From contig LOER01000037.1 in the NCBI GenBank assembly GCA_001515945.1, forward strand, positions 1 to 47,602: a stretch of 47,602 nucleotides of DNA, in the 5' to 3' direction. Position 1 is the stretch's first letter; every line of letters begins with the position of its first letter. Origin of the DNA: Desulfitibacter sp. BRH_c19 (GTDB taxonomy: Bacteria; Bacillota; DSM-16504; Desulfitibacterales; Desulfitibacteraceae). Both the position numbers and the translations under genes were made by a program. This document shows, piece after piece, positions 1 through 47,602 of this stretch. The notes beneath the pieces were generated by a model. That model searched no databases. It worked only from the letters and a program-made list of their open reading frames with translations, and had not been told where the DNA came from.

Positions 1-168
1 AGTGCAGAGCCGCCAGTAGTTCTAGCATTGTGATTTTTGCAATGCCTAGAAATACCAGTGCAGAGCCGCCAGTAGTTCTAGCATTGTGATTTTTGCAATG
101 CCTAGAAATACCAGTGCAGAGCCGCCAGTAGTTCTAGCATTGTGATTTTTGCAATGCGTAGAAATACC
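1..168 (+). repeat. Three tandem copies of a 56-bp hairpin unit (dispersed repeat family)
   Basis: Three head-to-tail units start at 1, 57 and 113 with an exact 56-base period. Units 1 and 2 are identical; unit 3 differs by one base (cctaga becomes cgtaga). Each can fold into a hairpin: TTCTA-GCATTG pairs with CAATGC-TAGAA across a 9-base loop, with one bulged base. The bases after unit 3 (169-205) match the 3' flank of the long copy at 38006-38295 (agaagataggagtcttgg), so this is one end of a larger element. The window starts inside the array, so more units may lie upstream. No coding sequence is seen here. Confidence 0.93.
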
Positions 169-175
169 AGTGCAA

Positions 176-326
176 GGCCAGAAGATAGGAGTCTTGGAGT
201 AAAACTAGCCAATTTGCACTATCATTGAGCATAATTTTCATAGGTAAATAGTATTAATTCAACTAAAGCTTCCGCCTGAACAATAGCTTTGTCTTAAACT
301 AAGTTTTGTTTCATGAGCATAGCAAA
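176..326. other. Intergenic stretch downstream of parB: degenerate repeat flank
   Basis: About 150 bases between the tandem repeat and parS. The first 30 bases match the 3' flank of the dispersed repeat. Later pieces (aagcttccgc, aagttttgttt) resemble the flanks of the copies near 19860-20030 and 39150-39180, so this is probably decayed repeat sequence. No gene or RNA is recognised. Confidence 0.45.
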
Positions 327-342
327 TGTTTCACGTGAAACA
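327..342. other. parS: parS centromere site
   Basis: The sequence TGTTTCACGTGAAACA is a perfect 16-bp palindrome identical to the consensus ParB/Spo0J loading site of Bacillota. It sits 46 bases beyond the parB stop codon. ParB is known to load at such sites as a CTP-dependent clamp and spread onto flanking DNA. It is the only full match I saw in this window. Confidence 0.97.
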
Positions 343-380
343 TTTAAAGGAGTTGCTTTTATTGCAACCCCCTTAAATGT
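341..380 (-). terminator. Hairpin after parB, possible terminator overlapping parS edge
   Basis: On the minus strand a 16-bp near-perfect stem (CATTTAAGGGGGTTGC with GCAACTCCTTTAAATG, two G.U pairs) follows parB directly. Its 3' arm runs into parS. The T-run is short, so termination strength is uncertain. Confidence 0.55.
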
Positions 381-387
381 TTCAATC

Positions 388-1293
388 CTATGCGCTGTGC
401 TCATCTTCTAATATGATTTCTAACAGCCTATCTAATTCATCATCCGAATAGTAACTAATTTCAATTCTTCCCTTACCTTTTTGATATTTTAGTTGAACTT
501 TTGTGCCGAAGTATGTCTGTAGCTTTTCTTCCAGTTCGTCCACTAAAGGATCTATTTTGTTTTCATTTGTTTTTAGCTCTTTGGTTTTCTTGTCTTCTTT
601 CTCATCCTCGCGAGAGGAACTCTCTCCCATATGTGCAATCATATCTTCTACTTGCCTAACTGAAAGTTTTTCGTCAATAATTCTATATGCTATTTCTTTT
701 TGAATTGCATCATCCTGGATAGAAAGCAATGCCCTAGCATGTCCCGTAGATAACTGCCCTTCCGATAAAAGGCTTTTTACTTCTGCAGGTAAGTTTAATA
801 ATCTTAAGGTGTTTGCTATATATGGCCTGCTTTTACCCACTTTTTTTGCAAGTTCCTCTTGCGTTAAATTATATTCTTCAATTAACGTCTTAAATGCCCA
901 GGACTCCTCAATTGGATTAAGGTCTTCCCTCTGGATATTTTCTATTAACGCTATCTCTGATACCTGTTGCGGGCTATAATCTTTTATAATGGCAGGTATC
1001 TTGTCCATTTCAGCTAACTGACAAGCACGCCAACGTCTTTCTCCTGCTACAATCTCATATCTATTGTCTGTCTTTCTTCTTACTATTATCGGCTGAACTA
1101 CTCCGTGTTCCTTTATTGATCTTGCTAATTCATTTAATTTTTCTTTATCAATATTTCTCCTTGGCTGATTTTCATTGGGTTGAATATAGGTTAAATCAAG
1201 CCACTGTATATCTTTATTCTCCTCGTCTGCAAGTGGGACTGGAGGTATTAAAGCCTTTAATCCCTTTCCTAGCCCTTTTTTAATCAATTTCAA
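388..1293 (-). CDS. parB: Chromosome partitioning protein ParB (Spo0J family)
   Basis: 301 aa. ParB is a CTP-hydrolysing DNA clamp that loads at parS and organises the origin for segregation with ParA. The N-terminal CTPase domain shows GERRWRA (res 84-90) and ENIQRE (118-123), the nucleotide-binding motifs of the family. A helix-turn-helix (about 142-165) recognises parS. A charged linker (about 225-245) leads to the C-terminal dimerisation domain. The start is a TTG inside the last codons of parA, preceded by GGGAAG, so the two genes are translationally coupled with 14 bases of overlap. Spo0J proteins also influence sporulation; that role is family knowledge and is not visible here. Confidence 0.97.
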   Translation of the reverse strand: MKLIKKGLGKGLKALIPPVPLADEENKDIQWLDLTYIQPNENQPRRNIDKEKLNELARSIKEHGVVQPIIVRRKTDNRYEIVAGERRWRACQLAEMDKIPAIIKDYSPQQVSEIALIENIQREDLNPIEESWAFKTLIEEYNLTQEELAKKVGKSRPYIANTLRLLNLPAEVKSLLSEGQLSTGHARALLSIQDDAIQKEIAYRIIDEKLSVRQVEDMIAHMGESSSREDEKEDKKTKELKTNENKIDPLVDELEEKLQTYFGTKVQLKYQKGKGRIEISYYSDDELDRLLEIILEDEHSA

Positions 1294-2041
1294 TCACTTC
1301 CCTTGCTAAATCAATATACACCTGTGCTCCCCTAGATTTCAAATCGTACTTGGTTATAGGCTTTCCATGGCTGGGAGCCTCACTTAATCTAACATTTCTT
1401 GGTATGATGGTACTAAAAACCTTGCCCTTAAAGTGCTCTTTTACTTCATCTACAACCTGAATAGATAGATTTGTCCTAGCATCAAACATAGTAAGTACAA
1501 TGCCTGTTATTTCTAATTGGGTGTTTAAATGTTTTTGTATTAGGGATATAGTATTCATTAATTGTCCCAAGCCTTCCAGAGCATAGTATTCACATTGTAT
1601 AGGAATTATCACTCCATCAGCTGCTGTTAGAGCATTAAGTGTAAGTAACCCTAAGCTGGGAGGGCAGTCTATAATTATGTAATCATAATCATTTTTAATG
1701 CTCCTCAGGGTATTTTTTAATCTAATTTCTCTTGATACAGAACTTGCTAGTTCTATTTCAGCTCCTGCTAATTGGATGGTAGCTGGCAAAATTTCTAACC
1801 CTGGTATCTCTGTTTGTAAGATTACTTCATTAATAGCTGTTTCGTTTATAAGTACATCATATATGCATTCTCTTATATTATATCTATCAACACCAAGCCC
1901 ACTACTAGCATTGCCTTGTGGATCAATATCCACTAACAACACACTTTTTTCTGCCTCTGCCAAACATGCACTTAAATTGACGGCCGTAGTTGTTTTAGCA
2001 ACACCACCCTTTTGATTAGCTACTGCATATATTACCCCCAC
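1280..2041 (-). CDS. parA: Chromosome partitioning ATPase ParA (Soj)
   Basis: 253 aa, the usual length for the short Soj type without an N-terminal HTH. The deviant Walker A motif KGGVAKTT lies at residues 11-18, with the family signature lysine before the P-loop. Walker B is in the segment DYIIIDCPPSLG. The ATP-bound dimer binds DNA non-specifically, and ParB stimulates ATP hydrolysis. Soj proteins also regulate DnaA, which fits the position 7 kb from oriC. The start is GTG at 2041, with GAGGTGA eight bases upstream. It forms an operon with parB. Confidence 0.97.
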   Translation of the reverse strand: MGVIYAVANQKGGVAKTTTAVNLSACLAEAEKSVLLVDIDPQGNASSGLGVDRYNIRECIYDVLINETAINEVILQTEIPGLEILPATIQLAGAEIELASSVSREIRLKNTLRSIKNDYDYIIIDCPPSLGLLTLNALTAADGVIIPIQCEYYALEGLGQLMNTISLIQKHLNTQLEITGIVLTMFDARTNLSIQVVDEVKEHFKGKVFSTIIPRNVRLSEAPSHGKPITKYDLKSRGAQVYIDLAREVIEID

Positions 2042-2149
2042 AATTGCTTCACCTCTCTTTTGGCAGAAAATCTGGTTAATATAGTCTTATTCAACATTTA
2101 TTAACCATAGTCCTGCACCTATTGTATAATGTTACTGCCTAAAAAATTT

Positions 2150-2196
2150 AATAAAAAAATAAAACAGGTGCTATCAATATAACGATAACACCTGTT
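2150..2196 (-). terminator. Rho-independent terminator of the rsmG operon
   Basis: Minus strand: stem AACAGGTG..TATC with GATAGCACCTGTT, then TTATTTTTTTATT. It separates mnmE-mnmG-rsmG from parA, so parA needs its own promoter in 2042-2150. I could not pick that promoter out with confidence. Confidence 0.85.
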
Positions 2197-2202
2197 ATGC
2201 TA

Positions 2203-2931
2203 TTATTCTATGGGTCTCTTTTGTGGAATTCCTGGTTTTCTGGGATAAGCAGGTAAATTTTTCTTAGTTTTTTCTATAATTACTAAGTATCTCTCTGCTT
2301 CTACCCCTGTAACTTCAACCCTTTTTAACTCCTTTATTTGTCCCCCAAGTAGCTTTAAAGCTTTTTTGCTCTTTTCAATCTCCTTGTAGACCTCTTTGCT
2401 CTTGTATGCTATAAATATTCCACCAACTTTTGCAAAGGGCATGCAAAGCTCAAGCAGCAAATTCAATGGAGCTAATGCACGAGATAGCACTAAATCATAT
2501 TCTTCCCTATGTTCGGAATTTCTTGCTAAATCCTCGGCTCTTGTATGAATACAATCCACATCTGCAATATCAAGCTCATCAACAACCCTTTTTAAAAAGT
2601 TAACTTTTTTATTGGTCGAATCAATAAGGGTCATCTTGGTATCTGCCATAACAATTTGTATAGGTATCCCAGGAAACCCAGCCCCTGTTCCCACATCTAT
2701 AATACGTAAGTTTTTATACTCTTTTAAATAGGGGATAACAGACAAACTATCTATAAAATGCTTATATATTGCTTCCTGAGGATCTGTTATAGATGTAAGA
2801 TTAACTTCTTTGTTTGCATCTAGCAACATGTCTAAAAATTTAACAAGCTTCTCTATTTTCGTGTTGTCAAAAGAAACTTTTTGCTTAATTAATCCTTCTT
2901 TTAGTAATTCTTGATAATTCTTTTCAATCAT
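2203..2931 (-). CDS. rsmG: 16S rRNA (guanine-527-N7)-methyltransferase RsmG
   Basis: 242 aa, the normal family size. RsmG (GidB) uses S-adenosylmethionine to methylate G527 in the 530 loop of 16S rRNA; its loss gives low-level streptomycin resistance in other bacteria. The Rossmann SAM-binding motif is visible as [14 protein letters not shown] (about res 77-90). The hydrophobic strand and LSRALAPL segment typical of the family follow. The N-terminus overlaps the end of mnmG by 8 bases, indicating co-translation. It is the last gene before a strong terminator. Confidence 0.97.
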
Positions 2932-4810
2932 TTGCCTTGCTCCTGTTTCTTTGTTCTAAATATATTAACAGAACATTGATATCCGCTGGGTTAACTCCAC
3001 TAATTCTTGATGCTTGCCCAATAGACTTAGGCTTTACTTCTGTTAGCTTCTGTTGTGCTTCCTTTCTGAGGCCCTTTATTTGCAAATAATCTATTTCTAA
3101 AGGAACCTGTTTGTTCTCTAGTCTTTCAAACTTCTCTACTTGATTTAACTGCTTCTTAATATATCCTTCATACTTAATTTGAATTTCTACTTGTTTATTT
3201 GCATCTTGATTATCATCTGAAATATGATACATCTTTTCTAAATCCTTGAGCATTACTTCTGGACGTTTTAATAATTCTTCTAAAGACATTTTGTTCTTAA
3301 TAGGGCTGCTTTCCTTTGCATTTAATATTTCCTTAAGTCCCTCGTCATTAGGCAATGCAAAGGTTTCTTTTAGAATTATTCTGAGGTTTTCCATATCAGA
3401 TATTTTATTTTTAAATCTAGTATATCTTTCTTCTTTAACAGTACCGATTTCATAGCCTATTTCAGTTAGACGCAAGTCCGCATTATCCTGTCTTAATAAA
3501 AGTCTATATTCAGCCCTAGATGTTAACATTCTGTATGGCTCATTTATCCCTTTTGTAACTAAATCATCAATTAGAACTCCAATATATGCTTGTGCTCGTG
3601 AAAGTATAATTGGCTCTTTTCCCTGTACCATTTTAGCAGCATTGATTCCCGCCATTAATCCCTGTGCTGCAGCTTCCTCGTACCCTGAGGTTCCATTTAC
3701 TTGACCAGCAAAAAACAGGCCCTTTACTTCCTTAGTTTCAAGTGTTAGCTTGAGTTGTTTAGGATCTATATAATCATATTCAATCGCATACCCTGGCCTC
3801 ATTATTTTTGCGTTCTCTAGCCCCTTAATAGTATGTAGCATTTTGATTTGAACATCCTCCGGTAGACTTGTAGAAAACCCCTGGACATAGTACTCAAAGG
3901 TGTTCATTCCTTCGGGCTCTAGGAATATTTGATGACGTAGTTTATCTGAAAACCTTACCACCTTATCTTCTATGGATGGACAATATCTAGGTCCAACGCC
4001 TTCTATCATACCTTCATATAAAGGAGATCTATAGAGATTGTCCCTGATTACTGCATGTGTATCTTCATTAGTATAGGTAAGCCAACATGAAATATTTGGC
4101 CTAGACAATACATCTGTCATGAAGGAGAAATTCAAGTTGTTCTCATCACCCTTTTGTTCACTCATTTTCTCAAAATCAATTGATCTCTTGTCAACTCTTG
4201 GTGGAGTTCCAGTTTTAAATCTTCCGAACTTTAAACCCAATTCTTTAAATGACTGACTCAGTCCTTTGGAGGCTAAAATGTTATTAGGCCCTGCATCCCA
4301 AGTTGCGCTACCAATAAATACTTTACCTTCCATATATGTTCCCGTAGTAACAACTACACATTCTGCATAATACCTTATGCCTGTACGAGTTTCCACTCCA
4401 CAGATACTTTGATTCTTATATAAAATCTTAACTACCTCAGTTTGTTTTAGATCAAGATTTTCCTGAGCCTGTATTACATTTTTCATCAATAACTGATAGT
4501 AATCTTTATCTGACTGAGCTCTTAAAGATTGTACCGCTGGTCCCTTAGTTGTATTTAATAATCTAATTTGAATCAATGTTTCATCTGTATTGATCCCAAT
4601 TTGTCCACCTAATGCATCTACCTCTCTTACTAAATGTCCCTTTGCTGGGCCCCCTATTGCAGGATTACAGGGCATTAAGGCAATATTTTCTAAGGTTATT
4701 GTGGTTACAAGTGTTTTGCATCCCATTCTAGCAGCCGCCAAAGCTGCCTCACACCCAGCATGTCCTGCTCCTATAACAATAACATCATAATTATCCATAG
4801 TGCTATCCAT
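2924..4810 (-). CDS. mnmG: tRNA uridine-5-carboxymethylaminomethyl modification enzyme MnmG (GidA)
   Basis: 628 aa from the ATG at 4810, the same length as the Bacillus subtilis protein. I prefer this start over the upstream GTG at 4819 because the SD-like AGGAGTGGAG lies at the right distance from the ATG and directly on the GTG. The FAD-binding fold starts at once ([14 protein letters not shown]), and the second signature GTPPRVD is present. With MnmE it installs the 5-carboxymethylaminomethyl group on U34 of wobble-reading tRNAs. It lies between mnmE (11-base gap) and rsmG (overlap), the standard cluster. Confidence 0.97.
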
Positions 4811-4821
4811 TATCTCCACTC

Positions 4822-6210
4822 CTATTTACCTATACAAAATTCACTAAAAATCTTATCCATAATATCCTTATCAATGGTATTACCGGTTATTTGGCCAAGC
4901 GCCATCCAAGCATCTTTCAAGTCAATACTTAAAAACTCTTCTGTTAAGCCATTTGCAATTGTCTTCTTCCCTTCCTGCAGAAAGCCTTTTGTCGTAACCA
5001 GGGCGTTTTTATGTCTTGTTCTTGTTATAATATATTCTTGATTTTGTATTACCTCTCCACTAAACACCATGTTTACCAATTCATCTTCCACGAGCCCTAG
5101 CCCTGTTTTCTCTAGCGCTGATATTTCAATTATTTTTGCTAAAGGCAATTGTCTATGAATTTCATCCTTTAAATGAAATCTTTTTAAATCAATTTTATTA
5201 ATTATTACAAGTATCTTTTTATCAATACTCTTAAGCTGTTCCATTAAATTATAATCATCTTCTGTTAATCTCTGGGTATCATCAATCACAAATAGTATAA
5301 GGTCGGCATCTAGTAACAGCTTCTGGCTTTTCTCTAGACCAATTTTTTCAACAATATCTTGCGTATCCCTAAACCCAGCAGTATCGTTTATCTTAAATAG
5401 AATTCCTTTAATTTGAATATGCTCCTCAATAACATCTCTTGTAGTACCAGGAATTTCTGTAACTATAGCCCTATCATCTCTAACCAATGCATTTAATAGG
5501 CTTGATTTTCCAACATTTGTCTTTCCTACTATTACAGTATTAACCCCTTCCCTTGATACTCTACCAGCCTCGGCTTCCTCAATCAAAATATCAATATCTC
5601 TAATACTTTTGTCTATTAATTGGTCCATTTCTTTGATACTCATAGTTTCAATATCATCATCGGGAAAGTCAATTTCTGCCTCCAAGTTTGCTAGAATCTT
5701 CTCTAGATTAGCATTTATATTGTTGATAGATTCTTTTAGGTTACCATCTAATTGCTTAGTTGCTGATTTTAACCCACTTTCACTTTTCGCTGTTATGATA
5801 TCAATTATGGCTTCTGCCTGGGTTAAATCTAGTTTTCCATTTAAAAATGCCCTTTTAGTAAATTCACCAGGATCTGCCATTCTAGCACCCTTTTTTAAAA
5901 CAAGTTCCTGAATTTTCCTTGTTACTAGAACTCCTCCATGACAATGTATCTCAACCACATCCTCACCTGTATAGCTTTTAGGTGATTTCATTACAACCAT
6001 CATTACTTGATCTATAAATTGATTGTCATCGTATATCTTGCCTAAATAGAAGTATCTATCCTTAAATGAATCTTTACTTTTCTTATATTTTGAAACAAAT
6101 ATATCACTTATTATATCAGTTGATTGACTGCCAGTAATTCTAATTATAGCTATTCCACCTTCTCCGGGAGGGGTAGCTATCCCTACAATAGCCTCCTGTG
6201 TATAATGCAT
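4822..6210 (-). CDS. mnmE: tRNA modification GTPase MnmE (TrmE)
   Basis: 462 aa from the ATG at 6210, which has GGTGAT six bases upstream; a GTG at 6222 is possible but poorly placed. Order of parts: N-terminal tetrahydrofolate-binding domain; helical domain; G domain with [10 protein letters not shown] (G1), DTAG (G3) and NKID (G4); C-terminal helices ending in FCIGK, whose cysteine is the conserved CxGK motif. It is the partner of MnmG in U34 modification. A terminator separates it from jag, so it probably begins its own transcription unit. Confidence 0.97.
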
Positions 6211-6280
6211 TATTATCACCACTTTAGATTATTGTTTATTCTTGTAATTTTTCTTTATTATGCTCAAACTCTATATAATA

Positions 6281-6308
6281 AAACCCAGTAATTTGAATCA
6301 CTGGGTTT
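6281..6308 (-). terminator. Rho-independent terminator of the rpmH-to-jag operon
   Basis: Minus-strand stem AAACCCAGT with ACTGGGTTT, followed by TATTATATA. It lies 6 bases past the jag stop and ends the unit that starts at rpmH. Confidence 0.8.
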
Positions 6309-6313
6309 AAGTT

Positions 6314-6934
6314 CTATCTTTTTAGACTAATAACCACTTTTCTATAAGGCTCGTCGCCTTCACTATAGGTCTGTATCCCACTCTTATTTTGTAATGCAGT
6401 ATGAATTATTCTTCTCTCATGAGGATTCATAGGCTCCAATGTAATACTTTTATGTGCTTTTTTAACTCTTTCATATAGCCTATTGGCAAGCTTAATTAAT
6501 GTGTCTTCTCTTCTGGTCCTATAACCCTCCATATCGAGTATAATCCTCACGCGTTCCTGAAGTTTTTTGTTTACAGCTAAGTTTGTTAAATATTGAAGAG
6601 ACTCTAATGTCTCTCCTCTTCTACCTATTAAAATTCCAATGTTTTTCCCAGTAACATTTATATAAATATGATCACTTCTATTCTCAACATTGAACTCAAC
6701 CTCAACACGTATTTTCTGTGTCACGAAAGTCAAGAACTCTTTAGCTATTTCGACAGGATCAATGTTTTTTGTAACTCTCACTCTTGCAACTTTTGTACCT
6801 ATTAGACCTAAAAAGCCTTTGCTTCCTTCGTCAATGATTTCTACCTGAACATTATCCTTAGTAACTTGCATTTCCTTGAGAGCCTTTTCAATTGCTTCAT
6901 CAATACTCTTTCCAGTAGTCTCCATTGTTATCAT
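6314..6934 (-). CDS. jag: RNA-binding protein Jag/KhpB (SpoIIIJ-associated)
   Basis: 206 aa. It has three parts: Jag-N domain (about res 1-50, with the GxKGFLG-like motif GSKGFLGLIG), a KH domain with the GxxG-type turn IGRRGE (about 103-108), and a C-terminal R3H domain (MNPHERRIIH, about 168-177). Family members bind RNA with KhpA and affect cell elongation; in spore formers the gene neighbours spoIIIJ. The ATG overlaps the TGA of yidC (ATGA), so translation is coupled; GGAGG lies rather far upstream (13 bases). Confidence 0.95.
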   Translation of the reverse strand: MITMETTGKSIDEAIEKALKEMQVTKDNVQVEIIDEGSKGFLGLIGTKVARVRVTKNIDPVEIAKEFLTFVTQKIRVEVEFNVENRSDHIYINVTGKNIGILIGRRGETLESLQYLTNLAVNKKLQERVRIILDMEGYRTRREDTLIKLANRLYERVKKAHKSITLEPMNPHERRIIHTALQNKSGIQTYSEGDEPYRKVVISLKR

Positions 6935-7614
6935 TTGGAACCAACTTCCTCCTTTATAGCTGCTGAACGTCTTAGTAATAACTGTTCAAATACCCCAACA
7001 ATACTATACATTAACCAATATAACGCCAATGCTGCAGGAAAGGTTCTGCTAATCCATCCTATGAATAATGGCATAAAATATAGTAGCATCTTTTGACTAG
7101 GATTTTGTTCAAGTGTCGCAGAGCTCATTGTTACTTTTTGTTGAAGAAATGTTCCTAAAGCAACCATCACCGGGAGAAAATATGGATCCGGCATTCCTAG
7201 ATTTGGTACCCATAAAAAAGCAGCGTGTGCTAAATTAACGTATTCAGGTGCTAATTCAGGATCAAAAAATACACGTAAGGATCTAAATAATGCAAACAAT
7301 ATAGGCATTTGAACCAAAATCGGCCAGCATCCTGAAAAAGGGTTGGCATTATGCTTCTTATATAATTCCATAATTAACTGTTGCGATTTCTGGGGATTGC
7401 TTTTATACTTCTTTTGTATCTCCTGAACCTGCGGTTGAACTACCTGCATTGTCTTCATTGCCTTAACTTGTTTCATAGTAAGGGGCATCAATACCAATTT
7501 TATAGCTATTGTGAACATGATGATAGCTACCCCGTAACTAGGAAGACCTAACGATAAAGTAATTTCATAAAAGAACTGAATTGACTGTGATATAAACGCT
7601 TGCAATGTGCCCAT
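6931..7614 (-). CDS. yidC: Membrane protein insertase YidC (SpoIIIJ/OxaA1 type)
   Basis: About 227 aa from the ATG at 7614 (AGGGA just upstream); the in-frame GTG at 7626 has no SD. Family members insert proteins into the membrane with or without SecYEG. Hydrophobic segments span about res 28-49 (numbered from the GTG), 98-115, 145-163 and 185-215. No lipoprotein signal or cysteine is seen, unlike Bacillus SpoIIIJ. The groove arginine common in the family is a lysine here (TIAIKLVLMPL, K43 from the GTG), seen also in some clostridial relatives by my recollection. Operon: yidD-yidC-jag. Confidence 0.95.
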   Translation of the reverse strand: MGTLQAFISQSIQFFYEITLSLGLPSYGVAIIMFTIAIKLVLMPLTMKQVKAMKTMQVVQPQVQEIQKKYKSNPQKSQQLIMELYKKHNANPFSGCWPILVQMPILFALFRSLRVFFDPELAPEYVNLAHAAFLWVPNLGMPDPYFLPVMVALGTFLQQKVTMSSATLEQNPSQKMLLYFMPLFIGWISRTFPAALALYWLMYSIVGVFEQLLLRRSAAIKEEVGSK

Positions 7615-7731
7615 TATTCCCTGCACTCTGATTAATCAGATATGACAGGCCCACCTCCTCTAACTATAGAGTAATACTTAATTTTTTACCCTTATTAACC
7701 TGATATCTAATTAGCAAAATCACCTTTTAGA

Positions 7732-7941
7732 CTATGCAGGATCATGTCCCCCCGGATGAAAGGGATTACACTTGATTATTCGTTTTAACGCTTTTAATAA
7801 ACCAATAAATAATCCATATTTATCTAAAACTTGAATTGTATATTGAGAACAAGTAGGATAAAATCTACATCTTCTTCCAAACATAGGAGAAAGATACTTT
7901 TGATAGAGACTTATGATTCTAATTAAAAAACTTACAATCAT
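7732..7941 (-). CDS. yidD: Membrane protein insertion efficiency factor YidD
   Basis: 69 aa, the normal length. The two family signatures are present: CRFYPTCSQYT with its cysteines, and HPGGHDP at the C-terminus. The N-terminal amphipathic helix (MIVSFLIRIISLYQKYL) is expected to lie on the inner membrane face. YidD is thought to help YidC-dependent insertion. It overlaps rnpA by 4 bases (ATGA) and is followed by yidC, as in most bacteria. Confidence 0.97.
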   Translation of the reverse strand: MIVSFLIRIISLYQKYLSPMFGRRCRFYPTCSQYTIQVLDKYGLFIGLLKALKRIIKCNPFHPGGHDPA

Positions 7942-8263
7942 AATTTTACCTCTTTTAATTTCCTAACTACTTCTCTTTCGACTTGTTGGTAGGAAAATCC
8001 TTTTATTTTCGGTCTTGCAATAAAAATAAAGTCATAGCCATGAGGAAATAAATGCAAGTTTTTTCTGCAAATTTCTCTTAATGACCTTTTTACTTTATTT
8101 CTAACTACTGCATTACCAACTTTTTTAGAAACACTAAAGCCTATTCTAAAATTCTCCGACTTTTTATAATAGACCACCACAGATCCACCTACAACTGTTT
8201 TTCCCTGTGTGTAGATTTTATTAAAGTCACTTTTTTTTTTAATCTATATTGCTTTTGTAACAT
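7938..8263 (-). pseudogene. rnpA: Ribonuclease P protein component, split by an apparent frameshift in an A10 run
   Basis: RnpA binds the RNase P RNA and helps mature tRNA 5' ends. The open frame from a GTG at 8180 gives only 80 aa (RIGFSVSKKVGNAVVRNKVKR, the RNR signature, then the C-terminal helices). The missing N-terminus is upstream in another frame: ATG at 8263 reads MLQKQYRLKKK, then after the A10 run (8231-8240) SDFNKIYTQGKTVVGGS continues straight into the 80-aa part. Adding one A would give a normal 108-aa RnpA. So this is either a sequencing or assembly error in the homopolymer, slippage-dependent expression, or a true lesion. RnpA is essential in studied bacteria, so a dead gene is unlikely. 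Confidence 0.88.
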
Positions 8264-8344
8264 AATACTGCCCCCGCAAAAATTTTACATTTTTTACTAG
8301 TCTTATTATTAACCTCTATTCTTAATTCTAATCAATAGAAGTTA

Positions 8345-8372
8345 AAAAGGCCACTTGAAGCGGCCTTTTTAA
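8345..8372 (-). terminator. Terminator or attenuator between rpmH and rnpA
   Basis: Minus strand: AAAAAGGCC and GGCCTTTTT pair around a 9-base loop, directly after the rpmH stop. This would give more rpmH than rnpA transcript, with read-through into rnpA. Confidence 0.8.
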
Positions 8373-8503
8373 GCACTTAAAATCTTTCTTCCCTTACGGC
8401 GCCTGTTTCTAATGATATTTCTACCAGCCTTTGTTGACATTCTACTTAAAAACCCATGAATTCTTGATCTTTTACGCTTTTTGGGTTGATATGTCCTTTT
8501 CAA
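8369..8503 (-). CDS. rpmH: 50S ribosomal protein L34
   Basis: 44 aa, the usual length. The whole protein is basic: it starts [18 protein letters not shown] and ends [12 protein letters not shown], with the family signature RTYQP and the KRSR.HGF block. The start is TTG at 8503, with AAAGGGGG about nine bases upstream. It is transcribed divergently from dnaA across the origin. A consensus promoter lies at 8552-8580. Confidence 0.98.
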
Positions 8504-8551
8504 AATTTAAACCCCCTTTTTTCCATACCTAATACCTACACACGTAGTAAA

Positions 8552-8580
8552 ATTATAGGCCACAGTTATATAACTGTCAA
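8552..8580 (-). promoter_or_regulatory. Sigma-A promoter of rpmH with a palindrome in the spacer
   Basis: Minus strand: -35 TTGACA (8580-8575), 17-base spacer, -10 TATAAT (8557-8552), both perfect. The spacer and the last bases of the -35 form a perfect 16-bp palindrome, ACAGTTATATAACTGT (8562-8577), a good candidate operator. Confidence 0.88.
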
Positions 8581-8633
8581 GGTTAGATGTAGTATTTTCA
8601 AAAAAAACAGTATATAATTAAAAATAGGTAGGT

Positions 8634-9000
8634 TTTTCCACAACCTCTCTATATTTTTCATGTTATTCTATAATTATACTTATACTTATATTGAAGTTGT
8701 GGATAATTTTTGATAGTATATTCACAGCATTCTCTTCTCTCTTACTCATACCTTTATATTAATTAAATGCAATCTTTTTCACATTCTTTATAGATTTTCC
8801 CCATTCAAATATTTTATTCACATTAATCTATTGAGAAGTCTTTATAACTATCCATATTTGCTAATTTATCTTTGTTTTGGCCTGTGGATAATAGTGTTGA
8901 TATTTTGTCTTTACAATACATTAATGTTAATTTATTTAATAATATTGATTGGGAGACAAGACTTTTAACCCTACTAGAGTTTTCCACATTTTTATACACA
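8634..9000. other. oriC: oriC, upstream DnaA-box cluster
   Basis: The AT-rich rpmH-dnaA interval holds several DnaA boxes. Perfect TGTGGATAA (TTATCCACA on the other strand) lies at 8698-8706 and 8883-8891. TTATNCACA matches lie at 8814-8822 (TTATTCACA) and 8992-9000 (TTATACACA). One-mismatch TTTTCCACA lies at 8634-8642 and 8980-8988, and further weaker ones occur near 8717 and 8776. In B. subtilis the equivalent cluster also autoregulates dnaA; here the boxes at 8980-9000 sit just before the dnaA ribosome site, which fits such control. I could not choose a dnaA promoter with confidence. Confidence 0.9.
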
Positions 9001-9020
9001 CTTATATAGGAGGGTATTTA

Positions 9021-10421
9021 ATGGATCATTCACTAAATAATATATGGAACAAAACACTAGACATTCTAAGTTCAGAGCTTAGTAAACCGACTTTTGATAC
9101 ATGGTTAAAATCTACATATTTAGCTTTCTTTAATAATAATGTAATGATTGTCTCTGTACCAAATGAATTTGCAAAGGACTGGTTGCAGAGTCGTTATTAT
9201 AATATTATTAAAAATACCTTGCAATTAATTATTAACCATAATATTGACCTTTATTTTTATTTACCTTCTGAAATAGAAACCTATTTAAATGATAATGGTA
9301 AATCACAAGTTGATGAGAGCGATATTCATATTCAAGAAGACGATAATTATATTAACCAAAATCCAGTACTTAATACCAAGGTTAGTAAAAACTTACTCTC
9401 ATTTTTAAATCCAAAATATCAATTTGATTCATTTGTGATAGGTAGTAGTAACCGTTTTGCCCATGCTGCCTCATTAGCTGTAGCTGAATCACCTGCTAAA
9501 TCATATAATCCACTTTTTATATATGGTGGTGTAGGTTTAGGAAAGACCCATTTAATGCATGCAATTGGCCATGAAGTTTTTTCACTATATCCAAATCTTA
9601 TTGTATTATACGTTTCATCTGAAACCTTTACTAATGAACTTATAAAATCCATAAGAGATTATAAGACTGTGGAATTTAGGAACAAATACAGAACTATAGA
9701 TGTTCTTTTAATAGATGATATTCAATTTTTAGCTGGTAAAGAAAGTACACAAGAGGAATTTTTTCATACATTTAATTCTCTTTATGAAGCTAATAAACAA
9801 ATTATTATTTCAAGTGATAGACCTCCAAAAGAAATACCTACTTTAGAAGATAGGCTTCGTTCTAGGTTCGAGTGTGGTTTAATAACTGATATTCAACCCC
9901 CTGACTTAGAGACACGAATTGCAATTCTTAGTAAAAAAGCAGCAAACGATAATATAGATATTCCAGACGAAGTTCTCCTATTTATAGCAAAACACATCAA
10001 ATCTAATATTCGTGAATTAGAAGGAGCTCTAACCAGAATAGCAGCATATGCAGTTTTTGAAGGAAAAGAAATTAATTCCGAACTAGCGGAAAAATCCTTG
10101 CAAGATATTTTTTCTTCAAACAATAATAGAAAAATAACTATTAACCTTATTCAAGAAACTGTCGCTCAACACTTTAATGTTAAGGTAACAGATTTAAAAG
10201 GTAAGAAAAGAACACGCAACTTTGCTTACCCTCGTCATATTGCTATGTACTTATGTAGATTACTCACAGATAGCTCACTTCCTAAAATTGGAGACAGCTT
10301 TGGAGGTAAAGACCATACTACTGTGTTACATGCTCAAGAGAAAATTGAAACCTCTTTACAAACAGATGTAGAACTACAATTATCTATTAAAAAATTAACG
10401 GAAACTATCTCATCTTCATAA
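9021..10421 (+). CDS. dnaA: Chromosomal replication initiator DnaA
   Basis: 466 aa from the ATG at 9021, which has AGGAGGG seven bases upstream; an earlier in-frame GTG-like start adds 24 residues unlike the family. Domain I (to about 85) matches the DnaB/SirA-interacting fold. Domain II is a short acidic linker. Domain III is AAA+ with [13 protein letters not shown] (Walker A) and [13 protein letters not shown] (Walker B). Domain IV ends with the DnaA-box-binding signature DHTTVLHA. It binds the boxes on both sides of the gene, melts the adjacent AT region and loads the helicase. Confidence 0.98.
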
Positions 10422-10582
10422 TGTGGATAACAATCTTTATATATTGACTTTTATAAACACCTTTACACTGTAATAATCTTCTTTAGTTAGTAAGTATCTT
10501 ATCATTTTCCACACTTTCACATGTACTACTACTATTGCTACTATAAAAGCTTTATAAATAATATATATATATATAATAAATA
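10422..10582 (+). other. oriC: oriC, unwinding region: DnaA boxes, DnaA-trios and AT tract
   Basis: The dnaA-dnaN gap has the parts of a basal unwinding module in order. DnaA box TGTGGATAA lies at 10422-10430, overlapping nothing of dnaA. Box TTTTCCACA follows at 10505-10513. A run of trinucleotides, TAC TAC TAC TAT TGC TAC TAT (10524-10544), matches the DnaA-trio pattern described for B. subtilis. An alternating AT stretch (about 10551-10582) then ends at the dnaN ribosome site. DnaA filaments are expected to extend from the box along the trios into the AT tract. Confidence 0.9.
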
Positions 10583-10595
10583 GGAGGGTCAAAAA

Positions 10596-11717
10596 ATGAA
10601 ATTTTCCATAGATACTGGAAACCTATTACAAGCTGCTCAAATAGTCTCCAGAGCAGTAGCATCAAAAACCACTATTCCAGCTCTAACAGGTATATATCTC
10701 GAATGTACTAATAAAAACACTCTTTTATTAAAAGCAACTGATTTAGAAATAGGAATAGAACATACTGTGGAAGCAAATATAGAAGAAATAGGTTCGATGG
10801 TAGTTCCAGCTAAATATTTAATTGATATTCTAAGAAAATTACCAAATACTGAAATTACATTAACTACGACACCAGAAGATAATAATTTAACTATTAACTA
10901 TAACCAATCTCAATTATCTTTAAATACATTTCCAACTGAACAGTTTTCCTTTTTACCAAATATTAGCAACACACATACTATTACAATTAATAACGAATTA
11001 TTTTCTAACATGATTAAAAAAGTTAGTATTTCGTTTTCCCATGATATTACACGTCCAGTTTTAAACGGTGCTTTGTTTGAAGTTGGCGATCATAAGTTAA
11101 CATTAGTATCTTCTGATACATATCGCCTTTCACTAATTGAAACAGGATTAGATAAGGATTTAGAAGAAGACTTGAAACCAATAATAATTCCAGCAAAGGC
11201 TTTGATGGAATTAGGTAGATTAATCGACAAAGAAGAAAGTATTAAAATAATAATAGATAATAATCAAGCTCAGTTTGAAAATGATAGTATTAAGATAAGA
11301 GTAAGACTTATTGATGGAAAATTTCCTGCTTACCAGAATGTTATTCCAAATGAATATAGCACGAAAATTATAGCAGATACTAAAGAACTATTGCTTTCAA
11401 TAGAAAGAGCTACTGTAATTTCTAGTGATGAAAATTTTAATAAAACATGTACGATTAAATTAGAAGTAAATGATAATATTATTCATATAAGGTCTTATTC
11501 TCCAAATATTGGACAACTTAATGATACTTTAATAGCTGATAAAGAAGGGGAAGATATAAATATATCTTTCAATGGAAATTATCTTATAGATATTCTAAAG
11601 ATAATTGATACTGATAAAGTTATTATTGAATTAAATGGAAATCTAAGTCCTGGTATCATTAAACCATATGAAAGTAATATGAATTATTTAAGTTTAATAT
11701 TACCAGTAAGATCCTAG
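10596..11717 (+). CDS. dnaN: DNA polymerase III beta subunit (sliding clamp)
   Basis: 373 aa, normal for the clamp. DnaN is a ring-shaped homodimer that tethers polymerase to DNA. Three repeated clamp domains cover the protein. The N-terminal KFSIDTGNLLQAAQIVSRAV and the C-terminal LILPVRS match the conserved ends, including the hydrophobic pocket that binds clamp partners. GGAGGG lies 6 bases before the ATG. It follows the oriC unwinding region and precedes the S4 gene by 12 bases in the classical dnaA-dnaN-recF order. Confidence 0.98.
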   Translation: MKFSIDTGNLLQAAQIVSRAVASKTTIPALTGIYLECTNKNTLLLKATDLEIGIEHTVEANIEEIGSMVVPAKYLIDILRKLPNTEITLTTTPEDNNLTINYNQSQLSLNTFPTEQFSFLPNISNTHTITINNELFSNMIKKVSISFSHDITRPVLNGALFEVGDHKLTLVSSDTYRLSLIETGLDKDLEEDLKPIIIPAKALMELGRLIDKEESIKIIIDNNQAQFENDSIKIRVRLIDGKFPAYQNVIPNEYSTKIIADTKELLLSIERATVISSDENFNKTCTIKLEVNDNIIHIRSYSPNIGQLNDTLIADKEGEDINISFNGNYLIDILKIIDTDKVIIELNGNLSPGIIKPYESNMNYLSLILPVRS

Positions 11718-11729
11718 GGAGGATGCCTA

Positions 11730-11939
11730 ATGGAAGAAGTAAAAATTAGTACTGATACCATTCAATTAAATCAGTTTCTGAAATGGGCTAACATAGTTAG
11801 CTCAGGAGGAGAGGCAAAAATTCTAATTAATGAAGGACATATTAAAGTGAATGATTCCTTAGAAAAAAGGAGAAGTAAAAAACTCAATATTGGTGATATA
11901 ATAGCGATAAATAACCAACTTTATAAAATAATTAAGTAA
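11730..11939 (+). CDS. yaaA: S4-domain RNA-binding protein YaaA
   Basis: 69 aa. Most of it is an S4 RNA-binding fold (TIQLNQFLKWANIVSSGGEA, then INEGHIKVN), the same domain used by ribosomal protein S4 and pseudouridine synthases. In B. subtilis the gene between dnaN and recF encodes a ribosome-assembly-linked S4 protein (YaaA/RlbA). The sequence shows RNA binding but no catalytic domain. GGGAGGAT lies upstream, and the spacing to dnaN and recF indicates one operon. Confidence 0.93.
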   Translation: MEEVKISTDTIQLNQFLKWANIVSSGGEAKILINEGHIKVNDSLEKRRSKKLNIGDIIAINNQLYKIIK

Positions 11940-11956
11940 GCTTAATGAGGTGTGTT

Positions 11957-13057
11957 TTGAATATAAATGAAATAAATTTAATAAATTTTAGAAATTATAA
12001 AAACACAATTGTAAAGCCATCAAGTTTTAACATACTTTATGGAAATAATGCTCAAGGAAAAAGTAACCTTATCGAAGCAATTTATTATTTAGGAAATGGT
12101 GTTTCTTTTAGAACAAATCAAAATAAAGAACTAATTAAATGGGATTCTGACTATTTAAGAGTGGAAGCAAACTGCCAAAATGAGAATGGTTTATTTAACT
12201 TAAAATCTGTTTTAAATAATAGTGAGAAAAGAATTTTAATAGATGACATAAAAATTAAAAAATTATCAGATCTTTTTAGCTATATATCTGTGTGTATTTT
12301 TGAGCCTGATGATTTAGCTCTTATAAAAGGTAATCCATCAAAAAGAAGAAATTTTATAGATAGAGATTTAGTTACAATATATCCTTTGTATTATGATTTA
12401 CTTAAAAAATTTAATAACGTAAATTATCAGAGAAATACTTTATTGAAATATGTTAAGAGAGATAAGCATCTTTTGTGCCAAGTAGAGGACTGGACAGATA
12501 TTTATAAAAAATTAGCATATAAAATAGTCACAAAAAGGATAGACTTTTTGACTAAGTTAAAGCCATATATGAGTCATTATTTAAAAAAAATTACACAGGG
12601 AAAGGAAAATATTGATATAATATATGAAATTAGTCAAATAGGTGAAATAAATGTCGATCTAAATACCTATCTAGAAAAATTAGATAGTTTAAAGAGTGAG
12701 GAAATAGAAAAAGGTAATTCCATATTTGGACCTCATAGAGATGATTTTAATGTTTATATAAATGGATATAATGTCAAAAAATATGGATCTCAGGGACAGC
12801 AAAGAACAGTAGCTTTGTGCCTGAAATTATCATATTTAGAAATAGCTAACCAAGAAATAGGAGAATATCCTATTTTGTTACTTGATGATGTTATGTCAGA
12901 ATTAGACTTAGAAAGACGCATAGTATTAACTGATACTATAAAAGATAATATTCAAACTTTTATTACAACGACTGATCTTGATATGATAAAGGGATTAGTA
13001 AAGAAGAGTACAATATTGAAGATTGAAGATGGTAATGTTGTAAATATTAGTTCGTGA
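11957..13057 (+). CDS. recF: DNA replication and repair protein RecF
   Basis: 366 aa from TTG at 11957 (GAGGTG just upstream). This start gives the typical opening MNINEINLINFRNY; an ATG at 11945 adds four residues and sits before the SD. RecF is an SMC-like ATPase that with RecO and RecR loads RecA at single-strand gaps. Visible motifs: Walker A GNNAQGKSNL, signature KYGSQGQQRT, Walker B YPILLLDDVMSELD. It sits between the S4 gene and remB, as in Bacillus. Confidence 0.97.
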   Translation: MNINEINLINFRNYKNTIVKPSSFNILYGNNAQGKSNLIEAIYYLGNGVSFRTNQNKELIKWDSDYLRVEANCQNENGLFNLKSVLNNSEKRILIDDIKIKKLSDLFSYISVCIFEPDDLALIKGNPSKRRNFIDRDLVTIYPLYYDLLKKFNNVNYQRNTLLKYVKRDKHLLCQVEDWTDIYKKLAYKIVTKRIDFLTKLKPYMSHYLKKITQGKENIDIIYEISQIGEINVDLNTYLEKLDSLKSEEIEKGNSIFGPHRDDFNVYINGYNVKKYGSQGQQRTVALCLKLSYLEIANQEIGEYPILLLDDVMSELDLERRIVLTDTIKDNIQTFITTTDLDMIKGLVKKSTILKIEDGNVVNISS

Positions 13058-13069
13058 GGAGGAGTTTAA

Positions 13070-13345
13070 TTGCACCTTCATATAGGCGGCCAATGGGTTG
13101 TATCATTAAATGACATAATAGCAATCTTAAATATTGAAAAATTATCAAAGGCAAATAAAGAGTTTTATGAAACAGCTATCTATAACAAAAAGCTTATTGA
13201 AATAATTAGTGTTAAAGAAGCCAAAACATGTATAATAACTCCGAGCAAGGTTTACTTATCATCAATCTCTTCGTATACATTAACTAAAAGAATTGAGAGA
13301 TTTAGGAATGAAAGTATAAGTAATGTAACTTTACCGCAGGAATAA
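13070..13345 (+). CDS. remB: RemB/YaaB family protein (DUF370)
   Basis: 91 aa. It begins MHLHIGGQWVVSLNDIIAIL, the typical start of the DUF370 group. In B. subtilis the gene at this exact position (between recF and gyrB) is yaaB/remB, linked to extracellular-matrix gene expression; whether it does the same in an anaerobe is unknown. The start is TTG at 13070 with GAGGAGG upstream. The last codons form the 5' arm of a terminator, so it ends the dnaN operon. Confidence 0.9.
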   Translation: MHLHIGGQWVVSLNDIIAILNIEKLSKANKEFYETAIYNKKLIEIISVKEAKTCIITPSKVYLSSISSYTLTKRIERFRNESISNVTLPQE

Positions 13346-13359
13346 CTGCGGTTTTGATT
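13333..13359 (+). terminator. Rho-independent terminator overlapping the remB stop
   Basis: ACCGCAG pairs with CTGCGGT around GAATAA, followed by TTTGATTT. It separates dnaN-recF-remB from gyrB-gyrA. A -10-like TATAAT at 13426-13431 is a possible gyrB promoter, but its -35 is poor. Confidence 0.85.
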
Positions 13360-13405
13360 TGATAAATGCCAAAATGGAAAGAATATAAACAATACTAGTT
13401 ATTAG

Positions 13406-15421
<2,016 letters not shown>

Positions 15422-15436
15422 TCGAGGTGTTGTTAA

Positions 15437-17890
15437 ATGGATGAGATTTTAGAAGGAAAGGTTGTTCCTGTCAATATAGAACAGGAAATGAAAAAATCAT
15501 ATATCGATTATGCAATGAGTGTAATTATTGGTAGGGCATTACCTGATGTTAGGGATGGTTTAAAACCAGTACACAGGAGAATTCTTTATGCAATGTACGA
15601 ATCAGGAATGACTCCTGATAAACCTCATAGAAAGTCTGCTAATGTTGTTGGTAATGTTTTAGCAAAATACCATCCCCATGGGGATACGGCTGTTTATGAT
15701 ACCATGGTTAGAATGGCGCAACATTTTTCATATAGATACCCCCTTGTTGATGGACATGGAAACTTTGGTTCAGTTGACGGAGATTCAGCTGCTGCGATGC
15801 GTTATACAGAAGCTAGAATGGCCAAGATTGCCATGGAATTATTAAGAGATATTAATAAAGAAACAGTTGACTTTATTCCGAATTACGATGAATCAACTGA
15901 AGAGCCTTCTGTACTTCCAGCTAAGGTACCTAACCTTCTTATTAATGGTTCCTCAGGGATAGCAGTAGGTATGGCTACAAATATACCTCCTCACAATATA
16001 GGTGAGGTGATTGATGGTGTCATTGATTTAATTGATAATCCAGAGATTTCTATAGATAGTCTCATGAAAAGAATAAAGGGTCCAGATTTTCCGACATATG
16101 GAATTATTTTAGGGACTGAAGGAATCAAAAAAGCTTATAGAACTGGAAGAGGTTCTATAAAAATAAGAGCTAAGACAGAAATAGAAAAAATGAATAATAA
16201 CAAAAATAAAATTATCGTAACTGAGCTTCCGTATCAGGTAAATAAAGCTAGACTAATAGAAAAAATTGCGGAACTTGCCAGAGATAAAAAAATTGAAGGC
16301 ATTACTGATTTAAGAGATGAATCTGATAGAAAGGGAATGCGCATTGTAATTGAATTACGAAAAGATGTAAATCCCAATGTTTTGTTAAATCAATTATATA
16401 AACATACCCAATTGCAAGATAGTTTTGGAGTTATAATGCTTGCAATTGTTGACGGTGCACCTAAGGTCCTTACTCTTAAAGAAGTATTAGAACATTATGT
16501 TGAGCATCAGAAAAATGTGATTGTAAGAAGAACAAAATATGATCTCAGGAAAGCAAGAGAGAGAGCTCATATTGTTGAAGGCTTAAGAATAGCACTCCGA
16601 AATTTAGATGCCGTTATTAAACTAATTAGATCATCGAAGAATACAGAAGAAGCTAAAAGTGGTCTAATAAACAATTTTAGTTTAAGTGCCGCACAGGCTC
16701 AAGCCATTCTAGATATGAGATTACAACGTTTAACAGCCCTAGAAAGGGAAAAATTAGAGAATGAATATAAAGAACTAATGGAAAAGATAGAGTATTATCT
16801 AAAAATATTAGCTGATGAAAAGATAGTTTTAGATATAGTTAAAGGTGAATTAAAAGATGTAAGAAAGCTTTATAATGATCCACGGAGGACACATATAAAT
16901 CTAGAAGATGATGTATTTGAGATAGAAGATCTCATTGAGGAAGAAGATGTTGTAATTACTATTACACATCGCGGATACATTAAAAGATTAAGTGTAGATA
17001 CCTATCGATCACAAAAAAGAGGTGGTCGTGGTATTAGTGGTATGGCTACAAGGGATGAGGATTTTGTTGAACATATTTTTGTAGCAAATACCCATCAATA
17101 TCTGATGTTTTTCACTAATAGAGGCAAGGTATATAGATTAAAAGTTCATGAAATTCCAGAAGCAAGTAGGCAGGCTAAGGGTACGTCTATAGTTAATCTA
17201 CTATATTTAGAAGGTGGAGAAAACCTCACTACAGTAATTCCCGTAAAGAAATTTGAAAAAGGACAATATCTTTTAACTATGACAGCCAAAGGAATAGTTA
17301 AAAAATCAGACTTAAGTGATTATGATACCTCCAGAAAAGATGGAATAATTGCTCTTACCCTATCAGAGGAAGATGAATTGATTGGGGTTCGCTTGACTGA
17401 TGGAGATAAAGAATTAATACTAGGAACCAGGCAAGGAAAATCAATTAGGTTCTCTGAAAAACAAGTAAGAAGAATGGGTAGGACAGCTAGAGGTGTTAAG
17501 GCCATCAACCTTGCAGTAGAGGATAAGGTTGTTTCTGGAGATATAATTGATAAGGATAGCCAAGTAATCTGTGTTACTCAAAATGGGTTTGGAAAAAGAA
17601 CAAATTCAGAGGAATATAGAGTTCAATCAAGAGGTGGAAAAGGATCTTTAGCATTAAAACTTAATGAAAAAACCGGATTGCTTATAGCTCTAAGAGTTGT
17701 TCAAGAAAAGCAGGAATTGATGATAGTTACAAAGGGTGGAATTATTATCAGAACCCAAGTGGAAGGAATATCCCAAATGGGAAGAGTTACTCAAGGAGTA
17801 AAATTAATGAGAATGGGGAAAAAAGATATAGTTAGTGCAGTTGCAAAACTCAATATTCATAAAGAAAATGAAGATATTGAGTTAGATTAG
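15437..17890 (+). CDS. gyrA: DNA gyrase subunit A
   Basis: 817 aa. The breakage-reunion domain carries the catalytic tyrosine Y123 in RYTEARM. The quinolone-determining region reads [10 protein letters not shown], with threonine at the position that is serine in E. coli (S83). The coiled arm ends in the hinge [12 protein letters not shown]. The C-terminal beta-pinwheel contains a GyrA box (QKRGGRG), which indicates true gyrase and not topoisomerase IV. A clear SD (GAGGTG) precedes the ATG. No terminator is evident before pdxS. Confidence 0.98.
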
Positions 17891-17970
17891 AAAGTATAGT
17901 AAAATATATTGGTAAATTTAATAGCAAACTATGTAAAAAATAAGTTAATAATATACAGGAGGAATTTTAT

Positions 17971-18855
17971 ATGGAAAAGAAAGGTACTTGGAAAGTTAAA
18001 AAAGGTTTGGCAGAGATGTTAAAAGGCGGAGTTATTATGGATGTGACTACAGCTGAGCAGGCAAAGATTGCTGAAGAAGCTGGAGCATGTGCAGTAATGG
18101 CGTTAGAAAGGGTACCATCAGATATAAGAGCAGATGGTGGCGTTGCACGTATGGCTGACCCAACTATTATAAAGAATATTATGGCAGTAGTTAGCATCCC
18201 TGTAATGGCAAAGGCAAGGATAGGACACTTTGTAGAAGCCCAAATTCTAGAATCCTTGGGAGCCGATTATATTGATGAATCAGAAGTTTTAACTCCTGCA
18301 GATGAGCAGTATCATATAGATAAAAATCTTTTTAATGTTCCATTTGTTTGTGGAGCCAGAAACCTTGGAGAGGCGCTTAGGAGAATAAATGAAGGTGCAG
18401 CAATGATCAGAACCAAGGGAGAACCTGGTACTGGTAATGTGGTAGAGGCTGTTCGTCATATGAGAATGATGATGTCTGAAATCCGTCGATTAGCAAACAT
18501 GAGAGAAGATGAATTATACACAATAGCTAAAGATATTCAAGCTCCATATGAGCTTGTAAAGTATATAGCTGAAAATGGCAAACTTCCTGTAGTGAATTTT
18601 GCAGCTGGTGGAATTGCAACACCTGCGGATGCTGCATTGATGATGCAACTAGGGTGTGATGGAATTTTTGTAGGTTCAGGTGTATTTAAGTCTAATGAGC
18701 CTGCAAAGAGAGCAAAAGCTATAGTAACAGCGACAACACATTTTAATGATCCAAAAATATTAGCCGAAGTTTCCAGAGATTTAGGAGAGGCTATGCCAGG
18801 AATAGAGATTGCCAATATTGAGGAAAGTCAAAGAATGCAAGAAAGAGGCTGGTAA
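17971..18855 (+). CDS. pdxS: Pyridoxal 5'-phosphate synthase, synthase subunit PdxS
   Basis: 294 aa, the family length. PdxS is the (beta/alpha)8 subunit that makes PLP from ribose 5-phosphate, glyceraldehyde 3-phosphate and the ammonia released by PdxT. The first conserved lysine region is visible at GGVIMDVT, and the second at VMAKARIGH. The phosphate-binding [17 protein letters not shown] and the C-terminal FVGSGVFKS segment are intact. AGGAGG lies 8 bases before the ATG. It pairs with pdxT 51 bases downstream. Confidence 0.98.
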
Positions 18856-18906
18856 AAACCTTTATCCACTCTAGATGCAGCAATAGAGATATAGGGAGAG
18901 ATTTAT

Positions 18907-19470
18907 GTGAAAACAGTAGGAGTCTTAGCATTGCAGGGAGCCTTTAGAGAGCATAGACAGTCTCTTATTAAATGTGGCGTTGATGTAATAGAGGTTAGAA
19001 AAGTAGATGATCTGGACAAGTGTTCTGCTTTGATAATACCAGGGGGAGAAAGTACAACTATTGGTAAATTACTAATCGAGTGGAACCTAATGGATGCTAT
19101 TAAGAAACGAGTACATGAAGGAATGGCCCTTTTTGGCACCTGTGCTGGTATGATATTAATGGCAAAAGACATTAAAGATAGTGACCAGCCGAGATTGGGT
19201 GTTCTAGATATAGAAGTAGTTAGAAATGCCTATGGTAGGCAGGTAAATAGCTTTGAAATTGATTTATCAATTCAGGGTTTAGATGAGCCTTTTTCTAGTG
19301 TATTTATTAGGGCACCTTATGTGACTAATGTTGGCCCAAACGTTGAAATATTATCAAAACATGATGGTAAAATTGTAATGGTTAAACAAGGTAAGCTATT
19401 AGGGTGTTCTTATCACCCTGAATTAACAGATGACTTAAGAATTCATCAGTACTTTGTAGATATGATATGA
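18907..19470 (+). CDS. pdxT: Pyridoxal 5'-phosphate synthase, glutaminase subunit PdxT
   Basis: 187 aa. It is a class I glutamine amidotransferase that feeds ammonia to PdxS. The catalytic triad is visible: the nucleophile cysteine in LFGTCAGM and the His-Glu pair in CSYHPEL. The glycine-rich GGESTTIG loop forms the oxyanion region. The start is GTG at 18907, with GGAGAG upstream. The pdxST pair stands for the DXP-independent route to vitamin B6; no pdxH partner is needed. Confidence 0.98.
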   Translation: MKTVGVLALQGAFREHRQSLIKCGVDVIEVRKVDDLDKCSALIIPGGESTTIGKLLIEWNLMDAIKKRVHEGMALFGTCAGMILMAKDIKDSDQPRLGVLDIEVVRNAYGRQVNSFEIDLSIQGLDEPFSSVFIRAPYVTNVGPNVEILSKHDGKIVMVKQGKLLGCSYHPELTDDLRIHQYFVDMI

Positions 19471-19519
19471 GTGTATATACCATCAAAAGATGAAGATACT
19501 AACAATATATAGATTTAGG

Positions 19520-19548
19520 TTGAAATTTCCATTAAAATATGGTATTAT
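19520..19548 (+). promoter_or_regulatory. Promoter of the serS T-box leader
   Basis: -35 TTGAAA (19520-19525), 17-base spacer, -10 TATTAT (19543-19548). It lies about 70 bases before the start of the conserved T-box stem I. Confidence 0.65.
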
Positions 19549-19599
19549 TTTACAAAACCAAATATCTTAAAAACCCTATGAAAAAGAAAAGTAACTAAA

Positions 19600-19816
19600 T
19601 GCATTTTTATTTTTATATAGAGAGTTGGTGTGTGGTGCAAACCAATAGAATGCTTTGGCGAATCCACTTCGGAGGGTGCTGGGAAGGAAATATCATAACC
19701 AGTTTACGGGTTGAACCGTTATAGCTTTAGAGATAACCTTTATTAGATAAGGTTAATTAAGGGTGGTACCGTGAGAGCTCTCGCCCCTGTTATTGGGGAT
19801 GAGGGCTTTTTTATAC
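19600..19816 (+). promoter_or_regulatory. T-box riboswitch controlling serS
   Basis: A tRNA-sensing leader. Stem I elements run 19620-19700, with the AGAG..GGTG..CAAACCAATAGAA landmarks. The likely specifier codon is UCC (19663-19665, after GAA), which reads Ser. The conserved T-box GGGTGGTACCG is at 19761-19771. The competing terminator pairs AGCTCTC..CCCC with GGGG..GAGGGCT and is followed by six Ts (ending about 19812). Uncharged tRNA-Ser is expected to stabilise the antiterminator and allow serS transcription. The matching tRNA-Ser(GGA) is encoded at 32436-32527. Confidence 0.93.
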
Positions 19817-19903
19817 TATCGGAAAGTATAAGTTCAAACAAGGTAGATAGTATTCACAAAGACTAAGGCTTCCGCTACGTCTAAGGACTTGGCGCACTAT
19901 AGT

Positions 19904-21329
<1,426 letters not shown>

Positions 21330-21341
21330 CGTTGATATGCA

Positions 21342-21370
21342 TTGACTATTTCTTAATAATGTTATATAAT
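21342..21370 (+). promoter_or_regulatory. Promoter of the tRNA-Ser/Arg cluster
   Basis: -35 TTGACT (21342-21347), 17-base spacer, -10 TATAAT (21365-21370). Transcription should start about 27 bases before the first tRNA. Confidence 0.85.
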
Positions 21371-21403
21371 AACTTTTGCTTGTAAAAATCAATATCTTTT
21401 GTT

Positions 21404-21493
21404 GGAGGGGTGTCCGAGCGGTTGAAGGAGGCGGTCTTGAAAACCGTTGAGCCTTTGCGGGTTCCGTGGGTTCGAATCCCACCCCCTCCGCCA
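21404..21493 (+). tRNA. tRNA-Ser(TGA)
   Basis: Acceptor stem GGAGGGG/CCCCTCC with G discriminator and encoded CCA. The anticodon loop is CTTGAAA, giving TGA, and there is a long class II variable arm (GAGCCTTTGCGGGTTC). It reads UCA and, with wobble, other UCN codons. Confidence 0.97.
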
Positions 21494-21535
21494 TAATTGA
21501 TTTTCCTGTTATTTTGTGGTACAATTATTAAGCGT

Positions 21536-21630
21536 GGAGAGATGGCCGAGTCGGCTGAAGGCGGTCGCCTGCTAAGCGATTATACGGACCAAAATCCGTA
21601 TCGAGGGTTCGAATCCCTCTCTCTCCGCCA
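21536..21630 (+). tRNA. tRNA-Ser(GCT)
   Basis: Acceptor GGAGAGA/TCTCTCC, CCA encoded. Anticodon loop CTGCTAA gives GCT, for AGC/AGU codons. The long variable arm is TATACGGACC..GGTCCGTAT-like. TTTTTTATTT follows. Confidence 0.97.
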
Positions 21631-21650
21631 TTTTTTATTTCCAAAAATAT

Positions 21651-21727
21651 GCGCCCGTAGCTCAATTGGATAGAGTGACTGACTACGAATCAGTAGGTTG
21701 GAGGTTCGAGCCCTCCCGGGCGCGCCA
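21651..21727 (+). tRNA. tRNA-Arg(ACG)
   Basis: Acceptor GCGCCCG/CGGGCGC, CCA encoded. Anticodon loop CTACGAA gives ACG. In bacteria this A34 is edited to inosine by TadA, whose gene lies 117 bases downstream. Confidence 0.97.
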
Positions 21728-21745
21728 TTAAACTATAATTAAAAG

Positions 21746-21822
21746 GTTTCCGTAGCTCAGCAGGATAGAGCGACTGCCTCCTAAGCAGTAGGCCGTGGGT
21801 TCGAATCCCGCCGGGAACACCA
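21746..21822 (+). tRNA. tRNA-Arg(CCT)
   Basis: Acceptor GTTTCCG/CGGGAAC, CCA encoded. Anticodon loop CTCCTAA gives CCT, for AGG. It ends 22 bases before the tadA start. Confidence 0.96.
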
Positions 21823-21844
21823 TTGAGAATAAGTGGTGATAAAT

Positions 21845-22297
21845 ATGGATCACCAATTTTATATGAAGGAAGCTTTAGCGCAGGCATACAAGGCTTTAGA
21901 ACTTGGAGAGGTTCCTATTGGTGCTGTCCTGGTTAAAAATAATAATATAATAGCCAGGGATTTTAACTACCGTGAAAAATCCAATGATCCAACAGCCCAT
22001 GCAGAAATTCGGGTTATAAGAAAAGGTGCAGGAGTACAGGGAAACTGGCGTTTACAGGACTGCACTCTGTATGTTACTTTAGAACCCTGCCCAATGTGTG
22101 CAGGGGCTATTTTAAATTCTAGGATAAAAAGGCTTGTCTTTGGAGCCTATGACCCTAAAGGTGGAGCTGCGGGAACACTAGTTAATCTATTAGAAGATGC
22201 TAGATTTAATCATCAGGTTGAAATCATAACAGGAGTACTAGAGGAAGATTGCAAAGAAGTCCTGCAATCTTTTTTTAAAAGATTAAGGAACAAATAG
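21845..22297 (+). CDS. tadA: tRNA-specific adenosine deaminase TadA
   Basis: 150 aa from the ATG at 21845, with GGTGAT four to five bases upstream; a GTG at 21833 lies inside that SD region. It converts A34 of tRNA-Arg(ACG) to inosine. The zinc site of the deaminase fold is intact: HAE (proton shuttle Glu) in PTAHAEIRV and PCPMC in TLEPCPMCAGAI. It is next to its own substrate tRNA gene, probably on one transcript with the tRNA cluster. Confidence 0.97.
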   Translation: MDHQFYMKEALAQAYKALELGEVPIGAVLVKNNNIIARDFNYREKSNDPTAHAEIRVIRKGAGVQGNWRLQDCTLYVTLEPCPMCAGAILNSRIKRLVFGAYDPKGGAAGTLVNLLEDARFNHQVEIITGVLEEDCKEVLQSFFKRLRNK

Positions 22298-22408
22298 GGT
22301 TCCTAGATACACTAGCAAGTTTTCCAAACTCTCGGAGTTCGAATCAGGACAGGTTTTTGAGCTGTTCTATCCAAGTTCTATCCGAGGTACTCAAATAAGT
22401 TTATATTC

Positions 22409-22498
22409 GGAGAGTTGTCCGAGCGGTTTAAGGAGCTGGTCTCGAAAACCAGTGTACATGTAAATGTACCCAGGGTTCAAATCCCTGACTCTCCGCCA
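22409..22498 (+). tRNA. tRNA-Ser(CGA)
   Basis: Acceptor GGAGAGT/GACTCTCC-type pairing, CCA encoded. Anticodon loop CTCGAAA gives CGA, for UCG. The long variable arm forms a GTACAT/ATGTAC stem. The terminator at 22524-22553 follows. Confidence 0.96.
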
Positions 22499-22523
22499 AA
22501 AAGAACTATGATTTTAATACAAT

Positions 22524-22553
22524 GAAAAGCCCTTGATTTTTCAAGGGCTTTTC
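22524..22553. terminator. Bidirectional terminator between tRNA-Ser(CGA) and the flavin protein gene
   Basis: Perfect 13-bp stem GAAAAGCCCTTGA / TCAAGGGCTTTTC with a 4-T loop. The A-rich and T-rich ends allow termination from both strands, and genes converge here. Confidence 0.85.
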
Positions 22554-22575
22554 ATTGCTGTTCTGATTAAATTTA

Positions 22576-23028
22576 CTACGCTATTTCTAATTCGTCAATG
22601 TTGCCCGGGGCAATTGTGTTGTCCAACATACGCAGCTTTGTAGGTATAATTTCATATACTGCCATATTGTGCTGTATTTCGGGATTTGGCGGGAGTGATG
22701 CGAACTGGGGCCTGCGTGTCATAAAATTTTGCATATAGGCGCCAATTTTTGCTGGCTCTTCACATATTTTTACAGTTCCATATATTTCTACAGATTTTGC
22801 CGTCAAAAATTCTGCATCCTGCTCAGTAACAATAGCTGCTATATATGGATTGTTTTTCATGTTAGCAGCTTTTCTGGAACGAAGATCTGTGAAGAAAAAC
22901 AGCGATTCACCCGTCCACATATAGTCAACGGTATCTAAAACTGGATTGCCATCAGCACCTATTGTCGCTAATGTTAAAATTGAGTGTTGCTTGAGATAGG
23001 CGCTCATTGTTTCAAATGTATTTGCCAT
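22576..23028 (-). CDS. Pyridoxamine 5'-phosphate oxidase-related FMN-binding protein
   Basis: 150 aa, of split-barrel flavin fold. The N-terminal strand pattern LKQHSILTLATIGADGNPVLD and the later FFFTDLRSRKAANMKNNPYIA (a phosphate/FMN-binding turn) match small FMN-binding stress-type proteins. The substrate is unknown. This is unlikely to be true PdxH, as the genome has pdxST and the protein lacks the PLP C-terminal motif. It is transcribed divergently from an HxlR regulator with a shared 120-base control region. An SD (GGAGGAAA) precedes the ATG. It faces the replication fork, unlike its core neighbours. Confidence 0.8.
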   Translation of the reverse strand: MANTFETMSAYLKQHSILTLATIGADGNPVLDTVDYMWTGESLFFFTDLRSRKAANMKNNPYIAAIVTEQDAEFLTAKSVEIYGTVKICEEPAKIGAYMQNFMTRRPQFASLPPNPEIQHNMAVYEIIPTKLRMLDNTIAPGNIDELEIA

Positions 23029-23059
23029 AAAATTTCCTCCTTATTTTTTTACAAGTAAT

Positions 23060-23136
23060 TTGATAATGTAAGTTTATCATGTATAATAGAAATATCAAGT
23101 ACTGATGTTTTTATTAATTAGTGCTAATTTAGTACT
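23060..23136. promoter_or_regulatory. Divergent promoters and candidate operator of the flavin protein/hxlR pair
   Basis: Plus strand: TTGATA (23060-23065), 16-base spacer, TATAAT (23082-23087). Minus strand: TTGATA (23098-23093), 16-base spacer, TAAACT (23076-23071). Two AGTACT boxes (23098-23103 and 23131-23136) lie just past the plus -10 and touch the minus -35. They are candidate HxlR operators. Confidence 0.6.
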
Positions 23137-23148
23137 ATTGGAGGAGTT

Positions 23149-23511
23149 ATGAGGAATTTCGAATATGTTAATGGCGTTTGCCCAGTTGGTGCAGGAGTTT
23201 CTGCGATTGGAGGAAAATGGAAGATTGCAATTATTTGGAGTTTAAGAAATGGTGCAGTGCGATTTAATGACCTACATAGAATGCTGCCTCAGAATCTTTC
23301 TCAATCTGTATTGACAAAACAATTAAGAGAGCTTGAGGGTGATGGGGTAATTGCACGTAAGATTTACCACGAGATACCTCCTAAAGTTGAATATTCACTT
23401 ACGCAAGTCGGTGAAGCTTTTTTACCGGTGATTATAGAATTAGGTGAATGGAGTGAAAAGTACCTGTTGAAAAACAAGAGACTGCTCAATTATTCTCGGG
23501 TTGATGGTTGA
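23149..23511 (+). CDS. HxlR-family transcriptional regulator
   Basis: 120 aa. It has the winged-helix HxlR signature: CPV near the N-terminus (Cys11), GGKWKIAIIWSL, RFNDLHRMLP and the wing KVEYSLT. Relatives such as YodB and HypR use the N-terminal cysteine to sense quinones, diamide or aldehydes. Here that cysteine is present, so redox or electrophile sensing is possible but inferred. GGAGG sits before the ATG. The neighbouring flavin gene is the likely target. Confidence 0.9.
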   Translation: MRNFEYVNGVCPVGAGVSAIGGKWKIAIIWSLRNGAVRFNDLHRMLPQNLSQSVLTKQLRELEGDGVIARKIYHEIPPKVEYSLTQVGEAFLPVIIELGEWSEKYLLKNKRLLNYSRVDG

Positions 23512-23700
23512 AGGTGTGCCTACAATGGTTGGATACATCGGCTGTGATCCAACTGATGACGGACAGGTGTCTTGGCGTACCTGCAATCTGGCTTTCCTTC
23601 CCAGGACATACAGGGAACGTACCGGAAAACACCTATTCAATTTTCAAGGTTCAGCAGAGGGGGTAGAAGTTGTCCCTCTAACAGCCCTTTCATTTTTAAG
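23512..23700. other. Short non-coding stretch between hxlR and the MFS remnant
   Basis: About 190 bases. Open frames run through it on both strands, but none has an SD or a recognisable family. It may be debris from the same decay that removed most of the adjacent transporter. Confidence 0.35.
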
Positions 23701-24110
23701 GCATAAAAACACCCTTCCAAACTTGCGGGTTTGGAAGGATTATTCGGGCATGGGAACAGCCCCGCCAAAACAACTGAAATTAACATCATCAATAGGGTAG
23801 CTGTCAGTATAGTCCAATGCATCTCAACACTGTTGAGGACAAATCCATACACTAATGCACCAAAAGGCATACCGCCCTTGGTAATCATTCCAACAATTGA
23901 AAACATCCTAGACATGTATTCATTAGGTGTTGCCCTTTGTATAATAAAGGTCTGCACCGGAACATTGATGAACATAATAGCAGCGCACACCTGTGAGTAG
24001 AACCAGGAATGTCCCCAATATGGCTAAATCAGGTGGAGCAGAGTCCCCGTCTGATTCCCCGATGTTCAGCTTTGCCTGAATGAGTTCACTAGATGTTAAG
24101 ATGGGAGTCT
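23690..24110 (-). pseudogene. Remnant of a major facilitator superfamily transporter
   Basis: Minus strand. The C-terminal part of an MFS drug-efflux type protein is visible from about 24000 to 23745: FINVPVQTFIIQRATPNEYM, then GMITKGGMPFGALVYGFVL and a last membrane helix ending LAGLF. Upstream another frame reads DLAILGTFLVLLTG. The two join near 23995 only with a one-base shift, and before that a stop interrupts the frame (about 24115). The N-terminal two-thirds is absent. A hairpin at 23713-23738 looks like the old terminator. Confidence 0.75.
23713..23738 (-). terminator. Hairpin, probable old terminator of the MFS gene
   Basis: Perfect 10-bp stem CCTTCCAAAC / GTTTGGAAGG. On the minus strand it is followed by GTGTTTTTATG. 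Confidence 0.6.
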
Positions 24111-24221
24111 GAGACTAGTAGGAACTTCCCATAAAATATAAGACCAAGGTGCGATATCTATGTAGTGCTCCGCCATATATAATGGAATCATAAAAATTAT
24201 ACGATATGGAGGAGTAAAAGT

Positions 24222-24830
24222 ATGAGGAAGATAGTTACTATATTAATTATAACCCTTGTATTAAGTTTTCCTACAACTGCATTTGCGGAGACACCATCCA
24301 AAGAAGCTGAAGTATCTGTTTCAAATATACCCGATATCATTAATGTAGGGGAAAGCATTGAACTGTCAGCGGTTACAGTCAAGCAAGGTTCATCTTATGA
24401 GGAAAAATGGAATGGTGCAACAGCAGAGGGTACTGTTTTTGATGAGAATACGAATGAATACATATCAAAGGCGGTATTTTATGCTGAAAAACCCGGAACT
24501 TACGTAATAAACTATCAGATTAAGATGAGAGCTGGAAATAGCAACAGTTATTTTACTGGGACTGTTGAAAAAACCATAAAAGTGATTAACTCTGTGAGCG
24601 TCAAAGGTGCAGCTATTAGAAACCTGGTATTTAATGAAACCGATTCTGATGGAAGTATCTCAGGATATTCAGTCCAGGGAAGAACATATATTCTTTGGAG
24701 CGACGGAAGTGCCACACCTTATGGTTCAATATTTTTCTTTATGAGAGCTGATGAAATATCAAAGGATATTAGGGTATCCTTTACTGTAGAAAGTAAAGAA
24801 TATTCCTATCTAGTTACTGTTGATAGATAA
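24222..24830 (+). CDS. Secreted protein with Ig-like/beta-sandwich pattern, function unknown
   Basis: 202 aa. A signal peptide is clear: MRKIVTILIITLVLSFPTTAFA, with a likely cut after AFA (about res 22). The mature part starts acidic (ETPSKEAEVSVSNIPDII) and contains VGESIELSAVTVKQGSSYEEKW and KPGTYVINYQI, strand patterns typical of bacterial Ig-like or PKD-type modules. No cell-wall anchor, catalytic motif or SLH domain is seen. GGAGGAG lies 8 bases before the ATG. A strong terminator follows, so it is a single-gene unit. Confidence 0.75.
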   Translation: MRKIVTILIITLVLSFPTTAFAETPSKEAEVSVSNIPDIINVGESIELSAVTVKQGSSYEEKWNGATAEGTVFDENTNEYISKAVFYAEKPGTYVINYQIKMRAGNSNSYFTGTVEKTIKVINSVSVKGAAIRNLVFNETDSDGSISGYSVQGRTYILWSDGSATPYGSIFFFMRADEISKDIRVSFTVESKEYSYLVTVDR

Positions 24831-25239
24831 AAGAACTTCTAGATATGTTGCTATTTCACCCATAATTGTTCACTTTAAAGTAACTAAAGACGAGGAAGCT
24901 CCTTCTGCGAATATAAATCCGGAAGGAGCTTTTGTTTGTAGCTTTTTTTGAGTAAGCCATATAGCACATTATTTTATAGGAAAAGACCAAAACTTAAATT
25001 AAGAATGGATATAAGAAATTAATCATTACCCTAGACATAAATGAGGAGGGTTGCTGACTTTTAAAAAGAAATTTCTGGAAATTCTTAAAAGGGTTATATA
25101 AATACTTAGCGAAATAATAAGATAGCTACTATTTATCGATTCTTTCCTTTATCCTTTAGAAAATCAATGATGGGTTATGGGTAGCAGGCTAAAAACAGTA
25201 GAAATGATGATTTAAACATATTATACGAGGAGGTAGCTT
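24831..25239. other. Intergenic region upstream of the PLP-fold/GNAT gene
   Basis: About 400 bases. It contains the terminator at 24897-24940, a GAGGAGG at 25042-25048 with no usable frame after it, and an imperfect hairpin at about 25060-25091 (AGAAATTTC / GAAATTCT core). I see no gene, tRNA or known riboswitch. The promoter of the next operon should lie here but is not obvious. Confidence 0.5.
24897..24940 (+). terminator. Rho-independent terminator of the secreted protein gene
   Basis: AAGCTCCTTC pairs with GAAGGAGCTT around a 15-base loop, followed by TTGTTTG. Confidence 0.8.
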
Positions 25240-26625
25240 ATGAATAAAAATACTATTATTAACAGGGTAGGAAAAACACCTTTGGTAAGAGCAGAAAAAC
25301 TAGAAAAGAAGCTGGGTATTTCAAAAATCTATCTCAAGTTAGAAGGAAATAACCCATCAGGGCAAAGGATAGATAGATTAGCTTACTTATTAATTAAGGA
25401 TGCTATATCAATAAACAAAAAGACTATATGTACAGGAACCCATGGTGCATTATCTAAATCCTTGGCCCTAATCTCCCAGCATTATGATATTGACTGTGTC
25501 TTTATCAGTAATTCCAAAAGTAAAGTATTTAAAGAAAAAATATTTGAGAAGGATAACATAAGAATAATTAAATATGGCAAGAACCAGGCAGATTGTATTG
25601 CTTATAGTAAGGAATTATGTACTGAAAATGGCTGGTATAATGCCACTTTAGGGTTAGAGAATAACATTTTAAATATGACTGCCTTATCATTTATATCTGA
25701 TGAGCTACATAACCAGGTAAGGGGAGAGATAGATACAGTTTTTTCTCTAATGAGTTATGGTTTTTCCGTTGCTGGCCTGAACTTGGGCTTTAGGCATTTA
25801 TGGATTAACGACAAAATAAAAAAGTTACCCAAGTTTTATAACTGTACAATCAATTATGGCAATGTAATATATGAATCGTTCAAAAAAAATAGTTTAAAAA
25901 TCATACCCATGACCAATGCAGCTATAGAAATTAATAAATACAATAGACATTTACTAAACTTTGATAGCTCTATAGCACAGGATGCTCTGGATTCAATTTA
26001 TGATGCAAATGGTACCATTACAGGAATAAGTGAAGAAGAATTAATAAGGTACACAAATGCTTTTAAGGAAGCTGAAGACATTAAGTTTAATACAGAACAG
26101 GGATACGCCATAGCAGGATTTATGAAGGAAGTAGAAAAGGGCAACCTATGTGATGGAAATCATGTTATCTTATTAAACGATGGACGTGTTGATCTAAGTG
26201 TTAGGAAAGTAGAAAGGTCCGAAATAGACATTTCTATTGATGAACTTGTCTCGATGATGGACGAATGGCTCATGGAATATACAGATCCAAAGTGTGAGAT
26301 TAGGGAGGCTCTAGGAGCAGCCTTTGAAGATGGGTTTGTATTAATGGCATATTACAATAATGAGTTGGCTGGAATTACAGTAGCAATACATACCGGCTTC
26401 GAGGACTTTTTACCAACCTATCACATAGGCTATATAGCCACCAAAAGATCAATTAAAGGGCGAGGTATAGCTACACAGCTTCTTAATGAGGCAATCGAGT
26501 TATCAGATGGGAAAATATCCCTTCATGTTGCAAAAGATAATAACCGAGCTATTAAGCTCTATGAAAAAATGGGATTTGAAAAATCCTATATTAGAATGAT
26601 TTATAAGCTAAAAAGCGATATCTAA
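25240..26625 (+). CDS. Degenerate PLP-enzyme fold fused to a GNAT acetyltransferase
   Basis: 461 aa. Residues 1-315 match the cysteine synthase/threonine synthase fold: GKTPLVRAEKLEKKLG, then YLKLEGNNPSG. The catalytic lysine motif (normally G-S-x-K-D-R) reads GQRIDR (41-46), so the PLP lysine is Ile44. The phosphate loops are also altered (TGTHGALS, SYGFSV), so PLP chemistry is unlikely. Residues about 320-461 are a GNAT domain with the acetyl-CoA loop KGRGIATQLL (406-415) and NNRAIKLYEKMGFE. It starts at an ATG with GAGGAGG upstream. The cytosine methyltransferase gene begins 17 bases later, so they are co-transcribed. Substrate unknown. Confidence 0.8.
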   Translation: MNKNTIINRVGKTPLVRAEKLEKKLGISKIYLKLEGNNPSGQRIDRLAYLLIKDAISINKKTICTGTHGALSKSLALISQHYDIDCVFISNSKSKVFKEKIFEKDNIRIIKYGKNQADCIAYSKELCTENGWYNATLGLENNILNMTALSFISDELHNQVRGEIDTVFSLMSYGFSVAGLNLGFRHLWINDKIKKLPKFYNCTINYGNVIYESFKKNSLKIIPMTNAAIEINKYNRHLLNFDSSIAQDALDSIYDANGTITGISEEELIRYTNAFKEAEDIKFNTEQGYAIAGFMKEVEKGNLCDGNHVILLNDGRVDLSVRKVERSEIDISIDELVSMMDEWLMEYTDPKCEIREALGAAFEDGFVLMAYYNNELAGITVAIHTGFEDFLPTYHIGYIATKRSIKGRGIATQLLNEAIELSDGKISLHVAKDNNRAIKLYEKMGFEKSYIRMIYKLKSDI

Positions 26626-26642
26626 CCGAGGGAGGAAGCTTA

Positions 26643-27800
26643 GTGGAGAGGTTGAGCCTTGTTGAAAAAAGCCCATATTACTGGGAAGAGGAGCCAATTA
26701 TTGAGAAAAAGCAACAGAATAAATTATCTAATAAATATAGATTAATTGATTTATGTTGTGGAGCGGGAGGATTATCAGCAGGTTTTGAACTAACTAATCT
26801 ATTTGAAGTGGTCTTGGGCTTAGATATCTATACTTCGGCAATGGAGACATTTAGACATAACCATCCATTTTCTTCTACCATTCTCGGAGATATTAGAAAA
26901 ATAACTGATAAGATGTTTTTGGATACTATAGGCAATATGCAGGTTAATGTTGTAGCCGCTGGGGTTCCTTGCCAGGGGTTTTCCATTTCAAATAAAAAAA
27001 GAAATGCATACGATGAAAGAAACTTTATGTTTTTAGAAGTAATAAGACTAGCTAATAATGTTGAACCAGATATAATACTAATTGAAAATGTTTCAGGGAT
27101 GAAGTCAACAGGCCAGGGTTCGTTTGTTAAAAATATAGAACAGGCATTATCCAATGTTGGGACAGGATATAATGTGACACATGGAATGGTTAATGCTGTG
27201 GACTTTGGAGTTCCCCAATATAGAAAAAGGTTAATATTCATTGGCTTAAAGAAGAAACTCAACATAAATGAATTTCTATTTCCAAATCCTACACATGGAA
27301 ACGGATTACCCTTAAAACATACTACCGTTTGGGATGCAATTAGTGATCTACCATTTATTCTTTCAGGAGAATCTGCTAATGAATATAGAAGCAATCCTAA
27401 TAGTAAGTACCAGGAGTTGATGAGAGAGAGATCACAGGGTTTGTTTAATTACCAAGCCCCTAATCATCCACAAGCTACTATTAAACGGATAGAGCAAACA
27501 ATACCAGGCCAACCTATGTACGAAAACTATAAACAAAGAATACGGTTGTCATGGGATACCCAAAGTCCTACTCAATTAGCTGGAGGCATCAGATCGCAAT
27601 TTCAATTTGGGCATCCAGAGGTTCCTAGAGGTTTAACAATTCGAGAAAGAGCTAGAATCCAAAGTTTTCCTGATGATTATATTTTTAAGGGAGGTATCGT
27701 ACAAGGAAGGGTTCAGACTGGGAATGCAGTACCTCCATTATTAGCTAAAGCAATAGCTTTTCAATTAGGGCAAGTGCTTACTGGGGCTGGGGTGGGTTAA
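26643..27800 (+). CDS. DNA (cytosine-5-)-methyltransferase, no restriction partner visible
   Basis: 385 aa. All main motifs are present in order: I LCCGAGGLSAGF (37-48), IV GVPCQGFS with catalytic Cys110, VI ENV (148-150), VIII QYRKR (192-196), IX RERARIQSFP (334-343) and X QTGNAVPP (358-365). The stretch of about 200-320 is the target-recognition region; the target cannot be read from it. The start is GTG at 26643 with GGGAGGAAG upstream. It is coupled to the PLP-fold/GNAT gene and converges with tdk, overlapping it by 23 bases. No endonuclease or very-short-patch repair gene is adjacent. Confidence 0.93.
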   Translation: MERLSLVEKSPYYWEEEPIIEKKQQNKLSNKYRLIDLCCGAGGLSAGFELTNLFEVVLGLDIYTSAMETFRHNHPFSSTILGDIRKITDKMFLDTIGNMQVNVVAAGVPCQGFSISNKKRNAYDERNFMFLEVIRLANNVEPDIILIENVSGMKSTGQGSFVKNIEQALSNVGTGYNVTHGMVNAVDFGVPQYRKRLIFIGLKKKLNINEFLFPNPTHGNGLPLKHTTVWDAISDLPFILSGESANEYRSNPNSKYQELMRERSQGLFNYQAPNHPQATIKRIEQTIPGQPMYENYKQRIRLSWDTQSPTQLAGGIRSQFQFGHPEVPRGLTIRERARIQSFPDDYIFKGGIVQGRVQTGNAVPPLLAKAIAFQLGQVLTGAGVG

Positions 27801-28347
27801 ACCAATGCTTTCTACATACTGATTTATACAATTCATTCCCACCTATTTCTATTTGATCTCCTTCATAAACTGGTTTACCTTCTTTAAACTTGAGAATCAT
27901 TGTGGCTTTTCTGTTACAATACGTACAGATTGTTTTAATTTCTTCTAATTTATCTGCAAATCTGACGAGTACTTCACTACCTTCGAATAGCTTTGCCCTG
28001 TAGTCCCTGAGCAAGCCATAGCATATCACAGGAATATTTAACTTATCAACAATATATACAAAATCCAAAATATTATTCTCTCGTAAGAACTGAGCCTCAT
28101 CTACTAAAACGCAGTCGGGCATTTCATTTTTGACAGTAGAAATAATGTCTAAATTATTATCTATTGGAATGGCAGTTTTACTAATACCAATTCTAGATGC
28201 TACTTTTCTTTTACCATACCTTTCATCAATGGAAGGAGAAAAGATTAATACCCTTCTGCCCTGCTCTTCATAGTTATGGGCTGTCATCAATAATTGGGCA
28301 GATTTTGAAGCATTCATTTGACCATAGCGAAAAAATAATTGTGCCAT
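27778..28347 (-). CDS. tdk: Thymidine kinase (type II)
   Basis: 189 aa. It phosphorylates thymidine with ATP in the salvage route. The P-loop reads GQMNASKS (9-16): the lysine is kept, but the glycine usual before it (SGKS/AGKS) is serine. The catalytic glutamate is E84 in LVDEAQF. The structural zinc ligands are C141-x2-C144 and C178-x2-H181, typical of type II enzymes. The lasso-like GLLRDYRAKLF replaces the common GLDTDF pattern. Its tail overlaps the methyltransferase gene by 23 bases. Confidence 0.93.
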   Translation of the reverse strand: MAQLFFRYGQMNASKSAQLLMTAHNYEEQGRRVLIFSPSIDERYGKRKVASRIGISKTAIPIDNNLDIISTVKNEMPDCVLVDEAQFLRENNILDFVYIVDKLNIPVICYGLLRDYRAKLFEGSEVLVRFADKLEEIKTICTYCNRKATMILKFKEGKPVYEGDQIEIGGNELYKSVCRKHWFNPPQPQ

Positions 28348-28562
28348 AACGTAACCCCTTTGAGATAGTTTTAATATATTTCGATAAAAATATTACCATT
28401 TCTTACTCTATATTAGCATTTCTAAACGAGTAAATAAAAGATATTTTTTGTGACAGCTAAGATAGCTAAATTAAATAGTTTTGGGAGGAAAAAGGGTTTT
28501 AGAAGGAGAATGGATATTATTTAGGCGTTTCATCTAATTATTTTAAATGGAGGCTATGTACC

Positions 28563-28859
28563 ATGGATAGATTGTTAATAATACTAATAGGTGTTATTTT
28601 AATTTTTGCATTACTAACTTGGGGATTAGATAAGATTTTTAGGAACAGACTTTATAAATTTATACCTTCTTTTGGAGCCTTCTTGGCAGGTATTATTAAT
28701 ATCTACATTGCTAGAACTTCACCAGGTGAAGGTGGATTTGAGAATTTGGCAAAAGCTGTAATTGCTATTCTGCTTCTATCGGGGGCATTGTCGGGTTTTA
28801 TAACAGGGATTATTATGGATACAATCATACCGATGTTTAGAAATAGAAAAACCCGCTGA
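28563..28859 (+). CDS. Small membrane protein, function unknown
   Basis: 98 aa with three hydrophobic segments: about 2-22 (LLIILIGVILIFALLTWGL), 34-52, and 62-92 with a loop in between (TSPGEGGFENL). Basic residues cluster near 26-33 and at the C-terminus (RNRKTR), so the tail is likely cytoplasmic. I do not recognise a family. GGAGGC lies 9 bases before the ATG. It is 73 bases upstream of the MscS-type gene and may be co-transcribed with it. Confidence 0.7.
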   Translation: MDRLLIILIGVILIFALLTWGLDKIFRNRLYKFIPSFGAFLAGIINIYIARTSPGEGGFENLAKAVIAILLLSGALSGFITGIIMDTIIPMFRNRKTR

Positions 28860-28932
28860 AGGATAGCTGATAGCTCAAAAAGCAAAGTTGCCCTAGCTAG
28901 CTTTGTAAAATTACTGTATTTTGGGGGATAAG

Positions 28933-30222
28933 ATGATGTTAGAATATATTACTAATCTACTGATGGATATTGGAATAAGCTCAACTATAGCTGGATACTT
29001 TACTAACGGGATATTGATCCTCTTTATTTTGTTATTGAGTGTATTGGGGAATTTCATCGCTAAGAAGATTGTTTTGAGGGTAATGACCCATTATATTACA
29101 AACAATCAGATAAAATGGGACAATATTATGCTGGAAAGGAAGGTATTCGAAAGACTTTCTCATATAGTGCCAGCTCTCATTATTTTTTCCTTTGCCCAAT
29201 TTTTTCCGAGCTTACAGATATGGATACAAAGGTTTGCGGCTGCCTATATTATTATAGTAGGAATATTTGTTACTAGTGCTTTTTTAAACGCCGTGGAGGA
29301 TATCTATAGATGCTATGAAGTATCCAAAACTAAGCCAATAAAGAGCTATATTCAGGTCATCAAAATTATTGTATATATTATAGGCGGCATCCTAATTATA
29401 GGTAATATGATTGGTGAAAGCCCCTTTGTTCTTCTAGGTGGCATAGGAGCCTTGTCGGCTGTTTTAATATTAGTATTTAAAGATTCTATTCTTGGACTGG
29501 TTGCCAGCATACAGCTGTCTGCAAATGACATGGTTCGCATCGGTGATTGGATAGAAATGCCAAAGTATGGAGCCGATGGAGATGTAAAAGACATTACCTT
29601 AAACATTGTTAAAGTGGAGAATTTTGATAGAACAATCACAACTATCCCTACCTACGCTTTAATATCGGACTCTTTTAAAAACTGGAGAGGCATGCAGGAT
29701 TCTGGGGGTAGGAGAATTAAGCGTTCTATATTTATAGATACAAATAGTATAGCCTTTTGCACAGAGGAAATGATTGAGAGATTTAAAAAGATTCTTTACC
29801 TGTCTGAATATATAACAACTAAGCAAAGAGAAATAGAGGAGTATAATCAAAAGCTTAATGTAGATATTGTTGACTTAATTAATGGCAGACGACTTACCAA
29901 CATTGGTACATTTAGAATATATATTGAGCAGTATTTAAAAAACCATCCCAAAATTCATAAGGAAATGATCCAAATGGTTAGGCAACTGGCACCTGGGGAA
30001 CATGGTCTTCCAATAGAGGTCTATGTATTTACCAATGATACTGACTGGATTAATTATGAAAACATACAATCAGATATTTTTGATCATATACTAGCAGTAT
30101 CGTCTCAATTTGGATTAAGGGTATTCCAAAACCCAACCGGATATGATATGAGGGCTGGGTTAGGTGCTCGTGAAACTGATAAAACACACAAAAATATACA
30201 GAATAAACCAGATAACAGTTGA
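28933..30222 (+). CDS. MscS-family mechanosensitive ion channel (YbdG-like)
   Basis: 429 aa from the ATG at 28933 (GGGGGAT upstream); a TTG at 28921 overlaps that SD. About five membrane segments (about 15-170) come before the pore helix and beta domain: GGIGALSAVLILVFKDSILGL, then VRIGDWIEMPKYGADGDV, which is the MscS signature. The cytoplasmic insert around NWRGM and the C-terminal alpha/beta domain match the larger YbdG branch. These channels release solutes on hypo-osmotic shock. It may be linked in role to the predicted beta-glutamate synthesis at 36773. Confidence 0.9.
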   Translation: MMLEYITNLLMDIGISSTIAGYFTNGILILFILLLSVLGNFIAKKIVLRVMTHYITNNQIKWDNIMLERKVFERLSHIVPALIIFSFAQFFPSLQIWIQRFAAAYIIIVGIFVTSAFLNAVEDIYRCYEVSKTKPIKSYIQVIKIIVYIIGGILIIGNMIGESPFVLLGGIGALSAVLILVFKDSILGLVASIQLSANDMVRIGDWIEMPKYGADGDVKDITLNIVKVENFDRTITTIPTYALISDSFKNWRGMQDSGGRRIKRSIFIDTNSIAFCTEEMIERFKKILYLSEYITTKQREIEEYNQKLNVDIVDLINGRRLTNIGTFRIYIEQYLKNHPKIHKEMIQMVRQLAPGEHGLPIEVYVFTNDTDWINYENIQSDIFDHILAVSSQFGLRVFQNPTGYDMRAGLGARETDKTHKNIQNKPDNS

Positions 30223-30298
30223 CTTTTTATCTAGGGTGGGGTAGTATTGTACATGTTGTTATAGATTAAAACTAACTATATATCAAAATAGTCTGGTG

Positions 30299-30336
30299 AG
30301 GGCATTTCATTAACAATTTGAGATGTCCTTTTATAA
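30299..30336 (+). terminator. Probable terminator after the mechanosensitive channel gene
   Basis: GGGCAT(T)TCA pairs with TGA(G)ATGTCC, one G.U, followed by TTTTATAA. The rest of 30223-30512 holds only the next promoter. Confidence 0.65.
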
Positions 30337-30459
30337 TTAAAAGAGTCAATATGTTATAAATAGACAATTTACAGAGCATTCTATAAACAGAGTATAAGCT
30401 TAATGTGTTTTCTATCTGTGAAGTTTAGTTAATTATAGAGGTAAGTTAGCGGATGCTAT

Positions 30460-30488
30460 TTGATGGTTAGTTTTAGGTATAGTATAAA
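30460..30488 (+). promoter_or_regulatory. Promoter of the DEAD-box helicase gene
   Basis: -35 TTGATG (30460-30465), 17-base spacer, -10 TATAAA (30483-30488), 25 bases before the start codon. Confidence 0.6.
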
Positions 30489-30512
30489 AAATAATAAGGG
30501 GTTATGTAAAAT

Positions 30513-31928
30513 ATGCCAACATTTCAAGAAATGGGACTTAGCCGCCCCCTAATTCAGGCTACAACAAATATGGGTTTTGAGGAAGCTACTCCAATACAAG
30601 AGATAGCTATTCCTGTTGTAATGGCAGGAAGAGATGTAATCGGTCAAGCCCAGACAGGAACAGGCAAAACAGCAGCGTTTGGTATTCCTCTAATAGAGAA
30701 AATAATTGTTGGGTCTGGGAAAACTCAAGGAATTATCATTACACCAACAAGAGAACTTGCGATACAGGTTGCTGAGGAATTAAATAGAATAGGCCAGTTT
30801 AAGGGCGTTCGTTCTCTGCCAATTTATGGAGGACAAGATATAAACCGCCAAATAAGGGCTCTTAAGAATGGACCGCAAATCATCGTTGGAACACCTGGTC
30901 GTTTAATGGATCATATGCGAAGAAGGACAGTCAAACTCAATAGTATAGAAATGGTTGTTCTTGATGAAGCTGACGAGATGTTAAATATGGGTTTCTTAGA
31001 GGATATAGAGACTATTCTCAAAGAAATTCCCCAGGAAAGGCAGACTGTGCTATTCTCAGCAACAATGCCAAGGCCGATACAGAACTTGGCTAGACGTTTT
31101 TTGAAGGATCCAGAGTTTCTAAGTGTAAAGACAAAAGAGGTTACAGTTCCTAATACTGAGCAATATTATTACGAGGTTCATGAAAAACAAAAATTTGATG
31201 TGCTTTGTAGGCTTCTAGATATTCAGTCTCCTGAACTAGCCATTATTTTTGGAAGAACTAAGAGGCGTGTTGATGAATTATTTGAGGCACTTAATAAACG
31301 TGGTTATTCTGCAGAAGCCATTCATGGCGATTTAACACAAGCCAAGCGTATGAGTGTATTACGTCATTTTAAAGAAGGAATAACAGATATATTGGTAGCC
31401 ACAGATGTTGCAGCTAGGGGCCTAGACATTAGTGGTGTTACCCATGTCTACAATTTTGATATTCCTCAAGATCCTGAAAGCTATGTACACAGAATAGGTC
31501 GTACTGGCCGCGTTGGAAGACATGGATTGGCAGTTACCTTTGTAACTCCCAGAGAAATAGGTCATTTAAGGTTGATTGAGAAATTGACTAATAAAAGAAT
31601 GGTTCGTAAACCTATACCATCAGTAAACGAGGCAATAGAAGGCCAACAACGGTTAGCTGTAGACAAAATAATGCGAGCTGTTGAAGAAGGAGAGCTATTT
31701 CCATATAAAGATCTAGCAGAGGGGTTACTCGAGGAAAATGATTCTGTAACACTATTGTCAGCAGCTTTAAAACTGTTTACAAAGGAGTCTGATACTTCCC
31801 CAATAAACCTAACAGCGGAAGCACCACTTAGACAGAAAAAGACAGATAATAAACGTGGTTATGGCCAAGGGCAGAGACGGGAGACATATGGCAATAAGAA
31901 ACATAAGCAGTCACAAAAAAGACGCTAG
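30513..31928 (+). CDS. DEAD-box ATP-dependent RNA helicase (CshA type)
   Basis: 471 aa. Motifs in order: Q motif (F-x-E..ATPIQE), [12 protein letters not shown], Ia PTRELAIQ, Ib [39 protein letters not shown]. The tail after about 430 is basic and Gly/Gln/Lys rich ([12 protein letters not shown]), typical of RNA-binding extensions in CshA-like helicases that work in RNA decay and ribosome assembly. It lacks the DbpA domain. The stop codon is 2 bases before a long copy of the dispersed repeat. Confidence 0.93.
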
Positions 31929-31930
31929 AA

Positions 31931-32239
31931 GATAAACAGGATTCTTGACTTCAGGTGGAGTTTCCCACAGGATTAGTTCAACTACAGTTCAGGGAAAAAC
32001 ATCTGAACTAAGTTTCACTGAATTACTCCATCTAAAGGTTATAGAGCGAAACTTCATTTAATCAGCAGATTAAATGTTTAGCTGAGCTAATCCTTTAGGG
32101 GAAACCGTTATCCAGGGACATAGCACCGCTTGTCTCCCACTTACGACCGTAGTTCTAGCATTGTGTTTTAGCAATGCGTAGAAATACTAGTGCAAGGCTA
32201 GAAGATGGGAGTCTTAGCGGTGATAGTCATCGGATAAAA
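31931..32239 (+). repeat. Long copy A of the dispersed structured repeat
   Basis: About 309 bases, starting right after the helicase stop with GATAAACAGGATTCTT and ending GTCATCGGATAAAA; both ends match copy B (38006-38295). Shared blocks in order: TCAGGTGGAGT / ACTCCATCT arms (here with about 50 extra bases between them, which carry their own AGTTCAG/CTGAACT hairpin); GAGCGAAACTT; a stem CATTTAATC / GATTAAATG; GCTAATCCTTTAGGG; CCGTTATCCAGGGAC; then CTCCCACTT and GATGGGAGTCTT flanking the hairpin unit (32146-32193). No open reading frame. Confidence 0.9.
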
Positions 32240-32343
32240 TGTTAGCAGGAAAAGGGTACTATATTAATATGGTGCTCTTTCTTTATCAAGGCATCTGACA
32301 ACATTTACAAGCTGCGGAACAAGCTGTGGACAGGGAGATAATC
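32240..32343. other. Spacer between repeat copy A and the stable-RNA promoter
   Basis: About 100 bases with no gene or clear structure. It leads into the promoter at 32344-32372. Confidence 0.4.
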
Positions 32344-32372
32344 TTGACAAAAGAGGTGCAAGGTGTTAGTAT
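32344..32372 (+). promoter_or_regulatory. Promoter of tRNA-Ser(GGA) and SRP RNA
   Basis: -35 TTGACA (32344-32349), 17-base spacer, -10 TAGTAT (32367-32372) in the context TGTTAGTAT. The block around it, TAATCTTGACAAA and TGTTAGTAT, is shared with the rRNA promoter at 46933-46961. Confidence 0.85.
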
Positions 32373-32435
32373 TCTTAGGTAGCTTATTTGCGAAATAATG
32401 TTTTAAAAGATATAGGAATACAAGTATTTTCATCT

Positions 32436-32527
32436 GGAGAGGTGGCTGAGTCTGGCTGAAGGCGCTCGCCTGGAAAGCGGGTGTACCTTAACTGGTACCG
32501 TGGGTTCAAATCCCACCCTCTCCGCCA
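32436..32527 (+). tRNA. tRNA-Ser(GGA)
   Basis: Acceptor GGAGAGG/CCTCTCC, CCA encoded. Anticodon loop CTGGAAA gives GGA, for UCC/UCU. Long variable arm GTGTACC..GGTACC. Its codon matches the proposed UCC specifier of the serS T-box. Confidence 0.97.
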
Positions 32528-32546
32528 TCTAATTAATATGTGAGTT

Positions 32547-32820
32547 TTGACCGTGCTAGGTGGGGAGGTAGCGGTGCCCTGTACCTACAATCCGCTATAG
32601 TAGGGCTGATGCCTATCCTAGGGTTTGTTCTGTTAAGGACTGAACCTCAAAAGTGGTGCTGATAATCAAGTCCTACGCAATGGAAACTCATGAACCCCGT
32701 CAGATCCGGAAGGAAGCAGCGGTAAGTGAACATTTTCGTGTGCCGTAGGGTTGCTTGGTAGGAGCTAACTAGGAGGTTACCGCTTGGGAGCGCAATATTC
32801 GAAGATAGGTGCACGGTCTT
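32547..32820 (+). ncRNA. ffs: Signal recognition particle RNA, long Bacillota type with Alu domain
   Basis: About 274 bases. The ends pair (GACCGTGC at 32549-32556 with GCACGGTC at 32811-32818). The Alu-like start GGTGGGGAGGTAGCGGTGCC and the helix 8 signature GATCCGGAAGGAAGCAGCGG, where Ffh binds, are clear. It acts with Ffh and FtsY in co-translational targeting to the membrane. It starts only about 20 bases after tRNA-Ser(GGA), so both are probably cut from one transcript. Confidence 0.96.
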
Positions 32821-32843
32821 AAAATATTATATTCTATTTAAGC

Positions 32844-32877
32844 TAATCTTAGGTTGTAAATAACCTAAGATTTTTTA
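32844..32877 (+). terminator. Rho-independent terminator after SRP RNA
   Basis: AATCTTAGGTT pairs with AACCTAAGATT around GTAAAT, followed by TTTTATC. Confidence 0.93.
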
Positions 32878-32974
32878 TCTCCAGTCTTCTTTATCTACAA
32901 CAGTACAACTGCAATTTATGTACTGTTCTGTTATAATAGTTACTGTTAGGGATTTTACTTTGGGCGGTGATTTA

Positions 32975-34609
32975 ATGAGTTATATTGCACTTTATAGAAA
33001 ATGGAGACCACAAGATTTTAATGAGCTGTTAGGCCAAAAACATGTAAGCAGGACTTTACAAAATGCATTAGCTTCAAATAAGCTTTCTCATGCGTATTTA
33101 CTCTGTGGTCCAAGAGGTACCGGCAAAACCACTACTGCAAAAATCATTGCTAAAGCAGTTAATTGCCTAAATCCTAAAAATGGTGAACCATGCAATGAAT
33201 GTAACTCCTGTAATATAATTAACTCTGGGAATTCACTAGACGTTCTTGAAATAGATGGAGCATCAAATCGTGGTATTGATGAGATACGTGATTTAAGAGA
33301 AAAGGTTAACTTAGCTCCTGCTCAAGGTAAATATAAGGTTTATATTATTGATGAAGTGCATATGTTAACTACTGAAGCATTTAATGCATTGCTAAAAACT
33401 CTAGAAGAACCCCCAAAATGTGTAATCTTTATTTTGGCTACAACAGAACCCCATAAGATGCCAGCAACAATTCTATCAAGATGTCAGCGTTTTGACTTTC
33501 GTAGACTTGACCCAGGAACAATTGTTCTACACTTAGAGGATATATGTAAAAAAAGCAGTATTGACTATGATGAGGAAGGATTAACAGTTATTGCTCGTTT
33601 AGCCCAGGGTGGCATGAGAGATGCCCTCAGTTTAATGGATCAATGCCTTTCCTATGGCGATCAAAAGCTAACATTAAAGCAAATCAATGAATCTTTGGGA
33701 ATTGTAGCTACAGATTATGTTGCTGATATAGTTGATTTATTGATTTCTAGTCAGATTAAACAGTTGATAACTAAGGTGAATACAATAGTAGATGAAGGTA
33801 AGGATATTCGGCAGTTCACCAGTCAACTCCTTGACTACTTTAGGGATCTATTAATATACAAGACATGTGGTGAGAGCCTTCTTGTTTATAGTATAGATGA
33901 CAAGAAAGAGTTTTTTTTGAAGCATCCTCAAGTCAGTGTTAATCAGTTAGAGTATGCAACTGATTGTATTAACAAAGTAGAAACAGAAATGAGATGGAGT
34001 AATAATCCTAGACTTCTTTTGGAGATGGCCTTTTTTAAAATTATTTTCCAAGAAGAAAGCGCAATGACCTCTGTGTTAGAAAGAATAAGTCTTCTAGAGG
34101 CTGAAATACAAAAGCTAAAGGATAATAATCAGATTACTACTGCGCAAACTATTCAAATAAAGCAGGAAAAAAGTAAAATCGTTCAGCATCCAAAGGTTCA
34201 TGAAAAGGAAGAAGTAGATACATCAAAAGTGCCAAAGGACGAAAGCATTGGTAAAAATAGTGTAGATTTAACTTTGATAAGAGACAATTGGAGCAAAGTG
34301 CTGGATATTGTTAAAAAGAATAAAATTACCACCCACGCATTTTTATTGGAGGGTACACCAGTTCATTATGAGGAAGGATGTCTTGTAATCCAATTCCATA
34401 CTAGCCATTCTTTTCATAAAGAAAAAATTGAGCAGGAAGAAAACAAACAAATAATTGAAGATGCATTAGCTTATTTACTTAAAAATAGGGTTAAAATAAA
34501 ATGTGTTATAGGTTCTGGACAAGATAAAGAAAAAGGAAAACCTGAGAATGATTTACTGGAAGAGGCCATCAAAATTTTTGGTGGTAATGTTATAGAAATA
34601 AAAGATTAA
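32975..34609 (+). CDS. dnaX: DNA polymerase III subunits gamma and tau
   Basis: 544 aa from the ATG at 32975 (GGGCGGTGAT upstream), which gives the standard opening MSYIALYRKWRPQDF; the frame is open upstream without an SD. AAA+ clamp loader: Walker A GPRGTGKTTTAK, zinc module C-x8-C-x2-C-x2-C (CLNPKNGEPCNECNSC), Walker B IIDEVHML, sensor 1 ATTEPHK. The C-terminal third is the tau-like region. I saw no convincing A-rich slip site with a downstream hairpin, so a separate gamma form is not predicted. The usual ebfC-recR genes follow. Confidence 0.97.
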   Translation: MSYIALYRKWRPQDFNELLGQKHVSRTLQNALASNKLSHAYLLCGPRGTGKTTTAKIIAKAVNCLNPKNGEPCNECNSCNIINSGNSLDVLEIDGASNRGIDEIRDLREKVNLAPAQGKYKVYIIDEVHMLTTEAFNALLKTLEEPPKCVIFILATTEPHKMPATILSRCQRFDFRRLDPGTIVLHLEDICKKSSIDYDEEGLTVIARLAQGGMRDALSLMDQCLSYGDQKLTLKQINESLGIVATDYVADIVDLLISSQIKQLITKVNTIVDEGKDIRQFTSQLLDYFRDLLIYKTCGESLLVYSIDDKKEFFLKHPQVSVNQLEYATDCINKVETEMRWSNNPRLLLEMAFFKIIFQEESAMTSVLERISLLEAEIQKLKDNNQITTAQTIQIKQEKSKIVQHPKVHEKEEVDTSKVPKDESIGKNSVDLTLIRDNWSKVLDIVKKNKITTHAFLLEGTPVHYEEGCLVIQFHTSHSFHKEKIEQEENKQIIEDALAYLLKNRVKIKCVIGSGQDKEKGKPENDLLEEAIKIFGGNVIEIKD

Positions 34610-34633
34610 GGAAATCTAAGGAGGAATTTTACT

Positions 34634-34951
34634 ATGGGTATGGCAAATATGGGTAAAATGATGAAACAGGTTCAAAAGATGCAGGCAGACATGAAGAAAA
34701 TGCAAGCAGAAATGGAAACAAGAACCCTTGAAGCAACAGCTGGTGGTGGAGCTGTAAAGGTTATTGCAAATGGTAAGCAGGAAATACTGTCAATAGTTAT
34801 TTCCCCAGAGGCTGTTGATCCTGAAGATGTTGAAATGCTACAGGATATGATTTTAGCTGCTGTTAATGAGGCTTTACAAAAGACTCAGGAAATGATGCAG
34901 GAAGAAATGCAAAAGATAACTGGTGGTCTAAGTATTCCAGGTGTGTTTTAG
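34634..34951 (+). CDS. ebfC: Nucleoid-associated protein YbaB/EbfC
   Basis: 105 aa. It is a small DNA-binding protein of the dnaX-ebfC-recR cluster. The N-terminal helix is very Met/Lys/Gln rich ([19 protein letters not shown]), as in the family, followed by the strand segment [20 protein letters not shown] and the helix that completes the tweezer-like dimer. AAGGAGG sits before the ATG, and recR starts 11 bases after the stop. Confidence 0.97.
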
Positions 34952-34962
34952 GAGTTGAGAAA

Positions 34963-35571
34963 TTGTTTGATTTCGCAAAGCCGGTAACAAAACTAATTAA
35001 AGAACTAAATAAGCTTCCAGGAATTGGTCCAAAAACAGCACAGCGGTTAGCTTTTCACATTTTGGACTATAGTGAAAAGGAAGTCCAAGGTTTGACTGAA
35101 GCAATATTGGAAGCCAAACACTCTATCAAGCTGTGCTCTAAATGTTGCAATTTAACAGATATTGACCCATGTATGACATGTGTTGATGAAAATAGAGATC
35201 AAGAAATTATTTGTGTAGTTGAAGATGCCAGAGATGTTGCAGCGCTGGAAAGAACCCGAGAGTATAAGGGTTTATATCATGTTTTGCATGGTGTTATTTC
35301 ACCTATGGATAACGTAGGTCCAGAAAAGTTAAGAATAAAGGAATTATTGCAGAGAATAGGAAACAATCAAGTTAAAGAAATAGTAATGGCTACCAACCTT
35401 ACTGTTGAAGGAGAAGCAACTGCAATGTATATTGCGCGATTAATAAATCCATTTGGAATAAAAGTAACACGAATAGCTCACGGGATACCAGTAGGAGGGG
35501 ACCTTGAATATGCAGATGAGGTCACACTTGCAAGAGCTTTCGAAGGAAGAAGAAGTATGACATCAGTATAA
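34963..35571 (+). CDS. recR: Recombination protein RecR
   Basis: 202 aa. RecR works with RecF and RecO at DNA gaps. Features in order: helix-hairpin-helix [15 protein letters not shown], zinc finger C-x2-C...C-x2-C (CSKCC..CMTC), TOPRIM domain starting ICVVEDARD, and the C-terminal Walker-like segment. The start is TTG at 34963 with TAGGAG upstream, overlapping the end of ebfC control. A 15-bp hairpin ends the operon. Confidence 0.97.
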
Positions 35572-35576
35572 AAATA

Positions 35577-35612
35577 GTCCCTAAACTTAAAATTCAGTTT
35601 AAGTTTAGGGAC
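35577..35612 (+). terminator. Terminator-like hairpin after recR
   Basis: Perfect 15-bp stem GTCCCTAAACTTAAA / TTTAAGTTTAGGGAC. The following sequence (CTCCTATC) has only a weak T content. Confidence 0.65.
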
Positions 35613-35858
35613 CTCCTATCACTTTAAAGCATATGCTGTTTTAAGAAAAAACATAAAAAATAAAAAAATTATAAATCTTTGCAGGAATTACCTTGAAAAG
35701 GTGTAATATTATTATAAGAGAAAAATACAAACATTAACCGAAGAAACAGTTTCAGATATATGTTTCTTTTTAAAAAGCCAAGCGTGCAGGAATTATTGCA
35801 TGAATTATCATATTTCGGCGAAGGAACTGCATATATCTATGGAGAGTGACAATTAAAT
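35613..35858. other. Regulatory gap before the RpiR-type regulator
   Basis: About 245 bases, AT-rich. A 10-base direct repeat GCAGGAATTA occurs at 35681-35690 and 35786-35795. A plausible but unproven promoter core is near 35693-35715. Whether the direct repeat is an operator for the RpiR-type regulator is open. Confidence 0.4.
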
Positions 35859-36767
35859 ATGATAGATTCTCATTTAAAACAGAAGATTAAAAATCAATTT
35901 CATAAGTTATCTGCAACCCATAAGCTGCTAGCGGAATACTTGCTTGAAAACTATGAAGAGGCCGCATTTTTAACGGCTTCACGTTTAGGTACTATAGTAG
36001 GCACTAGTGAGTCTACTGTTATTAGATTTGCATCCACCATAGGATATCAAGGATATCCTGAATTACAAGAAGCCATGCAGGATATGGTTCGACATAAGCT
36101 AAGCACCACAACTCGACTAAGAGAAACAAGTGATTCGGCAAAGGATACCCAGGTTTTGCCTGAGCTATTTCTTGGTGATATGGAAAATCTGAAGAAAACA
36201 TTTCAGGAAATTTCTGTAGAGGCATTTGAAGAAACGGTCGAGGAAATAAGTGATGCTTCAACAATTTATATCCTTGGACTGAGGAGTGCTCATTGTTTGG
36301 CGTTATTTCTAGGTTTTTATCTTGAGATGATAGGGAAAAAGGTAAAGGTAGTCCCGTCAGGAGTAAGTAGTATATATGAGCAACTGTCAGTAGTCAGAAA
36401 TACTGATTTAGTCATTGGAATAAGCTTTCCAAGATACACCCGACAAACAATTGATGGTGTCGAGTATGCTAAAAAGCTTGGTGCAAAGGTAGTTGTTATT
36501 ACTGATACTGTAGTATCTCCATTAGCGCAATGGGCAGATATTACTCTAACGAGTCAAAGTAACATAGGTTCCTTTATCGAGTCCTTTGCGGCTCCACTAA
36601 GTTTAATAAATGCCCTGGTAACTGCAGTAGGCCGAAAACAAAGAGACCAGACATTAGACATACTTGAAAAACAAGAGGTTATCTGGGAGAGATGTAATAT
36701 TTTTTATGTTTCAGAAAAAGATAGTGTAAAAAAGAAACAACAAAAGGAAAAACTAAATGAGAGGTGA
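35859..36767 (+). CDS. RpiR/MurR-family transcriptional regulator (HTH + SIS)
   Basis: 302 aa. The N-terminal HTH_6 domain is clear (ASRLGTIVGTSESTVIRFASTIGYQGYPEL, about 40-69). A SIS (sugar isomerase) domain follows at about 125-265 (IYILGLRSAHCLA, VIGISFPRYTRQT, VVVITDT). SIS domains in this family usually sense phosphosugars. Here the stop codon lies just before the aminomutase start, and the two share one transcript. So it probably controls amino-acid or osmolyte metabolism; the effector is unknown. The C-terminus is lysine-rich (KKKQQKEKLNER). Confidence 0.92.
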   Translation: MIDSHLKQKIKNQFHKLSATHKLLAEYLLENYEEAAFLTASRLGTIVGTSESTVIRFASTIGYQGYPELQEAMQDMVRHKLSTTTRLRETSDSAKDTQVLPELFLGDMENLKKTFQEISVEAFEETVEEISDASTIYILGLRSAHCLALFLGFYLEMIGKKVKVVPSGVSSIYEQLSVVRNTDLVIGISFPRYTRQTIDGVEYAKKLGAKVVVITDTVVSPLAQWADITLTSQSNIGSFIESFAAPLSLINALVTAVGRKQRDQTLDILEKQEVIWERCNIFYVSEKDSVKKKQQKEKLNER

Positions 36768-36772
36768 TTTTT

Positions 36773-38023
36773 GTGAAAGAAAAAGACAAGAGGGAGCAAG
36801 CTATAGAAAGGGCTAGTGAACTTGAAGAACGCATAAAGCCTTATTTGGATGCCAAAGACAAAATTACTACAGGATTTGACTTACAGGAACGGTCCCAAAA
36901 AATGAAAGCAAAAATCTTAGAATATTTCAATGCTACTGAAGAGCAGTGGAATGATTGGCATTGGCAGATAAAGAACAGAATAGGTGATGTTGATAAACTT
37001 GTAAAATTTGTTGAAATTGATGATGAGCAAAAGCAAGTTATTAAACAAATAGAAAAAGACTATAGATGGTCAATATCGCCATATTATCTAAGCATATTAG
37101 ATCCAAACGACCCTGCTTGCCCCATATGGATGCAAGCAATACCTAGTGCTCATGAATTAAATGATCCATATGGGAAAGAAGATCCCATGGCAGAAGAATA
37201 CACATCTCCAGCTCCACGTATTACCAGGAGATATCCTGATAGACTGATAATTAATGTTACTAATCAATGTGCGATGTTTTGCAGACACTGCCAAAGAAGA
37301 AGAAATATTGGAGAGACTGATGCACCTGCTCCACAAAGTGATATTCAAGCTGCTATAGATTACATTAGAGCTAATCCAGAGATAAGGGATGTACTTATTA
37401 CAGGGGGGGACCCATTAACCTTATCTGATGAAAACCTGGAATGGATCATATCAGAAATTAGAAGTATTCCTACAGTAGAAATAATTCGTCTTGGAAGCAG
37501 AACTTTGGTTACATGTCCACAAAGAGTAACTCAGGAATTATGCGATATGCTAGAAAAGTATCACCCGATATATATTAATACCCATTTTAATCACCCTAAA
37601 GAGGTTACCCCTGAAGCTTTAAAGGCTACTAGAAGGTTAGCTAAAGCAGGAATTCCCTTAGGAAATCAAGCAGTCTTGTTAAAAGGTATTAATAACGATC
37701 CTCATGTTATGAAAAAACTCAACCATGAGTTGCTAAAAATTCATGTTAAACCCTACTATATTTTCCATGCAAAATCAGTTAAAGGTACTACTCATTTTGT
37801 AACTCGAGTTGAGGATGGATTGGATATAATGGAGCAACTAAGAGGTTATACTTCAGGGTTGGCAATCCCCTGGTATATCATTAATGCACCTGAAGGTCAT
37901 GGAAAGACTCCTATAATCCCTCAGTATTTAATACAACACGGCAAGGATCATGTTTTAATAAGAAACTGGGAAGGCAAGACTTATAAATACCCAAATGGCT
38001 ATCCCGATAAACAGGATTCTTAA
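36773..38023 (+). CDS. eam: Radical SAM aminomutase, predicted glutamate 2,3-aminomutase
   Basis: 416 aa from GTG at 36773 (GGTGA six bases upstream). It is a radical SAM PLP enzyme of the KamA family with the cluster motif C166-x3-C170-x2-C173. The PLP lysine is K378 in EGHGK. The two aspartates that bind the side-chain amine in lysine 2,3-aminomutase (D293, D330) align with K334 (FHAK) and N371 (IINAP). Lys and Asn at these positions mark glutamate 2,3-aminomutase in the published comparison. So it should make beta-glutamate, a known osmolyte. The last codons (DKQDS) and the stop lie inside a dispersed repeat. Confidence 0.88.
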   Translation: MKEKDKREQAIERASELEERIKPYLDAKDKITTGFDLQERSQKMKAKILEYFNATEEQWNDWHWQIKNRIGDVDKLVKFVEIDDEQKQVIKQIEKDYRWSISPYYLSILDPNDPACPIWMQAIPSAHELNDPYGKEDPMAEEYTSPAPRITRRYPDRLIINVTNQCAMFCRHCQRRRNIGETDAPAPQSDIQAAIDYIRANPEIRDVLITGGDPLTLSDENLEWIISEIRSIPTVEIIRLGSRTLVTCPQRVTQELCDMLEKYHPIYINTHFNHPKEVTPEALKATRRLAKAGIPLGNQAVLLKGINNDPHVMKKLNHELLKIHVKPYYIFHAKSVKGTTHFVTRVEDGLDIMEQLRGYTSGLAIPWYIINAPEGHGKTPIIPQYLIQHGKDHVLIRNWEGKTYKYPNGYPDKQDS

Positions 38024-38295
38024 CTCAGGTGGAGTTTTGACTCCATCTGAGTTTTATAGAGCGAAACTTGCCAACTTGTTTGGCGTAGCTAAGCTAATCC
38101 TTTAGGGAAAACCGTTATCCAGGGACGTAGCGCCACTTATCTCCCACTTGCGCCAGTAGTTCTAGCATTGTATCTTTTGCAATGCGTAGAAATACTAGTG
38201 CAAAGCTAGAAGATAGGAGTCTTGGAGTGAAACTTGTCAACTTGTTGACATAGCTGAACCCATGCAAGGCTAGTGGCGGTAGTCATCGGATAAAA
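38006..38295 (+). repeat. Long copy B of the dispersed structured repeat
   Basis: About 290 bases, from GATAAACAGGATTCTT inside the eam 3' end to GTCATCGGATAAAA. The first hairpin is intact here: ACTCAGGTGGAGT / ACTCCATCTGAGT with a TTTG loop, followed by TTTTAT, so it can also end eam transcription. Next come GAGCGAAACTT, stem GCCAA / TTGGC, GCTAATCCTTTAGGG, CCGTTATCCAGGGAC, CTCCCACTT, and the hairpin unit (38151-38202). A second GAGTGAAACTT with the perfect stem GTCAAC/GTTGAC follows (38224-38250). Confidence 0.9.
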
Positions 38296-38312
38296 AATAA
38301 TCACAAAATTAC

Positions 38313-38360
38313 AAAAGGGCTGCATAAGTGCATGGTTAAATGCACTTGTACAGTCCTTTT
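38313..38360. terminator. Bidirectional terminator between repeat copy B and yaaL
   Basis: Two-tier stem: AAAAGG..CTG with CAG..CCTTTT outside, and AGTGCAT / ATGCACT inside. T-rich on both strands. It lies 6 bases past the yaaL stop. Confidence 0.75.
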
Positions 38361-38366
38361 AGTCTT

Positions 38367-38600
38367 TTAGCCCTGCTTAATTGTTATATGTTTAATAAGC
38401 TCCAAATAGTGCATGTACCTTCTTTCCGCACGAACAACCTTCAAGATTGCAGTATCAAGCTCTCTATGATCTGTTATTTCATCACATATCTTTTGTGCTT
38501 CTAGCCATTCTTTTTTTGCATTAAGAAGTTTTAACTCTAAATCACTTATAGTGGTGGGTTTTTGTTTATTTAGAAATTTAAATAATTGTTTTAACTTCAT
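38367..38600 (-). CDS. yaaL: DUF2508 family protein YaaL
   Basis: 77 aa from the ATG at 38600, with GGAGGGAG upstream; the in-frame TTG at 38615 lies before that SD. It is a small, highly helical protein (DLELKLLNAKKEWLEAQKIC, then LDTAILKVVRAERRYMHYL) of the DUF2508 family found between recR and bofA in Bacillota. Its function is not established. Here it is on the minus strand, opposite to recR and bofA, and is separated from recR by the rpiR-eam block and a repeat, so the locus has been rearranged. Confidence 0.85.
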   Translation of the reverse strand: MKLKQLFKFLNKQKPTTISDLELKLLNAKKEWLEAQKICDEITDHRELDTAILKVVRAERRYMHYLELIKHITIKQG

Positions 38601-38736
38601 CCAAACTCCCTCCAATTAGCTTCTTATTATAATCAATATGCGCCAGAATTGATAAAAGTCCAAAAAATGGTATATTTATCTTTTGAAAGCATATTAATGT
38701 TAACAAACAGGGGAATGAATCTTAGGAGGGTTAGAT

Positions 38737-39006
38737 ATGGGTGTTGAATTTATGCAGGTTGTTTTTGGTATAGGTTTACTACTGGTCATAGTTGCCATTA
38801 TTAATAAAATTGTTGTCAGACCAGTAAAAATTGTATTTAGGCTTGGTTATTCTCTTGTATTTGGGATGGTATTAGTATGGGCATTCAATTATATGGGAGG
38901 TATTTTTGGAATGTACATCCCTGCCAATATAGTGACAATACTAACAGCAGGAATATTAGGACTCCCAGGATTAGGGTTAATGCTAGTACTACAGCTTTTA
39001 GTCTAA
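38737..39006 (+). CDS. bofA: Pro-sigma-K processing inhibitor BofA
   Basis: 89 aa, almost all hydrophobic: segments at about 6-24, 32-50 and 62-88. The C-terminal NIVTILTAGILGLPGLGLMLVLQ is the family signature. BofA inhibits the SpoIVFB protease until late sporulation, so its presence points to an endospore former. GGAGGG lies 8 bases before the ATG. The gene stands alone. Confidence 0.93.
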   Translation: MGVEFMQVVFGIGLLLVIVAIINKIVVRPVKIVFRLGYSLVFGMVLVWAFNYMGGIFGMYIPANIVTILTAGILGLPGLGLMLVLQLLV

Positions 39007-39033
39007 ATTATATTACTATTAAGACTTGACGCA

Positions 39034-39146
39034 CTAAAGAACGGGCATTCCCAAGTACTGTAAAGACTGATTGCTAGAAGTACTGGCGCACTAAAGTACT
39101 GGTATTTCTACGCATTGCAAAAGACACAATGCTAGAACTACTGGCG
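39034..39146 (-). repeat. Hairpin repeat, one full unit and one degenerate unit
   Basis: The full unit (39098-39146) is nearly identical to those at 19904-20008 and in the same orientation. A decayed second unit lies at about 39034-39089 (ends GCTAGAAGTACTGGCGCA). A spacing of about 59 bases shows it was once a tandem pair like the others. Confidence 0.85.
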
Positions 39147-39260
39147 CATGCTAAGGCTTGTTTTCATATGACATAATCAACTAGCATAGCAAGGACAGCG
39201 AATAGGTGGCATACCACTAGGCTGGTCTGGCAATGTTTGTGAAATAAATAACAAAGCTTA

Positions 39261-39289
39261 TTGACTTGTAACGGTGTATACATTATACT
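39261..39289 (+). promoter_or_regulatory. Sigma-A promoter upstream of the pyruvate oxidoreductase gene
   Basis: -35 TTGACT (39261-39266), 17-base spacer, -10 TATACT (39284-39289). Confidence 0.75.
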
Positions 39290-39430
39290 GTAAATGGTTA
39301 TATCCTTTCAAAACTGGTATAAAATAAATTGTAAAATGTTAAAAAATATTTTTCTATCGGTAGATAGTAGTCTGCTGTATAGACACCATTATAATGTTAT
39401 GCTCGATAAGTTGCTAACGACAAAGGCCTA

Positions 39431-39495
39431 GTGCCCCCTATGGAATGGAATTTATGCCCATTGAGCACAAATAGCTATGCTGGAACTAGTGGCTA
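39431..39495 (-). repeat. Probable diverged copy of the hairpin repeat
   Basis: TGGAATTTATGCCCATTGAG..GCTATGCTGGAACTAGTGGC follows the plan of the repeat unit (hairpin arms, then GAACTA.TGG) with many changes and an insertion. Weak evidence alone; it lies within the long leader. Confidence 0.45.
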
Positions 39496-39771
39496 AAGCA
39501 AGGCTTCTTTTTAGTTTCCAATACTTTATACATGACGGGCATAAGAGAGCGGTTGTATATGCAGTAATGTAAGGCTTCAAGAACTAAGATTGCTACGGAG
39601 TATAATGAGAAGGGTATTGCTATGAATTATAGATCTTGAAAAATGATTTATTAACGGAATGGCTAAAAAGTATGTGTAAGACAGTAGGAGGTGTGTAGAT
39701 TATCAAGGCTGAACTACTATATTTTTCAGGATATCGATATTTTAAAATTCAATTGGGGGAGTGAAGGCTAT

Positions 39772-42700
39772 ATGACTAAAATCATGAAAACTATGGACGG
39801 AAATACAGCAGCCGCATATGTTTCCTATGCCATGACAGAGGTAGCAGCTATTTATCCAATTACCCCTTCATCCAATATGGCAGAAGTAGTGGATGAGTGG
39901 AGTGCAGCTGGGAAAAAGAATATATTTGGGCAAGAAGTATTAGTCTCAGAATTACAGTCTGAAGCTGGGGCTGCTGGAGCAGTACACGGTTCTTTATCAG
40001 CAGGTGGATTAACTACTACATTTACAGCCTCTCAAGGCTTACTATTAATGATTCCTAACATGTATAAGATTGCAGGAGAATTATTGCCTGGAGTATTTCA
40101 TGTTAGTGCTAGAGCTCTAGCGGGGCATGCGTTATCAATTTTTGGAGATCATTCAGATGTAATGGCTTGCCGTCAAACTGGTTTTGCCATGTTAGCTTCA
40201 GGTAGTGTACAAGAAGTAATGGATTTAGGTGGAATAGCTCATCTTGCTGCAATAAAATCTAGAGTACCTTTCATGCACTTCTTTGATGGTTTCAGAACTT
40301 CCCACGAGGTGCAAAAGATTGAAGCTATTGATTATCAAGTTTTTGAAAACTTAATTGATCGTGCAGCACTTAAGGAATTTAGAGACAGGGCTATAAACCC
40401 AGAACACCCTGTCCTTAAAGGAACAGCTCAGAATCCAGATATCTTCTTCCAAGCTAAAGAAGCAAGCAATAAGTTTTATGAAGCAGTGCCTGATATAGTA
40501 AATGAGTATATGAAAGAAATAAGCGAAGTTACGGGCAGAGAGTATAAGCCATTTAACTATTATGGCGCTCCTGACGCCGAACTTATATATATAGCTATGG
40601 GTTCAGCTTGTGAAGCATTAGAGGAAACCATTGATTACTTAGTAGCAAAAGGGGAAAAGGTTGGGATGATTAAGGTTCACTTGTATCGTCCTTTTTCACC
40701 CAAGTATTTCTTTGATGTCTTACCTAAGAGTGTTAAGCGAATTGCTGTACTAGACAGATGTAAAGAACCTGGATCCTTAGGGGAACCTTTATATGAAGAT
40801 GTGAGAACTATGTTTTATGGCATGGAAAATGCGCCAATGGTTATTGGTGGACGTTATGGACTAGGGTCTAAGGATGTTACGCCAAGTCAGTTAAAGGCTG
40901 TATTTGACAATTTAAAATTAGAAAAACCTAAGAATGGATTCACTATTGGTATTGTAGATGACGTTACAAGACTTAGTTTACCTGAGACAGAAAAGCTCTG
41001 CATAGCTGATGAAGGAACTACACGTTGTAAATTCTGGGGCTTTGGATCTGACGGTACTGTAGGGGCCAACAAGGATGCCATTAAAATCATTGGTGACCAC
41101 ACCGATATGTATGCCCAAGGTTATTTTGCATATGATTCCAAGAAGTCTGGCGGTGTAACTGTTTCCCACTTGCGCTTTGGTAAAAAGCCAATTAGGGCCA
41201 CATATCTTATTGATGAGGCTGACTACGTTGCTTGTCATAAGCAGGCTTACGTGGATCAATACGAGGTATTGGAAGGTTTAAAAGAAGGAGGAACCTTCCT
41301 GCTAAACTGCAACTGGACTTTAGAAGAGCTAGAAGAGAAATTGCCATCGAACATGAAAAAATATATAGCAGAAAAGAAAATTGAGTTCTACATTATTAAT
41401 GCAGTAGATATTGCAGGTGCGATTGGTCTAGGTGGTCGTATTAATATGGTTATGCAGTCTGCTTTCTTTAAACTAGCCAATGTGATACCTTACGATGATG
41501 CAGTAAAATATATGAAAGAAGCCATAAAGAAGACTTATGGTAGAAAGGGCGAAAAGATAGTTTCTATGAACTATCAAGCAGTTGATAAGGCTACAGAAGC
41601 TCTGAGGAAGGTAGATGTTCCTGCACAGTGGAGTAATATTGCAGAGTCAGAGGCGGCTGCCACCACAGACATACCTGAGTTTATTAGTAAAGTCGTGGCC
41701 CCCATGAATAGGCAGCAGGGAGATAAGCTACCAGTTAGTACCTTTGTAGGGAGTGAAGACGGAACCTTCCCACAGGGAACTAGCGAATACGAGAAGCGCG
41801 GAATAGCCATCTTAGTACCTGAATGGCAGATGGAAAACTGCATACAATGTAACCAGTGCTCACTTGTATGTCCTCATGCAGTAGTAAGGCCTTTCTTGTT
41901 AGATGAGAAGGAAGCTGCAAATGCCCCTGAAAGTTTTGTTAGCAAAAAAGCTGTTGGCAAACAACTTGCTGGGTTAACCTACCGCATACAGGTAAGTCCT
42001 TATGATTGTACAGGTTGTGGGAGTTGTGCAAATGTATGCCCAGCTAAAACAAAGGCTTTAGTTATGAAACCTGTTGAAGAGCAGATTTCTTTACAGGAAG
42101 ATAACTGGAACTATGCGATGGAAAATGTATCAATAAAAGACCATCTGTTAGATTTGGCAACCATCAAGGGTAGCCAATTTGCCCAACCATTACTACAGTT
42201 TTCTGGAGCTTGTGGTGGCTGTGGGGAAACTCCCTATGTTAAGTTGGTAACACAGTTATTTGGTGACAGAATGATGATTGCCAATGCTACTGGTTGTAGT
42301 TCTATCTGGGGTGGTTCAGCTCCTAACATGCCGTATTGCAAGAATAAGGAAGGGAAAGGTCCTGCTTGGGCTAATTCATTATTTGAAGATAATGCTGAGT
42401 TTGGATATGGTATGGCGCTTGCAGTTAAAAAAATCAGGGAAAAGTTAGGTATGCTTATGGAGGAAGCCATAGGGCAGGATATAAGTGATGATTTAAAAGC
42501 TGCCTTCCAAGAGTGGATAGTAGGTCAAGATAGTGCTAAGGGTTCCACGGAGGCTACTTCTAAAATCATGCCTTTATTGGCAGCAAATATTAATAATTCT
42601 GCTGTTAAAGAAATAGACGAAAGAAGCGACTTCTTAAACAAAAAATCTCAGTGGATATTTGGTGGAGATGGATGGGCTTATGATATTGGATATGGTGGCT

Positions 42701-43296
42701 TAGACCATATTATCTCAACAGGGGAAGATGTTAATATATTAGTTCTTGATACTGAGGTTTATTCCAATACAGGAGGGCAGTCCTCTAAAGCAACACCTGT
42801 AGGTGCTATGGCTAAATTTGCAGCAGCTGGAAAACGTACCAGAAAGAAAGATTTAGGTTTGATTGCTACAACTTATGGTGAAGTTTATGTTGCCCAGATT
42901 GCCATGGGAGCGAATATGAATCAAACCATCAAGGTGTTGGCTGAAGCAGAAGCTTATCCAGGACCATCCTTGATAATTGCTTATGCTCCATGTATTAATC
43001 ATACTATCAAGGGCGGGTTAGCCAAAGCAATGGAAGAAATGAAAAACGCAGTTAATGCAGGGTATTGGCACCTTTGGAGATATAACCCATTATTAAAAGA
43101 AGAGGGGAAAAATCCTTTTATTCTTGAGTCAAAGGAACCAACTGTATCTTACCAGGATTTCTTAAAGTCTGAAGGTCGATACACTACCCTAGTTCAAGCA
43201 TTCCCTGAAATAGCTGAAGCTTTATTTGAGAAAGCAGCAAAGGACTCTAAAGAACGCTATGAATCATACAAACGCATGGCTATGGAGTGCAAATAA
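39772..43296 (+). CDS. nifJ: Pyruvate:ferredoxin (flavodoxin) oxidoreductase, single-chain
   Basis: 1174 aa from the ATG at 39772 (GAAGG upstream), the usual size of the fused homodimeric enzyme. It splits pyruvate and CoA to acetyl-CoA and CO2, reducing ferredoxin. Domain order: pyrimidine-binding domain (AAIYPITPSSNMAE), transketolase-C-like domain, gamma-like domain, a two-cluster ferredoxin insert (CIQCNQCSLVCPHAV and CTGCGSCANVCPAK), then the TPP domain with GACGGCGETPYVKL, GDGWAYDIGYGG and NTGGQSSKATP. The extra proximal-cluster cysteines are in GGCG and CINHTI. A strong terminator follows. Confidence 0.97.
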   Translation: MTKIMKTMDGNTAAAYVSYAMTEVAAIYPITPSSNMAEVVDEWSAAGKKNIFGQEVLVSELQSEAGAAGAVHGSLSAGGLTTTFTASQGLLLMIPNMYKIAGELLPGVFHVSARALAGHALSIFGDHSDVMACRQTGFAMLASGSVQEVMDLGGIAHLAAIKSRVPFMHFFDGFRTSHEVQKIEAIDYQVFENLIDRAALKEFRDRAINPEHPVLKGTAQNPDIFFQAKEASNKFYEAVPDIVNEYMKEISEVTGREYKPFNYYGAPDAELIYIAMGSACEALEETIDYLVAKGEKVGMIKVHLYRPFSPKYFFDVLPKSVKRIAVLDRCKEPGSLGEPLYEDVRTMFYGMENAPMVIGGRYGLGSKDVTPSQLKAVFDNLKLEKPKNGFTIGIVDDVTRLSLPETEKLCIADEGTTRCKFWGFGSDGTVGANKDAIKIIGDHTDMYAQGYFAYDSKKSGGVTVSHLRFGKKPIRATYLIDEADYVACHKQAYVDQYEVLEGLKEGGTFLLNCNWTLEELEEKLPSNMKKYIAEKKIEFYIINAVDIAGAIGLGGRINMVMQSAFFKLANVIPYDDAVKYMKEAIKKTYGRKGEKIVSMNYQAVDKATEALRKVDVPAQWSNIAESEAAATTDIPEFISKVVAPMNRQQGDKLPVSTFVGSEDGTFPQGTSEYEKRGIAILVPEWQMENCIQCNQCSLVCPHAVVRPFLLDEKEAANAPESFVSKKAVGKQLAGLTYRIQVSPYDCTGCGSCANVCPAKTKALVMKPVEEQISLQEDNWNYAMENVSIKDHLLDLATIKGSQFAQPLLQFSGACGGCGETPYVKLVTQLFGDRMMIANATGCSSIWGGSAPNMPYCKNKEGKGPAWANSLFEDNAEFGYGMALAVKKIREKLGMLMEEAIGQDISDDLKAAFQEWIVGQDSAKGSTEATSKIMPLLAANINNSAVKEIDERSDFLNKKSQWIFGGDGWAYDIGYGGLDHIISTGEDVNILVLDTEVYSNTGGQSSKATPVGAMAKFAAAGKRTRKKDLGLIATTYGEVYVAQIAMGANMNQTIKVLAEAEAYPGPSLIIAYAPCINHTIKGGLAKAMEEMKNAVNAGYWHLWRYNPLLKEEGKNPFILESKEPTVSYQDFLKSEGRYTTLVQAFPEIAEALFEKAAKDSKERYESYKRMAMECK

Positions 43297-43314
43297 ATTT
43301 TAAAAAGACTATCA

Positions 43315-43352
43315 AAGCATCCTGCAAACAATGTGCAGGATGCTTTTTTTTG
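43315..43352 (+). terminator. Rho-independent terminator after the pyruvate oxidoreductase gene
   Basis: AGCATCCTGCA pairs with TGCAGGATGCT around AACAATG, followed by seven Ts. Confidence 0.95.
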
Positions 43353-43449
43353 ATACTTTTTTTGAAAAACCCTTTTAATTTTGGCCAAGATAACTTATCC
43401 TTGTATTTATATATAATCTCAAGCTAATAATAAATCTGAGGTGGAATAA

Positions 43450-44115
43450 ATGGATATTCCCATTGTGGAGGCATACATAGGAGAATATGCAAGTGGTAAA
43501 AGTGAAAATGCTGTAAATAGAGCACTTTGGCTAAAAAACCAAGGCAGAAAAGTTACATTAGCTGATTTAGATATTGTGGAACCCTTTTATACTTTACGAC
43601 CTATTAAAAAAAAGCTTGAAGAAATGGGAATAGAGGTTATGGCTTGGGAAAGCCGAAAGACAATGGGTTTAGGTGAGACTGGTAATATTATTAAACCGGA
43701 ATTGAGATGGGTTCTAAAAAGGCCGGGTGATTTAATATTAGATGTAGGTTACGGTGTGGAAGGTGCAAAAACTTTGAATCTAGTTCATGGCGCTTATGAT
43801 AACCCATATCTTAAAATATATGCAGTTATTAATGTGTCCAGACCCATGACAAGTACAGTTCCTGATATAGTGGAATATATAAAGTATTTGGGTCGTGTGG
43901 ATGGCATAATTAATAACACACACTTAGGTGATGAAACTGATATAGAGGTTATCCAAAATGGGGCTAAAATAGTTAATGAAGCATCTCAGGAATTAAAAAT
44001 ACCCGTTATCTTTACATCAGTCGAAAAGCATCATCAAGATATATTGGGAAATAGAGATTGTGCAGGTAATCCTGTATTTTATATACAAAGATTTATGTCT
44101 GAAACTTTTTGGTAA
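43450..44115 (+). CDS. P-loop ATPase preceding the 2-oxoacid oxidoreductase operon
   Basis: 221 aa. The P-loop is YIGEYASGKSENAV (about 9-22), and later strands (DLILDVGYGVEG, INVSRPMTS, GIINNTHLG) follow the SIMIBI/CobQ-like ATPase fold. I see no second domain or metal-cluster cysteines. It is 26 bases upstream of korA and on the same strand, so it is probably co-transcribed. It could help assemble, deliver a cofactor to or regulate the oxidoreductase, but that is inference from position. GAGGTGG lies 6 bases before the ATG. Confidence 0.75.
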   Translation: MDIPIVEAYIGEYASGKSENAVNRALWLKNQGRKVTLADLDIVEPFYTLRPIKKKLEEMGIEVMAWESRKTMGLGETGNIIKPELRWVLKRPGDLILDVGYGVEGAKTLNLVHGAYDNPYLKIYAVINVSRPMTSTVPDIVEYIKYLGRVDGIINNTHLGDETDIEVIQNGAKIVNEASQELKIPVIFTSVEKHHQDILGNRDCAGNPVFYIQRFMSETFW

Positions 44116-44141
44116 GTAGAATTCTTAGGAGGTGTTATGTA

Positions 44142-45227
44142 ATGGCCGCAAAACCTATTGAAGGTGAAAAAAAAGTTTTTGTAACAGGCAATGAAGCTAC
44201 TGCATGGGCAGCATTAGCGGCAGGGGCAGATATTATGTATGGGTATCCCATCACCCCGCAAAATGAAATTATGCATTATTGGACAAGACTAGCCCCAAAG
44301 CATGGGAAAAAATTCTTGCAGACTGAAGATGAGATTTCTGCTGGATTTACCTGTTTGGGTGGTGTATTTAGTGGAAAAAAGGCATTTACAGCAACAGCAG
44401 GCCCAGGTAATACTTTAATGCAAGAACCAATGTCAATGGCTGAAATGATGAGAGTCCCGGCAGTATTTGTCATATGTCAAAGGGGTGGTCCATCCACAGC
44501 TACCGTAATCTATTCTCAGCAAGAAACTACACTAACATGTTTTGGTGGTAATGGTGAAGGCTTGAGAATTGTTTACTCAACAGAAAGTCATCAAGAACTG
44601 TTTGACTATACTATCAAAGCCTTTAATACTGCATGGAAATATCGCTTTCCGACCTTTGTTTTAGGAGATGGCTATCAGTCGAAAATGAGAGAATCATTAG
44701 TAATGTATGACCCTGAGGCTAGGGGAATAGAGATGGTTAAGCCTGAGCCAATTGTACGCAAACCAGGGATTCCGGGTGTAGATAGAAAACCAATTCACTT
44801 ACGTAATACATATAACATGGAAGATGAGCTTTATGATGCAGTTATGGACATAGTAAATGACTTTAAGAAGATGTCCCCAGAAGTGGTGGAGTATGCTACG
44901 TTTGATTGTGAAGATGCAGATGTATTAATCCTTGCACATGGTGTGGTTTCAAGAGCTGCTCAAGGAGCTGTTAAACAGTTAAGAGAAGAAGGATTAAAAG
45001 TGGGACATTTTAGACCTATTACTTTAAGACCTTTTCCACAAGAAGAACTTAAGAAGTATGCTAAAAAAGCTAAGAATATATTAGTAGTAGAGTCTGCATA
45101 TGGACAGTTTGATAAAATGGTTAAAGAAAACATATATGGTGTTAGCACACCTATTAAACAATACTTTAGACCTGGTGAAGGAATAACTGTTGAAGAAGTA
45201 GTTCAAGAAGCCAAAGAACTAATTTAA
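44142..45227 (+). CDS. korA: 2-oxoacid:ferredoxin oxidoreductase, alpha subunit (KorA-like)
   Basis: 361 aa from the ATG at 44142 (AGGAGGTG eight bases upstream); the frame is open further upstream into the P-loop ATPase gene but without an SD. The pyrimidine domain shows MYGYPITPQNEIMHYW and TATAGPGNTLMQEP. The C-terminal transketolase-like part includes VESAYGQFDKMV. The subunit order and the PITPQNE motif fit the 2-oxoglutarate (or 2-oxoisovalerate) type rather than the pyruvate type; the substrate is not fixed by sequence alone. Operon korA-B-C-D with 2-12 base gaps. Confidence 0.92.
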   Translation: MAAKPIEGEKKVFVTGNEATAWAALAAGADIMYGYPITPQNEIMHYWTRLAPKHGKKFLQTEDEISAGFTCLGGVFSGKKAFTATAGPGNTLMQEPMSMAEMMRVPAVFVICQRGGPSTATVIYSQQETTLTCFGGNGEGLRIVYSTESHQELFDYTIKAFNTAWKYRFPTFVLGDGYQSKMRESLVMYDPEARGIEMVKPEPIVRKPGIPGVDRKPIHLRNTYNMEDELYDAVMDIVNDFKKMSPEVVEYATFDCEDADVLILAHGVVSRAAQGAVKQLREEGLKVGHFRPITLRPFPQEELKKYAKKAKNILVVESAYGQFDKMVKENIYGVSTPIKQYFRPGEGITVEEVVQEAKELI

Positions 45228-45239
45228 GGAGGTAAGAAA

Positions 45240-45992
45240 ATGTCAATACAACCTCAGATGCCTAAAAGCTGGTGTTTGGAAACTAAGCCTCATAAGTTTT
45301 GCCCAGGCTGTGGCCATCCCATGCTACTTAAGGCTTTAGGTGAAGTTATAGATGAATTTGAGATCGCTGATAAAGTGGTATTTGGTTGTGATATTGGATG
45401 TTCTTTATTGGCATGGGATTTCTTTAATGTTGATACAATCCAGACACACCACGGACGAACAACGCCAGTTATCGTTGGTATTAAAAGAGCTGACGAAGAA
45501 GTAATTGGAATCGCTTATATGGGTGATGGTGGAGGCTACGCAATAGGCTCTCAGCACTTAGTGAATGCAGCAGCTAGAAATGATAAAGTTTTTGTCCTGT
45601 TAGCCAACAACACACAGTATGGCATGACAGGTGGGCAAATGGCACCAACTACCCTACCAGGGCAAAAGACTGAGACAAGCCCATATGGCAGAGATGTAGA
45701 AGCAACTGGACCTCCATTCCAGGGTCCGGAAATGGTTACGGCTATTTCCCAGGAAGGAGCATACGTAGCCAGAGCGACAGTAGCTAATCCTAGGCAATTG
45801 AAGAAAATTATAAAAAGGGCAGTAGAAAATGTTAAAGAAGGAAGAGGTTTTTCCTTTGTTGAGGTTCTTTCCTTATGTCCAACCAACTGGAGAACAAATG
45901 CGGAGCAAACTTGGAAGTTTGTTGAAGATGATATGGCCAAGTATTTCAAAATTGGTGAATTAAAAGTTCCAGGCGAAAGTAAGGAGGGTTGA
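45240..45992 (+). CDS. korB: 2-oxoacid:ferredoxin oxidoreductase, beta subunit (KorB-like)
   Basis: 250 aa. This is the TPP-binding subunit. CPGCGHPMLLKA gives the cluster cysteines, and GDGGGYAIG with NNTQYGMTGGQMAPTT forms the TPP/Mg2+ site. One further cysteine lies in SLCPTNW. It is shorter than the PFOR TPP domain, as expected of the four-subunit enzymes. AAGGAGG lies 6 bases before the ATG. Its stop overlaps the region just before korC. Confidence 0.94.
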   Translation: MSIQPQMPKSWCLETKPHKFCPGCGHPMLLKALGEVIDEFEIADKVVFGCDIGCSLLAWDFFNVDTIQTHHGRTTPVIVGIKRADEEVIGIAYMGDGGGYAIGSQHLVNAAARNDKVFVLLANNTQYGMTGGQMAPTTLPGQKTETSPYGRDVEATGPPFQGPEMVTAISQEGAYVARATVANPRQLKKIIKRAVENVKEGRGFSFVEVLSLCPTNWRTNAEQTWKFVEDDMAKYFKIGELKVPGESKEG

Positions 45993-45994
45993 TC

Positions 45995-46561
45995 ATGGCA
46001 AATGGCACTAAGATAGCCCTAGCGGGTGAAGGTGGCCAAGGCGTACAATCTGTTGCGAACATTTTAGTAGAAGCTGCTTATGAAGAAGGTAAAGAAGCCC
46101 TATACATACCTAACTTTGGAGTTGAACAAAGAGGTGGGGTATCCATTGCATATGTACAGATCTCCGAAAGAGCCATTGGTTCCCCAAAATTTAAGTTTGC
46201 AGATATAGTCATTGCTTTAAGTGATAGAGCGGTACGCAGAACTCAGAAATATGTTAACAAAGATACTCTTTTTGTGTATGATTCTGCAATTAAAGGCATA
46301 GAAAACGACCTTCCAAAAAATGCAAAGAAAATTATAGGAATACCTGCTATTGATGTAGCTAAGGAAGAGTTTCATCCAAGGGTATTTAATGTAATAATAA
46401 TGGGTGCAGTTATAGGTATGACTGGTGTTGTGACAGAAATACAAGCTAAAGCTGCCATCGAAAAGAAGTTAGGATATAAATTCGAACAAGATCCAAAATT
46501 AAGGGAACTTAACTTCAAAGCTCTTGAACGGGGCATAGATCTTGTTAAAGACCAAGTCTAG
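45995..46561 (+). CDS. korC: 2-oxoacid:ferredoxin oxidoreductase, gamma subunit (KorC-like)
   Basis: 188 aa from the ATG at 45995 (GGAGGG upstream, starting 2 bases after the korB stop). It is the gamma domain: GEGGQGVQSVANILVEAA near the N-terminus is the CoA/nucleotide-like glycine loop typical of this subunit, followed by YIPNFGVEQRGG. It completes the CoA-handling part of the complex. It belongs to the korABCD operon. Confidence 0.94.
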   Translation: MANGTKIALAGEGGQGVQSVANILVEAAYEEGKEALYIPNFGVEQRGGVSIAYVQISERAIGSPKFKFADIVIALSDRAVRRTQKYVNKDTLFVYDSAIKGIENDLPKNAKKIIGIPAIDVAKEEFHPRVFNVIIMGAVIGMTGVVTEIQAKAAIEKKLGYKFEQDPKLRELNFKALERGIDLVKDQV

Positions 46562-46573
46562 GGAGGGATAAAA

Positions 46574-46834
46574 GTGGCTGTTCAATTTAAAGCTATTATA
46601 AAGGAAGATGGCAAGGGTGTTTTCCACCTGTTTCCTGGCTTATGCAAAGGCTGTGGTCTCTGTATAGAGAAATGCCCTGTTGATACTATAGGTTGGTCTA
46701 AGGAATTAGGTGTGTTTGGGACACCAGCGGTTGAACCTGGACACGGTAAACCATGTATTGCGTGCAAAATGTGTCAACTCGTATGTCCAGACTGCGCTAT
46801 ATTAATTGAAAAGGTAAAGAAAGAAAATAAGTAA
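46574..46834 (+). CDS. korD: 2-oxoacid:ferredoxin oxidoreductase, ferredoxin-like delta subunit
   Basis: 86 aa. Two [4Fe-4S] motifs are intact: CKGCGLCIEKCPVD and CIACKMCQLVCPDC. It passes electrons from the TPP subunit to external ferredoxin. The start is GTG at 46574 with GGGAGGG upstream. It is the last gene of the operon, whereas in many Bacillota the ferredoxin subunit comes first. Confidence 0.93.
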   Translation: MAVQFKAIIKEDGKGVFHLFPGLCKGCGLCIEKCPVDTIGWSKELGVFGTPAVEPGHGKPCIACKMCQLVCPDCAILIEKVKKENK

Positions 46835-46839
46835 ATTCA

Positions 46840-46866
46840 AGGGTCCAGACATTGGTTTTGGACCCT
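46840..46866 (+). terminator. Probable terminator after korD
   Basis: AGGGTCCA pairs with TGGACCCT around an 11-base loop. The T-run is weak (GCTAACCTTA). Confidence 0.6.
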
Positions 46867-46932
46867 GCTAACCTTACTTGAAAGGCTAAATTTACAAACC
46901 AAAAAAAACCTAAAAAGTTGTGGCAAATAATC

Positions 46933-46961
46933 TTGACAAATAGAACTGTAGATGTTAGTAT
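46933..46961 (+). promoter_or_regulatory. rRNA operon promoter
   Basis: -35 TTGACA (46933-46938, perfect), 17-base spacer, -10 TAGTAT (46956-46961), with an A-rich upstream stretch. The -10 context TGTTAGTAT is identical to that of the tRNA-Ser/SRP RNA promoter. Confidence 0.85.
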
Positions 46962-46969
46962 AACTATTG

Positions 46970-47213
46970 TCGTTCGAAACGGCAAAGCAACAAAAGCAAG
47001 AAGCACCAAGAAATACCAGTTGCAAAGAGGACGAAGAAATGTTAAACTAGAGTTCCGGCCGATGAGGCCAATGATCTTTGAGAATTGAACAGTGATAAGA
47101 ATTAGACCCGTTAATTGAAACAACAGTAATAAATTAATGGACAACAAAAAGTCCGATTTAAGCTAAGCTAGATCAAACTAGTAAAGTTAGTAACTAACGA
47201 AAGTTAGTTCAAA
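46970..47213 (+). other. rRNA leader
   Basis: About 240 bases of 5' leader. CTTTGAGAATTGAACAG is the kind of sequence seen in rRNA leaders and spacers of Bacillota. GGAC..GTCC and GTTAGT..ACTAAC pairs near 47139-47205 are candidate processing stems. No gene seen. Confidence 0.6.

Positions 47214-47602
<389 letters not shown>

Follow-up and report, generated by a model that had tools for sequence, protein, structure and literature searches.

A 56-bp hairpin is an internal, tandem-amplified module of two families of small mobile elements in Desulfitibacter sp. BRH_c19

The window, that is, the whole stretch of 47,602 nucleotides around dnaA analyzed here, is contig C37 (LOER01000037.1) of the 48-contig, 3.85-Mb assembly of Desulfitibacter sp. 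BRH_c19. It contains eight good copies and one decayed copy of a 56-bp hairpin unit carrying GTAG in both arms, far over chance expectation. Tandem Repeats Finder reported a single array at 1-174 (period exactly 56, 3.1 copies, 99% match), and BLAST matched the unit at 1-62, 57-118, 113-174, 19904-19962, 19957-20008, 32149-32194, 38151-38202, and 39098-39146, with a decayed piece at 39072-39088. Seven sites in the window gave the unit a best ungapped score of 46-50 out of 50, compared to at most 30 out of 50 in 20 first-order Markov shuffles of the window. The unit was thus found at every place named in the earlier note: three times in tandem at 1-168, twice at 19904-20008, once with a decayed copy at 39034-39146, and as two singles. 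Both orientations occur, as that note stated, and the copies lie essentially outside genes. The copies are embedded in larger elements at 1-323, 19815-20028, 31934-32235, 38009-38291, and approximately 39026-39167. These belong to two families, termed here the core element, which can carry the optional modules I1, I2, and I3, and the E element. The features are as follows.

1-10, forward strand: tail of one additional unit, at the contig start
11-66, 67-122, and 123-178, forward strand: three full 56-bp units, the array lying within 1-178
179-217, forward strand: descending arm of a core element, then the start of module I3, following the array (by homology to 38207-38244)
218-314, forward strand: E element without a unit, nested in module I3 (TTTGC / ACTATC..TTTCAT / GAGCATAGC)
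19569-19814, forward strand: serS T-box leader (Rfam match 19569-19791) and terminator T-run
19815-20028, forward strand: E element, ACTATC..GTTTTGTTTTAT, with two units; it separates the T-box terminator from serS (20055)
19895-19952, reverse strand: 58-bp unit, the second in this E element, with the E-type tail ACTATAGTG
19953-20008, reverse strand: 56-bp unit in the same E element
31934-32235, forward strand: core element AAACAGG..ATCGGAT at AT^AA, containing one unit besides modules I1 and I2
32144-32198, forward strand: 55-nt unit variant, CGACCGTAG..GTGCAAGGC, in the apical loop of this core element
38009-38291, forward strand: core element holding modules I2 and I3 and a single unit
38151-38206, forward strand: 56-bp unit in the apical loop of this core element
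39026-39167, forward strand: decayed fragment of an E-type element ending ..CTTGTTTTCAT; of its two units, one is good and the other decayed
about 39038-39088, reverse strand: decayed unit in this fragment
about 39089-39146, reverse strand: good unit in this fragment

Since bases 1-10 close a further unit, the start of the contig falls within the array, and the three copies there are a minimum. At 36764-38023 lies an ORF of the lysine 2,3-aminomutase (KamA-like) family, whose last codons and stop are the first 15 nt of the core element at 38009. The Pfam LAM_C match to this ORF spans just positions 1-60 of 127, and therefore its C-terminus may be truncated.

A covariance model of the unit identified 87 assembled units in the 3.85-Mb genome. 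Nine of these, counting the decayed one, are in the window, where the density is approximately one per 5 kb compared to one per 44 kb genome-wide, a several-fold enrichment. Presence throughout the genome, as the earlier note supposed, was therefore borne out, but its extrapolation from the window to a very large number was several-fold too high; the number is at least 87 and not many hundreds. The five host elements in the 47.6 kb around dnaA likewise contrast with 51 unit runs in 3.85 Mb; a concentration of host elements near the origin is possible, although the window was a selected one. Further contigs with a start or an end at or within a unit are C5, C10, C22, C27, C34, and C47, and because several contigs, C37 among them, end inside arrays, the unit counts are lower bounds. 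Judging from unit variant and host context, the end of C10 and the start of C5, as well as the end of C47 and the start of C37, could each be the halves of one array.

The flanks of 51 unit runs, comprising 84 units, were compared. Thirty-two runs lie in a core element (one of them decayed and assigned by eye), 18 belong to E elements, and the remaining one is in a divergent type-2 core. Not one of the 51 classified runs was a free-standing insertion in bare DNA, and the picture of an element scattered on its own was not sustained. The 56-bp hairpin is an internal, tandem-amplified module of two small mobile element families and not an independent element. The divergent type-2 core, seen at L035 and L056, ends in CAGTTAA and carries the unit intact or decayed. 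Outside the genus of the window, the unit was found in G113 among the 398 genomes of the phylum searched. An exact unit pattern had matches in Gracilibacter sp. BRH_c7a, Desulfitobacteriaceae STF2_130, Bacillota STCSWMC_137, and a bin labelled Clostridium thermobutyricum, the remaining hits that were read being in unrelated sequence; viral contigs had no match to the unit or core pattern.

Tandem amplification with an exact 56-base period proved real and recurs at many sites of the source genome. Within single-variant arrays, to which the figure is confined because trimming differences depress the mixed-array and overall within- and between-array means, the units are 98.0-100% identical, and other arrays consist of other variants; the C27 array also has a few short or altered units. 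The near identity of units inside single-variant arrays indicates that arrays grow locally, and some dimers combining different variants indicate that exchange between elements also occurs. Units within arrays are arranged head-to-tail and do not alternate. In G113, a member of another family with a closed genome in one contig of 3,314,304 bases, E arrays reach at least five units with a period of 56-57 bp, and a sister MAG has a unit array with a 49-bp period. Recurrence in the source genome, the sister MAG, and the closed genome argues that the arrays are not assembly errors.

The core element is approximately 137 nt without inserts and adopts a two-domain fold with subterminal hairpins at both ends. 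It begins with AAACAGG or AAAGTGAAAC and ends with ATCGGAY; more generally, copies start MAA or TAA and finish GGAY. The unit sits in the apical loop of the central hairpin, between CTCCCAC and GTGGGAG. Core elements without a unit (L052, L055) have the clean junction CTCCCACTTG/TAGAAG, that is, CACTTG^TAGAAG, and in those with a unit the sequence CGCC..AAAGC is placed between CACTTG and TAGAAG. Otherwise similar elements hold zero, one, two, three, or more units, and in the genus of the window the loop holds from none to at least ten. Of the optional modules, I1 is found in the left hairpin loop, I2 between the two domains, and I3 in the descending arm, and the outer stems stay intact despite loop insertions. 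Core copies at L267, L268, and L269 have clean internal hairpin deletions, such as GTTATCC/ATCGGATAAA.

A covariance model built from eight cores, with the unit removed by hand from one, matched 40 of 398 genomes of the phylum and 32 of 266 genera, often with many copies per genome. In an alignment of the best copies of 30 genomes, one per genome, which represent 18 families by anonymous labels, 94.3% of the core pair cells were paired, and 31 of 40 pairs had changed on both sides. The covariation score was 0.451, compared to 0.164 in shuffled and at most 0.097 in slid controls; fitting the alignment to the model favours structure, and the gap to both controls is still large. The core fold is conserved across many anaerobic bacteria with very strong compensatory change. 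Rfam 15 covariance models gave no match over any element in the window or in 20 core-bearing loci, and no description was found in the literature on such elements in Clostridia, on MITEs, on PATEs, or on terminator targeting. By the databases and literature searched, the core and E families are apparently undescribed.

Genuine core copies are inserted, with nearly no exceptions, at AT^AA, the left flank being AT and the right AA(A); the search with this flank pattern also caught unrelated stretches, which were discounted by eye. For five core insertions in G014, the joined flanks were sought in two congeners, and four of the five were missing from at least one. Two empty sites were exact (CATCTCAT^AAATTCC and AGTTAAAT^AAAAATAAG), a third, CCCAT^ATTAAATAG, had one difference, and at the fourth the junction bases had diverged. 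One of the insertions was filled in G098 and empty in G131. These empty orthologous sites in sister species demonstrate that the core is mobile. None of them revealed a constant target duplication, and copies ending GGAC that keep AT on the left argue against a 2-bp AT duplication without fully excluding it. In two Syntrophomonas species no empty sites were found, all six core insertions being filled in both, and core movement there must consequently be episodic or slow. In G014 the core interrupts a tnpB gene at GATAAA^TGG, the frame being whole without the element and reading GATAAATGG, and in G000 another copy lies inside a tnpB. The idea that the core is the right end of tnpB was rejected, since both cases are insertions at different positions. 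Additional coding insertions, sought by means of joined flanks, yielded no clear case. The core flanks in G098 and G131 (both at many places) and in G134 hold other high-copy repeats of approximately 70-160 bp.

The E element has the ends ACTATC...TTTTAT. The 17 distinct left ends come from G000, G002, and a Desulfitobacteriaceae MAG. In every one of them, E starts immediately after an intrinsic terminator's T-run, the terminator hairpin having been judged by eye; the background for TTTT within 14 nt is 0.108. TTRY precedes 16 of the 17. In the window, the T-run of the serS T-box terminator was the insertion target of the E element at 19815-20028, and because that terminator belongs to the serS leader, the E element would be part of the serS leader mRNA upon T-box read-through. 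The unit occupies one place in E, in the opposite orientation relative to E's own ends, and at L141 and L178 it is found at another place and in the other orientation. Nesting of E in module I3, as at 218-314, also occurs at L051 and L181; at L051 the insertion is at CTTGY^TGGC without duplication; for E this is the one nested empty site, and its flank has a T/C difference. Subterminal hairpins of E were read by eye from the sequence.

Several described systems resemble these elements in part. In Streptococcus pneumoniae and S. suis, the BOX elements are, like the elements here, short, intergenic, and modular, and number about 100 per genome (PMC3049150). They share with the elements here the combination of end modules with an internal stem-loop module, boxB, which varies in tandem number and barely pairs with the rest (PMC3049150), and both are mobile but slow. 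One BOX makes a composite RNA with T-box riboswitches (PMC3049150), and an E element here follows the serS T-box. BOX elements, however, have terminal inverted repeats and target duplications, neither of which is seen at the core ends and empty sites, and membership in BOX fails on that account. No sequence kinship with BOX was seen, and, unlike BOX, one module here serves two element families, several other modules nest, and presence is phylum-wide. PATEs derived from IS200/IS605 lack terminal inverted repeats and target duplication, have a fixed target of 4-5 nt and subterminal hairpins, and depend on a transposase in trans (PMC7290912). The core similarly has no terminal inverted repeats or convincing duplication (for E, this likeness concerns only the nested L051 site), the targets are short and fixed (AT^AA(A) for the core, 3' of TTRY in 16 of 17 for E), and subterminal hairpins occur at both ends, computed for the core and read by eye for E. 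In contrast to PATEs, conservation of the fold extends over the entire element, the core target includes both sides of the insertion, and no parent IS with core or E ends was found among the Y1 loci read. The BrickBuilt MITE of Porphyromonas gingivalis also has a leader, a tandem minisatellite, and a tail within an intergenic MITE, but its repeat is 23 nt without spacers in 19 copies, its ends carry small inverted repeats, and it is reported from one species (PMC4596501). REP/BIME sequences are likewise high-copy extragenic palindromes with some tandem clusters, and Y1 transposases are present in the genome here; REPs are 20-40 bp and tied to RAYT, whereas the 56-bp hairpin forms a module within a larger element (PMC3733652, PMC2817692).

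The reading that best fits the data, and that we consider probable, is of non-autonomous elements that are modular in the manner of BOX, insert in the manner of IS200/IS605, and contain a stem-loop able to expand. In this reading both mobile families are short, encode no protein, and are conserved in structure, and the 56-bp hairpin is their internal stem-loop module. The core inserts at AT^AA and E 3' of TTRY, right after intrinsic terminators, and both are most likely copied in trans by an enzyme of the IS200/IS605 (HUH/Y1) type, whose transposases insert single-stranded DNA. A Y1 transposase is the best guess because of the lack of terminal inverted repeats and of convincing duplication, the short fixed target, and the subterminal hairpins. 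The unit resides in the apical loop of the core central hairpin or in a stem-loop of E, and because this position leaves the conserved outer stems undisturbed, it can be absent, single, or tandem. Tandem change by slippage at hairpin DNA is well established, and arrays here may gain and lose units in place, through replication slippage or through unequal exchange where the DNA forms hairpins. Other loops take up additional hairpin modules. The anatomy, the conserved fold, the insertion site, the empty sites, the position of every classified unit run within a host element, and the near identity of units in single-variant arrays are direct observations; the type of enzyme, the step of slippage, and the lack of any host function are assigned by inference.

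Y1 genes occur in 25 of 41 relatives; G009 has core matches, yet no Y1 match. None of the Y1 loci read in G000, G001, G002, and G018 bears core, E, or unit ends, and no autonomous core or E copy was found among these loci and the truncated copies read. RAYT-like and IS200-type genes were rejected as parents because their flanks lack core and E ends, and truncated core copies were rejected as autonomous elements, being mostly internal hairpin deletions. G000 encodes four RAYT-like Y1 ORFs of approximately 253-294 aa (L097-L100) and G018 has six Y1 matches (L101-L105); several of these genes are flanked by AAGGGGACRG-type inverted repeats unrelated to core and E.

The conserved core fold spans the whole element, exceeding what IS200/IS605 ends require. 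The core might primarily be a functional structured RNA (regulatory, guide, or processing) that spread, with the unit as an elaborated apical stem. Compensatory change over the whole 137 nt in 18 families and the preservation of outer stems around loop insertions fit such an RNA, but the many copies per genome at changing, species-variable sites, the two copies within tnpB genes, the frequent internal deletions, the lack of a constant gene neighbour in the loci read, and the lack of an Rfam relative make it unlikely. There is also a small chance that the core is an undescribed mobile structured nucleic acid, recognised through its whole fold, in RNA or single-stranded DNA form, by an enzyme inserting it at AT^AA, the loops serving as docking sites for hairpin modules such as the 56-bp unit.

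That the unit is a REP-like palindrome moved by RAYT, with BIME-like arrays, appears quite improbable: the source genome has its four RAYT-like genes, both unit arms carry GTAG, and REPs likewise form tandem groups (PMC3733652), but the RAYT-like genes are not flanked by the 56-bp unit or by core or E copies, the unit is always within larger elements, and the head-to-tail order differs from alternation. A MITE of the BOX type, having short terminal repeats and target duplication and moved by a DDE transposase, would account for the modularity of ends plus an internal tandem module (PMC3049150); with ends, ATAAACAGG and ATCGGATAAA, that are not inverted repeats, and no constant duplication at empty sites, we regard it as very improbable. 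Several contigs do end within arrays, as might be expected of assembly artefacts or sequencing slippage, but such an origin is scarcely credible given same-period arrays in the closed genome of another family, arrays in the sister MAG, and array-specific variants.

Thus, of the overall reading in the earlier note, tandem amplification stood, and the free-standing element and very large copy number did not. The repeats are mobile, modular, and non-autonomous; their fold is conserved to an unusual degree, and a hairpin module that can expand is common to both families. They represent a widespread, apparently undescribed, structure-conserved mobile family in Clostridia-like anaerobes, for which an organism with a closed genome is available for work. 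The arrays account for several contig breaks. With one hairpin common to two element families, module exchange, tandem expansion, and terminator-adjacent insertion can be tested by sequence comparison, and E elements join mRNA leaders, as at serS.
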